Positions 1 to 64,000 of a stretch of 64,000 bases of DNA are shown one piece after another. The stretch covers positions 930,001-994,000 of the forward strand of contig NC_037320.1 of assembly GCF_000143535.2 (NCBI RefSeq), read 5' to 3'. Each line of letters starts with the position of its first letter. Positions within the stretch are counted from its first letter, which is position 1. The position numbers were made by a program, and so were the translations under genes. The notes under the pieces were generated by a model. That model saw nothing but the letters and a program-made list of their open reading frames with translations. It had not been told where the DNA came from and did no database searches. The stretch is from Botrytis cinerea B05.10. Taxonomy: Eukaryota; Ascomycota; Leotiomycetes; Helotiales; Sclerotiniaceae.

Positions 1-2164
1 ACGGCCAACCACCGGTTGAACAGCTGGAGAAGGAAGATTATCACCCCAGTTCATGTGGATAAAGAAGAAACTGAATTGAAATGGCAAAATGATAACTTCA
101 TGCTGGTTGCGAAGGGTGCTCTACAATCTTATCAAGGCAGTTCTCGTGTCATACGCACCACACGATCGGTACTAGCAGCTCCATCTCCCCATAATGTGCC
201 AGTATATCTTAACCAAGGCGTGGACATCCTTTCGGGAGAAGTGATCATCGCTGCTTCCGACACCTTGTCATCTATTTTGACTGTTCCAACATCTCTTTCA
301 ATTCCTGTTGATCTTGAGACCTCCACCCACCCTCAATACCTAGATCTTCTGACTACCGACCTTTTAATCAAGACCGTTGTCGATAAAATCACCACCGGGA
401 ATCGTGTTTTGCTTTATGCCGGTGATTTTGCTGCTGCGGCTTACGAAAAGTTCTGGTCATATCACTTGCATGCAAAACAACTTCAGGTACACTATTTGAC
501 TGGAACGAAGGAGTTAGCCACCACCGCATTATGGCAATACTGTAATCCACAAGCTCCAAAACGACTTATTACATCAATTCTGCCCAAAGACATTGACGTT
601 TTCATCAATCTCTCAGAAAGAAATTCTGCAGCCAAAATACTAGACTCTCTGCCTCTCCGTTGTCAGCAATTCACATTTTCTTCGGCGATTGCGGCTACAT
701 CTTCAATCCCTTCTCTTCAGCCAATACAAGACATGACTGCGCTGCTAACAAGCGCTCATGCTGCTGTTCAAAAGTATATCGAATTAGATTTTACCGTCCA
801 GTTTCCGGAGTATAGCGTCGCGGAGCTACTCAACCACAAGCCGAAGGAGCTCTCCAGCATCCCAATCGTAAATTGGTCGTGTCCGACCCCGCTTCCCGCC
901 AATTATCAATCGGTTGATACATCACAGCATATTCTGCGCCCCGATCGGACATACTGGCTTGTAGGATTGACAGGAGATCTGGGCCAGTCTCTCTGCGATT
1001 GGATGGTTGTGCGTGGTGCTCGAACAATTGTTCTTACCAGTCGACAAGTTCGCATGCCCACTGATTGGGTTCACAGACATCGGGACAACGGAGTCAATAT
1101 TGTTCCTCTAGCAGGGTATGTAAATTCGCCGCTTCTTTCTAAAATTTGATACAAGAGCTAACTGTACTAGTGATGTCACCAAGGCGGCCTCTTTGAAAGA
1201 GATACACACCATCATCACAAACGAACATCCCCCTCTTGATGGCATAGCCAGCGGTGCAATGGTGATGCGCGAAAATTTCTTCCAAAAGACGACTGCGGAA
1301 GAATTCAGTCAGGTCGTCGAGCCCAAGGTGCGGGGTCTACAGAACCTAGATGATCTAGTTGGCGACCAATCGTTGCTATTTTTTATTGCCTTCTCTTCAG
1401 TTCTGGCAACACTAGGTAATCTCGGGCAAAGTGCCTACACCGCAGCCAACGTAGCATCCGAGGCACTAATTGTGCGCCGTCGACAGCGCAAACTGGCGGG
1501 CTCAGTGATCCAGATCTCCCGCATGACAGATGTTGGATATGTGAAACGCCAACGATCAACATACTCAACACAGGAAATGGAACGATTGGACGCTTACTGT
1601 CTGCCCATGGGTGAGCGACAGCTACACGCCTTATTCGCTGAAGGAATTTTGGCCGGTCAGCTGCAGCAGTGCAACTCCACGCCTGTTATCACAGCAGGAA
1701 TTCCCAGAATCTCAATTGATAAAGCAGGGAATGCGGCTTGGATGAAGAATATTCGGTTCTCGAGCTATTGGGAGCAGGAACCATTGCACCAGGATGATCG
1801 AGTTGAAAAGAAAGCAGGCAATGTTCCGATTCGAATTCAATTATCAGAGTCTAAATCTACTGATGAAGCAGAAGTGATCGTCCGGGGTAAGTGGGCACCG
1901 TTTCTTCTGATTAGCAATTGTACTGATTCTTTCCTAGATGGTGTCACCACCAAAATCCGCACATGTCTCCATCTCCCATCTGATCAACCTGTCGCGGAGC
2001 ATGCAGCTCTGATCGACCTTGGGGTTGATTCGTTAGTTGCGGTTGACATCCGGGCATGGACGATGACCGAGCTGGGGACTGATATACCAGTTTTGAGGCT
2101 TCTGTCTGGAATGACTGTGGATGAGATTGTCAGTAATGTCTTGGAGGTTATTCAGACATCATAA
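1..2164 (+). CDS. Reducing polyketide synthase, C-terminal part (KR-ACP), 5' truncated
   Basis: Frame 1 is open from the first base, so the gene starts outside the window. Exons are 1-1115, 1171-1886 and 1938-2164, giving 685 residues. Introns are 1116-1170 (branch GCTAAC) and 1887-1937. About residues 1-310 look like the inactive structural region before a ketoreductase. The KR nucleotide-binding segment follows (YWLVGLTGDLGQSLCDWM), where an Asp sits in place of the usual second Gly. The catalytic Ser (FSSV) and Tyr/Asn (SAYTAAN) are present. The end is an acyl carrier domain with LGVDSL; the phosphopantetheine Ser codon is 2030-2032. The KR style resembles fungal PKS-NRPS hybrids, but translation stops right after the ACP, with no condensation, thioesterase or reductase domain. 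The product cannot be told. Family assignment is firm; hybrid ancestry is inference. Confidence 0.93.
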
Positions 2165-2875
2165 AAGGATATAATTAGAAGTTTGGTCGGGCTCCGGGGT
2201 CATTGTAACCATCTGGTGTTCTCTAGACAATCATGTCTCTGATTTGTCTGATTTGTGGGCAGAGGCTTTGTAATTGTATCACTATAACTAGTTTAGAAAG
2301 ACTACAAATGTTCTTTTGATGTTACTTCCCAGTGCTCTTTCAAAACACTGCTCAGAGAAGGCAATGATTTCACAAACATTAACACTTAACACTGTTGTCT
2401 TGAATCTTCAGCAGACTATGGTCAAGTTCAAAGCCTCATCGGAGGAGATCATTGAAGCAGCCACTTTTCATGTGTCAGATCAGAATTGAGGGGGTTTAAT
2501 CAATGAGCATGTAACAAAGTTATTGAGGAAGTAAATGATTGCATAGATAGATTCACTCTGTAATATGGCTGATCGAGTGTTTGATATTTTACAACTGTAA
2601 GAAGTTGATTCAGAAGAGACAATACAAATGCATATTAGGTTCGTATACTCACCGTAGTAGCTACTACCCCACCACCTAAATTGATCCATCACCAGAACCT
2701 TCCATTGATTGTCTAAATCGACGCAAAGCCTCGAACAATACTCGAACAATAAGCAAACACGTAGTTCTTACAAGTTCGTATCCATAATTACAGACATATT
2801 CCTGTAAACTTATACTTGAATCACCCTGTTTCTAACTTTCTTTTCCAGTCTAAAAGAAACTTCAGTTTGCCCATC
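2165..2875. other. Spacer: PKS 3' flank and SGT2 promoter
   Basis: About 710 bp of A+T-rich sequence with no convincing coding frame. A pyrimidine-rich TTTCTTTTCCAG at 2837-2848 just before the SGT2 start could be the acceptor of a 5'-UTR intron; no donor is clear. Confidence 0.5.
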
Positions 2876-4003
2876 ATGGCAACCACCAAACAACGTCTCG
2901 CCCTCTCCATCATTGATTTCCTCTCCACCTCCCTCACCGACGGTACTCTTAATGAAGAAGAACGCGAATCCATCGAAATCGCCCAGAACTGTATTTCCGA
3001 GTCCTTCAAAGTCGACCCTACAGATGGCACTCCCAAAGATACGCAAAACCTCCTCCAGATCTACAGTGTCTACGAGAGCTTGAGAAAATCCCAAGCCGCC
3101 GCCGCTCCTCCCAAACCTGCCGATGAAAAGCCCACTGGCAAAGAAGCAACCGCAGATGAAAAGAAAGAAGCTGAGGGCTTAAAGAGTCAAGGAAATGCAG
3201 CTATGGCCAAGAAAGATTACAAAAAGGCGATCGATTTGTATTCGCAAGCTTTAGCTGTTATCCCCGGCAACCCAATCTTCTTGAGCAATCGCGCAGCTGC
3301 CTACTCCGCATCTAAGGATCACGAATCTGCAAAGGCGGATGCCGAGGCCGCCGTTGATGCGGATCCTAAATATACTAAGGCATGGTCGAGGTTGGGACTT
3401 GCGAAGTTCGCATTGGGAGATGCAAGAGGTGCAATGGAGGCTTATGAGAATGGTATTGAGTATGAAGGAAATGGAGGATCAGATGCGATGAAGAAGGGAT
3501 ATGAGACTGCGAAGAAGAGAGTTCAGGAATTGGATGCTACGGGAGAAGATGATGAGGTTGCCGAGAGAGGCATGCCCGGTGCTGGTGCCGGTGCTGGTGG
3601 AATGCCAGATTTGGCTAGTTTGGCGGGCATGTTCGGTGGCGGAGCTGGAGGTGGTGGAGGTGGAATGCCAGATTTGAGCTCTATCATGAGCAACCCAATG
3701 TTTGCGAGCATGGCTCAGAACCTCATGAGTAACCCAGATGCTTTGAACAATCTTATGAGCAACCCTAGAATACGCGAGATGGCCAATCAATTCGGTGCCG
3801 GTGGAGGCGGTGGTGCCGGGGGTAATGGAGGTGGAATGCCTGATCTTTCAAGCTTGATGAATGATCCTTCTATTGCTGAGATGTAAGTATTTCCTTCGCA
3901 GGCAATCATCCTCTTTTGATCTGACTCTAACATCATCAACAGGGCCAGAAACTTAGGTGGTGCAGGAAGAGGTGCAGGTGCTGGACGCGGTGCTCCTCAA
4001 TAA
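2876..4003 (+). CDS. SGT2: Small glutamine-rich TPR co-chaperone (SGT2/SGTA family)
   Basis: Exons 2876-3882 and 3943-4003 (intron 3883-3942, GTAAGT...CAG) give 355 residues. The start at 2876 is chosen because the N-terminal dimerisation helix of the family (QRLALSIIDFL) begins there; the frame is open upstream only by chance. Order: dimerisation domain (about 1-75), Ala/Pro linker, three TPRs (about 97-205, with GNAAM...YKKAIDLYSQAL and FLSNRAAAY), then a Gly/Met-rich tail with repeated MSNP motifs (STI1-like) and a Gly/Arg end. In yeast, Sgt2 receives tail-anchored membrane proteins and passes them to Get4-Get5 in the cytosol; the same role is expected here. Length and domain order are normal. 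The second exon adds only 19 residues, which is easily missed. Confidence 0.95.
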
Positions 4004-5484
4004 TCGATATTGCAATTAGTAGTTAACAGATTCCCTTGATGCGCAGTTGATTGTTTTGTCGGTCCCCTCGTTTTACAGCCCACGTGAGGAAATGAGTAGA
4101 TACACACCACATATTCATTTCAGACAAATTTGACTTAATGAGTATGCAGTTTTTAACAATAAACAAGTGCGTTTCAAACGATGCAAGAGAATATGTGATT
4201 CCGTGTATGTTTTTGAATATATCCTATATTTCTAGCCACGTAACCTAGTTTATACACAGGCTTATACCTAAGACTATGCCATCGGTCTTGTCAACAAAAT
4301 CAATGACAGGGTGCCGATAATCTTCCATGAAAAGCATCAAAAATCAGAACTTGAGAGATAAACGGGATTACGATGGCGAACACCCTTTAGGCACGAGGAT
4401 CTCTTATACTACGCTGGAGTAATGAGCTGGAATGAATCCAATCCAGCAGATGATGGGTATATGGATAGTTTATGCTGTATAGTAATAGTAAGTAAGTCTT
4501 ACTGTTTATGAGAGTGATGAGAGTTTATGAAGATTATACGAAAGGGAAGGATTGTAATTTGTAAACATGCTCTAGATAGCGAGAATCGAGCGAATATTTG
4601 CAAACGTTCTATGCTATTCTATTTCATTTCATTTCATTCTATTGTATTGTATTGTAGTGTATCTCCTATTTCAACTTTCATATTCGAACTACTATGCAAT
4701 CTAGAAAGATATCACACCCGAGAAGAAAAGCCAAGTGGATTCGCGGGACTGTGTATCTGAGCTGATGTCCCGTGTGGATTTGATAGATGGGTAATTTGAG
4801 ATGCGATTTGAAGGGAATAATCTTTGTGTTCACTGTTCTGTATGACGTTTGGACGAGGATGGGTGAGGGAGAATCGGGCGTCTGTGTGTAGGATGTATGC
4901 TCGTTACAGGTGTTGGGTAATGTGGCGGGGAGATGAGGATGCTGGGATTTGGATATTGGATGTTGGATGTCGGATATTGGGGGTGGATGGGTAGGTTGGG
5001 GTTGTGAGGTCTGATAGAGGGATTGTGGTTATTCGTATGGTGTCTCGAGGTTGTATGTCTTATAATGTGGTGGAGGAAGATGGGATGTGATGTATGTGAA
5101 TAGTAGGATTAGAGTCTGGAGTGGGTATCTAGATATATGGATATTTTGCAGACGCTTGAGATAGGTAGTTATAGTTATGTTAAGATGATCAAGAGGACTA
5201 CAATAGGATATCAAAAACATGCAATACAAGTTTGAGATCACAAATGAAATCTGTTGTTCATCCTTGTCCTCCCTTTTACCCCATTGATTCTTATTCACAC
5301 ATCTCCAACGGCCGAGTTATCACTCGTCCATTCAAACACTTTTCCAGAGTATCATCCTATCCGCTACTTAGCTGGCACATCTCTCATACCTAATCAACGC
5401 ACCATGATCTAATCCCAGTTCCATTTTCAGAGGTCTTCCCACTCCCTCCATTTCATAGCTCATCTAACCACACCTACAATTTCA

Positions 5485-5552
5485 TTCTTCTTCTTCTTCT
5501 TCTTCTTCTTCTTCTTCTTCTTCTTCTTCTTCTTCTTCTTCTTCTTCTTCTC
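5485..5552. repeat. TTC microsatellite, about 22 units
   Basis: Perfect TTC/GAA repeat of about 68 bp in non-coding sequence, followed by a degenerate CT-rich tail. Likely length-polymorphic between strains. Confidence 0.95.
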
Positions 5553-6360
5553 CTTATTCTCCTTCTTCCTCTCTCACCTCCCTTCCCCCTTCCCCCATTT
5601 TCCATCATGATCGACACTTTCTCCTTTCTCCTCATTCCTCCCAACTTAAAGTTTCAGCAAAGTTCTTTCCTTGATATAAAGCAAGGAATACATGCCGGGA
5701 AAACAAGCAAGTCCCACAATAGCTAGGAGAATACTAGCTATGGCACCGATCTTGGGGGAGGTGGGGTACAGGGCGTCTCATTGAATTGTTGTTGTGGAAG
5801 TAAGTGGTGATGGGGATGCTAAACTTGATGGAGAGTAGAGGGAAGTAGAAGGATAGGAAGAGAGGACAAAAATAGAAAGAGAGAGTGACAACAATAAAAT
5901 TTAAGTTGGATTTTGGTGTCTGCTGGACATGACTGCATTGAGAACTTGGAATAAAAGGTCTAATATCCTTTCAAGATTGATCGGTGATGGTGACTCGTTA
6001 TATGGATTACAGTGGCTGAAATAGTGACTGAAGTATTCTTTGAGTGATTTTGAGCTCAAACTAGGTGGTTGGAGTTGGGGATAGCCAGTCAGATTGCTTG
6101 AGATGAAGTTTTGGCAAGAGTGGTCTCAGTCGTCGTAGAAAAACATTTGAAGTCAAGAAAGCAGAGAGATTAACAGAATCCAATATCTGTGTAGCAGATG
6201 CCAAACAACATGGAAAACCAAGTACATGTTGTCGTCAGAGTCAGTGAAATGTAATATATACTGTTTAGGGTTACTATTTTATCATCAAGAACATCAATTA
6301 TATGATTACCTTGAACCGTGTATAGCGGTTTCCTCCTTGATAATTCCCTGAACATCCGAC

Positions 6361-6843
6361 GTGCATTGCCCTGAGCAGTTAAAAGGCGATATAACTGCAA
6401 TTATTGGGACTACCAATGTTGAACTGGAGTCTTGCTCCATTGTACCCTTAGGGAGAAAAGAAGTTGCCTCAAGGCGACCAAGGAGGCTGAGGTCTAAATC
6501 TTTGGGCTTTCCGGTTTACCCTGTAGCGATGTGCTCGTACTTTGACGATACAAGGCTCAACGGATGACTGGAGGAAGTGATCAAGCCGAAGATGGGGTTT
6601 CTGCATGGAGACCCGAGATCTAGGACACACGGAAGAATGAATAGCCACGATAATCGAAGTGAAGGTGGATATGACTCTCCATTATCTGTTTTGAAAATTG
6701 GTCCCAACAAGCCTGCTCACATTCACCACACCCCACAAGCACGCAGTGTTTTCTCGAAGCTATTTTCCTATGTCAGAAACGCGATGAGCTTCAACCCTTC
6801 AGCACTTCTGGGGTATGACAGGATGAACTCCTGGCAGGGCTAG
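6361..6843 (+). pseudogene. Possible interrupted or spliced gene, unrecognised
   Basis: Two open stretches (6361-6567 and 6577-6843) share one frame and are separated by a single TGA at 6565-6567. There is no ATG at the left end. The TGA disappears if a 67-nt GT-AG intron (about 6507-6573, acceptor CTGGAG) is removed without changing frame. The right half is not low-complexity (for example HGRMNSHDNRSEGG), but no family is recognised. It may equally be chance. Confidence 0.22.
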
Positions 6844-7397
6844 AATTCACAATTGAAGATGGATATTGTGAAGAAATCTACATGGACGCCAGAGAATCCT
6901 GCCGGCGCTAAGTTAGTACAATAGAAATTGATTTTTGCGCCACAAAGACTCGGTCAAAGTTCTTCAATCATCATCCACAGACCCTCTCTCAGTAAGCCCG
7001 AAGAGAGATGCACAAACCCAATTTTGGTACAATCACGTGATCAAGCAACACAACTTGTAGGATAGGACGACTTCGACATCTACCCCACCTTCTCAACGAG
7101 TTCCTAAGAATTTAATAAATAATTTTCCATCAGGGACCTTTACGAGAGACCCTTACGACAAATCCTTTACGATTCATTGCATCCATCCGGCAGAAGAATC
7201 TCCCGTAGACTGATGATACATCATCAATTCCCAATAGTCACATAATTTCAGTGATAGCCTTGATATAACCAAAGACTGAACTGAACGTATCCTTGAGGGA
7301 AAAAAAAAGTCGTCATTGCATTTCATGGCATTCTACCAATCGTTAATTTAAATATTTTTATCCTGACGCCCAATATGAGACCAGCTCAAATCCCAAA

Positions 7398-8428
7398 TTA
7401 CTTCTCTTCTGGCCAAACGTTGTAACCGAAGGTATCCTTCATATTAACGAATCTAGTTGCTCTTCCTTCTGCGACCTTGTTGACAGCCGCAAAATCTTCA
7501 TCACTAAGAGTGATTAATTTTGCGTTGCCGGCAATTCTTCCTGGGTTGCTGCTCTTAGGTAAAACAGCATAACCTCTCTTCAATCCCCATGCGATTAATA
7601 CCTGTGCCAGCGAAGCACCATTCTTCTCTGCGATGGCATTGAGATCTTTGTTGGTAGAAACCTTTTCACCAGTACCAGGAACTTGGTCTTGGCTTCCCAA
7701 TGGGGAATATGCAACTGGTACAATATCTTTCGAAAGGCAGTAGTCGATGAGCTTTTGTTGTGGAAGGAAAGGATGGATCTCGATTTGGTTAATTGTTGGC
7801 TTAACCTCAGCGAATGACAAAAGCTGCTCAATTCCCTTCTCGGTCCAGTTGGAGACACCGATAGCCTTCGCGAGTCCCTCCTTGTATAACTTCTCCATTG
7901 CTCTCCATGTTGGCTCTGGGTTTTCTGTCAAATCTTTCTTGATGACGTACTATTTTAATGTTAGAATCCTGGTCTTGCATTTGGGATTAAATGTAGTGCG
8001 GTGCTTACCTTTCCATCAGCACCGATCTTGACTGATCTGTCCTCATTCTTCTCTGCAGCAATTGGCCAGTGTACCAAGAATGCATCAATGTAAGGGGTTT
8101 GAAGCTTTTCTAACGAGTTCTTCAAGCTCCACTCGACATCTTCAGGGTCGTGGAGGTGATTCCAGACCTTTGTGACAATGAAAATGTCGGATCTCTTCAC
8201 ACTTGGGTTGGCAGCAAGGAACTCCTTAACGGCTGTTCCGACTTCGTTCTCATTTTGGTAGAACCAAGCACAGTCCAAATGTCTGTATCCTGCGTTCAAA
8301 GCTGCTACGACGGCCTTGTGTGTCTCTCCTACGCTACCCTCACTGGCAAATGTGCCGAAACCAAAAGCTGGCATCTGAACTCCATTGTTCAGCTTGATCA
8401 AAGGACCCGTAACTGCTGGTGCTGCCAT
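7398..8428 (-). CDS. Aldo-keto reductase, glycerol dehydrogenase (Gcy1/Gld2)-like
   Basis: Exons 8009-8428 and 7398-7949 on the minus strand (intron 7950-8008) give 323 residues, the normal length for a one-domain AKR barrel. The catalytic tetrad is visible: Asp52 and Tyr57 (HLDCAWFYQNE), Lys87 (IVTKVWN) and His120 (FLVHWP). The NADPH-binding LPKSSNPGRI motif is near the C-terminus. The AKR signature GVSNW is also present. Such enzymes reduce aldehydes or oxidise glycerol with NADP(H) in the cytosol; resemblance to fungal glycerol 2-dehydrogenases is by motif, so the substrate is not proved. It is divergent to the HAD gene across a 1.96-kb spacer. Confidence 0.93.
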
Positions 8429-10387
8429 ATTGTGAAAATGTGTGTATTATTTTGAGTTGTATTGGAGGGGTAATGAAGCGGGGTATAATTCGAATGTAAA
8501 AAAAAAAATCTATATTGTTTTCAGGAAAGGGTGGGATGGATTAATTGTATGTTTTCCTAGGGAAGCTCCGTTAGCATATGTAAGTAAATATAAATCAACA
8601 GAAGCTTCTAGTCATGGCACAAACTCTGCATGATTTCCTTTCCTCGGGATCGATGATTTGATTGCATATGATGTCTCGTCTCAACATGACAGAAAATGAC
8701 GTATCATGCGGATTCATGCTGCTCCATGCCCCTCATAGAGTTTCTTTCCGAATTGTGCTAAGTCATGTAAAACCCACTTGAGTCAGGGTCCTGCGAGTGG
8801 ATGTCCTGGTGGTGGGCAAATTGTGGGGAGGAAGGGCAGACCGACAAATAGACGTTGAGGAAACAGCCCGAGTGGAATTGGAATTATCAATGATGAAGGA
8901 GTATACGTAACAAGAGGGTTGTAACTGCTGCTGTTATTCGGGCTGCTTGGCAATAGTAATAAATGCGCAGTGGAAGTTGTAGCAAATGTGGTAAAAGGGC
9001 CGTAGATCGATCGATGCCGATATGGATTCGAAGGAAACCCGATGGATAAATTTCCTTTTTCCTTCTTGCAGTGTTCCGTTCCTATCTGAGAGACGGCGAC
9101 ATGTGAGAGAGCATTTGTCGGCTTCAAAGGGCTACCACGTGGCTACCAAGGCTGCACAGCATTGAAAGCGTCGGGGGAGCACAACACCATAGCTAGACAA
9201 CACCTAGATATGCAAATTGAACCACGATCCTATTGCATTTTTCCTTCATTTGCGTGGGAGCTCAGATGAGATGTCGCTTACTAAGCCGAAGTAAGGTTTA
9301 TCCGAGCTTAAGCCAAGACACTGGTAAACCTTATTTCTGCCCCTTCATCAATGGAACCAGCGCCCGGGACCAAGAAATATATCCTCGCCCTCCCGTCCAA
9401 TGTGTACAATGTCATCTGAAGCCTACCTAGTACTATCATGGACTGGATACCAGCATACTGCTTCAAATGCTCTATCCAGGGAAGACAGCAAACAAATGAA
9501 GAACAACAGTAAGAGCCAACGCATCAGTCCATTTGAAAGACCTTTCCTACCAAATCTTCAAGAGGTATCCTTCAATATTGATCGGCATCGCATGGGTACG
9601 TTATGGTAACAGTTACAGAAGCACACAGAAAAAATATGGATCAATCCCTTACCGTTTTAGAAAGCTCCCGTCGTGTATGTATAAATAATCAACTAATCGG
9701 GCATACTACGGTGTGTCTATTTTCACTTCACATTCTTTAATGTGGTCCCTCAGACGTCATGCTGGATCCCTTTCCCTTGACAACTTATCCACCCAAACGC
9801 ATTCATGAATCCAAACTTTCGCAGCCTTCTCTCTGCTAGGTTATCCGATGAACCCACATTATTGCCTTATCTGAAGCACAAATTTTCGAAATTGGAAAAC
9901 TAGCTGACTTCATTCGCAGACGTAACTCCACCCCCAACAAGGACAACCCGGGCAAGGACAACGGGATCCGCTTTTGATACAAAACTTTTCCGCGCCGGCC
10001 AAGGCGGCTTTGAAGATACATGCGAAGTACAGGTATTCATGTTTCAATATACTTTGACGGATCATGATTGTGGATCTTGGTGCATTCTCTTCGGTAAGTT
10101 GAAGACGATATTTCATTGCAAATACGGATCCAATCATGCAGTGCTATGAGCTCACTTCCTTCGGCGTCGGCATCAATACAAGGTCAGTTCATAACAAGTT
10201 ATTCCTACTCATTCTCTAGCTTGGTTTCAAGAACCTGAATTTCAGATATATACGCTGTGCCCCCGCACTCTGCTTGTCTTCTCAACTTCATACTTCTGAT
10301 TCTTCCTCGTTCCCGTCACCTTATACAGACAATCTTCTTTTCTACACCAAAATCTTATACGTATAACTTCCAAACTTATATTTCACC
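8429..10387. other. Divergent intergenic region between AKR and HAD genes
   Basis: About 1.96 kb shared upstream region. An AGGGG box, the core of fungal stress-response elements, lies about 40 bp before the AKR start (8466-8470); whether it works is unknown. A minus-strand frame at 8783-9127 and short plus frames at 9233-9609 lack protein-like features. The HAD leader just before 10388 is pyrimidine-rich. Confidence 0.45.
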
Positions 10388-11875
10388 ATGCCTGGTTTCG
10401 ATGAAAGCGATTTGGCTGCTCAAGCCCAGCCTGCCTCCAATGGAACCTCCACATCCCAAGCAGAACGCAAAACCTCAACAGCTCCAGGTTTCAACCACAG
10501 CTTGGTGGTCCCAGGTGATGATGATGATTCTGGACCAATCGAGGTTCCAGCTTCAAGATCCTCCGTCGCTGAGACCCAATCGCTCATGCATTCATTGAAT
10601 CTTGAAAACAAAACCAATGGACGTAGAGGTTCAAGAAACAGCTTTGGTGCTGCTCTCCCAATTCCCCGCTCAAAGCGTCAATCTCGTCTCTCCTCTGTTG
10701 TCACCCAGGATAGACCTTCAAGACCTGGAATGCCAGCCATTCAACCAACCCGCGAGATCCTTTCTTCGCAAGTACAAGACATGTCCAAGATCAAGACTGA
10801 AGCTGCAAAGAACATGGCATTTGCTTTCGATATTGACGGTGTCCTCGTCCACGGTGATCGTTTGATCCCAGAAGGAAAGAGAGCATTGGAGATCTTGAAC
10901 GGCGATAACGAGCTTGGTATCAAGATCCCACACATCTTCTTGACCAACGGTTCCGGAAAGGTTGAGCCAACTCGTTGTGCTCAGCTCTCCAAGATTCTCG
11001 GAAATCCTGTTGCAACCGAACAATTCATTCAATCCCACACTCCTATGTCCGCTTTGGCTGAATATTACGACACTGTCTTGGTTGTTGGTGGTGAGAACTA
11101 CCAATGCCGAGAGGTCGCCAAGTTGTACGGATTCAAGGATATCATCGTACCAAACGATATCGTAGCCTCCATCCCTACCATCTCCCCACTCAAAGAGTTC
11201 TTCACTGCTGAGCAACGTGCTACATCTACCCCAAGAGATTTCAGCAAGGTCAAGATTGATGCTATCCTTGTCTTCTCTGATTCCCGCGATTATGCAACAG
11301 ATCTCCAAATCATCATGGATCTTCTTCAATCCGAGGATGGTGTTCTCGGTACTCGTGCCAAGGACCCAGTCTCCCAGCGTATTCCAATCTACTTCTCTCA
11401 GGGAGATCTCTTGTGCCCTAGCGAGCATCCAACTCCTCGTATGTCTCAAGGTACTTTCCGTATCGCTCTCGAGGCTATTTACAAATCCATCACTGGAGTT
11501 GAACTCGAGCGTGTTGTTTACGGAAAGCCTGAATTGGCCACCTACAAGTATGCCGATGAGATCATGGCATCATGGATGGAGACTATTCACGGAGAGGAGA
11601 AGTTGCCAGAGAACATTTACATGATCGGTGATAACCCAGCATCTGATATTATCGGTGGTAACAACTACGGCTGGAACACCTGTTTGGTCCGCACTGGTGT
11701 GTTCCAAGGTGGTGAGAACGATGAGGAGAACCCAGCCAACTTTGGTGTCTTCAATAATGTTTTGGAGGCTGTCCAGACTGCTTTGAGAAAGCAATTGGGT
11801 GACGATTTCAGAATGAACTGGAGCGATTCCATGAACCCAGTCGTTGGCGATTCTTCTGCTAGCGCCATCGAGTAG
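10388..11875 (+). CDS. HAD-superfamily class IIA phosphatase, CECR5/YKR070W family
   Basis: One exon of 495 residues. The catalytic HAD motif I is AFAFDIDGVL, with the nucleophile and acid Asp148/Asp150. Motif II is the LTNGSGK segment, followed by the family's QSHTP sequence. Motif IV is MIGDNPASDI near residue 415, and the usual C-terminal WNTCLVRTGVF follows. Yeast YKR070W and human HDHD5/CECR5 are mitochondrial proteins of unknown substrate. Compared with the yeast protein, this one has about 140 extra Ser/Pro/Arg-rich N-terminal residues with basic stretches (SKRQSRLSS), which may be a targeting or regulatory arm. Codon choice is strongly biased to C-ending and G-ending optimal codons, unlike its neighbours, which suggests high expression. 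Confidence 0.93.
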   Translation: MPGFDESDLAAQAQPASNGTSTSQAERKTSTAPGFNHSLVVPGDDDDSGPIEVPASRSSVAETQSLMHSLNLENKTNGRRGSRNSFGAALPIPRSKRQSRLSSVVTQDRPSRPGMPAIQPTREILSSQVQDMSKIKTEAAKNMAFAFDIDGVLVHGDRLIPEGKRALEILNGDNELGIKIPHIFLTNGSGKVEPTRCAQLSKILGNPVATEQFIQSHTPMSALAEYYDTVLVVGGENYQCREVAKLYGFKDIIVPNDIVASIPTISPLKEFFTAEQRATSTPRDFSKVKIDAILVFSDSRDYATDLQIIMDLLQSEDGVLGTRAKDPVSQRIPIYFSQGDLLCPSEHPTPRMSQGTFRIALEAIYKSITGVELERVVYGKPELATYKYADEIMASWMETIHGEEKLPENIYMIGDNPASDIIGGNNYGWNTCLVRTGVFQGGENDEENPANFGVFNNVLEAVQTALRKQLGDDFRMNWSDSMNPVVGDSSASAIE

Positions 11876-13913
11876 GGTATATTTACGAAGACAACGAATT
11901 TTCTTAACATTCAATTATCGCAATTGCGAGCCTCTTGCGGTATTTCCAGTTCGTTCCATTTAGGAACAAGTATGGAATTCACGATTGATGGATTTGGGAC
12001 ACAATTTTCAGCATAGGTGCTTATTGTGGTGATGGGAAGGAAAAAGGCGTTTCATAGTTTATAAGATTTCATCGCTCGAAAGGGCTGTGTGTTTAACAAT
12101 ATTATTATTTCATGTTACTACTTTCAACATTCGACCTTCTAGTTGCGGATATGTATATGTGAATTATTATTAATTTGCTGACTGAAGTATCGTGATTGTC
12201 TTAGCTATGGTCTCTGGTCCATATCTTCACATGACATGCCAATTCCGCGTGCCTCGGACGACATTTTCCAAATGCCGTGGAGCTCACCAAAAATCTTTTC
12301 TCTATCCCAAGTGGTGATGGGACGGAAGCCTTCCATGCTATTCTACCTTGTAGAAATACTATTTGCAAACCTCCGCAACTTTGAGACAGGACGAGAGAGC
12401 GCAGTATCCTCTCACGAAAGGAGAAAGTTGCCCATATTAGATTTCATGGTGAGCAACACATGTAATATGGATCAATTAACGATGAGCGAGTGAATTCAAT
12501 ATATTGGAATCGAAGAAATAAAGTCAGAGGCACAAAGAATAATCAAGGATTTTAGCAAGAGAGCTATGGGTGGTTGTTGAGTTTGGGTGGAACAGTCAGA
12601 GGAGTAGCAACGGCGTCAATCATAGAATGCCAGTAGATTCGCTTGTACTCCCCTCCATTGGTTATACATATACTGGTTGCTTAAACTTATAGATCCATAC
12701 TCAGAAAAGGTTGCTGGCCATCTTCCATGCCCTCTCTCGCCAGGAACAAGGCTGTTTGTGTCTGATGTCAGCTGACCAGTGCTTTTGTGTCTTGGTCATT
12801 GACAGAAAATCATAATATCACCACGTCAAAGGTCTCTCCAATAACAAGCTTCCAAGCTCTATGCGCATTTCAGCACATTCAATCAACTGCAAGCATTCAT
12901 GATTTACTTCAAAGTGATAGATATGAGGTATTCTGTGTCCACAAACATGATTCTGACCTTTGTGGCTTTTATGATTATCAGACTTAAGTGGTAGCATCTC
13001 AACTTTCTCGCTGTTATTGTCCATCTGGGTGCTCGCTTCGATATCCAATGGAAGATGTCAGCGATTTCTTCTGGTATTTCAATTGTTTTGATTTCAATAT
13101 ATCATGTAGTCTTCTCGATCTACCTTCGTTTCTTCCACCACAAATTCCCATCACCAGCTTCATCACTCGAGACAGCTACCATATACTCTGAATTGCCAGT
13201 CAACTTCTCTCCTCGTCCCAATACTCTACATTTCAATGAAAGCTTAATATACTTGACAACCTTTCAATACCCAATATGCAATTCGAAAGTGGGAGCAACC
13301 TTGACCGTAAATCACTGTTCTTCCGAACTTCCATGGTTGTCTTGTCTACTATAACTGGCATTTTCTTCATTTACATCATCGTTGCTCTCAGCAGAAGATA
13401 GACAGATTTGTACGTTTGGATCGCCCACCGCGTTCCGAGTTCAAGGACTGACCAAGACTTTAGGAAATACAAGCCCGAGAAAGTGTATGTTCATCTTGTG
13501 TCTTCACTTTTGACACCACCACCACTACTTTCTTCATGCCAAACATTGTCACTGAAAGGGAAGGGTTCTTTTACTGATGATTCAATGGACTTTAGATATA
13601 CTCTTTCAACCAATGAGATAGAGAACTATACAGGAGATTGAGAGTTTGTTGTTGGGACAATTGAACACGTGCAGCTCGCAATTAACATCATATACTGCAC
13701 AATCACTTGCATTGCATTTACTTTTACTACAAGGTTTGTACATTCAATGGCCAATTGCTATGTCTTCATCGATCATTCCCTTCAATTCACAAGACTTTGT
13801 GTCAGTTACATTACTGATACAGTTGATGCGGAACAGAACCAACTCATTTTCATTCGCAGTCGACTTCAATCCGAACAATCACCACGTCAACCTTGATAGC
13901 TTGCACATTCACC
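11876..13913. other. Spacer of 2 kb with no firm gene
   Basis: Contains the HAD 3' flank and the upstream region of the next gene. A frame at 13055-13354 encodes a hydrophobic N-terminus but lacks support. Many short frames near 13640-13890 are in the leader of the downstream gene and may be upstream ORFs. Confidence 0.4.
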
Positions 13914-16395
13914 ATGGATCCGGACAATGGACCAACCGAAGAAGAAAGTCTTCCTTCAACAAAGTTGCTTCAATTAAATGATATCAAAGAATTCCCTGCA
14001 CTTTCATCCAACCCAAAACTTTCCACACAAAACCCCATCGCCACCACACCTAATTGGGGATCATTATTTGCTTCGCAAGTACCACAACCATCTTGCGGCA
14101 TAAACCATTCTACACTTCCATCTCTTCCTGTTACCCCAACCAAAGAAATGTCATCCCCCAAAGGTGATTCAGTCAGCGAAAAAGAAAATCTAGTTTTATC
14201 GCCCAACACGACAGCATGTATGAGTATTCTATCTACCGAAACTGGCGACACAGCCGTTGAGGGAGAAGATGCAAATACTCTTTGGGATTCACCGACTCAA
14301 AATGGAGAAGACGATACTACTATGTTGAAGGACGGAGAATTTGACAATGGGCCCACCGTGCTTTTTCCGGATTTCGGTGCAACAGAAACATCAAGCCCTT
14401 CACAAAAAGAACTTCTTCCTCCATTTCAATTTCCAGCTGTGGCAGCAGAGTCAAAAGGTGATATTTACAGTGCTTCACCAGAACTCACAAAGACCAAAAA
14501 TATGGAAGTTGAAGAACTATGCGAGGCAGAACGCCATGATACTCCCTCTTACATTAAAGGAGGTTTGCCTTTATGGGACGTTGTTGTAAATGATCCACAT
14601 AGAGTTATTCACGCCATCAAGCATATGATGCATGGTATTGTTGTTATGCAGAAAGCAAAGGGTGCACCACCCGCAGAAATCGAAGAAATTGTGAACAGTC
14701 ATCTAAGCACTTTGAGGCAGATTGAGATTCTAACGGAGAAGGAAAGGCTTGCGAGATCAGCACTTGAGATGAAGCAGGCAGCAGACAGAGGGGCACGACT
14801 GGCTTTTGAGAAGGAACGTGCTATCACTGCCAAGGGGATGGAGCCTTTAAAGTCGGCTACCAAGTTCAATCCTGATGCGGTAAGTTTTGATCTACTGGAG
14901 TCTGCCGAGGAGAAAATCTGCTAATCGTGTCTTGCAGAAGCCTTTTGCCCCGTCGAGATTTGTGACATCAGATTTCAGACCTTCTGCGCCTCCGTTTGTA
15001 TTGGCTCCTGCTATACAGAACCCATCTCCATTGAAATATTCCGTTATTCAACAACCAGGGTTTATGGTAGAACAAAGTCGTGCTCAACCTGCACAAGGTA
15101 ACTTTCATCCATTGCTCAACAGATCCAGAACCTGGTCTACACATCGCCCTAAAAACATTCCAATTGGTCCGTACGGCCCCTTCAATGCATACAACCAGAA
15201 GCCACCAACACCAATGTTCCTTCAGCATACACCACCGCCCCCCTCTGTGGCTTCACCTCAGCTCTCATCTCATTATCTGATTTATTCGGATATTCAACAG
15301 GAAAACATCACCCAGGATCCTCTCTATTCGCAAGCTCCAGTGGAATATCAAGATGAAACTGGCGGAGATGATGATATATTGCTGGCAGATAGACCGACAC
15401 TGCGAATACCTGTTCCAGGAAAGACAGATCATAAGTCTACTCCTACTTCACCGACTAAACAATTGTCTGCAAACACTTCGCTCAAAGCTACAAGCACAAA
15501 CACTAGTCCTCGAAGAAGAACCTTTGATGTTCAAGCGACTTATCAACAACCACAAGCCTACTCACAAAAGCTATCGTTGAAAAATCTTATTCCTGCCACA
15601 ACCACCGCAGATGAAATCAAGAAAGTTGCATTGCAACTTCCGCGAACCCACCGCCATATATGTCCTTCTTCTTTGACTTCTCCCGACTTTCAATGCCCAA
15701 TGCCAAATTGCATACTCCAGCGAATCTGCCCGGATTTCACAAGTGACAATGGCTGCTCATTTCGACCACCTCCTCTCAGCGACTGGCCCTGGAACTATCC
15801 GCCCAGAGAACCCCCGATTAATCAATCCCGACAGTGTCCATACGTACATATTCCAGGTACCTGCCTCCATTCCCTCTCTTTTTACCGTATCCACTCAGCA
15901 TCCGAACCGGCATCCAATCCTGAAGTATCAAACCACTATTGTCCCGTCTCCAATTGCACTATGACTCGCTTTCACTCTTGGGGGTGTGCTAAAGATTGGA
16001 AAACAGGATTCGCAATCAATGGCATCACACCATGCGCTCCAAACCACAATCAATTTTCTCCTGCAGAGATTAACACGGAATGGCGATGGAGAGTTTCGAT
16101 GGAAGGTCTACGATTTGCGCATGAGAGAGGAGAATACGGATGTCAGGGTGGAACTATGCCGGCCAATGCGTTGTTTCCAGAAGACCACAAGGGTGCGGAT
16201 TCGAGGAATTGGGGGCCGGATATTCCTACTGAGAAGCCCAAGGCGGATTGCAAAAAGGCGCATGTGAGAGAGAAGGAGAGAGGCCGCTTGAGAGGTGGTA
16301 GCAGAAAGGGAGGAAGTAGAGGACGTGGTGATAGAGGCGGTTCTTCTGACACGAGAAGAGAATTTGCGAGGGAGAAATCGACGAGATCAGCTTGA
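13914..16395 (+). CDS. Large Cys-rich protein with RGG tail, probable RNA-binding protein
   Basis: Exons 13914-14879 and 14938-16395 (intron 14880-14937) give 807 residues. ATG 13914 is preferred over 13893 because of its CACC context. The N-terminal 240 residues are Ser/Thr/Pro-rich and disordered (LNDIKEFPALS). A helical, charged segment follows, about 225-320 (IVNSHLSTLRQIEILTEKE). A long disordered middle comes next. From about residue 560 a Cys/His-rich region holds two CPxxNC modules. The first continues as C-x8-C-x26-C-x3-H, like a CCCH zinc finger with a long insertion. The C-terminus is Arg/Gly-rich (LRGGSRKGGSRGRGDRGG). No named family is recognised. RNA binding is inferred from the RGG tail and finger-like spacing. 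Confidence 0.8.
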
Positions 16396-16776
16396 ACTAG
16401 GGGCGCTTTCTGGACTATGGAAAAGGGGATTTTGATCTTGGGTGCTATAGGCTAGGAAGGACTGGAAATTATACATTGGGGAGTTGGATGAAGATACTGT
16501 TTGATATGGTTTTGTAAAGATACCCTGGACGTGCGAATTCGCGTTTTGCTTATGTTTTTCTTTTCTTCTTAATTTTCTTTTTTGATTTACCGTCTTTCTC
16601 TTTAGCTATTCTTGTATCTAAGAACTCAGCCAGATCAGCTGATACTCCGCAATTCTTTTTTGTGGTTGTTGAATATAATGAATGGAATACATGTTAGAAA
16701 ATTGAAAATGATAAATCTTTCTAAAACCTTGAATATCCAACCATCATTTCGATCTATATAAACTCCCCCTGTAAAT
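16396..16776. other. Convergent 3' spacer
   Basis: 381 bp between two convergent stop codons; T-rich after 16550, nothing coding seen. Confidence 0.6.
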
Positions 16777-18525
16777 CTATAACCTCCGTAATCCCCTCAC
16801 CTCATCCATCAAATCAATCACATCGACCATATCTCTACACTCCATCAACCTCATCCGCTCCTCCTTTCCTAACAATCCATTATTCCCCCCATTCTGCGAC
16901 CGATCCGTGCCGCACATTTCGCTCAAATGATGCACTACGAGTTTAAACGGTATAGGTTGTTTGAGCACCTGGTTCATGAAAACGTCTACGCATTCCCAGG
17001 GGGTCGATGCGTAACCTGCGAAGAGGGCGGGATTTTCGAGGAGTCCGCGAGCGGACATGACGCCCGAAACACCAGTGTGGGAGGTATGATGGAAGGCGTC
17101 GGAGAGGGTGAAGATATCACCGTTCGAGAGGGTAGGAACGGTGGTGTGCGTGGTGAGCAGTTTTATAGCTTCGAGATTTACAGGGTGCGACGAGGGAGTC
17201 GAGCGCATGCGTCCGTGGATGGTGATGAAGTCTACGCCGGCGTCTTGCACGGTGTTGATGAAATCTATCGTCTCTCTGACCTGGGTATTAGCTATGATTT
17301 CCTCTTTTCTTATCTCTCCATCGCGAAATGAAAATATATCGATACCTTAAGTCCCGATGGATTCTAATCTTAACACTAACTGTTTTCTTTCCCTCAAATC
17401 CATCTCTCTTCAGTGCACTTTTTGCTTCCTTGACCATTTCCGCAACGAGTTCTCGTTTGTGCATTAGTGCGGCGCCGATGGAACAGGCACATGCCCATGA
17501 TTGTGGACATCCGCAATTGATATCCACGCCATTTACGTAGGGGGCGAGGAGGGTGGTTGAGCGGGAGATTTCGAGGGGAGAACAGACGCCGAATTGGGCG
17601 ATGGTTGGGCCGGAGGTGGGGGAGGTTGTGAAGTCTAGAAGATAAGTTAGTTCATGATGAGTGTTGAAGGACACCGAAATGCGATTGCGGAAACGAATTT
17701 GCGACTGGCTGGGAGGTGTCGCGGGTCAATGTAGAGCAGGAGGGATGCTTTCGTGTTGCTGGAAAATATGCAACTGCGCATACTAGCCCATCTCGATGAG
17801 GCTTTTCAACGCAATCGAATTCATGAAGCTTCTATGCACTATGATCGCAATGGATGCTACCAACGAGAGTTCCATATGGTATCGCGGATATGAACAAAGA
17901 CTTCTCTGTTACCGCAGGCTGATCCTCACCAATCCCGACTCAAACCCAATCAAAAAGATACACCTAGACACCTCAACCTCGAAAATGACGTTTCACCTTC
18001 CGCCCTCTAAATCACAAGCCACTAGACTCTACCCAAAAGACACCACTCAAATCGCAACTTCAAAAAAAACCAAAAAAAAACCACGTGCTCACCAGAATCA
18101 CGTGCAAAAACACTGCGATTAAATTCTTTTGCCAAAATCTGCTCTCATCTCAGCACACATCTCATTTTTGCACATCCTGCACGCATGCCTATGCATCCAG
18201 ACCAAGACATACCATCGGGGTCCAGCAAAGATCCACTCCATACTGCGCAACGGTTTCTCGAAAAGCAAGCTATGTTTTCATTAGCCGCGATCTGGTATTG
18301 AGAGAGGAATCGCATACATACTTTGCTGTAGCGTACCATGGGCGCGCAGGTATAGAGGGGTCTTTTTTCTTTCTTCGCGATTTCGAAGAGGGTGAGGGGA
18401 CTGGGAGAGGATTAGTTAGTCGTGCTATTTATTCAACGAGGGAGGGATGGATGGATGGATGGGTAGATAGATAGATAGATGATCGACGGACTTTATATCC
18501 AAGGCGGGGTTTGCGGCGACGCCAT
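16777..18525 (-). CDS. DUS4: tRNA-dihydrouridine synthase, DUS4 type
   Basis: Rebuilt on the minus strand from exons 18322-18400, 18213-18269, 18093-18138, 17346-17634 and 16777-17275, all with matching phases. The protein begins near PLTLFEIAK and continues with the flavin-site motif CAPMVRYSK, then LAFRETVAQYG, WTPM, ILAKEFNRS and ARDSDFTTSP. Next come the catalytic-Cys motif VDINCGCPQSWAC, KIRIHRDLRETIDF, FITIHGR, SNGDIF and VMSARGLLENPALF. These are Dus-family FMN, tRNA and active-site elements in order. Dus4 reduces uridines 20a/20b in the D-loop of tRNAs with FMN and NADPH. About 323 residues are certain. The first exon is unresolved: exon 18400 follows a good acceptor (CTAACTAAT...CCCAG), and an ATG at 18525 would need a very short exon with an unusual donor. 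The 458-nt intron (17635-18092) is long for this genome. Confidence 0.88.
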
Positions 18526-19190
18526 TGTGCTCGGTGGTACGTATCATCTCTTTCTTTTTAATATCTCGAGGTGATGGAGCATTTTATTTTGTAGAAATAT
18601 CTGAAGAATATATCACGTTTCGGTATCACGGATTCCTTGGGTAGGGGATGGGATCGCCAGGGAATGTGAGGTGGTGGCAATTTAGTGCGTTCGGTAAAAA
18701 TTTCTAGGGTGTTTTTGGGCTTTGGGATTCTGCGATGGTGGTTTCGAGAGGATGCCAATTCGGTGTGGATTTTATCAGTAATTTTAAGTGTCAAGTCATT
18801 TCGATCAAATATCTTCACGGCAATTTGCACAATTGGGAGTTTCAGCAAACATGATAGCTGTATTTGTGTCAACTGGGACATTAGTGTTGTCTTTCCTGCG
18901 ATATGTTTGTTCGTCTCACGATGCAGCCAAGATTCATAATGTTCAATGGGTGCCAAAATTGATTATTCAAAGGAGTGAAATAGGAAGCCATTGATCGCTT
19001 CCGGTAGTGCTAGAATTGCACCTCTTTTCGTTGTGATGAATATCTCCATTGGTGGTAGTGTGGCGAGCATAGTCGCTGCCATATCAAGACGAGTCTTCAT
19101 TTTCTGTCCTTTTAATATCTTAATGTCATTATCCTAATTAATCCGCATGATACGCTAAAACCCCATTGTCCATCAAACCACATTGCTCCT
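18526..19190. other. Spacer upstream of DUS4
   Basis: 665 bp between the DUS4 start and the stop of the 2EXR gene. A minus-strand frame at 18558-18956 has no recognisable features. Confidence 0.45.
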
Positions 19191-20094
19191 TCATCTCAAA
19201 GAATACCTATCTCTAGCCAGGCTAATTCTGAACCTCATTGGTGATATAATCGTCGGCCATGTTTGTCCAGCCGTCTGCGAGACTTGCCCATCTTGTGGCG
19301 GTATACAGCCTCGATTCTCTCCATGAATTTCAAACATGGCAGCTAAACATGAATTAGATATTGTGGCATTATTCGAAGAATCTCGTGCTTTTTTCATACG
19401 AAAAGCACTCCATGGCAATATCCGTCTGACGCCCCCTTTGCGCCGGTCAAATTGAGAGTTGAACATCTTCTGTCTAGAACTGAAGAAGATTTGTTCTTCT
19501 ACCAGACATCCCCAGGGATAGATGGCCTCGAAATACACTTCGAACTTATCCTCATCATTTCCTGTATCGACCGCCAAAAACTTCAAGCCATTATCAATAA
19601 ATTTCTGGGCAAGATCGTATGCAGAACTCCGGTCACAATCATGAAGTTTCAGGACGGGACCTGTCTCTACATTCCCATCATAAGAGTGAATCCGACTATT
19701 GGCCCAAAAATCTTCGACGTCGTTTATGACAATCCTGTCAACATCCCAGTTTATGTACGTTAACGAGTCGCAATTTTCCCTTCAAAAATTTCGGAACCCA
19801 TTCCAACAGCTTGTAATGCTTCAATCCTTCAGTACGAGCTTGCATGCAAGTACGAAGGACTGCCGGTACAGTGCTTGTGCACTTATATCCAAACTCTTCA
19901 CACCATGGTGGGTGGCCTGCCTGTCTCACGAAAATCGGATATTTCCCAATACTGATATTTCTGGGGTCTTGGAAACTCGCTAGCTCCCAGATCATTGACC
20001 GAAGCTCTGGGACAAGCTTCAAAAACAAGGTGAAGGTGGTAAGAGACGTCGACTTTCGTGGCCGACTTGCTCGGGGTTTCTTTAATTTGGCCAT
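19191..20094 (-). pseudogene. 2EXR-domain protein with a one-base frameshift
   Basis: The N-terminal frame starts at 20094 (MAKLKKP) and carries the 2EXR hallmark LFLKLVPELRSMIWELA and a CMQARTEGLKHY segment. It ends at a TGA at 19738-19740. The rest continues in a second frame from about 19755 to the stop at 19191 (TYINWDVDRIVINDVEDFW), which fits the family's second block. Joined, the protein would be about 300 residues, the usual size. No GT-AG intron fixes the phase without deleting the conserved block, so the break near 19752-19762 is a one-nucleotide insertion or a sequencing error. 2EXR proteins are abundant, mostly uncharacterised fungal proteins. Confidence 0.65.
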
Positions 20095-22934
20095 TTTTGT
20101 CTTTGTAAAAATGCAATTAGTGCTGAAAGGTAGAGGTTGTCTTTGGTCTTCTGATGTTTGCAAGGCTATAAGTAAAGTTGTATTTATTTATCGCTCCACA
20201 TAGCAAAAGCAACCGCAAATACTGGAGTATTTCCGCACCAGCAACGAGGGACTAAAATCGTAATTCAAACAGAATTGACAGTGATGAATGGCCTGGAAAT
20301 GTAGCAAAGTACAAGATGCCGCAGAGCTCTAATGATGGTTGTTTGTGGATGAACTCGCGATGCTCAGCCAATAATCAATATTTATGGTGACTCGGACGAT
20401 GAGGAGACCAAAAAGGGAAAGAGGGAAGTAAGAATGCTATAGGAAGGAGGAACCCAGCAAAACCTCTAGCATGCTGACGGTCGCAAAGCCCTGAGTATTT
20501 TAGTCCTGATTGTACCTACCCATCCTATTTCTACAGTCGGCGCTGCCTCAGAAGTGTCCTTGAAAGCCAGCCGATGGAAAGATTGGAAAAGGAAGGAAAT
20601 ATCTACAAACACATTACTCGCCCCCCTCCCCCCAGGAGGCCAAACACGACTGCAGAATATAGGATTTCGAAATGACCGTGAGATCAAGTTACACTATTAT
20701 ATAATTTGTATTATATAACTTCATTTCGGGATCCCTATATCACCGGTTATATTGAGATTGGTATGTGGTAGTAATAGAACGATATCAATTACATAATCCA
20801 AAATGTCCCATGAAGGAATGTATGTTAATATGTTAAATGAGAACATTATGTGGCCAATATGATGGTAAGTCCTTCGTATCTGTACATGTATGCGATATGG
20901 TTTCATACGGTATCAGTGGAAATGATCGCTATATCAAGTTTGGACTCTAAAAGATAGTAATAAGTTTCTCATCCCCCCCGTGCGTGTGCATCAAGTCATG
21001 GCATATACACCACGTGACTTCATGGGGCAATTGATTTTACTGTCATGACCAAGAAGGATCGAACGTGAGCTTTAAGTATCATCCGAAATTCCCTCGTTCT
21101 CGTCTTCAAGAACATACTTGAATTTAGCCCAAGACTCAAAATAGATCAAAGTACATTGTTGACACGTGATCCGATGTTCTTCAGCTTCGAAGCCAACATT
21201 GCGTTCTGCTCCTTGAGCTGAACGAGTTGTGTATTCGGGGCTGATCATGAGTTCTGTTCGGCTCGATCTTCCCAAGTCAGCGTTGTACCCGAAAGCGCAT
21301 TATCGACAAATACATGCAGGCCGTGACTCGGGATCTATGCGGGAAGTAAAAATATGAAACTTTAATGATCGGAAAGATTGCCAGTTTGATCTTCAACCCT
21401 CCTGTTGTGCACGCTGGGGCGCTAACTCATGCCGTCTAAACTGTCTGCATAATTGGCAGAACTTTAGCCAAATAATGTGATGCTTTGGCATGTGTCGACA
21501 CTGCACACCCGCTGCAACACAGCAGCTCGAAGAAGCAGATCTCATTTTTCATTGGAGTGATGGATGGGCTAGGTCTAGTGAAAACTCAATGTACCTTGGG
21601 GTCGCCGTGGCTCACATGAGAATTCTTCTCCAATAAATTGAGAGATGTCTCCCACACTGTCGGAATCCTTCAATCGATGAGACATGATTCCCAATCAGGT
21701 GAATCCAGCTTCCATTTAGATGATGTGAGAGATGGGCCACGCGGGTCTTGAGATGACGACGATGTTGTGACTACGGATGGTATTGAGGAAATGTATATAA
21801 GAAGAAGCCGAGAGACACGATGATGCTCATGTCTACTTCGAGTTCCTGCTGTTATGGGGTAGATTTAGATCCCCGGATTTTATATTACTTAATTGTTGAA
21901 CAGGCCAATATATGGTCCCTTGCCTATCGAGGAACTGGTGATATTGAGACATTTGCAAGGTCTTGCAGAGGTCCACCATCATCCATACATGCTACGTCTG
22001 CGTTCCCCACCTATTACTGGAGCCCGTAAATCGTACGAAGATAACGAATTGATTCATCCATTGTCTCTGATGAAGATGAATGCAAATCCGAGGTATGAAA
22101 AACCAAGAGTTGTTCAATTGCTCTATTTCTTTACACTTTGGCTAGATGAAAGATTCCATCTCGCAATTTCTTCCATCCCGAGCCTACCGTTTTTCCTATT
22201 TTGAAAAGGCTCAAACTTCGGGTTGCAGTGTTCATCTCACTCCTGCTCCGAGTTCCGAACTCAAAGGGCAACATAACAGTTGGGCCTTGGAAGTAGCACT
22301 TGGTGGATGAATCGAATGGTACATCAAGATCAGGAGGACATAGCCGAGCCTCATGGCACTGTGCAGTGTTCCCAGTCGGACTTGACAGAAACATTCATTA
22401 GGTCCAAGATGCGTTTATTACAGATCGGTAGTAGCACTTGATCTTGGTGTGCTATTTTTTCATCCGCCATTAATTGCAAGAGAGAGAGAAGGAGGAGCTT
22501 ACATCGTACTTGGAACTTGGAGGCAATAAAGGCGGCTGTGCCTTAAAATAGTATGATTCCTCTTTGCTCTATCAGTGGTTCGTTTGTGTCCAATGGGGAA
22601 TTCTACGTCCGTCCCTCCACTGTTTCTGCGCTTTAGCCATTTTCTGGGATCGCCTCCCTGTACATAAACGCTCCACCCTAATCTTATTCTGCATCTTCTA
22701 CTACCTAGGCGCGCGATCAGTACTCTATTACGGCGTCGAAATGGGGTAGGGAGGACGGAAACGGAAAAGCCTCAAGCACATCAGGGTCGTGTTCTTGGGT
22801 TTATCATTTGCAACGATATGGCTAGTTATGGCTGACACTACATTTTCTCCTTTAGAAACACGACTTTTTCTTCATCCCCTTCCTCTTCCTCTTCCTCTCC
22901 ATCTCCCACAACACCTACACATTCATTTAATTGT
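20095..22934. other. Divergent 2.8-kb spacer
   Basis: Separates the minus-strand 2EXR gene from the plus-strand F-box gene. It is A+T-rich at 20680-20900. A short hydrophobic frame at 22564-22749 looks like a membrane-protein remnant (see findings). A CCTCTT-rich tract at 22877-22905 precedes the F-box gene. Confidence 0.4.
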
Positions 22935-25280
22935 GTGCGAAAGGATCAAACACCACATTCATTAAGTCGTCTGCGAAAGGATCAGACATCTCACATTAAG
23001 GTTAGAAACAGCCGAAAGGATCGAGACATCTTAAAGAAGCGGCGAAGATCCAGCCAACACGATACAACCTCAATCTCTCATCCTACATATAATACTCTCA
23101 AACTTCCTGAAAACGACCTTATCATCTGGGAAGGAATTACATGGGAAATGCAATCACCACGACGAACTACTCGACCGGGATCGGCAGGCAGTACGAGCAC
23201 CTTTGATTCAAGACCTCGAAGTCCATTGAGCACCAGTGCCTCAATTGACGACTTATCCAGCCTAGCCAGTGATACATCGTTGGTGTCGAACAATTACTCA
23301 ATCAAATCGGCATCAAGAAGCTCGAATCATGTAGGACCCACAAGGTCCCAGACAGATCCAATCTGCAATCGATATGAAGTTGAGCCCAGACCACCAGTTC
23401 AAACAACCCTCCTCGAGCCTCAACGGTTGATGCAGGAACCTGTATCTTGGACAAATTTTGTTTCGCAGCCATCTTTAGGAGAGGGTTTGCTTAAACTTCC
23501 CGAAGAAATACTTTTGGTCATTTTGCGAGAGCTCAAGAAATCACATCTGAAAGCGGGGAGCCTAAGTTGTGCAACATGTTGGATGAGAGATCTGCACAGT
23601 CTTGGATTGAGCAACAAAAAATGGTGGAGTGCTGCAAGAGTCGTTTTGTATGAAGACATACAACTTGTCGGAAGCGATTCGAGTCTGCATATGAAGAAAA
23701 AGTACAAGTCGAAATATGGAACCAGACTGAGACTCCTTCGTCGAACTCTTCGAAGCCAACCAGAACTCGCCAAATATGTCAAATCATTGAAAGTTCCTTC
23801 AATGCCAGAATCGGCCAAAACGAAACAAGATCAGGATGAATACATGGATTTGGTGGCTTCAATAGTAATGGCATGTCCCAACTTGGAACGCGTGCCAGGA
23901 ATCTATCAGCCATACGACCATGAATTTACAAAATTCTTCCATGCACTGGGGACGCGATCGAAACTCGTCGAGAAAGTTTGGATTATCGAACCAAGTCCAA
24001 TACGCCGTCTTTACAATGCATCTGATGAAATCGAAAACCCGGTGATTGTACCAGGCCCCTTACGCTCTGAACAATATCTCGATTTCTTGGGTCTTAATTC
24101 GAATTGGCCACATTTGCAAACACTCGTTCTTCATTGTAGCCCTGGTGGTATGATTGACTCGCCTTTGTTTACCGAGATATTTCAACGTCTTCCATCGCTT
24201 CAGGATTTATACATCTCGAACTTCCCACGTACATCTTTCAATGATGAAAATTTACTTTCTCTTCCAGCTCTCAAAAAACTTCGACTCGATTCACTTCCAG
24301 GCATAACCTCGAATGGATTAGCAGCCTATGCATCATTACCTACTTCCGCTAATCTTACATCGTTGTCTTTAATATCATTACCACTACGATCACTCGCCAT
24401 CCTCGCTCGATTTTTTACTCACCTGAAGAGCCTCAAATCATTCTCTTTATCTCAGGGTCCTTCCCCTATGCTCAATGACCAGAATGATATCTTTTTACAC
24501 CCATATCTTGCCTCGTCTACCCTCCAACACCTCCACTGGGAAATTACGAATCCTGATGACGACAAAGCTTCTGAGATTCTTGCCAAATCCATAATTTTTT
24601 CCGGGTTTCCCAATCTCAGGTCTATCCGTGCCCCAACTGACTTTAATGGCATGCTCCAAAGACTGTGTAAACCAAGATCAAGAATCGAGTTACCAGGAGA
24701 CAAGTATCGACATATGGGAGTTGGCAACCCTCAGAATCGAGCGTCAACTATGCCTGCCACTATACCCGTCATACCTCCACCTAATCGACAATCGTTATTT
24801 TCTCGACAGAGCGAGCGTCGCGATAGTGTAATGACTGGAAAGTCTTCCAATTCGTCTTCGCTATCTCTTGCATATGAAACCCATATAGACGGGAGCGGCA
24901 AACATGAGATGATGAGTTTATTGAGTGCTCGACATGCTGCTCAACTTCGAATTGATACTGCGACAACACCACAGTTTGATATAATAATTTGGGACGATGA
25001 TGGACAGTTCCTCGAGAGGTTCAAGTTAGGAACTTTTATTGGCAAAGTGGAGAGTAAGATTGTGTACAATTTGAAGCCAGATATTGAAGGCAGTGATGAA
25101 TCTATCATGAGTGTCGAAACACTTTTAGAGAAAGGAGTCGAGTCGAGATCTAATGATGGTTGCACGGGAAGTTGGAACATAGATCTAGACTCGAAATCAA
25201 AAGATAGGAAGAAGAGAGACTGGTGGTGGCATACTGAGAGGGAGAGATGGAGAGAGATAAATTTGGCTACTTTCTTTTAA
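22935..25280 (+). CDS. F-box protein with leucine-rich region
   Basis: One exon. From ATG 22935 it has 781 residues. From the in-frame ATG 23148 (MQSPRRTTRPG) it has 710, and that start may be the true one because the extra N-terminus is Arg/Lys-rich and contains a duplicated RKDQT segment. An Arg/Ser-rich disordered head is followed by an F-box (LLKLPEEILLVILRELKK, about residue 185 of the long form). Irregular leucine-rich repeats follow (LPSLQDLYISNF, LPALKKLRLDSLPG, LTSLSLISLPLR), then a Ser-rich linker and a conserved-looking C-terminal domain rich in Trp and acidic residues. F-box proteins usually present substrates to SCF ubiquitin ligases through Skp1; the substrate here is unknown. 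Confidence 0.85.
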   Translation: MRKDQTPHSLSRLRKDQTSHIKVRNSRKDRDILKKRRRSSQHDTTSISHPTYNTLKLPENDLIIWEGITWEMQSPRRTTRPGSAGSTSTFDSRPRSPLSTSASIDDLSSLASDTSLVSNNYSIKSASRSSNHVGPTRSQTDPICNRYEVEPRPPVQTTLLEPQRLMQEPVSWTNFVSQPSLGEGLLKLPEEILLVILRELKKSHLKAGSLSCATCWMRDLHSLGLSNKKWWSAARVVLYEDIQLVGSDSSLHMKKKYKSKYGTRLRLLRRTLRSQPELAKYVKSLKVPSMPESAKTKQDQDEYMDLVASIVMACPNLERVPGIYQPYDHEFTKFFHALGTRSKLVEKVWIIEPSPIRRLYNASDEIENPVIVPGPLRSEQYLDFLGLNSNWPHLQTLVLHCSPGGMIDSPLFTEIFQRLPSLQDLYISNFPRTSFNDENLLSLPALKKLRLDSLPGITSNGLAAYASLPTSANLTSLSLISLPLRSLAILARFFTHLKSLKSFSLSQGPSPMLNDQNDIFLHPYLASSTLQHLHWEITNPDDDKASEILAKSIIFSGFPNLRSIRAPTDFNGMLQRLCKPRSRIELPGDKYRHMGVGNPQNRASTMPATIPVIPPPNRQSLFSRQSERRDSVMTGKSSNSSSLSLAYETHIDGSGKHEMMSLLSARHAAQLRIDTATTPQFDIIIWDDDGQFLERFKLGTFIGKVESKIVYNLKPDIEGSDESIMSVETLLEKGVESRSNDGCTGSWNIDLDSKSKDRKKRDWWWHTERERWREINLATFF

Positions 25281-26077
25281 TGTTGTTTATTATGATACCC
25301 AGGGTATGGTGTTTATGTTGAAAAGTTTTATGTCTATCATATCTTGGAAGTTGGGAACTTACTATTGGGTTTTATATAATATATATTGTAAATTTAATAT
25401 TAATTATTGTTTTTCAATACATCTCTTTGATATCTTATTTGAGTGATCTATTAGATTTTACATTTCTTTCCGTCTTCAATTTTCCTATTCAATTTCCCCA
25501 TCAGACATTTTTGGCCTAAGCAGCATCATGGAATTGACATGAATAATGAACATCCCTCAACTCTCATCTGAACGACATCTCTTTCTTTTGATATTCACTT
25601 TCATGTCTCGGCCCCCTCACCACCTGACCCGAACTACCTAGTAAGCAGTCTGATTTTGAAAAAGTTTTCCAACGTCTTTTCTATTCTACTGTCTTCTTTC
25701 TCGCGTTCCGAGTTTCCTTCAATAAATACACAACCCACCGAACCAAAATTCAAATTGTACATTGCAAGACAACAATATTTAAAGTCCTGGCTCCCACCAG
25801 TCTTCCATTCTTTCTCTTGCAGTTTTTCATTTGATTTATAAGATACGAAGTCTTACAGATATCTTGTCTTGTTATTCCTTGCTGCTTGCCAAGTCGTCGC
25901 AGTGAATTCTATCTGCACATTTACAAACAGACAAACAAACAAACCAACCAGACCAGATCCAACTTCGAACAAGAAGAAACTACAGAAAGTCACTCTTTAA
26001 CAATTCCAAGCCATCAACCGTCTCACATCCTCGACCTTCGATCTACGATTTACACACGGATCTCTCACATAACTTTC
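25281..26077. other. Spacer and long leader of the membrane protein gene
   Basis: About 800 bp. The frame of the downstream gene is open back to 25886, but it has no ATG before 26078. Contains AAAC-repeats at 25924-25942. Nothing coding seen. Confidence 0.45.
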
Positions 26078-27079
26078 ATGACCAAAGCAAAGATGCCTCT
26101 CCAATTCATCCCAAAGCGCGGTCTCAACCGTCGTGAAGTCATCGCTCTCCTCGTCATGGTCGGATCCCAACTCATCATCGGCGTCATGATGCTCCGAATC
26201 ATGGTTATCAATCAAGGCGTAACCAGTGTTGGTATAGCCGATGTTCTTCCTACCATGCAAGCACCATTCGAAGATGCGCATCGCGAAACTCAGATGAAGA
26301 AGATGAATGGCGGAGAATCCGATGGAGAGAATGGAAAACTCTCAGGTACAAATATCGACTGTGGAATCTTTGGAAAGGATGCCAAGATGCTGGACTTCAA
26401 GATGGGTTTAGGCGTTGATGTTTCTGAGTATTTGCTTAGGACTAGATTCGTCATTGGTAATCGTATCACATGTCATCGAAGCTTTATGGCCGAGAAGAAA
26501 ACTTGTTTGGTCAAAGGTCTTTGGGAAGTCATCGAGGGGATCTCCGAACTGGAAGAGATGACTTCAGATTCAAAGGCAGAATCAGGATCTGCCGACCCAG
26601 CAAATACGAGCGATTCTAGCGCGCAACAACTTCTTCGCGACGGTGCTACGGATGCCGGCAAGACAGATTGGGAGGTCATCAAATTCTCGCAGAATCCTGC
26701 GGAGAACAATCAATTCCGCGCCGAGGTTTCGTATATGCAAGATCGAGTTTCTGGATTCCGCAAGGAGGTCGAGGAGAAAATGGAGAGGAATGATGTGGAG
26801 GGTGTGTTGAACATGGTGAAGCAGAGTCTCAAGGGACTAGGACCCAATGCGCAATTCACACCAGGCGAGAAGAGCGATGGAGAGTCTGATGCGCAAAGCG
26901 CAGAGAAGATGAAGAGTGCCCAGAAGAGCAAAGACAAAGTTGATCGCGCACTCGCGGTCTTGCAGGAGATTTTTCAGGAGATAAATGAGGAGATAAAGGA
27001 TACGGAGCGTTGGTTGAAGGATACAGAGGCGGTATTGGAGGGCGCTGTGAATGAGTTTAAGATGGTTTGGAAACTCTGA
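26078..27079 (+). CDS. Single-pass membrane protein with C-terminal coiled coil, unknown function
   Basis: One exon of 333 residues from ATG 26078; a second ATG at 26093 is possible. Residues about 17-45 form one transmembrane helix (REVIALLVMVGSQLIIGVMM) after a short basic N-terminus, suggesting a type II anchor. The central part has three Cys (DCGIF, ITCHRS, KTCLV). The C-terminal half is highly charged. It ends with a predicted coiled coil (DRALAVLQEIFQEINEEIKD) and a short hydrophobic tail. No family is recognised. Codon use is regular, so it is very likely a real gene. Confidence 0.75.
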   Translation: MTKAKMPLQFIPKRGLNRREVIALLVMVGSQLIIGVMMLRIMVINQGVTSVGIADVLPTMQAPFEDAHRETQMKKMNGGESDGENGKLSGTNIDCGIFGKDAKMLDFKMGLGVDVSEYLLRTRFVIGNRITCHRSFMAEKKTCLVKGLWEVIEGISELEEMTSDSKAESGSADPANTSDSSAQQLLRDGATDAGKTDWEVIKFSQNPAENNQFRAEVSYMQDRVSGFRKEVEEKMERNDVEGVLNMVKQSLKGLGPNAQFTPGEKSDGESDAQSAEKMKSAQKSKDKVDRALAVLQEIFQEINEEIKDTERWLKDTEAVLEGAVNEFKMVWKL

Positions 27080-27860
27080 GAGGAAGACGATGACGACGTT
27101 ATGTTGTTGGGTTTCATACGATATGATGTGGTACCCGCGCAGCGCAGGACGTCCAAGGACATTTGATCGATTACTTGCTTGCATACAACTAGATTGGTTT
27201 ACGATTATTTCATTTCATTTCATTTCATTTTTTCTTCTTCTTCGGATTTCGGTTTCGTCTTGCTCTTTCGACCTCTTTCTTCTGCGCTTGCGTCGATCGT
27301 TCGCTTCTTAGGCTGTTTGACAAGATGTTCGGTAATACAATACAATACAATACGACACGGCACGACGACGGAGTGGAGGAAAGAAGGAAAGAAGGAAAGA
27401 AGGAATCAAGAAGACTTTTGTACAATACAATACTCCTCACGAACCACACATGACAAGACGATATAAAACACTGCGAATCTATCCCAATGGAAGATTTGAG
27501 GAGGAAAAAAGAAAGGAACCAGATACTTTTTGTAGTTGTCTTTGGTACATATCGTTTCTCGCTTCGTACACGAGGTAGATAGATAGTTCTTTGGTTTACT
27601 AGAAATACCATAAATGATAATTGTATCATATTCTCACTGATCTATATGTATGCGTGTATTTAGAGATACTTCACTTCTAACAGTAATCACGACTGGATAA
27701 TCCCATCCTCCAAATCCCATCTCCTCCCTCCATCCAACCCAATCCAACAAAACGATTAACCCCTTCCCGCTCCTCAAACCCCCTCCAACTCCAACTCTCT
27801 TTGATTTCCTCAACCCCTCCCATCCCATCCCATCCCATCCCATCTTCTACCTACCCCAAC
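27080..27860. other. Convergent spacer rich in simple repeats
   Basis: Holds short pentamer and tetramer arrays: TTTCA-type at 27209-27230, AATAC-type at 27332-27355, GAAAGAAG-type at 27379-27404 and CATCC-type at 27820-27842. No coding frame is credible. Confidence 0.6.
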
Positions 27861-30088
27861 CTACCTCACAGAACACTCCTCCCCCCCACCCGAATGCAAA
27901 TAATCAAAGCTCTGAACCAAGCCCGCAAAATGCGCCAGCGCCGCAAGGACCACCATGCAATGCAGGATTTGATGGCTATTCCCATAGATATCGAAACGGC
28001 CTGGGAAGTATTTTTCCGGGATCTGTTGTGTGTTCGTTCGTTCGTTAGTCTCTGTTTCTCTTCTTTTCTGTTTGTTTTTACTTATTCTTCTCTCGTGCTT
28101 GAAGTGTGAGTTGAATGAACAATCTCAAACCTGATGAGCTAACTGACTGACTAACTTCTCCATATCCCCTCCTCCAGATTTCGCAAGATTCATCTTCATC
28201 ACAAAGATCTCGAACCGAGAATAACACAACAAAAAACAAAAAAAAAAAAAAAAAAAGAACTCACTCTTAAACTATAAGCCAACGCCCCCAGAAAATTAAG
28301 TCCCGCCATGCCCGCGATCCAACCCAAGCTCAATCGTTTATATTGCAACGCAACCCCATACAGAATAATCGAATGAACGATGAAGATTACAGCCGAGAGA
28401 CCCAGGGCTGCATACATGAGGGTGCGATAGGGACGGAAAAAGGGGGTGCGGAAGGGTGGGAGTAGTGTAAAGAGGGTTAGGGCGAGAGAGAGGATTGTGA
28501 TCTGTGGGTTGGGTGGGGTTAGCGAGGGGGAGAGGAAACATGAAGGGAGGAGGGGGGAAGGAAGGGAAGAATATGTACCATGGACCAGTAAATTCTCTGC
28601 AGTTTAACATCACATGTAAAACCGTGATAAATCGTCGCCACAGTACTTCCCCACATCAAAGCCACGATGCCGAGATAATCGAGCTCGATCCAGAAAGATG
28701 CGATTTTGTGGCTGTGGTTATTGAGGGTATGGTATCTGCATGTGTGAGGGGGAGATTAGTAAAAGATTGGAGGAAGAGTTGGGGATGTGATGGATGTTAT
28801 GTGATGTGATGTGATGTGTGATGTGTGACGTGGTGGACAATGTGAAGATATCAAGATATCCGACGATAGAATGGAGGGAAGGGGAGGAACAAGAGAGATG
28901 AGAAGAAGATACAAGAGATGAAAATGATAAAAAAGAAACCACGAGAACAAAAACAACAAGAAACATGCAAGAGGAAAAAAAGAAAACCTACAAAAAGCTC
29001 AAAGCAAAACACCCCGCCACCCCCGCAAAAAACAGCGCAAACACCACTCGATCCGCCATCGTCGCATCACGATATCGCGGGACCAACATCTGATACACAT
29101 AAAGCGGTAGGAGAGCAAAGAGTACCGCGCCCAGGAGATGGGAGTGTATATTTACTAATTGAATTGTGAGTTAGTTTGGGAAGAGGAAAGGAAGGGAGGG
29201 AGATTACTTGTTTCGTTGTGGAGATGGAATATACTGAGGAGGGAGCGCAGTGAGGATTTGGTTTCGGGTCTAGAGGGGGGTGGGGGTTAGTTTTATGAGG
29301 AGGGAAATGAGAAGTAAGAGGATATACATACCGATAACCAGTAAGGATGAATTCATTATCTTGTCTCCATTCCGCTTTGAAAAAGGAAAAAAAAGAAAAA
29401 TCATCAGCATGAGTACTTGAACCACCTCCCCCTATTCCCCCATGAATCTTCGCAAACAAGTTCGTACCATCACAATGAATCCCCACCACACGAATCCCTT
29501 CGAGAAAAACAGAAGAATAAAAAACTCACCAACTTCATCCCACCTCAAAACCTTTCCGATTCTCTCCCCCTCCCCCTCTCCAGCTTCCTCCACCCCATTC
29601 GCATCCCCAAATCTCCCCACAGCCACATCTCCCCCCTCTGACCCAACACCTCCAATATCCTCATCTCGAACCAAAACCTCCAACCCACCCATCGACAAAC
29701 CCGACGTATTCCTCTGCAACCCCAAACCCAACCCCGACTCCGCATTATTATTCTTCTCCCCCCTCACATCTCCATCCCCATTCACATCCACATCTCGCTT
29801 CCCACTCCTCCCAATAATCAACACCTTCTCCGGAACTTTCACCTTATCCCGCTCATCCTCCTCCTCCTCTCTCGTCACAATTAACGTGGTAGCCGAAGAA
29901 ATCTGTCTTACATGTTGTCTTGGTCTACCCATCTGATTTCCATTCCCACTCCCATTCCCACTCCCATCCGCACCCCCATCCACATCCCCATCGAACCCCC
30001 TCTCACTCTCCAAATCCGCCACGAAAAAAGGATACGCCCCTGCATATCCATAAATCCCCTCATCGTCACCCGATGAAAAATTCGACAT
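27861..30088 (-). CDS. PAQR/Izh-type seven-transmembrane receptor (hemolysin III superfamily)
   Basis: Seven exons on the minus strand, phases all consistent: 29530-30088, 29332-29374, 29208-29269, 28992-29154, 28579-28735, 28265-28501 and 27861-28022, giving 460 residues. The first exon (about 186 residues) is a disordered Gly/Asp-rich cytosolic head. The body has the PAQR signature EWRQDNEFILTGYRPE and the three zinc-motif blocks FHLHNETINIHSHLLGAV, LYHTLNNHS plus ELDYLGIV, and YFPGRFDIYGNSHQILH. Hydrophobic segments between them account for seven helices. Yeast Izh proteins act in zinc and sterol homeostasis, and relatives are adiponectin or progestin receptors. The introns of 155, 242 and 256 nt are longer than usual here. 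The gene is not visible as one open frame. Confidence 0.93.
28236..28256. repeat. Poly-A/T tract inside a PAQR intron
   Basis: About 21 consecutive A on the plus strand, hence a long T tract just after the donor of the 242-nt PAQR intron. May modulate splicing or be polymorphic. Confidence 0.8.
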
Positions 30089-31361
30089 AGCGCTTTCCGT
30101 ACCCAAAGACGATATGAAAATGCAAAGCAGAGAAAGAAAGGAAAGCGAAGAAAGAAACAACGTAAAAAGAGACAGTGACAGAGACAGAGAGAAAAAATTT
30201 CAATCCTTCAACTTGACAAAAAAAGAAGCACCACCTATTTTCAAAAGTTCAATCATCAATTTCCGTTAATACTTATGTTCCTGAATTTGATTCTTTCGGG
30301 GCTTCGCCGTACAAAGTGAAACGAGAGTAAGGAGGTGAATTTAGGTTTAATAAATGGCAAGAAGAGGACGGAAATGTAGTATATTTGGAGTCTGGACTTC
30401 GTCAAGAGATTGAATGTGTATGTAGATGTTGATATTGCTGGACTAAAACTAATTTTTTGCAGAGAAGAAAAGAACAGATAGGTTGGCTCACTAGTTGGTG
30501 AGAAAAATCCCAGGTCAGGACAAAGCCAAGTGTGGTCCATGGGTCATTAAGTATAATCATTCCTCTATCTGTTGTAAACTCTCTATCCTTCTATCCCAAC
30601 AGCCCAAGCCTGCGAGCACCATTTTACTCCGCCAAACCGTATGATGGGCCTCAAAAATAGAAGTTAACCATTCTGTGGTCCTGCGAAGACATGTAAGCAG
30701 GCAGATCCTACCAAATTAGAGATTTAAGAAGAAGTAAATTCTCATATTACTTAAGTAAATTGTGCATTTAGCGACAAGATGAAATCTGCATGCTAAGCAC
30801 GAGTATCTGATATCGTGCATGAAAAAGGGAGCGAAAGCATGCTAGAATATATTTGCATGATCGTGATGCTCGCCACGCAGACGATTGTTGGAACTTGCGT
30901 AAGGCAAAAGTACATTATCAAAGACTGATCTGACCAATGATATAAGAAATGAAACTAACTTTTTGAGGCAAGAGTGGGTGCTCGATTAATCTGCCACCTG
31001 TTGGTGTCCCAGACCAGGCGCTTAAAGTGACAATTGCGACGAAACCATCTATACTTCTGTCATCACCTGACTAGATGGCAGCTGTACCTAGTTAAAGATG
31101 ATCCTTCTTGGTTTGAAGGTCCCAGTATTTGTGTTGATCATGTCCCAAGTTCATGTAACGGAACGGTGAATCTCAAGTTAGAGATTAATATGTCTCCAAT
31201 CAGCATTTGAAAATTGGGCAAAGTAAATTCTGCTGTCCCTAGATAGAAGAGTCATAAATAAAGCAATAATTATTTCGAAGTGCAGTATCAACATCCCCAT
31301 ACCGGTGATATGTGGTCTCATATAATCGTGATTGGGAGGCTCCGGCTTATCGTCAGCCTAT
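30089..31361. other. Spacer upstream of PAQR
   Basis: 1.27 kb with no convincing coding frame. The 130 bp before the PAQR start is purine-rich (GAGA, GAAA), likely the 5' leader on the minus strand. Confidence 0.5.
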
Positions 31362-33104
31362 TCAGGTACCAACTGGAGGATCGACAATTGCGCCAGAGAT
31401 TGGATCGGCAGTCAAGCCAGTGCCTCTTTCCACTTCTCTTGTAAGTAATGCCATGCCTCTGTCGGCAACGCTGACTATGTTTTGCAATTCCCTCAATGCC
31501 CGTTCATTGTTATTGCAAAAGATGCCATCAATGGATTTTTTGTAGTTCGATGTTGAGTTGTAAATCTTTTGATATGCTTCAGCATCGTAAGTACTCGGGT
31601 CAACTTCAGCATCGGTTACGTTTCCATGTGGAATCTCCATGTCAGAAGATGTATCGAATGCCAACTCGAGGGGCAGCGTGGCTTTTGTACCCATGACAGC
31701 TTCCACAAACCTTTGATCAAAAGATTGATTGTGTCCAGTAGGGTCGTCAAGATCATAATTGGGGGTTTCTGAATCAAGGTCTGGACTGTAATCATCATAA
31801 CCAAGTTTACTAACTCGGAGGACCTTGAGATTGAGACCTTCAATGTCTCGGATAGCTGGAGCAACCCATGTACATTCGTCAGGCTTCTGAATATTCTGGT
31901 AACCTATCCATAGACTGGTATTCTCTCGATCCGTCGAACCGTTAACTTTCAGACCAATATCATTCAAGTATAATTCTATCAAAGAATGCCTGGTTTCCTT
32001 GATCAAAAGAAGCAGCATCAGAGGGTCTAGATCCATCCGTTTTAATTCCAGACATTTCAACTTGCTAAGGACAAGTCTTTTGCTAGGATAGTATGGGAGG
32101 CACCGCATAGTCCACTGTTCGTTTGTCATCCTAGACGCGACCCTTCTATTTCTTATACGTTTGGTAGTTTGCGCCACGTTCCATCCAATGAGGCACAAGG
32201 TTTCCAAGTCCTGGGCTTTCCCAATTAACAACCAGAAATTTCGAGCAAAAACTGTTTGTAGTGATGTCCTGCTTTCTTGTCTTTTGAATGATATCACTAA
32301 GCTTTTGAGATTTTGAAATACTTTGAAAGCATTCTCGACATCGATGTGCACGTTGCATAGGCTATTAATCGTGACGTCAGTGATGTGATCTAGAACCAAT
32401 GTATCTATTTTTCGATGTTCCTCTGGTCGATTCGCCGCACATGCTAGGGTGTTGGCGAATAATCTTGTAGATGTCATGAAAGCATTGCTGACAACCTGGA
32501 AGGGTAGATTAATCTTCAGTCGGGATATATCTGGACCACCCTGCATGATTCTGCAAACTAGACCACTGTAATCCTCCTCTGTGAATGTTGTCTCGTTGAG
32601 GCAATAAGATCGAAGGGAGTCAATCAAGTCTGCCATTTCAGGAACGGCATCGTAGATAGCGTTGAAGGTCTCTTTAAGTTGATCAATTTCATCTAACAAA
32701 TGTGTTAGCTTTGAGATACCTCACTGATGGTTCAAATGATATAGCGCGAACAGTAAGTAGGCTGGTTAATGTGCGTATAAAAGGCTGTGATGCAATTGAG
32801 AGATGAAGGAAAAGTATTAACGCATACCGGTATCTCTAGTTATCATCATATCAATGTAGACGCAGGATGATAACGAAACTACGTCTCGGAGCGTTTTCAA
32901 TTGATCTGGATTGTCATCGATATTTTTGAATCGGGCGAATCGCGAGAATTCCAACGAGGTCGTCTTGAAGATTGACGATTTTAAGCCTTGATCAAACGCT
33001 TTACATACTAATCGCAAACCCAAAAGTTGGGCTTTGTGATCGCGGGACATCTCGATGTTCTTCTGAAGAATTGAGTCAAGAATCTCAGGTGGGAGTCGAT
33101 TCAT
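31362..33104 (-). CDS. F-box-like protein, unknown target
   Basis: Exons 32828-33104 and 31362-32692 (intron 32693-32827, 135 nt, branch GCTAAC) give 535 residues. The N-terminus is an F-box (MNRLPPEILDSILQ...LVCKAF). The remainder is leucine-rich without regular repeats (LDHITDVTINSLCNVH, LVLSKLKCLELKRMDL, LLLIKETRHSLIELYL), like many fungal F-box proteins with degenerate LRRs. It ends with a short Pro/Val tail. Probably an SCF substrate receptor by family; no substrate can be inferred. Confidence 0.82.
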
Positions 33105-33796
33105 GATGTCGTTGGATGTTCGTTAGCGTTATACCGAATATGATGGATAGAGTATTGAGATGACGTTTATTCTGAATTCTGCAAATGATGCTATGATTCA
33201 AATCTCAGTGGTTATGAGGAGGAAAGATCGGGTGTGATGTAGTCGTATTTTGACCGGTAAATGGATTATTGTCGGTGGCAGAGTAACAGTTGTAGATGGC
33301 GTTGGAGTTGATGGTGTGGTGTTCTTGCAGTGGTTTCGTAGTCTGATTGGAAGCTCGACAACCAAATAATTTTGTGGGGAGAGGCGAACAATCACAGCCG
33401 TGCATGCAAGGCTGACGGATTAATAAATGATGATTCTGCTAACGTTAGAAGTTCGAGCCCACCTACCTAGTAATATTATATTAGCTAAGTAGTTCGTTCG
33501 TGGTGGTCCTACGAATGAATTCCAACCAACTCACCTGTGGACACTCTTTTCCCAATACTCGTACTTAACATATCTGGGACATTTATATATATCCAGTGAT
33601 ATCAGGGAACCAGTACCCAATCTTCACGGGGAGTTAAGACTAGGTGCTATCTACGTGTTTTCATCTGTTGATCTCGAGCTCGTGAAACTCGATAGAAGAT
33701 AGCCATACCACTCGAACCATCAGCGGAGAATATTTGACCAATAGTGAGCTTAACCGCCAGCCACATCTGAAAGCCAAGACGGCTTTTCTGATAAGG

Positions 33797-33902
33797 CTGT
33801 GTGTATTCTGTGTGTGCTTTATGTGTATTCTGTGTGTGCTCTATGTCTATTCTGTGCGGGCTCTATGTGTACTCGATGTGTACTCTGCGTGTATCTTGTG
33901 TG
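33797..33902. repeat. Degenerate minisatellite, about 18-20 bp units
   Basis: Roughly five imperfect copies built on CTGTGTGTATT / CTCTATGTGTACT. Units differ at several positions, so it is an old array. Confidence 0.7.
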
Positions 33903-33952
33903 AGAACCACGAAGAACGTGTATCCTATACCTCTGCCACTTTGAGCACTACA

Positions 33953-34276
33953 TCAAACGAGGAAGGTAGACCATTTGCTGTCGACGGATAAGGTCTCGGG
34001 ACACGGAACTCTCCAATTCCGGTATATTTCTACATGGTTACATTCCAACACTGTCCCATTCGCTGATTGTGTTCTTTTTACCGGGTTCGAAAGAGCAGGA
34101 TATGCATCTTGAGTAATCTCAGGAAAAGACAACGAATGATTGCATGAAGGAGACCAAGCAGTTATATCCACGTTCCTTTTCCAACAAGCATTGCAGTTTT
34201 TGACATGCAGACAGGAAGTTAGGCACTGCACAGGCACAATCTGGTGGTGGCTTCTAAAGCATACGACGTAAGACAT
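33953..34276 (-). CDS. Small Cys-rich open frame, doubtful
   Basis: 107 residues from an ATG at 34276. Cys spacing C-x3-C-x5-C-x2-C (QCLTSCLHVKNCNACW) is followed by CNH and ECNHVEIYRNWRVPC. That could be a metal-binding or disulfide-rich small protein, but there is no signal peptide and no recognised family. It may be one exon of a larger gene, or chance. Confidence 0.25.
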   Translation of the reverse strand: MSYVVCFRSHHQIVPVQCLTSCLHVKNCNACWKRNVDITAWSPSCNHSLSFPEITQDAYPALSNPVKRTQSANGTVLECNHVEIYRNWRVPCPETLSVDSKWSTFLV

Positions 34277-35933
34277 GCGAGTTTTGGGATACCTCGAGCT
34301 TATATACGGAGCCCTCTTGCTGCTCTTACGACATCATGGTATGCAAGAGCTCCTTTTTGGAGAAGGCTTAGCAGGCTCAGCAGGTTGGAAGAAGGACAGT
34401 ACTTCGTAGATGATGTATTTTCATTCCACAACTCACGACTCCACAGCCCCTTATTCTTAAATTTTGAGTAAGACCTCGGAAAATTATTTTATTTCACTGA
34501 TTGGCAATTTCCAAAAAAAAAACACCATTGTAAAAATCCGAGAGATGCTAATAAGCATTGCTTATATTATATCAGGATACATCCATTTCCACAACATCAT
34601 CATTTCTTCAACATCTTTCGATATCTTGGCATCAAATCTCGGATATGAGACTTCCCCTGCTGAGATCTACGAAACAGTGTTGCATCCAACCAGCATAGAT
34701 GTCTCCACCAGGCCACATAGCTACCCACATGCTATCTCAACAAGCGCGGAACATTCGTAATGATCTCTGTCGGTTATGACAACATTCAAGGATTTTCAGG
34801 ATTTTCGAAATTCGAATCTCGGTGAGATTTCTGTTCGGTTATAACTTGTAAGTGATCAATCCGACAGACCCGAAGAGGGACAACATGTACCCACAAAAGG
34901 AACGATTATGTGAAGGAAAGCATTCGAAAGTATCCCAGAGTATCCTTCGTAAAGGTTTCAAGCTGGAAATTTCTCAGAAACACGAGCGGAAAGCAAAGAC
35001 GTTTTATGGGCGATAAAGGCATTGCGAAGAGGGGAACCGACAGACCCATGCTCTTTCTCATGCCCAAGGGATGTTTAATAAGGGGGCAAATAGAAGGCTT
35101 GGGAGAGCACAACTTATTCTCGCGTTGACTAGGGATTTCGTTGCAAGCTGTGCTCTTGCACAATTATCGCCCACTTTCTATTTGACTGGCCTGCATTGCC
35201 TGCATATAACACATGCAACATGTCAGAATCGGAGAGGGAACAAGGTAGTGAAGGGGAAAGTAATACGTACGGCATGTGTAGCTATAAATAGAACGTTGTT
35301 GGTTAATTGGATGCTTGGTATCAATCCATTGCGAGGCCTTGATAAGGGGAGGGGAAGGGAGGGCACGGGGGGGCTGATGAATGAGAGGAAGGCTGTGCCG
35401 GTACAGACAGTCTTGTGGATGCATGGATATATGCACACATACATGTATATAATCTATCGTACAGGATGTCCAATGAAGTGGTGAAGGGACGTGTGGTGGA
35501 GATGGATGGGTAATAGCACTGAGGACAGGTACTCTGTAGTGAGCATATGGTGTTGTGTATATATCAGGTATTCAAACATACCTCCACGGCCAGTAGATCC
35601 CTCCTCTGCTCTATCCAGCCCTTTCCTTCCCATCAATACCAAATGGCGTGCGTGCTTGGACTTCTTCTGAGTCTAAAGTGCCGGCCGGTATGAATGGCGG
35701 ACTTTCTTTAGTATCTTTGATGCATGCACGTTCGTTCGTTTGGACCCTGGATATTGGATATTGGGTATTGGAAGCTGCCGATGTCTGGGTCCGGAACATA
35801 TCCTTTCCCTATGTGCTTGTTGCTCCTCGGATGTTGACGATCGCTTTTTGGATGTATATACATGTGTGTATATATATGTATGTATGTATACATACTACTG
35901 TGCACTTTGTATGGCACCGACACAATATAATAT

Positions 35934-36020
35934 ACGTGGTATTGAGTTGTATTGTATTGTATTGAGTTGTGCTGTGTTGAGTTGTGTCGTATTGAGTGTG
36001 CTCTCTTGTATTGTGTTGCA
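35934..36020. repeat. GTATT/GTTGT pentamer-rich tract
   Basis: Interspersed GTATT, GAGTT and GTTGT pentamers over about 85 bp in non-coding DNA. Confidence 0.7.
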
Positions 36021-37287
36021 TCGCCCTCATCCCTATCTTTTTGTGCATTCCCATGCATCGATTGGGAATGCCATTGATCCCCCCGACAGACAAGATAGAA
36101 GAGTCTAGATATTGCCATCATCTCCCTCCTCGTCAGTAGATATCAAAGCAGAAAGACCAACGACACATGTCCAATAGAACGATCCTTTCCCATCAATTAA
36201 TCCTAGATCCAGCCTCATTGAGTTAAACTCAGGGTCAACGACTAACCTGACGCTCGCTCACTCAATCGTCACCCATCCCGTCACTCACCCATCACGCCTC
36301 GCTATCAAAATCCACGTTTTTAATTGATTGAACCATGTTGATTTTATCGTGATTTGGTCTTTTAATTTCTAAATTTCTTTTTCTCTTGTTCTCTTGTCTG
36401 CTCCTCCTTCTCGTCCGCTCTCCTCACTTTCTTCTTTCTGTCTCGTGCATCTTTATCTCACCAGCACCACCATCGTCGTCGTACATCCTCTGCCTCTCTC
36501 CTCTTTTTCTGCCCCATCAAAAATACTCCTCGTAACGGAAACCGCGACATAAATTCGACAATCGTTTGTGCATACACCCATACACCCATACATCCATACA
36601 TATTTACTTACTTCCATACGATACTTTCCATACAACGTCCGACATCCTTTGCCATTCCACTTTCTCCCAGCAGATACGACATTTTTATATCGTGCTTAAT
36701 TAACTTGCGACAATCCCGGAAGTGCCTATCGTAACCTTACCACGACCACCACCACGACCACCCACCACTACCACCACCCACCACTTTCATATTCACATTC
36801 GCTTTCACGTCAACTACGCGGATTTGCAAAAAGAAACACCAACCCAACCCAATCAATACCTCCTACTTCTTGGGACATTCGCCTCGATTCGTTGCAATCC
36901 AGTTCAACCTCTATCCAATTACTTCCTTTTCTATAATTCTGGTCTCCCGCCAGAAAGAAGAGGGCAAAAAGTATCCACAATCGTTTAAATTCGAGAAATT
37001 GTGAAACGGAAGATTCGGGCTTCGTCCTCCAACAACCTTCCTTAACCTACCACCCTAGCTTTGGGAAAACATATCCGATTCCAGAAGGAATTCAATCTTG
37101 CATATTTACTCAGCCTCATCAAGTCAGTCAACATCTCTGCAGGTCAGAGAACGCGCGACTAATCTGTCACTCGTTTGTTTGTGTGTTCGTTTGTTTGAAT
37201 CCTCATTTGTAGAAAGAAAAAAAAAAGAATGGCAATGTTCATCTAAATTCTGCTACATTTCTCTGCTCTACGCAGTCTGTTGCGGCC

Positions 37288-40200
37288 ATGCATGGTTCTA
37301 CCTTGACAATGCCTCCGGTCTTCGAATCGAAGACCACTTTCCCTCGTTCTCACTCTTCTTCCAATATTCCCGATTTAGTTAATGTTGAGTACAAGAGGTC
37401 TTCCGTTCACAGCGATACCGAACTTCCACGATCTGCGAGTTTTAGCACCCTCCCAACTATTGAAGATGCGAGTACCGACTATAATGAAGGGGAACTACAT
37501 AGACTGAACTCTGCCGCGAGCACCCCATCTTTTCCATTCCCACAAACAGAAGCACCGTCACCAAAATCAAATTCCATCCAAGAAGGAAAATCGACCAATC
37601 GACTCAGGAAGGAAGACAAGTCAAAGAATGAGAGAGTTGGGAGGAGACAATCATTGGTGGCACGCCCAAAGTCTTGGATTCAAAAGGTGAAGGGGTCTCC
37701 CGAGAGAAACCCCGCTCCTGAATATCCCAATTCAACGCCAGATGAAGTACCCCCAGTGCCGCAGATTTCCAAGGCTTCCAGAGACAAGACGAAATCTGTA
37801 TCAGAATCTTTTGCTACGTTTGCACGAAAGTCTTGGATTTCGTCATCATCAAGATCGCCATCCCCAAGTAATCGAAAAGCGGGAAAACAAATTGAGGACG
37901 ATGGGAGACATGAAGGGCCATCAAAAATGGCGACCACGATCCTTGCCCCTCCGGCAGTCGTCCCCGCGAAATTCGACCACACAGTTGAGGATACCGATAG
38001 TCTGTCAAAACCACCTCCTGTGAAGAGGAATTCAACTCTTCGAAAGATCAGGCAAAGGCCGACGAGCATACTGGGTATCGGGAGCTTCGGTTCCGTCAAT
38101 TCATCCACTAGCAGTCTACCAGGTAGCTCAATAGACAACAGATCTACTCCGAGGACTTCAATTGACAAAGTGCCTCCGCTACCCAAAAATTTCTCCACGG
38201 AAAAGCTGCTAAGTGTTGAGACACCACGAAAACGAGATGAACTTTGGCAGGCTTTCCGAGGGCTAGAGAACGATTACTCTAAATTTCAATCTAAATCACT
38301 TTCGTTAAAAACCAACGTCGTTCGCTCTACATTATTACCATTCCTTCGAAATAACATCAACCACCCATCCAATAGATCTCTTCGCCCGGAAGATATCGAT
38401 AGAAGAATAAACATCTTTAATAAATGGTGGCTTGGGCTTCTAGAAGTACTAGATGGGCGTGCAAATCAAATAGTATCTGGTGTAGATCGCCCTGTACTAC
38501 TTGAAGCCATCGTGATGATCATGACACGGCCAGAATGGAGACTCGGACCATCGCAATTCTCGCCCCTATCCGAAAGATCTCCTAACCGATCACCTGAGCG
38601 CACTGAGCGCATGTCTATACGTGGGAGAAAATCTTCCAGCTCCTTGAACTCATCAGGGTCACAATTTTTAGCCGAGTCCGTCTATCACAATGTCAGGAAT
38701 TTGTTTATTCAAAACTTAACATCGCAGATGCACTTTGTGGTTGCTAAAATGTCACTGAGACATGCTCCTGCAAGTTTGGTCACATTTTGTGGAAAGGCTG
38801 CTGCTTATGCTTTCTTTTTTGTGCCTGGCATTGCAGAAATACTGGTTCGAATATGGAAAATACCGGCTGAGACTTTAAAACGTGTTGCTGAGGAGTTGGG
38901 TTTACCAAAACGACCCAATAAAGCAGAAACTGAAGAAGTTACTGCCACATTTCCGCCGAATGTTCGAGTGCTGGGTTGGACGTCAGTAATGACAATGTCT
39001 AACCAGCTCCGGAAAAATCCTACATTGTCAATTCTCGTTTCCAAGATACCATGGTACGGTCCGTGGGTTGCTAGATGGTGCGGACGAGATAGTGATCTTT
39101 TCTATGTCTTTTCGAAACATTATCATATCTTGGCCGAGCAATTTATGCCTTCAGATCTTCCGTTTGCAAGCAAAGCACGCGCGCCAGGATTTGTTTTGGT
39201 GCAAGCACAAATTCTGACTGCTCTAGATGCTACAATTCATCGTCAACCAGCAGTTGAAGCACTTCCAATTACCTTTGACGATGTACTTGCAGGTGCCGAT
39301 GCATCTGCTGCTGCTTTACCTCTCCCCTCTACGAATTCAGCCAGGCTAATGGCCGAAAATCGCTTAATTATGTTACTTCGAGATTTCCTTTCTGAGAGAC
39401 CTGCCGACTTCGAACCTGCTCGAATGACTTTTGCCCAGGCTTTTAGCAAAATGATGCAAGCTGCAGCACAAAGGACGTCTTTGTATGATCATAATGCATG
39501 TTTCGTTTTGTGCGACTTTATGGATGAAGCACTTTCACTATTTGTTCGATTTCATCATGCTCATGAATTTGAAGACGATTTCATCGAATGGCACTTTTGG
39601 CTGGATGTTTGCAGAAAGATTCTAGAGAGCCAGAACAGCATGTCTGAAATTCGTCTATTCGCATTCCTCTATTCTGCCTGGAATCTCGTCACAAACAATG
39701 AGACTCGAAAGGAGATTCTGTGTTTGGAGTGGTTGCTTACCGAGGAGACATTTGACAAATTCTTCAATCATTGGTGTCCCATGGTCCGAGCATATTACAT
39801 GCGCTTGCTATGTTGGAGATTGTGCCGCGAGGATGGGGAAGCTACTGATCTTGATACGTGAGTCACATTCTATTCACCTTTCGTGAGGCACATTGACTAA
39901 TCAAACCACAGAAAAATCTTCGGTATTGTTTCCTCGCGGATCAAGGGTACCTGGGCAAATTATCTTTTCCTCAAACAAACTGCTGAGACTTCCGACCTTC
40001 TTCCTCCATCTACGACACCTTGTTTTCCAGCACCTGGCCGACGACTTCTTATCATCCGTAATGATACACAAATGCCTGCGCCAAGTCTTTTTCTAGGGTT
40101 CGATGGCTTAATGGCAACTAATAACGCTTCAAATCTACCTCGAAAACCGTCTAGTGCATACAAAAGACAGTCACTTTTAGGAGATCTGACACAACTAGAA

Positions 40201-40854
40201 AACAAAGAAAACGAAAATGAACCTCCCAAACCTGCTAGCGAAACGCCCACTACTCCAAGCAAGAGGAGATGGACGTTTATGGGGAAAATTATCCCATCTC
40301 TATCATCTTCATCTGAAGCAGCTGCTTCTCCTTCCACATCCGTCAAGCCTGCAACAGAAAAGAAAGCACTGGAGGAAGCAAGAAAAGCTACATCTGTGGC
40401 AAGAACTAGACCAGCCCTTCGTTCCAAGAATTCAAGTGACAGCGAAACCCCTCCAGCTACCGCATCTCATCGTGCCTATAGCTTTAAATTTTCCTTGGAA
40501 TGGGCTCAAAATTTCGAAAAAGCGCATTCAATCCTTCAAAATGGTGCAGCTGGTTCTAATGTTTCAAATGAAAGAAAACTTACACCGCCTCGTCTTCCTG
40601 CCCCAGCTCATGCATGGCTTGGTGCTCGAGTTCCAGGAGTGAGTAAGGAAGTAGCACCTCAGGATCCAAAACTTGCGGGAAGAGATAGATTTGCAAGATC
40701 GAAATACGCGGGTAGGGCGTTGGCGGAATGGATGCTGATTGTTGGGGAGTGCAATAATTTTGTTGAGAGGAGAAGATCGGAGGGAGTACCAGCCCTGAAA
40801 TGGGTGGAGGTTCCTACTTTGGGTGTAGAGGGATTTAGGAAATTTACTGCATAA
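37288..40854 (+). CDS. DUF1765 (UPF0592) family protein
   Basis: Exons 37288-39857 and 39912-40854 (intron 39858-39911, GTGAGT...CACAG) give 1170 residues. The N-terminal 300 residues are Ser/Pro/Lys-rich and disordered. The conserved part starts near DELWQAFRGLENDYSKF and includes LLPFLRNNINHPSN, INIFNKWWLGLLEVLDG, FVVAKMSLRHAPASLVTF, VRVLGWTSVMTMSN, EWHFWLDVCRKIL and the CLEWLLTEETFDKFFNHW block. The last 260 residues are again low-complexity, then VPGVSKEVAP and SKYAGRALAEWMLIVGEC at the end. S. pombe SPAC7D4.03c belongs to this family, annotated as a possible membrane protein; no molecular role is established. Splicing restores an uninterrupted C-terminal third. Confidence 0.9.
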
Positions 40855-42666
40855 GAAATGATGCAGTGATGATGAAGCACGATCTGTCTAACTTTGACTA
40901 GAATGGACGGATCAGAAGATCATGGGAGGGGTATTCTTTTGTACAGGGGATGAAAGTAGTGGAACTGGATATAACTGCACTGTTGATCCGAAAGGAGTGA
41001 AGTGGTAATTATTGAGTGGGATGAAAAAGTATGAGATGGTTGGATAATGAGTACTGTCATAGATACTCCACTGCTTTTTTTTTGGTTCGAGCAATAGGAA
41101 CTTTTGATTGATTGATTGGACATGGATTGGAGGATTGGAATGGATACACTCCTTCTTAGCGTATATGAAATACATATTAGATACCTGCATAGCAAATGGT
41201 GTTGGGCATTTTCTTCTTACCTTTTACGGCTCTTGGGTGGTGTGGTTGCATTGCATTGCGTTTCTTTTCTTTATCCATATTTCATAGAAGACTTTTTGTT
41301 TTTTTCTTTTTTTTTCTTTTTTTTATAGCTAGCTCGTTTGCATATATGTGAGTGTTTGGTTTCTTTTGTTGGATATGGTATGATGTGGGAATAGAAGTGG
41401 AAGGGAGACTGGGAGATGGGAGGGTATTGGAAGGATGATTATAGATGGGGATGGGGATTGTGGAATAAGGTTGTTTGAGGGAAGAAGATGAGGAAGGAAT
41501 GGTGAAAATGAGTGATGGAAGAGAAGGATGGAAAAGAGGGTTATTTAAGATGGATATGGAGGGGATAGGTGATGGGGTATATGGTATTGAATATCATAGA
41601 TTCGGATAGGATACGATAGGATAGTATAGTTGGAGTGCAATATATGGGATGGCATGGCATGGGATAGGTGCATGGATACATCTGATAGGTGGATTTTTGA
41701 GAATCGAATGAATGGACTTGAGTCTGCTATTTGCTTTTTTAGTGGTTGATTTTCACTCTTTGTGTTTTTTTTTTTCGTGGGTATTGTGTATGTGTGTTTG
41801 TGTGTGTGGTGTATGTATGTTTGTGTGTGTGTGTGCGTGTATTGAAAGTGTGATGTGATATACATGAATGAAACTATATATGTGTATGTTTGTATTCATG
41901 CTATAGTTATGTAAAATTTAAAAAAATACAATCATTGAGATTAATAAATAGTTTTTGAGGAAAGAAAACAGAAGGGGGAAAAAAGGATATGTGGGTATGT
42001 GGGCATATTAGTATGGTAGCATGTTATGTTACCTTCTTGTCTGTATGGTGTATATATAGTGTATGGTGGAATGAACAAGTAAATGAATAGTTAAATTTGG
42101 AGAGGAAGAGAGAGAGAGAGAGAGTAACTATCTTTCATAAAAGAGGAGGAGGAGAAGAAGAAGAAAAAGAAAAATTCAATTCATGATCAGTTTACTGGCT
42201 CCACAGCCGCTTGTTCAAGATGTAGAAGGAGATGAAGGAGATGAAACACATCATATATCGCGTGGCAAGATTGGATGGATGATGGTCGGGAGGTCATGAA
42301 CGAACCTCAATTTCGATTTCAATATCGATTTCAATCTCAATTTCCATCTCTCCACCTCTCCATCTCACATTGATATTGATATCAATAGTCCTGAAATTCT
42401 AATTCACTAATGGAATATGAAATAGTAGACTATGACTAGGTAGGTACTTTACTCTACTCTGCGCCGCTCTGCTGTATCTGCATCTGTGTCCGTATCTGAT
42501 TTCCAATATAATTGATTCTTCAACTTCACAATTCAAATGGACGTCGTGCTTTGAGAAGTCTATATTCGGATTCCTGAGATTTCTTGTCCTGATGTGCGAT
42601 CTTTTTGGGGTTTTATTCCATTCCATTCCATCAAGTAGATAAATCCGCAGCTCTCCTACCCTATCC
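40855..42666. other. Convergent 1.8-kb spacer, simple repeats only
   Basis: A+T-rich with TG-rich tracts (41762-41840), a GA run (42107-42125) and GATTTCAAT-like repeats at 42312-42352. No coding frame is supported. Confidence 0.55.
41762..41840. repeat. TG-rich microsatellite tract
   Basis: Alternating TG runs interrupted by TATG after a T-homopolymer, about 80 bp, non-coding. Confidence 0.75.
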
Positions 42667-45300
42667 TCACCTCTCCAAGCGAATTTTCCTCCCCTTCCTC
42701 TTTCCCTCGCCTCCACTCCACGTTCTCCATATCCAATTTTCTGCCTCCCCATCTTCCCCTTCCCCATCCCGTTCATCCTCTCCCAACAACACACGATCAA
42801 TAATCACATCGTCCCTCAATAGCGGATCAACCTCCTCTCCTTTCCCCTGGCTCCCTACCGCCATAAAAATCCTCTTCTCCCAATCCTCCATATCTATTTT
42901 CTTCCGTCCCTTGCGCGCGCGTCTCTCGGTCTTCTCTGCCAATTCCGCATACGCTTTAGGGGTTCCTTGTAAATGGAGTTTGTGCGCATATCGTCTATCT
43001 CTAATTTTTTGCAGGTCGGATATTCTTTTTGCTTCTTCGGTATCTTCATCATCTTCTTTATGGTGATGTTCTCTCCCGTCTTGTCCCAATCCGATTTCTT
43101 CCAAGCTGGGGAACTCCTTCAGGCTGATTTTCGAATGACTGTATCTGGGTTTCGTTTTTAGGGTCGGGAATTTGGTGCCGGTTGTCGGGTCTACGGCATT
43201 GAGCATTTTGTTGAAGGGTGGGGGGAGAGGTTTGTTGTTATCTTTTTCGGGGTATGCTTTGATGAAGTCTGGACGGCCGGGAGGTTCGAGGAAGTTTTCT
43301 GGGAGAGGCCCGAGCTGGCGACGATGTTTGGTTTTCGGTTTGGGTTTTGGAGGAATATCGAAGTTGAGGATGAGAGGAGCGGAAGCTTTGCCCCGCCAGC
43401 CGGGAACTTGGTCTTCGGGAACGGATTTGAGGATGGAGGGGGTGTAGAGGGGAAGGATGGGTCGCCAGGGACTAGAGGGGGAGAAGATATCGTATTCGCG
43501 TTTTGCGTTCGTGGGGGGTGGGGAGACGGATTGTTGTTTCCAACCCGGAACTTGATCGGGGGCAACTTCTTTGAAGATTTCTGGGGAGGTAGGTGGAAGG
43601 AGGGGTATCCAGGGACTGTCGGGGGCCTTGACATCGTATTCGCGTTTCGTTCTATCAGATCTTGAAACAATAGCTTGTTGTTTCCAGCCCGGAACTTGAT
43701 CAGGAGCGACTTCTTTGAGAATTTCTGGAGAAGTCAAGGGGAGAAGAGGAAACCAGGGACTATCTGGTGCGTTTATATCATATTCACGAGACTTGAGCTT
43801 TTTGTGTTTAGCTATGGCGTGTTGATCCCATCCTGGAACTTGACCGGGAAGAACTTCCTTGAGGATCTCTGGAGAGGTTAGGGGAAGCAGAGGAAGCCAT
43901 GGACTATCTGGTGCGGTGATATCATACTCGCGCTTGAATTTTTGAGAGGGGGACGTTGCTGTAGAGATGGGTTGAAGAGTAGTAGTTGGCTCCACATAAC
44001 CTGGAACTGCGCCAGAAGGTACTTGTGTCCAGAATTCAGGCTCCTCAAGTGTTAGAGATGCCCAAGGATTAGGGTTAGCTGTGGTTGAAGCTCTACTTGG
44101 GTAAGCAAAGGTACCCGATGGTAGAATGTAACTTTCTGTGCCAGTAGGGCCGGCAATAGGAATAGTTGGAGGGTCAGGAGGCAAGCCGAACGATTGAGTG
44201 AGAGTTGGTAGTTCACTTGGGTAGGCGAAAGTACCAGGTGGTAAAACGTAACTTTCGGTACCAGTAGGACCCACAATAGGAGGAATTGTTGGAGGGTCGG
44301 GAGGTAAACCAAATGATTTGGTGGTGGTTGATGATTCGATAATTGTTGAAAGAGAGATGATTGGTATCTTGCTCGTTGTAGAGAATCCAGGAACTGACGA
44401 AATACTAGAAGTGAAGCGAGTTGAGCTAGAAGATGTCGATTTAGAAATTGACGAAGATTTTTGACTGCTCGTTTGCGTCGTCAAACTCAAGAGTTTAGAT
44501 GAAGATGTAGTCCCCGACTGTGAGGCCGAGATAGATGACTTAACAGAAGACTTCAATGAAGAAGTAAATGTCGTTTTCGCAGATGTCGTCGACGTAGGAT
44601 TCATCTTTTTCAACTCATATATCTGCATATGAAGTACTCCGCCCACAATACCCCCACAATATTTGCCATAATTAGACGGGCAGGTCGATTGACAAAATGA
44701 AGCGGTTTTAACGGAAAGTATTGAGATGTAATTGGAACACCAGCAAAATCCAGGCTCTATGCCGGCATAGCGGTAGGGTATTCCATTTTGCCCCGAGATA
44801 GAACATGCATTCACACAACTCCGAATCGTGTCCGCGGCAGGCCCAGTCAAATTGAGCAGTGGAGAGCCCAAAGGTTTTCCCCGAGTACCATCTTCAAAGC
44901 ATCCGAAATTATCATATGTACCAACGTTGGTTGTTACTGATAATACACTTCCCGTATTAAAAAAGCCTCCATCGCGAGGTAATGTTTCTCCACGCTTGAC
45001 AGGCTCATCAACCAGGCCGAGATGTGACAATTCAGGCAGTGGAACTTCTTTCTCAAATTGATGAAGCACCTCGTAACAAGATTTGAATAACTGGTTGTCA
45101 GATGGGTCGGTGCCCAAACACGGTGATGCAAATGAAGGAATAGGGATAGTGCTAGAGACTAGAAATTGTATGCAAAAGTCTTTGGCGTTGTTGGGCTCTG
45201 ATGAGAGTGCATCTAGACAAACATTGATGGCACTGAATGATTGAGACGAAGTGACTGAAATAATGCCTAGAGAAGCTATAAACAGATTTGATAGAATCAT
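42667..45300 (-). CDS. Secreted WSC-domain protein with four Kex2-type tandem repeats
   Basis: One exon; start placed at 45300 because MILSNLFIASLGIISVTSSQ is a clear signal peptide (877 residues), although the frame is open further upstream. An N-terminal four-Cys segment is followed by a WSC domain at about 128-225 with the usual eight Cys (FGCFED, CVNAC, FCWCSN, YCGG). A Ser/Thr mucin-like stalk and two copies of an SFGLPPDPPTIP-GPTGTESY unit come next. Then four units of exactly 48 residues occupy about 456-647, each beginning (K)R-EYD and containing SPW, LTSPEI and QVPGW. The C-terminus is Lys/Glu-rich and partly helical. WSC domains bind wall glycans. Three units start at Lys-Arg, the Kex2 cleavage motif, so release of peptides in the Golgi is plausible but unproved. 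Confidence 0.88.
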   Translation of the reverse strand: MILSNLFIASLGIISVTSSQSFSAINVCLDALSSEPNNAKDFCIQFLVSSTIPIPSFASPCLGTDPSDNQLFKSCYEVLHQFEKEVPLPELSHLGLVDEPVKRGETLPRDGGFFNTGSVLSVTTNVGTYDNFGCFEDGTRGKPLGSPLLNLTGPAADTIRSCVNACSISGQNGIPYRYAGIEPGFCWCSNYISILSVKTASFCQSTCPSNYGKYCGGIVGGVLHMQIYELKKMNPTSTTSAKTTFTSSLKSSVKSSISASQSGTTSSSKLLSLTTQTSSQKSSSISKSTSSSSTRFTSSISSVPGFSTTSKIPIISLSTIIESSTTTKSFGLPPDPPTIPPIVGPTGTESYVLPPGTFAYPSELPTLTQSFGLPPDPPTIPIAGPTGTESYILPSGTFAYPSRASTTANPNPWASLTLEEPEFWTQVPSGAVPGYVEPTTTLQPISTATSPSQKFKREYDITAPDSPWLPLLPLTSPEILKEVLPGQVPGWDQHAIAKHKKLKSREYDINAPDSPWFPLLPLTSPEILKEVAPDQVPGWKQQAIVSRSDRTKREYDVKAPDSPWIPLLPPTSPEIFKEVAPDQVPGWKQQSVSPPPTNAKREYDIFSPSSPWRPILPLYTPSILKSVPEDQVPGWRGKASAPLILNFDIPPKPKPKTKHRRQLGPLPENFLEPPGRPDFIKAYPEKDNNKPLPPPFNKMLNAVDPTTGTKFPTLKTKPRYSHSKISLKEFPSLEEIGLGQDGREHHHKEDDEDTEEAKRISDLQKIRDRRYAHKLHLQGTPKAYAELAEKTERRARKGRKKIDMEDWEKRIFMAVGSQGKGEEVDPLLRDDVIIDRVLLGEDERDGEGEDGEAENWIWRTWSGGEGKRKGRKIRLER
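43360..43935 (-). repeat. Tandem 144-bp coding repeat, four units
   Basis: Unit starts on the minus strand are 43935, 43791, 43647 and 43503, an exact 144-bp (48-codon) period with no indels between the units. Upstream at about 44060-43970 a diverged fifth unit is seen (PWASL...PEFWTQVPSG). Confidence 0.9.
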
Positions 45301-46203
45301 AATGTTGGATATTGAAGACCTGCTACTGATTCTACATGACAGCAATAGATGTATGATATCTATGAGGGCAACCTGATTATAACTAAGACGCATATCTTGG
45401 GGCTTAGCGCTATGAAGAGTTGGAATGCTCAAGTAGAAATGCAGTTCACATCTGGAAAGAATGTTTCATATCGCGGCACTTCCGCTATGAGCTACTAGAA
45501 TTCATCCCTAGGACAAAATTCCACAAAGTATTACACTCTGCAATGTTAACGAGAAATCAACTTACTCAAAATCTTGTGCTAATGCCAAAGATTGTCCACT
45601 TGGGCCTCGTTATGAGTTTCTACTTCGACAACATCACTTGATTGAGTTAAATAACACAACCATAATTGGCGTTGGAGTGACGTGGCGACATGGTCGTCCA
45701 TGTGCTGATTCCTGAAGAATGTTGATTTAAAGACACGCGCTCACCACCATACTTCCGGAATGTATCCATTCACTCGGTTTATATTTGACTGTAAGCCGAG
45801 TTCAAGATATTATAGCTGATACGAGGTTACTCCATACTGCACCATGCTTCTACGGTAGACAAGAAACGGTTTAGCTGTTAATTAAGGCGCGATAGACTCC
45901 TGACGCGTATTCACGCAGTCACGTGCACTCCAGGAATGACGCTAAGATATGACTAGCTCGATTCAAGCTATCGCGATTTTGATTTCAATTGTTCTTGTCG
46001 TTTGGTGTTGTGACATGAATTTCATCGATAATGAATTTCAACGATAGCACCATTGGATTTGTACATGTTTTCACCACCAGACTTTAAAAAAGGCCATTGT
46101 AAACTTGCTTAAAGTTGACAGCCCACCAATAGACGAAGCAAGGTTTTACGTCTACGACAGCTTCGCGATCGTAAATCAAATTCTATCACTCCTCTCCATT
46201 CCT
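45301..46203. other. Divergent promoter region, WSC gene and cyclin
   Basis: 903 bp between two divergent start codons. No coding frame before 46204 has an ATG joined to either gene. No regulatory site recognised with confidence. Confidence 0.55.
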
Positions 46204-48043
46204 ATGACCGCCGCAGGTCCACATCCTACTGCAGAATTCGAATTTCCGGATGACCATTCAAATCACACTCGACCTCCATCTTCTTGCGCCTCAACTATAA
46301 CTGAAAAGTACATACCGCCGGCGGTCCCTTCGCCTCCGCGATTGTCAAATCATCACCTACCTCCCGAACAACCTTTCCGTCAAACAAAACACGCATTGAT
46401 AACAGAAATGTCGACTAAAGTTCCCGATCAATGGCTCTTCACAGAGGCAGAGCTTAAAGCCACTCCATCTATCCTCGAAGGTCTCTCGCCCGAGGAAGAG
46501 CGTATTCGCAGAGCAAAAGGCGTTTCTTTCATGTCATCAATCGGAAATATGCTACATATCCCTATGACCACTGTGAGCGTCGCAAGTCTTTACTTTCACC
46601 GTTTCTATATGCGCAGAAGCATGGTTTTAGACAAAAAGGGTTGCACCGGAATTCATCACTATGTAAGTATCTTCTTTATTATCTAATTCTTAGGGTTTCA
46701 GTGAATCATCATCCTTTTATATCACATTTCCGACGCAGACTTCACCTACTTGAATTGGAATGGCAAAGCCATATGCTAAGTTTTTGGTTGTTTGAGTTTT
46801 GCTTGCCCAGCTCTGTTTTACGTTTTCCGGCGCAATCAATACTGACTAATTTTATCAGGAAATTGCAGCGACAGCTTTATTCCTCGCGACAAAGACCGAA
46901 GAGACTATACGAGGAACCAAACAATTCATCTTCTCCTGTATCAAGATAGCTCAGAAGAATCCGAAGCTCGAAGTTGATGCTAGCTCGAAAGAATATTGGC
47001 GATGGCGTGATAGCATTCTAATGTATGAGGAGCTTATGTTGGAGCTATTATGTTTCGACCTCTCTGCGACATCTCCGTTAAAATACCTTGTGGGTTTCTT
47101 TGAAGAATTTACAAAGGTTGGTGTTGAGTCTGCGATAATCAAAGAACTCAGGAATTATACATGGGCATTGATCTGCGACACACACCATTCAACTTTAGGG
47201 CTCTTAACAAGCCCTCGGATTATTGCAATCACAACTCTTCTATTCGCCGCGACTGCTAAAAAATGCGAAATTCCCCAGATAGATGGTAAAGATTGGTGGG
47301 AGCATCTTGAGGGCACTGAGCCTCAAATCGTTGAAGCTGGACTAATATTGCATAAATTCCTAAGCAACAGTCCTTTTCAGATTACGGACCAAGATCAACC
47401 CGGAAACGCGGCTGCCAAATATCTTCATGCTTCAAGTGGGAAAGAAGATCGAAATGGTGCTGATAATGCTGTAAAGTCTGAGCATACTCCAAATAAAAAT
47501 GGCAACGGTCATGTCCATGGGAATGGAACAGATGTTTCGGAGCAAAATTCCCAGTCAGACCCTGAGCCTCGTGATAGCCAGCCCAAAGAAAAGCTTGAAA
47601 ATAGTCAGCCAGATAGCAAGTCACACACCTCAATGAATGATGAATCTCGACCTTCGCCTACCTCTGGGACAGATGATGCTCCATTAAAAGCAGCCGCCAA
47701 TGATCTTTCAAGCCATAAACAGACCACATCTGCAAATGATGTTTCGTCAAATATCGATCCTGGCACAATAGTCAGCCCAAAACGCAAGGCAGATGAACAA
47801 ATAGAAGAAGTGCCGTTAGCAAAGCGAGCAAGAAGAGAAAATACTAGCTCTGAAACTCTTGCAGCTTTGAACGATGAGAGCACACTACCGGACGAGAGTC
47901 AAGATACTGTACAAAATGACAAAGACGATGCACCCAAAGACAAGGAACTTGACTCCGAGCTTGAATCTAAAACCGCTGTTGTGGCAACTGAGACCGACGC
48001 CGGTACAGAAGATCAGCAAGAAGAAGGAGAGGTAGAGCAATAA
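46204..48043 (+). CDS. Cyclin K/T-like subunit of a CTD kinase (CDK9/Pch1 type)
   Basis: Exons 46204-46662 and 46859-48043 (intron 46663-46858, 196 nt) give 547 residues. Start 46204 is the first in-frame ATG; the open frame before it has none. The first cyclin box carries WLFTEAELKATPS, RRAKGVSFM and VASLYFHRFYM. After the splice it carries the cyclin-box core EIAATALFLATKTEE, with Lys165 and Glu168 for kinase contact. The second box follows (LRNYTWALICDTHHST...). Residues about 300-547 are disordered, acidic and Gln/Asp-rich, with a nuclear signal (PKRKADEQ...AKRARRE). Such cyclins activate the kinase that phosphorylates the RNA polymerase II tail during elongation. Which fungal CTD kinase it serves (Cdk9 or the CTDK-I type) is not settled here. 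Confidence 0.92.
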
Positions 48044-48430
48044 CAATTATAATCACGTTACTCGGCTCGACCATGGTGTTTTTGGGTCATTTCATGTACT
48101 ATTGGATTAGGGAAAGATATGGAGTTCATGGGATATACAATTTTTATCGAGAGAAAAGCCTCTCGTGGAGTTTGGTTCAGACATGTGACGGGCAAATATG
48201 AGGTGTACAAATATTGGGCGGGTGGAGGAACATTACGCGAACAATATGAAAACACGAATAGCAAAGCCTGTCAGGAAATATTTCTTACTAGTGCGTTAAT
48301 CATATGGCTCTGTACATTGAGTTATCATATAGACATACTACATTATTGAAATTATTGAAAGGCTCTGTCCATATTCGTAGTACCCCTCAATATTCCAGTT
48401 CAAATTCGACAATCAAATCCCCCTTCGAAT
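48044..48430. other. Cyclin 3' flank
   Basis: 387 bp with no convincing coding frame. Confidence 0.5.
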
Positions 48431-48856
48431 TCAAATCGTGTCGCGATCCCCCTTGTCCAAGTGACACCTTGATAATCGGCTCCTAATTAAGCGAACTCCT
48501 CCTCTCCGTAGACACTTGATAGGAGGCACAGAACTTGTCCAATCGGGCCCGACATCATGAGTATACGGGGGATAGGGATCACCTTCGTTCTTCCGTCGAA
48601 TGTGTTCCCCATTTCGACGCATTCCTAGAGCCAACCTCCAGTTAAAAGCGCGTACTAACTCCTCCACTATACATGCAACAATTGCATAGCGGATCGGGTC
48701 AGAATTTTTCGGATTTGGTATTGAACTTAAAGACCATTTCTCCGTCGACTGATACCAAAAATATTCCGTCTCGCTACCCAACGGAACATAATCAACCATC
48801 ATCAGGATCTCATACATGCGGTAAACGCTGCGGAGTGGAGTATCACGAGCCTCCTA
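48431..48856 (-). pseudogene. Unrecognised protein fragment with a premature TAG upstream
   Basis: From 48817 to the stop at 48431 the minus strand encodes 128 residues with a natural, non-repetitive composition (SVYRMYEILMMVDYVPLG, ACIVEELVRAFNWRLALG). The same frame stays open for 12 codons before that ATG (EARDTPLRSVYR) up to an in-frame TAG at 48854-48856. Beyond the TAG it runs on to about 49000 without any ATG. Either the start is 48817, or this is a decayed gene. No family recognised. Confidence 0.4.
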
Positions 48857-48923
48857 GACGCGGACGTTGCGGAGAGTTGTATGATGCTTGTTACGGGTTT
48901 CGTATAATTTCTCGTTGTGGGCG

Positions 48924-49136
48924 ATGGCTGAAGGGGCAACAGGTTCAGGCAGTGGAAAACTCCACGATGGAAACGGTACGAAAAGGCGAAAAAGGGTCAA
49001 TTATGGATGCGGATCGATATGTCGAAGACGGATGATGCTTCCACGAAGCTCAAAGCGGGTACTGAACAATTTACTGAACCATTTTTTGATACGATACTTT
49101 TTCTGCATCCACCAAGTAATTTTGAAACGAGGTTGA
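48924..49136 (+). pseudogene. Possible decayed Zn2Cys6 transcription-factor N-terminus
   Basis: From ATG 48924 a Gly/Ser/Thr head is followed by KRRKRVNYGCGSICRRRMM. That is like the start of a fungal Zn2Cys6 binuclear cluster (RKRVNYACxxCRRRK), but the Cys spacing is C-x3-C and the next four Cys are missing. The frame then becomes hydrophobic and stops at 49136. Resemblance only; it overlaps the upstream extension of the antisense frame. Confidence 0.25.
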
Positions 49137-49587
49137 CGACGACGCAGTGCACCCATGGTAGAGTACAGCTGATGGTTGCGCAGTTTACTGGATACTTCGC
49201 GCAGTTGTGGAAGTTGCGGGAGTTGAGAATAAATACTAGCAATTCCTATCTAGCGTGAGGATATGGAGCTATGTAGTGGCTGATAGCTCCCATGCCATGA
49301 TATTGAGACACCATACCAAAACCTTACCTATATTCGACATCCCACCCAGTGATGATGGGATAGGTATCAGGAAAGGAGTAGGAATAGAAATTACCCAAAG
49401 CTATCCAGTAGCTCTTTCTGGTTCTGTTAGTTATGCTCTTCCTCAAATCAGAACATCTAATTGAAAAAGAAGTTCTGAACCTAAATGTGAATTAACATTC
49501 TGATATGAACACATTAATCTTCAAGTTTCTTTCGATTTATTGAGGAATGGATATCTCAGTTCAAGAAACTGTCTCACTTTTTCGCGT
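49137..49587. other. Spacer
   Basis: 450 bp. A plus frame at 49007-49258 spans its left part without recognisable features. Confidence 0.4.
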
Positions 49588-50108
49588 TTAGTCTGCGGGT
49601 CGGGACTCCGCATCAAGTTTGTCCATGATCATCGCCCACAGTTTGATCCTATGCACGTTGTGGTAACAAGCTAAGATAAGATATTTTTGCTTTCGCTCAT
49701 AGTCAACATCTCTTTCTACCAGTTCATGAGACTCCCATAAAAGGCATTGATAGCAAGCTTCACTAGCCCATTGCAAGATCTCTACCATTGCCAAATGTTG
49801 AAACCAGTGAAATATCCCGTATATTACTCCACATGATATGGATTTGTAACTCGCTGGATTATTCCCCCCTTGAATCTGAATAAAACAAGGCTCGGCTTGT
49901 TCTTCATACTATATTTCAAACCACTAGCCCAATCATCAATATCATACCCTTCTACGTTGCAGATGCCTAACTTATTCACAATACCAAGTTGCATAGGACA
50001 ACGAGTCGCATCACGGGATGTATGATATATTGCTTGGTCAGATGCCTCGTTATCAGTTGTAATATTCGGAGGTTGGGAAGAGTTTCTGGTGTTTCTGCGC
50101 CATTTTAC
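49588..50108 (-). pseudogene. Unrecognised gene broken by a frameshift in a run of six G
   Basis: On the minus strand a coding-like frame runs from an acceptor-like TGTTAG (exon edge 50108) through QAIYHTSRDATRCPMQLG, GYDIDDWASGLKYSMKN and SLVLFRFKG. At the G6 run (plus 49864-49869) the frame changes by one base and continues as NNPASYKSISCGVIYG, FHWFQHLAMVEILQWA and MDKLDAESRPAD, ending at 49588. Seven G would give one uninterrupted frame of about 170-175 residues. Either a homopolymer error or a true inactivating deletion. No family is recognised. The first in-frame ATG is at 49994; an upstream exon may exist. Confidence 0.5.
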
Positions 50109-50509
50109 CTAACATGTATATGTCGCCGAGTCTCAATCGCTCAGTTGGTCGTGCTACTTGCTTTCACAAAGCCAAAGTTTTAAAATTTCCCGAATATAGA
50201 TTCTTGATTATATTTTCTTTGTAGTGCTAGTAGCTATCTGTTACACAATCCTGAGGGTACTTTGAAGATATTAGCATCGCCATCCATATCTAAGATGTTG
50301 TTGAAGATAGGGGTTACAATAGTTCAGGCTGCAAATCAGCAATTAGAAGCTTTCAATCCCGAGAAAAAGAAAAACTTCAGATCATCCTGGGGACTTAATC
50401 TTGATCGCCTGTGAGTGCTGTATTCTGAATCTTAAGCCCTGAGGTGTAATCTTTCAATCTGAACTTTTGGGGACCACGGCTTGGAAATGAATATCCCTAC
50501 TGATGATTC
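50109..50509. other. Spacer
   Basis: About 400 bp. A short minus frame (RLRLGDIYMLGKMAQKHQ) around 50080-50150 might be a shifted upstream part of the preceding broken gene. Confidence 0.35.
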
Positions 50510-51781
50510 CTAGCCATTGAAGCGCCACCTTTGATTTGCCGGATAAAGCTTTTTGTAACTTTGCAAATGTTGGCCTGCTGGGTAGTCTTTGGATTTATCT
50601 CGAGCTTTGTAGCTCTTAGGGTGGCCTGCCGCCCAGAGTGCCTCTCCAAAATACATCCACTCTCGCTCAAGACCTTCCCAATCTTCAGTAAAACAAGAAG
50701 GAGCTGTTCTTCGTATCAATGCATAATCGATTTCAGGTTGCTTCCATGTATTATAATCAGGATCCCCGTGAACTTTCTTGCCGGAAATGGACCTCAATTT
50801 ATTCATTTCGTTTTGAATACAATCCTTTAAAAAGTAGTAATCGTTCTCGTAATCGTCAGGGCCCCACCAGTAGGCATTTTCGATCTTCTCAAATTTTATT
50901 AATGCCGTTCCACAGCTTCCGCCATGGTGGTGATTGTATTGATCAAAATGATCAGGTCTGTATGATCCCGGACTTTCGCCAATTTCCACATGACTGTCGT
51001 CATAACATCTCCACTTATCAACGCTCTCGGGCAAAGCTTTTTGGATATCAATTCCTTTGTAGTAATTTTCCAATATCCACTCTTCGTGTTTCTCCTCCTC
51101 AGATTCCACGAGATCATCAAAGTTTGCTTTCATACCATCTTCGACTATATCAAAGTTTCTCCACATATCGTGAAAATGGCCAGGATGTTGCACCTCGAAT
51201 TCAGTACCATCTCGCCAAGCACCCGAAGCGTGAGCAAACACCAGTTTTTGGAGTCTCGGTAATCGTGAAATCATCGCAGCTGGGGTACATTCCGTTCTTC
51301 GTCTGCAGGGAAATAGTTGAGATTTTTCCCAGCATTCGATATCAATTGCAAGATATTTCAACTTCTCGCGACAATTCTGCACTTCCAATGCGTGAAGAAA
51401 CCCAGTGTTGTGCAAGTGACCGACTCTACTGCCGATAAATATGATGTCCTTGTCCCAGTCCACCCATTGTCCGAAACATTTTGATCTCCTTTTCAAGGCA
51501 ACATTTCTGGATTCGTGATTCACTCGCGCAAGGGGAGGCTCAAAACATCTCTTTTTGCAACCGCATGGTACCGCATGCCATTCAAAAGAAGTGGGGCGAC
51601 CAGTAATGGTGTAATGGTTTGGTATGTTGTAAACTTCGATGAGACGACCGGACCGTGAGTCCTCAGCAAAGTTCCAAACCGTGGTCCTCAATTCGATTGG
51701 AAGAAAGCGAAAGGAATGAAAAGTCGAAGGTGGTTGAGAAGCTGCGCTAGCCTCTTTTGCCATTCTCCTTGTTAAAACCAT
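50510..51781 (-). CDS. 2EXR-domain protein
   Basis: One exon of 423 residues from ATG 51781. The 2EXR hallmarks are present in order: FHSFRFLPIELRTTVWNFA, then PPLARVNHESRNVALKR, then the WDKDIIFIGS strand. A Cys-rich PCGCKKRCFEPP precedes the second block. The C-terminal half is charged with many Tyr and Trp. 2EXR proteins are a large, fast-evolving fungal group with F-box-like helices; molecular role unknown. Leader and spacer are A+T-rich. Confidence 0.85.
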   Translation of the reverse strand: MVLTRRMAKEASAASQPPSTFHSFRFLPIELRTTVWNFAEDSRSGRLIEVYNIPNHYTITGRPTSFEWHAVPCGCKKRCFEPPLARVNHESRNVALKRRSKCFGQWVDWDKDIIFIGSRVGHLHNTGFLHALEVQNCREKLKYLAIDIECWEKSQLFPCRRRTECTPAAMISRLPRLQKLVFAHASGAWRDGTEFEVQHPGHFHDMWRNFDIVEDGMKANFDDLVESEEEKHEEWILENYYKGIDIQKALPESVDKWRCYDDSHVEIGESPGSYRPDHFDQYNHHHGGSCGTALIKFEKIENAYWWGPDDYENDYYFLKDCIQNEMNKLRSISGKKVHGDPDYNTWKQPEIDYALIRRTAPSCFTEDWEGLEREWMYFGEALWAAGHPKSYKARDKSKDYPAGQHLQSYKKLYPANQRWRFNG

Positions 51782-53388
51782 GATTTGTTATTATTCAGAG
51801 CATTGACTAGGGATTTGAGTCTTTGGGCAGTTCGAGGTGTTTGAACAATCAAATCATTCAGTATATTGAAAACTGTTGTAATTTAATGGAGGTTGAGGTA
51901 GGTAGGCAGTTATATAGATGGGGACAATGAATAATGATTAGTCAGCATTTTCATAGTTTAGAGAGGAATGACCAATCAGAAGCGTGCCCGCCAGACTCTG
52001 TGACCTTCTAGTCACGCACTAGTCTCCTAGTCAGCTAGAGAAATTACGTTGACAATGATGGAAGATTCTTTATTAATAACAAGTCTAATAGTCGGGCAGC
52101 CGGCTATTGTTGCGTATCATTCTAAAAGCTATGCTCAATATAGTTGACTATCGATGGTTCTGATTACCTAGTACACCTAATGCCAATGCCTAGACTCTAC
52201 TTGTTATTCGAGATCCAATCAAGCAAGCAAGCGTTTTTCTAGATCAAAGTTCAATCAGAATAATCACATTTTTCCGTTGTCTAATTAACCAGTGCTGTTC
52301 TAAATCACATGAAGATCTTGATTGTCAATAATTTCATTTTCTGTCATGCCAAGAGGTGTCGATTATTCATCAGATTTCAAGTATTTTCTGCACCACCTTT
52401 TTCGTCCGGGTGAGTAAGATACCCATCCTTCCCACTACTAGCCTCGAGGATCGCAAGGCCCTACATACGCTCATTGATGTTCTAAATACATAAATATATT
52501 GACGTGTGTAGTTTCTATGATACATATTCCAAGCATCTATTCAATATCCAATTCGCTAAATCGAAGATTCATCAAGAGCACATTGACCCTTTTACCACGT
52601 AAAGATGCTCGTTTGCTATCGCTTAAAAACTTCGGCATACATAGAAAAGACTCAAGTCAAAAACATTCCACACAAGTTCAATGATTTTCTAGGCTTGTAT
52701 GCCACTGAGTGATTATGTATTCATCTCATTATTATTATTCCACATTCTGTTCTTTCATAGCTACCTAAGGTTGGTGAAGAAAAATTCCGCCCCACTTGAT
52801 GTCGATATAAACTTCGAGATCGTCAAGGAAATTATCTAGGTAGCTTCGTTAGTGTTGAACACAACTCTTCATAAGTCATTTGACATGAATTCCTACGGAA
52901 CCATAAGAACCGTAAAATACAGCAATGAGCTACAGTCACAATGGCCATATTTAAACTGTAAAAGTCTCAATATTTCATTAATCAATGTAGTATATCACCT
53001 TGTATGTATTGTATAAGACCTCAGTTATATGATTTATTGTATTATCTTGTTAACTAAACAGATTCACTTTCTTCTGATCGAATCTTTTATCTATTCTTTG
53101 ATTCTATTATCAGTTTTTCGTGGTTATTGTCACTAATATTGTATGTGAAAATCACGTGATAAGAATATTTAGTATCTATAGTTCCTTCTTCTGTAGACTA
53201 AAGAATGCATCGATTTTACCCCTTTCTACTTTGACTCTACGTTGCGTGTTGCATCCTAAATGCATCCTCGCACCTCGTTGTCTCTATGTAGTGATTCACC
53301 CCCATTCACTAGGCATAGCCGTTAGGTTGACTATGGTATATGCGAAGGCTTTTCTTGTGTGATCTCTACCACCTTCTACTCTTTTACA

Positions 53389-53409
53389 ATATTATTATTA
53401 TTATTATTG
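53389..53409. repeat. ATT microsatellite
   Basis: Seven ATT units in A+T-rich non-coding DNA. Confidence 0.85.
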
Positions 53410-53540
53410 TTAGAATTAGAGATAAACTATGTAAATCAATTAGAATATTGGATAACATAAAGAGTGAAAGAAGAAGAAGAGTGAATAAAAAAATTAAAAA
53501 GGATTTGAAAAGTTTATCCTCAATTGAGTTACGTACTTTG

Positions 53541-53576
53541 ATGAAATTAATGAAATTAATGAAATTAATGAAATTG
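53541..53576. repeat. 9-bp tandem repeat (ATGAAATTA), four units
   Basis: Three perfect and one near-perfect unit, followed by related GATAAGTT units. Confidence 0.9.
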
Positions 53577-54084
53577 ATAAGTTGATAAATTGAATTCACT
53601 TTTAATAAATTTATTTGTGAATAACTTTGAGTGAAGGAGTGAAGAAGTGGAAGTGGAAATGAGAGGTCTAATTATAAGTTAAGTGGTTAGAATCTTAACA
53701 TCAACAATTTACAATAGGTCTTTCTAGTTTTGTAAATCTCTATATGTCAAATTTCCGGGTACAGTTCGATACGGTTTCCCAACTAATGCCGTATTTTACG
53801 GTGAATGTGCTTTTTTAGAGAATGTAGTGTCATCGTCTAGGTGTTCAAAGCCTAACAAGCTTCTCTGTATTACGATTCTGACTTTATACATAACATTTTC
53901 CATAACATGAATCCTGACACCGAGGTCCACCCCAAAATTGAGTATGCATATGATGGTAAGGATTAGTTTTCTAATAACGTTTGTGATTCAACTACCAACA
54001 ACAACCATATGAACCAACATTGGACACTCCCACCAGAAAGCCGAACAGTCAAGTACAACATCACGAGAAGACTCGAATGAGAAA

Positions 54085-55376
54085 ATGGAGTCCTCTACGA
54101 AGTCAGCCGCAAAGGGAATTCCACATGCAATATCAGAAGTACCAAGATCGCTCGCAAAATCTGAAGCCGAACCGAGATCCGGCGACGCATCACTACCCGC
54201 TTCCTCCAGTATTGCCAGTCTTGTAAAAGCCTCGCATACGGAAAGACATCTAGAAATAGAGGATAAAGCTAAAAGTCCTTTACACACAACATCTATCACA
54301 GTTCGAGAACCTCAAGGTCCACTCCGTGGTGCTAGAAATATGGTTGGAGATCTCACCAATTCGAATCATCTCGACAGGTTGCCCACGGAGATTCAATTGA
54401 TGATAATTCAAGAATGTATCCCGGAATGCGATGCTTCTCGTGGATTCTCAGTCAGCCTGGATTGCAATAATAAAATATTGCTTGAAGAGGGACAGGAAAC
54501 ACAACATACGTCAATTTATTTTGTCTCGAGGACATTTCGCAAGCTTTATTTAAAGCATTTGCCAATCATGCTACCATCTTCTGACAAGAACAGTCCAATA
54601 TGTATTCATCAAGATACGACTGTCGCTCTCAAGATGGAACAACTAGATCTTCGTGACACTATGGTATGGGGCCAAGTGCAAATTCCATCATGTTTCAGTG
54701 AGATTCGACATCTTGCTGTTCCCGTCAAAGTGAGAACGCATAACATTGGTTTCATGTGCAAAATGATTTTTGCCTGTCCCAATTTGCGCTCTCTCATTTC
54801 TACCTGTACATATGCAATTCAGAGAGTGTGCCTTCCCAACTTGGGTAGTGGTACCGATCTTTTAAATAAATTTTACCTTTTACTACACAAGGACCTCAGA
54901 ATTCTTGCCAATTTTTCTAATCTCCAACTATTATGACCGATTATCGAAGCAAGGAGCTAGTATACTATATGGCCCTCGAGAGCAGTGAAGGAGAGAATTT
55001 GAACATCATTCAGAATACTATTGGCAATAGTGAGCGTCTCGAGATTAATACAATAAATGTCACCAAAATCTTCTTCTTCGAGATAGAGTCTTTTATCAAC
55101 AAATACTGTTGCGAAGAACCTCATTTGGCCGAACTGCCGAAGCAACTCATTTGTGGAATAGACCCAGATGTAGTTCGAGGAATTCTTCGCAGATTATTGA
55201 CTCGGAAGATGAATGAACTCTTCAATCCCAGCAGGGCTATTGCAGATACCGAAGAAACCCAACAGCTTCTAGAGGTTGTTAAAAATGTATTTGAGCAGCA
55301 CAAGAGATCTAATCCAGATGATGGTAACTCAATTAAGACATCAACATCAAACACATCACCGGTTGTCGAATATTGA
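54085..55376 (+). CDS. 2EXR/F-box-like protein in two overlapping frames
   Basis: The first frame (54085-54936) has a disordered Ser-rich head and an F-box/2EXR-type helix pair (HLDRLPTEIQLMIIQECIPE), then SIYFVSRTFRKLYLKHLP and IFACPNLRSLISTCTYA. It ends at TGA in ATGA; the second frame (54933-55376, 147 residues) starts on the ATG of the same four bases, continues with helical Leu-rich sequence and ends in VVEY. The lengths and the direct junction suggest one gene with a one-base shift. Two separate genes, or reinitiation at ATGA, remain possible. No GT-AG intron was found at the junction. Function unknown. Confidence 0.6.
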
Positions 55377-56404
55377 AGAATTCTTAGCGTACAGCCTTTC
55401 GACATACGAATCTTTCGACACCCAGGTGTTCCTGGGCCAGACTTTCGGTCATCAGCTGTGGCTGCCTCTGGGATTCTCAATCTCTCGATAATCACTAAGA
55501 TATACATGTATCTGTTAAGATCTAAAAGTGATAAGATAGGTGCAAATTTTTGGGAAGTTTACTACTAGGATGTATGTATTCAAAGGGTGTGTTATTCTAA
55601 GTTATTAGCCTCATAGTTTTCAACAAATGATAAGAGCACTTTTCATCATTTAGCTGTGATTTCGGTGATATTATAGTAATGTGTATTCGTGCTCCTATGA
55701 CCCTAATCTTCCATCACAACTCGACTGATTATGTAACAGATATTATCAAGAGAGACATCCGAAGAGACTTACAGACCATTTGAACAGTTTCAATATTTGT
55801 TCGTTCACTGCTCTGATACGTGTATATTCGCAGCTGAAGGACATTCATAATCGAAAATGGATCTCATGGTGGGTAAAGATCGCATAGTCGTCCGCATCAC
55901 TTTGCTATATCGCTGTCTACATTCGTCATACAACGTATCAATTCATCCAAAAAGAGCAAAGATCACTAGAAAAACACGCCAACGCAGATAAAATCTGATG
56001 GAAGCGTGACGATGCTTATTGGTCGTTTTCACAAAGGGGGTAAATGAACTAAACTTCTCGATGTTGATATCGGAAACCTAACCCAGAGCTAACACTACCT
56101 ATTAGTCAGTTACGCACTATTGAAATATCCCACACAAATTAATTTTCAATTCTTCATCCATCTTTTCTCGGCTTTGAATATATCATAGTTCTATACATGC
56201 ATTCTTAATACTTTAATATCTTCTCTTCTCATCACACTTATTGGTACTGATCTCTAACAATTTCCCATTCTTCTTTTCTACATTTGCCTTTCACATCTCT
56301 CATTCACATTCGTCTGCCATACTTCTTATAGAATAGCAATCCTTTCGAATCTCGAACATTCTCACCTAACAATTATCTCAAACACCTTCTTCACACACGC
56401 AAAC
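55377..56404. other. Spacer and leader of the next gene
   Basis: A+T-rich 1-kb stretch; pyrimidine-rich CT tracts at 56220-56330 before the next start. No coding frame supported. Confidence 0.5.
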
Positions 56405-57499
56405 ATGAGCTCCCTCAAGGCCACATACAAGGTTCGCAACTCGAAAGTTGACTTCTCGCCAGAGAAAAGCGAGTCTAAATTCAGTATCAAATCAAAGAAA
56501 ATCATGTCGAAGATCAGCCCCTCAAAATTGTTATCAAAAATCAAGTCATCTGTAAAGAGGAAAAGGAGACTTTTTGGACCAAGGATCTGGATGCACAACT
56601 GGAAAGATAATATTCCTGTCATATCGGCTTCCAAGGAGTTTTATGGACTTCCACTCGATGTTGCCATACTGTTGTGGACTTATGTCATTGAAAACGACGA
56701 GAAGCAAGATTATCATATTCAACCGAGTCTTGTGGATAATGTATATCATTATGACTCAAGTAAAGACAAATCAGATGAAGGAGTTAAGGTTAAGATTTCC
56801 GGAGCTCATACTCTGCTGCGAGTCAATAGCCTCTCTCGTTTGCTTGCACTAAAGAAGTTTTCCGGAACCCTTCCTATTTTCAATGTGCAATTTGATCATT
56901 ACGGAATCCTTCGTTTTGATCCAAAAAGAGACTTTATTCACATTCACGATTTCCACTACCTCGCTTCCCAAATGACCCTAACCTTATCAAAGCGTTACAT
57001 GCTCAATGTTGAGTGGGAACATTTTGGTGAGAGCACTGCCAGGGAAATGTTGAGATCTTATCCAAATTTAAATTATGTCAGAGATCTCGAGTGGATGGAA
57101 CGGCGAACGGAATGTATTTCCTCCCCTGAACAACGCAAAAGGATTTTAGAAGCCCTAAAAATTGCTGGAATCGGGGACCAAATATATAGAAATCACCAAT
57201 TGCCTGGCTGGACGTGGAATCGTTCGAAATCGATACAGAATCTTGTCATTGACTACACCTCTCTATGCACATCTATGATGGTCATCCACCTCTTTATGAA
57301 GGATTTACAGAGAATGAGCGACATTCCGATGCCTCAATTTACAGCTGAATTTGGACCTGTATCAACCTTCTTCAATTTTTTGCGCAGGTTTGATAATGTC
57401 CAAAATCTTCGTATTGGAGACGATGAATGGCACAAACTTTCTGACGAAAAGCTTTTCAATGAGATGCTGAAGGGCGAAAGAACTCTGCTTGGCTTATAA
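56405..57499 (+). CDS. Divergent 2EXR-type protein
   Basis: One exon of 364 residues. A Lys/Ser-rich basic head (KIKSSVKRKRRLFGPR) precedes the domain. EFYGLPLDVAILLWTYVIEND takes the place of the LPxEIRxxIW block. LLRVNSLSRLLALKKFSG matches the RVN-SR-AL block, and LRFDPKRDFIHI matches the third strand. The order and spacing follow the 2EXR pattern, but the first motif is unusual. The C-terminal 180 residues have no recognised domain. Function unknown. Confidence 0.75.
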   Translation: MSSLKATYKVRNSKVDFSPEKSESKFSIKSKKIMSKISPSKLLSKIKSSVKRKRRLFGPRIWMHNWKDNIPVISASKEFYGLPLDVAILLWTYVIENDEKQDYHIQPSLVDNVYHYDSSKDKSDEGVKVKISGAHTLLRVNSLSRLLALKKFSGTLPIFNVQFDHYGILRFDPKRDFIHIHDFHYLASQMTLTLSKRYMLNVEWEHFGESTAREMLRSYPNLNYVRDLEWMERRTECISSPEQRKRILEALKIAGIGDQIYRNHQLPGWTWNRSKSIQNLVIDYTSLCTSMMVIHLFMKDLQRMSDIPMPQFTAEFGPVSTFFNFLRRFDNVQNLRIGDDEWHKLSDEKLFNEMLKGERTLLGL

Positions 57500-58331
57500 A
57501 GACGCACCGGTTGGGATATGTATTGGCATGCTTCACCAATGGAATCTACACTGGTTCATGTCAAAGCGACAGTCAGCCATGACTAATGGTAGCAAAGAGG
57601 CTTATTGTAATGGAGGCAAGTGAGGTTAATCCTTCAGATTAAATTTGCGTCAATTTGGGCGGGATACACAACTGAATGGTGAAGACGTAGAAGGACGGAT
57701 AGGAGAGAACAATGATAGGAAAGAGCAGAGATGGGTAAGAGTGATGGGGGAAGGGCGAAGGGATACGGACAGGGAAAGGAGTTTACGAGACGGAAAATGG
57801 ACAATGGAAAATGTGGCAAATAGACGTATTGGCTACAGCGTTATGGATATGGCGCCCAAAAACTTTAAATCTCCACTCAAAATCTTGTTTCAGATATCGG
57901 AAGGGAGTGAGATATCCTCGACTTCGCATAACAAGGAGGGAATCTTGGAGTTTAATTTTTTCCGGATCACAGGGCCGGCTATGTGACCACGCAAAGTCTG
58001 ATGATTACTTTACTAGAAGGAACGCTAGGAACATGCAAGTCATATATGTGTTCATATATACACACTTCGCTTGACAAAAAAGCAGAGCCTTTTATTATTG
58101 CTGTGCCATGCATTTACCTCGTCCATCAATTCTAAAATTTACAATCCGCATTGCAAAGATATGCATACACATATATGAGTGGAGACCAAGCGCCATTCCT
58201 CCTAGATGACTTCCCATACCACGATAAATCAAATCAAGCCACAGACCGATCCGAAATCAGCCAACGCAATAAACACTTCTCTCCCTCCAAGCCTAGACAC
58301 CATTCATTACCCTCTCCATCCACCCCACCCC
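57500..58331. other. Spacer
   Basis: 830 bp; a frame at 57645-57986 is Arg/Gly-rich but not convincing. The region rises in C+T content towards the next gene's 3' end. Confidence 0.4.
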
Positions 58332-59045
58332 TCACTCCCACCCAAACCCCCTCGGATCCAACCTCTCAGTCCCCCTCCTCCACTCCCTCAACTCCCACTC
58401 CGGCGCCTCCACCCTATTATAAATCATCGTCCCCTGCGCCGCCCACACACTCCTTAAATACCACGGCCACTGCGCGGGAAAAAAGCCCTGCAGATCCACC
58501 CATTGCAGCCCGCGAAACCTGCCTATCGCCCATATAAACCCGAGACATTCACCCACCCCGCGTCGATACCCGTGAGTGTCGCGACCGCTCGTATCGGCTG
58601 CGAAAATTATGGTGAGCGATCGTAGGGTCGAGGTGGAGGGGTGGTGGGAGAGTCGCTGCAGGAGAGTCACCCAGGAGTGGAGTTCCGCGAAGGTGCTGGC
58701 GTCGCCGAGGGAATCGCCCAGTGTGTCGTTGAGGCGTGGGAGAGAGGAGATGCGGCCGAGGTGTGGGGAGGGCGCGAGGGTTAGGTGGGTTATTGCTGAG
58801 GGGTTCTCTGGGGGGGTCGAGTCGAGCCAGCGGGTGAAGGTTAGGGGGTTTGTGATGGTGTAGTGGGTTGTTTGGGTTGGGGGCGAGGAGTCGGGGGTGG
58901 TGGATGCGGCGGGATTCATGATCGTGATTGAGGATGTGGATGGTTGTGGTTGTGGCTGTGGTTGTGGTTGTGGGTGGAAGGTTTGGATAGAGAGTTTGGA
59001 GATGGTGGCGGAGAGGGTTTGATCTGGAGAAGATGGGGACGCCAT
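58332..59045 (-). CDS. GC-rich protein with PQ repeat, unknown function
   Basis: One exon of 237 residues from ATG 59045 (GCCATGGCG context). A Pro-Gln hexanucleotide repeat (about six PQ units) lies near residue 25. The rest has a leucine-rich, F-box-protein-like tail character (SAITHLTLAPSPHLGRI, RFRGLQWVDLQGFFPAQW, WYLRSVWAAQG). The coding region is clearly richer in G+C than its A+T-rich surroundings on both sides. No family is recognised. A different base composition could mean transfer, recent gene conversion or selection; none can be decided here. Confidence 0.68.
   Translation of the reverse strand: MASPSSPDQTLSATISKLSIQTFHPQPQPQPQPQPSTSSITIMNPAASTTPDSSPPTQTTHYTITNPLTFTRWLDSTPPENPSAITHLTLAPSPHLGRISSLPRLNDTLGDSLGDASTFAELHSWVTLLQRLSHHPSTSTLRSLTIIFAADTSGRDTHGYRRGVGECLGFIWAIGRFRGLQWVDLQGFFPAQWPWYLRSVWAAQGTMIYNRVEAPEWELREWRRGTERLDPRGFGWE
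58942..58973. repeat. Hexanucleotide repeat coding for Pro-Gln
   Basis: TGTGGT/TGTGGC units on the plus strand, read as PQ on the minus strand within the preceding gene. Confidence 0.8.
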
Positions 59046-61201
59046 GGCTCCTCTTGTTTTGAGGCGGAGTAGAGGTCTTTGTTTGGTGTCGAGGAAGATG
59101 GTAGTAACGAATCGTCTGTAATCTCAATACCGCTGTTTTCCAGGTGGAGGCGCAGAGTGAATATATTCTTCTTTGATCAATTTGAAAGAGGGGAGATTCG
59201 GTGGAGGGTTTTGTTGAAAATTCTGGAGAATTCTAGATACTTGGGACAGAACTCTAGTCAGGGTCTATTTTGTTCCATGCTTCGAAGTAAAGTATTGAAG
59301 ATTGTTGTGATGAAGTCTTAAAACCTGAAAATGCATTAATAAGAGGAAACTACAGCTCGACCATAGTACAAACCAAAAGTCGCAGGTATGTGTTGTTGAG
59401 ATGGTCGAGAGTGCGTGTCTTGTCTTGTCTTCGGCTAAGAAGCCCCCATTTGTTCCGACCTCAAATTCACTTTTAAATCCTTTCATGTGCATGTTCTACA
59501 AATAATCAAAGAGATATTCGATTATTTGTTTCAATAATCCTATGCAATAATAGCTCCAGATGACTTTTATTATGTCCATTGACAACAAAGGTTTAGGAAT
59601 TTGCCAAAGTATTCACCCAATCTTAAAGAAGAGCTTTGATGACTTGTTCTCAAATCTTTCTCTATATCTAGTGTGTTCTATATTGCAACCTTTTTAGCAC
59701 AGCATTGTATTGACATACCATACCATGCTTATCTTCTGACTTGATCGAAACTGTTTGTTACTTGGCCATAGTCATGACTGGCATTTGTTCAGCCTGTGTG
59801 TTCAAAGTTCAATATCTGAAGCTCATAACTAAGAACCCTATATGAATGGATGTTTCTCTTGAAACAAGATGGAAAGTGAAAGACTGATTGGCCAAATATG
59901 GAGTAGGAATCTAGCCTTGGATCCGACGACAGTCAAACAGGGGAGTAACTTTGGCAATCAAGATTCAGAACTTGAGACACCTGCAGCGTATTCTCTATCT
60001 TTTAACCCATACTAGGTAGAAGGAAAGATTGTAAACTCTATTGACACCAGTTCTTATTTGCAGACTTCAATAAGATCATCTCCATGTATACATATGGAAT
60101 ACTTGTACTAATAGATACCCGCACAGCCGAAAATAAGATGCTTAGTGTTGGTGCCTACTCCAGGAAGTCTCAGTACCTTATTTAGAAGCCTCAGATTGGT
60201 CCTAAGAAGGTCGCTCATACTTGTTGGCTGACTGTAAGCAATGCTTATTTTGTATACAGAAATGGAAGATTTGCTATAGCTAGTAGCTTAGTGATAGACG
60301 CGGTCTTTGCAAATAAGTAGATGATTGATCACAATCCTTAATTTGACTGTAGGTATTATACTCCCTTCTTCAGGGTACGGTGTTCGTTGCAGATATCATC
60401 TTCACACGAGCGGCAGAGTCGTTGGTACTAGAGGCGTAGGAATCTTCCTCAGTGTTGCGATTGTTGATATGATTGCTCTTATGACTGATACTGTCAGAGA
60501 TTTACTGTCGGTAAGTCACCAAGTATGTATCGGTGTTGTCTTGATAGGCCCTCTAGAGTCTTCGAGGAATAAGTTCTCCACTGTAGTTTCACCGGACTTA
60601 CGCTCCTCGCGGTTGTTCTAATTCTGATAGGAAGGTCAGCCGTAACTTGACTGTGGAGATAATGTCCATACTCATTCTTGATGATTCGTCTCCTCGGGCT
60701 CGATCTTTGAGCATTCGGCATAGACTGATTCACGGTCTTCATTGCGTAATTCCACAAACTCTTGCAACCCTATAACTTCAACGCGGCAGATAGTGGTACT
60801 GAGGCAGCTACTTCTTTGCCAGAGGTACAACTACGATGGGAGACATTTGCCTTGGTCGGATGAGGGAGGAGAGCTAGACTGGTGATGTTATTTGTGAACT
60901 CTTTTTCGTTCCGACAAATGTGGAGAGGTGCTGCAAGAAGGCTACCGTTGAAACATAGCCCTTTATCACTTCTTGATTATGCAAGTCTCAGCGAAAGATA
61001 ATCAAAAGCCTTTAAATGCCCAATTATTTCGTTACCAATACTACGTATGTCTCTTGATATATTTGATTCAATATTGACTGTCTCGAGACTGTGTCGGAAA
61101 GGTGTGGGGATGTTACCCCACAGCCCCACCAGTTTACCCATTGTCCACACCTGAAAATCTAGTATATATAGTTTCACAATACGGTCTACGTCATCACAGT
61201 T
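59046..61201. other. 2.1-kb region without a firm gene
   Basis: Mostly A+T-rich with scattered short frames. At 60480-60760 a minus-strand frame has coding-like stretches (RESVYAECSKIEPEETNHQ, GETTVENLFLEDSRGPI) separated by stops, possibly a decayed gene. No terminal repeats, transposase or integrase motif is recognised. Confidence 0.4.
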
Positions 61202-61300
61202 GGCACTTTGGCGGAGTGGTTAACGCGATGCCCTGCTATTGTATCCATACAAAGTCAGGCATTTCCCTCGGGAGCGAGTGTTCGAATCACTCAGGTGTCG
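61202..61300 (+). tRNA. tRNA-Ser(GCT), with an 18-nt intron
   Basis: Acceptor GGCACTT (61202-61208) pairs with AGGTGTC (61293-61299); the discriminator is G at 61300. D-arm GCG...CGC (61211-61226). Anticodon stem ATGCC/GGCAT (61228-61232 and 61258-61262) with anticodon GCT at 61235-61237. An 18-nt intron (61239-61256) sits at the canonical place after position 37. A variable-arm helix TCCC/GGGA marks a class II tRNA; T-arm GAGTG TTCGAAT CACTC. A T-rich terminator follows at once (61301-61320). GCT reads AGC/AGT serine codons. The intron contains TTGTAT..ATACAA, a self-complementary pair. Confidence 0.96.
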
Positions 61301-61320
61301 TTTCGTTTTTGTTTTTTTTT
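61301..61320 (+). terminator. RNA polymerase III T-run terminator
   Basis: T-rich run TTTCGTTTTTGTTTTTTTTT directly after the tRNA discriminator base. Confidence 0.85.
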
Positions 61321-62277
61321 GGACTTTTCAAGAGCGAATCTTGCATCATCTCCATCAATTATGAAGGGAGGGAGATATGCATTTTATCACATTACATTCA
61401 TTGACTTTTGCTTTGGATAGTAATAGATTTAATATTTTTCTTACTAAAAACACACCTTCTACGCCAAAAAAGTAATCATGCAGACGTGTGTGTCTAGGTT
61501 CACGCCCTCTAAATAACTCATTGTTTTGATGTCTTCAAGAATCTCGGAGGAGTATATTCCACTGGTGTTCTCATCTAAGAAATATTTCTCAGCACTCAAG
61601 AAATTCAGTTCTTTATTCTCGTCGTTAAGAAATTGATTCATCTATACCATTTATCATATACATTCTACTCCCTCTCAAAAGGATGAACTCCATATAGGGG
61701 GAGGACCTTAGTTCTGTACGCCCGCTCCTTGGGTTTTGTACTCACTCCCCAAGGCTTCCAGAAACGCTTCAGCTCACACTGACAGTCAGTCTCACACAGA
61801 TCATCACACGACACGTATGTTGCAACCAAACAAGACTTGAAAATTAATCGAATATACCGGCCGCTTCGTTGACGATCTGACATCAGGGTTTCTTTTCGCC
61901 AATGCTTTGCGAACGTGGTATTTCTATGATACAGTCTCGGATACGGTCTCGCATACACTCTTCATGAGGTCCGAATCTGACAGGTTCAGCTGACAGAATC
62001 GATGTCATGTGTCGTTGGCCGTCACTCGGTTTTCTCTCTTGCGATACTTCGTTATCGTTGGGTTTCCTAGCAGCGTCTCCTCCCCCACAACCATTCCACC
62101 GTTTTTGTCGACAAGTTGCTCGTGGACGTCATGTATTGTATATCTTGTTTATCCCAGGGCGAATCATGACTAGAGCCCAGCTAGGTGAATTGACATGGGG
62201 TTGATATGTCAAGAATGAAGCTAGCCAAAGTGTTTCACGTACACAATGTAATAATTCTCCGGCAAATGGGGAACCCA

Positions 62278-62322
62278 CGGACATCCTCGATACGGACATC
62301 CTCAATACGGACAACCTCAATA
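62278..62322. repeat. 15-bp tandem repeat, three units
   Basis: CGGACATCCTCGATA followed by two copies with one or two changes, in non-coding DNA. Confidence 0.85.
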
Positions 62323-62848
62323 CGAACAAAATTTGGATGAAACGTTCTTGTCGCGTTGTCCCGTGTCTTATACCGACATATGCAAACCTTAATTTTACGA
62401 TCCCTTACTACCCTAGTGCTGTGTACTTCCGTGTCAAAGCAATGATATCGACAAGGTGTTGAGGTTTCGACTTCTTATCTTTATCGCATCTTCACACTCG
62501 TCTTCCCGTCAAAAGTGGGCGATTAGAGGAACGAACTGCCACAATAGGACATCAGATACAAGCCCGCCAGAACAGATGTCAAATCTCTGCTGAAGTATAA
62601 AGGATTCGTCTCTCTGGACGCAACATTGATCGGCAATCTCATTTCCAAGGGATACGAGTGAGAGCACTTTCAAAAACTCTATTTCTCGGAAATTATCGGT
62701 CTTAGAATTCCACACGCGACATTACTATCTCAGAGAGCTTAAGTTGGTGACAGCTCTGAGAGGGTTGACTATCGTGAAGCCTTGTGACATCATTTCTCAT
62801 ACAAGATCTGGCATCTGTTGGACGAACACCGGATTCCAAAACGATACT

Positions 62849-64000
62849 ATGGATATCCCAAAGCTTGACGATGTTTCGTCACCCAATGTCACCATCTACG
62901 AGCCAGATCTTATCCCCAACGCAAGAACGAGTCAAGATAGTGGTGCAAATCACGATATGCGACGTAAATTCACTCTCTGGTCAATACTGGGAGAAGGGTT
63001 CTCTCTCACAAATTCATGGTTTGGAATTTCAAGTGCTTTAATCACAGGCATAGATTCTGGCGGTCCTGCCCTGTTTGTGTATGGAATACCTCTTGTTGCA
63101 TTCGTGAGTGTTTTTGTAGGATGCTCGTTATCAGAATTGGCAAGTGCGATGCCAAATGCTGCAGGACAGCATTTTTGGGTTATGGAATTAGCTCCCAAGA
63201 GATATGCCAGGCCTTTGTCATTTGTGACTGGATACTGTGCATGGGCTGGATCCTTGTTTGCATCAGCGAGTGTATCATTGGCGGTCGCATCAGCAGCAGT
63301 TGGATGCTGGCAATTGAATCACTCTGATTTGTGAGTTATCAAAGTACAGGTTGTCTCCGGGTCACAGTCATAGATTAACTCATTGACAGTATCATCCATG
63401 AAGTGCATATTTTTGTTGCATACCAAATAGTCAATCTATTTACTTTTCTATTCAATTGCTACGGTAGAATTTTACCTACACTTGGGACTATTACTCTTTA
63501 CATGTCTTTGATTTCCTTTGGAATCATTCTTCTTTTTGTGCCATCACAAGCCCCAACGCATCAAGACGTTAAATTTGTCTTCGCAACCTTCATTAACAAT
63601 ACTGGCTGGTCAAACAATGGTATTGCTTTCATTGTCGGTCTTGTAAACGCAAACTGGGCATTTTCTTGTCTTGATAGCGCTGTGCACCTAGCAGAAGAAG
63701 CTCATCAACCAGAAGTAGTCATTCCAATCTCAATCATGGCTACGATTGCGATTGGATTTACGACTGCGTGGTTCTTCGTTATTGCGATGTTCTTCAGTCT
63801 CAACAACTTTGATGCTGTTGTCGGAACGTTTACAAAAGTACCGATTCTGGAATTGTTTTATCAGTCAGTCGGAAATCGATACGCTGCAATTTTCCTCGAG
63901 TCTCTTATCATGGCGACTGGAATTGGTTGTCTTGTAGCATGTCATACGTTGCAATCGCGGTTGTGCTGGACCTTTGCTCGAGATGGAGGTGTTCCATTCC
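62849..64000 (+). CDS. APC-family amino-acid permease, GABA/choline type, 3' truncated
   Basis: Exons 62849-63330 and 63390-64000 (intron 63331-63389). The first in-frame ATG is 62849; about 364 residues are visible before the window ends. A hydrophilic N-terminus (MDIPKLDDVSSPN) is followed by FTLWSILGEGFSLTNSWFGI and the family's SGGPALFVYGIPLVAF, then LSELASAMPNAAGQHFWV. Next come FVTGYCAWAG, and helix 6-8 material with NANWAFSCLDSAVHLAEEAHQPEVVIPI, the GABA/choline permease signature. The last visible part is CHTLQSRLCWTFARDGGVPF, where the family usually has SRQLWAFARDG. Such plasma-membrane carriers import GABA, choline or other amines; the exact substrate cannot be read from the sequence. 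Confidence 0.93.

Follow-up and report, generated by a model that had tools for sequence, protein, structure and literature searches.

A Botrytis cinerea WSC-domain protein with tandem units at dibasic borders, probably a Kex2-processed precursor

The reading frame at positions 42667 to 45300 of the window (the whole 64,000-nucleotide stretch analyzed here, C11:930001-994000, from Botrytis cinerea B05.10) raises the question of whether one chain combines a wall-binding WSC domain with a repeat precursor cut by Kex2. All of its features lie on the minus strand. The coding sequence is a single exon (42667..45300) that runs from an ATG at 45300 to a TGA ending at 42667 (2634 bases, 0 internal stops) and encodes 877 amino acids plus the stop; it corresponds over its full length to B. 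cinerea BcDW1 protein P0002 (99% identity). A signal-peptide-like start was identified by hydropathy at aa 1 to 20 (45241..45300; the cut position is an estimate). This is the sole stretch of the 877-aa protein with a 19-residue mean hydropathy above 1.6, and it appears as a low-confidence helix in the structure model. It is followed by a four-Cys region (aa 21 to 103; 44992..45240), delimited by sequence and family alignment, that ends at K102-R103. By a count made by eye, 23 family proteins hold this site, as KR in 21, KH in P0017, and RR in P0023; it is missing from P0015, P0025, and P0026.

A profile match placed the WSC domain (PF01822) at 44650..44907 (E = 5.7e-10; score, 39.7 bits; cut-off, 27.8), with eight Cys residues in and around it (134, 162, 166, 186, 188, 203, 207, and 215), and PF01822 was matched by 20 of the 23 members of family alignment A1. 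The Ser/Thr-rich stalk, defined by composition (42% S+T), spans aa 232 to 411 (44068..44607). The original prediction had described the eight-Cys WSC domain and the stalk, and both are confirmed; the coordinates it gave for the frame (42667..45300) are exact. The stalk holds two copies of a repeat recognized by alignment score, SFGLPPDPPTIP..., at aa 329 to 363 (44212..44316) and aa 370 to 403 (44092..44193), which align with a score of 160, a value reached by 0 of 2000 shuffles. A diverged unit core, PWASLTLEEPEFWTQVPSGAVPG (aa 412 to 436; 43993..44067), was identified by a shuffle test in which its score was equalled by 1 of 2000 shuffles against unit 1 and by 26 of 2000 against unit 3; according to a pattern search, a counterpart exists in 18 of 23 proteins, including that of the window. 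As a control within the same protein, neither these SFG repeats nor the diverged PW unit has KR; the repeats lack a dibasic border, and the core also lacks REYD. The four-Cys region, the PWASLTLEEPEFWTQVPSGAVPG core, the SFGLPPDPPTIP... repeat, and the RRQ site and charged tail described below are features beyond the original prediction.

Wsc-type wall sensors consist of a WSC domain, a Ser/Thr-rich stalk, and then a single transmembrane segment. The Botrytis protein shares the WSC domain and the Ser/Thr-rich stalk with these sensors (PMC9024836 for the sensors) but, unlike them, has no transmembrane-like stretch after the stalk. No membrane-like stretch exceeding a mean hydropathy of 1.6 was found after the N-terminus, the highest 19-residue mean beyond aa 40 being 1.21, and a wall-stress sensor of the Wsc type was rejected on this basis.

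The repeat array consists of four units: unit 1 (aa 457 to 504; 43789..43932), preceded by KFKR; unit 2 (aa 505 to 552; 43645..43788), preceded by KKLKSR; unit 3 (aa 553 to 600; 43501..43644), preceded by RTKR; and the more diverged unit 4 (aa 601 to 648; 43357..43500), preceded by NAKR. REYD occurs at aa 457, 505, 553, and 601 (window positions 43932, 43788, 43644, and 43500) at a spacing of exactly 144 bases. Dibasic KR is present at 456/457, 552/553, and 600/601, and the border of unit 2 is S504-R505 after KHKKLK. The predicted register of four 48-residue units with three KR borders and one SR border was thereby reproduced in full, and an independent detection by Tandem Repeats Finder gave a period of 144 with 2.8 copies, 74% matches, and a score of 391. 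The array is closed by a dibasic site, R660-R661-Q662 (43315..43323), which was recognized by its conservation and by the Kex2 matrix and is RRQ in 21 of 22 readable family proteins (SRQ in P0016; counted by eye). The charged C-terminal tail (aa 662 to 877; 42670..43317) contains the conserved blocks LEPPGRPDFIK, YSHSKISL, and LHLQGTPKAY.

When the 37-residue cores of units 1, 2, and 3 were compared, dN was 0.08 to 0.14, dS was 1.3 to 3.8, and dN/dS was 0.02 to 0.08, and in five of six pairs of the 11-residue linkers (those computable) dN/dS was 1.1 to 4.5. The core of units 1 to 3 is under strong purifying selection, and the linkers are unconstrained. For the unit 4 core, dN/dS was 0.26 in the comparison with unit 1 and 0.69 in that with unit 3 (dS only 0.60), whereas no value could be computed with unit 2; selection on unit 4 is thus weaker, and units 3 and 4 are unsaturated at silent sites. 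The border Lys is encoded by AAG in unit 1 and by AAA in units 3 and 4, indicating that the Lys residue itself is what is kept. The unit region contains 17% Pro and has no confident structure in the model (mean pLDDT, 33; most residues above 50 lie in the WSC region), which was built on 23 sequences and whose low confidence therefore supports disorder only weakly.

Homologs were sought among proteins of similar length, with the 7989 and 7988 best word-sharing candidates scored for the whole protein and the alignment, respectively. The whole protein, the alignment, and region 440 to 800 gave 22, 25, and 22 matches, amounting to 25 different proteins. All 23 homologs with an organism name are from Sclerotiniaceae; P0002 to P0004 are from B. 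cinerea itself, and no S. sclerotiorum protein was found among the 25. These homologs are closely related, and the family counts are therefore not independent. The numbers of borders differ between analyses: 70 (first 23 proteins), 69 (22 proteins), 76 (all 26 proteins), and 75 (Kex2 scoring). Filtering removed from the 69-border set the single border of P0026, all four borders of P0025, and one border from each of P0004 and P0007; the 75-border set leaves out the SR-KYD border of P0007. Six gene models, all retained in every count, look faulty: that of P0004, the last part of which is in a different reading frame; those of P0010 and P0013, which lack 16 residues within a unit; and those of P0020, P0021, and P0022.

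The family proteins contain two to four units, which answers the ortholog count proposed in the original prediction; an exception is the Monilinia vaccinii-corymbosi P0023 gene model, with 0 units but with the WSC domain and tail retained. The original prediction had also named the lack of KR at ortholog unit borders as the observation that would speak against it. In this respect, it stood for the array as a whole, KR being present at 56 of 76 borders (RR at 1 of 76) and preceding the first unit in all 24 proteins that have units, and did not stand for border 2, which is mostly non-dibasic: in 13 of 15 Botrytis/Botryotinia proteins, in 3 of 4 Sclerotinia/Stromatinia proteins, and in 17 family proteins in all. 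Border 3 is non-dibasic in P0005 (QR) and P0009 (NR). Of the 76 borders, Arg is retained at 75 and Lys at only 56. In the 69-border set, the upstream linker is variable (entropy at P3 to P10, 1.9 to 2.9 bits), P2 is Lys in 51 borders (39 of 53 with identical stretches removed), P1 is Arg in 68, and P1' is Glu in 68, the last being partly built in by the border-finding pattern [EG]Y[DN].

All ten [KR]R sites in the protein were scored with a Kex2 matrix derived from Saccharomyces cerevisiae data (PMC2515848). By the column product, RRQ and the three KR borders came out on top (552, 0.385; 660, 0.360; 456, 0.356; 600, 0.157), followed by RR769 in the tail (0.135). The ranking depends on the combination rule, as the column sum placed RR769 (2.77) above KR600 (2.63). 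Across the family, 57 of 75 borders scored above 0 (median, 0.32), compared with 0.09 for the 149 other [KR]R sites; border 4 scored only 0.064 in P0006, P0007, P0008, P0011, P0012, P0015, and P0025. According to the same source, acidic residues are overrepresented at P1', P2', and P4' of cleaved Kex2 sites, and in some proteins KR sites remained uncut despite a high score or conservation (PMC2515848). A kexin-type P-domain was partially matched in the genome (positions 1 to 56 of 86).

Border 2 (LKSR) scored 0 on the matrix. The earlier proposal that each unit is released was not upheld, given this score and the non-dibasic state of the border in the family, and units 1 and 2 should remain joined. 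The Arg kept at this border, where Kex2 should not cut, shows that REYD has a further role besides cleavage, and the conservation of KR could in part be a by-product of that of REYD.

Taken with the borders and their scores, this anatomy is probably that of a secreted, Kex2-processed, multiproduct precursor that yields a WSC lectin, three Pro/Trp-rich peptides, and a tail. The chain would enter the secretory pathway and be cut by Kex2 in the Golgi after R103, R457, R553, R601, and R661. The cut at R103 would free the four-Cys pro-region, leaving a WSC lectin with its Ser/Thr stalk (aa 104 to 457) that is predicted to bind glucan of the wall or of the outer polysaccharide. Three putatively disordered peptides starting with EYD would follow: one of 94 aa made up of units 1 and 2, one of 46 aa from unit 3, and one of 58 aa in which unit 4 carries a spacer. 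Their calculated monoisotopic masses after trimming are 10595.60, 5051.56, and 6547.55, respectively, before any modification. The charged tail, the first residue of which would be Gln, would be released as well. The predicted peptides are hydrophilic on average (GRAVY, -0.5 to -0.7) and would most likely act extracellularly at the hyphal surface; they are proposed to be unmodified and linear because no UstYa-type gene is nearby. A more specific version, which we put forward tentatively and consider doubtful, is that a single Sclerotiniaceae precursor supplies a glucan-binding WSC lectin and Pro/Trp-rich peptides in a fixed ratio to act together at the hyphal surface or on the host, and that the loss of one Kex2 site has produced a stable two-unit peptide in most Botrytis/Sclerotinia relatives.

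The protein might instead stay intact, in line with the wall-spacer alternative of the original prediction. The units would then serve a WSC wall protein as a disordered spacer or as an array for binding, in which REYD...PW...VPGW is a ligand motif and KR a neighboring basic patch or a passenger. We regard this as rather unlikely, even though Arg persists at border 2 without a dibasic pair and the KR-less PWASLTLEEPEFWTQVPSGAVPG core and SFGLPPDPPTIP... repeat in the same chain indicate that repeats here do not require KR. Three other long WSC frames, taken as controls from the 31 WSC matches of the genome, contain self-similar stretches but only one or two KR/RR sites each (in L047, 1113 of 1221 aa were counted, and in L048, 1360 of 1738 aa). 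Retention of an intact protein fits poorly, however, with the P2 Lys kept amid variable upstream residues, with the high Kex2 ranking of the KR borders and of RRQ within the protein, and with the border Lys maintained as a residue despite the AAG/AAA codon difference. Cutting might also serve only to separate modules, removing the pro-region and splitting the WSC lectin from the tail, and leave the units as inactive hinge debris. K102-R103 and RRQ are indeed conserved about as well as the unit borders, and the P0023 model is unit-less yet has the WSC domain and tail, but that model could be mis-spliced, and the strong purifying selection on the core of units 1 to 3 would be needless for debris, making this explanation improbable.

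It is hardly credible that the units serve as the core peptides of a modified RiPP of the ustiloxin type. Such peptides would be in keeping with repeats that have dibasic borders and a conserved Tyr, and the genome has 44 UstYa-like matches (exon pieces, not genes), but the units are long (46 to 48 aa) and none of the 44 matches is inside the window, in agreement with the original prediction, which saw no UstYa-type gene there; the nearest on the contig starts ~0.8 Mb off. The window has 23 other frames with a length of 180 aa or more; 20 of them were scanned (all except 1124-2161, 13827-14921, and 63379-63999), and none of these 20 contained a RiPP-type enzyme domain. With UstYa/DUF3328 absent from the window and no such domain in the scanned frames, the ustiloxin-type RiPP was rejected.

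The preferred reading, a processed precursor, can be compared with the KEX2-processed repeat proteins (KEPs) surveyed by Le Marquer 2019 (PMC6339444) and Umemura 2020 (PMC7329392), with which the protein has in common predicted secretion and at least three similar, clustered units between dibasic sites. It differs from them in its WSC domain and long stalk, its few long (48-aa) units, and its one non-dibasic border. One definition calls for a signal peptide, no membrane segment, at least four KR/RR fragments of which at least three share a motif, and repeats making up at least 15% (PMC6339444). Cutting at KR/RR gives 11 fragments, three of them with units (458-553, 554-601, and 602-661) when called by BLOSUM62 local score in place of the published iupac2meme/FIMO motif steps, and the repeats amount to 48 x 3/877 = 16.4%, near the threshold with three units (21.9% with four). 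The other definition specifies at least three tandem repeats of 8 to 100 aa between KR, KK, RK, or RR (PMC7329392); here, fragments of 44, 52, 48, and 60 aa contain one unit each, as counted independently of the published 40-residue seed score. "WSC" is absent from the main texts of both surveys, the supplementary lists of which may include this gene.

By analogy, Rep1 and Hum3 of Ustilago maydis are the nearest known designs (PMC4617103). Rep1 has Kex2-cut repeats of similar length (34 to 55 aa), and its peptides are found at the hyphal wall. The likeness is by description only: Rep1 peptides are described as amphipathic and as forming amyloid-like fibrils, whereas the Botrytis products are predicted to be hydrophilic, and similar fibrils would be unlikely given the high Pro content of the units. 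Hum3 likewise joins repeats with putative Kex2 sites and a surface-active domain in one chain, but there, again compared by description only, a hydrophobin follows the repeats, in contrast to the WSC domain that precedes them here. The secreted WSC lectins of Serendipita indica have a WSC domain and a predicted signal peptide and are enriched in the outer polysaccharide matrix; Kex2-bordered repeats are not among the features described in the part of the source available to us (PMC9252488). WSC proteins were counted in both secretomes of PMC4480369, and nothing on the repeats of this gene was noticed in the available part of that text. The open-licence literature yielded no paper joining a WSC domain with Kex2 and none joining Botrytis cinerea, Kex2, repeat, and WSC. 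A PDB sequence search gave only weak matches, mostly tryptases (best E, 0.037), and a fold search gave three matches, none below an E of 0.001 (top match, a PAN module; E, 0.68). Repeat precursors of this general kind are already known, and a WSC-bearing one was not met in these literature and database searches.

Repeat precursors cut by Kex2 occur widely among fungi, and according to PMC9769878 what they do is for the most part unknown. If such a precursor also carried a wall-binding domain, its peptides would be linked to the hyphal surface, and a WSC-linked precursor would offer a direct entry through gene removal, followed by examination of wall and surface traits, and through peptide detection. 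The family itself supplies natural variants, with two to four units and with border 2 dibasic or not, for probing the role of the cut sites.

The protein, of 877 amino acids, is encoded by a single minus-strand frame without introns, which begins with the ATG at 45300 and whose stop codon ends at 42667, matching the originally predicted coordinates exactly. Its closest database match is a protein of B. cinerea BcDW1 (99% identity over the full length), and the predicted WSC domain is its only Pfam domain. The four 48-residue units were also confirmed: REYD occurs at amino acids 457, 505, 553, and 601, with a spacing of exactly 48; units 1, 3, and 4 are preceded by the pair KR and unit 2 by SR. 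Parts absent from the original prediction include a four-cysteine region ending in K102-R103, a SFGLPPDPPTIP repeat, a diverged unit core, an R660-R661-Q662 motif (RRQ) that follows unit 4, and a charged C-terminal tail.

Three protein searches yielded 25 distinct homologs, 23 of which belong to Botrytis/Botryotinia, Monilinia, Sclerotinia, and Stromatinia, all Sclerotiniaceae (three are from B. cinerea). The unit region matched only itself in the genome searched (42.63 Mb, 18 contigs; the window is on contig 11, 930001 to 994000). Release of the units by Kex2 had been proposed, with orthologs lacking KR at the borders named as evidence against it, and here the family mostly favored the proposal: KR was found at 56 of 76 borders in the 26 proteins, window protein included (the others being SR [14], PR [2], and QR, RR, NR, and PQ [1 each]), and at border 1 in all 24 unit-bearing proteins, although the family is shallow, the border counts are not independent, and several gene models are doubtful. 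Border 2 is the steady exception. Of the 15 Botrytis/Botryotinia proteins, 13 have SR, PR, or PQ there and the two from B. porri have KR; SR, PR, or PQ also stands at this border in three of four Sclerotinia/Stromatinia proteins and in homolog P0025, and KR in all three unit-bearing Monilinia proteins. Arginine is retained at 75 of 76 borders, whereas lysine is retained at 56, so the arginine is part of the unit also at borders that are not expected to be cut.

Homologs P0023 and P0024 have no units. The P0023 model (Monilinia vaccinii-corymbosi) contains the WSC domain and tail and is missing the stalk end and units, through either loss or mis-splicing. P0024 and P0025, each from a contig of length 12,935, look like the halves of a single homolog, broken at a conserved tryptophan before the array. 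Six other models, from further isolates and species (P0004, P0010, P0013, P0020, P0021, and P0022), have frame shifts or lost residues within units, as if gene finders had placed false introns in the repeats.

Across 69 borders in 22 proteins, the residues upstream of the pair vary (1.9 to 2.9 bits at P3 to P10), while P2 is lysine in 51 borders (39 of 53 once identical stretches were removed) and P1 is arginine in 68. P1' is glutamate in 68, a count partly built in because the borders were located by the pattern [EG]Y[DN]. A Kex2 matrix from S. cerevisiae data (PMC2515848) was run on all ten [KR]R sites. The product of the matrix columns placed the three KR borders and RRQ on top (552, 0.385; 660, 0.360; 456, 0.356; 600, 0.157), followed by RR769 (0.135); the column sum left the first three unchanged and ranked RR769 (2.77) above KR600 (2.63), the choice between product and sum being unspecified in the relevant section of PMC2515848. 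Border 2 (LKSR) scored 0. According to the same paper, cleaved Kex2 sites favor acidic P1', P2', and P4', and some high-scoring or conserved KR sites stay uncut. A kexin-type P-domain match (56/86 positions) is located on contig 5. The predicted structure was poor (mean pLDDT, 33), with moderate confidence only in parts of the WSC region and no confident structure in the unit region.

The protein also contains repeats that lack KR: two tandem copies of SFGLPPDPPTIP... (44092 to 44316, minus strand), reduced to one copy in several homologs (e.g., P0005 and P0006), and, just before the array, the diverged core PWASLTLEEPEFWTQVPSGAVPG (43993 to 44067, minus strand), which lacks both REYD and KR. 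Only 1 of 2,000 shuffles scored as high as PWASLTLEEPEFWTQVPSGAVPG against unit 1, and 26 of 2,000 did so against unit 3. These repeats serve as built-in controls, indicating that duplication in this protein also takes place without KR borders. The proteins P0014 of Monilinia fructicola and P0019 of M. laxa each have two diverged core copies, likewise lacking KR and REYD, and thus the KR-bordered array may have grown from an older plain repeat. Among units 1, 2, and 3, pairwise dS of the 37-residue core is near or at saturation (1.3 to 3.8) with dN of 0.08 to 0.14, which suggests that the KR pairs of units 1 and 3 are old, separate copies. The 11-residue linkers diverge freely (pN, 0.55 to 0.73 across the six pairwise comparisons of units). 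Divergence is greater for unit 4, whose core has a dN/dS of 0.26 against unit 1, not computable against unit 2, and 0.69 against unit 3, a pair with a dS of only 0.60, so that separate old copies of KR are less clear for units 3 and 4. As the units are short, all of these values are rough estimates.

The original interpretation, in which each unit could be released by Kex2 or kept as a wall spacer, is thus partly supported: the KR borders are conserved and high scoring, but border 2 would leave units 1 and 2 joined. We consider it somewhat more likely than not that Kex2 cuts after residues 103, 457, 553, 601, and 661, which would give a pro-region (81 amino acids after trimming), a WSC lectin with its stalk (352), a two-unit peptide (94), peptides of 46 and 58 residues, and a tail of 216, with the lectin expected to bind glucan of the wall or slime and the peptides presumably acting at the surface in linear form. 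For another fungus, PMC9252488 reports enrichment of WSC proteins in the outer polysaccharide matrix.

Dibasic sites of the predicted protein enclose three or more similar fragments, amounting to 16.4% of its length, and it qualifies as a KEX2-processed repeat protein (KEP) by those of the published criteria that were applied, directly rather than through the published pipelines. There is precedent for the fusion of a Kex2-type repeat array to a surface domain: according to PMC4617103, Ustilago maydis Hum3 combines such an array with a hydrophobin domain, while from Rep1 come peptides of 35 to 53 amino acids, plus one longer, that are bound to the wall. The part of the PMC7329392 table considered includes KEP types annotated Hydrophobin_2 (G-7) or Chitin_bind_1 (S-6) and no WSC in the types with Botrytis members (G-2, G-3, and G-5). 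The main texts of the KEP surveys PMC6339444 and PMC7329392 do not name WSC, and a prior listing of this gene in their supplementary lists is possible; no paper combining "WSC domain" and "Kex2" was found in the open-licence literature. The WSC partner and the one silenced border appear to be new, the KEP class itself being known.

Self-similar stretches, with 24 to 27 identities in 40, also occur in three further long WSC frames of the genome (two of them covered in part), but each of these frames has only one or two KR/RR sites; the window protein has 34 identities in 40 on the same measure. Several clustered WSC matches on contig 11 (1173733 to 1175937), ~0.2 Mb from the gene, are perhaps one multi-WSC gene with introns. 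At window positions 1 to 1146 (plus strand), a frame already open at the window start ends in a partial match to PF08659 (KR, ketoreductase).
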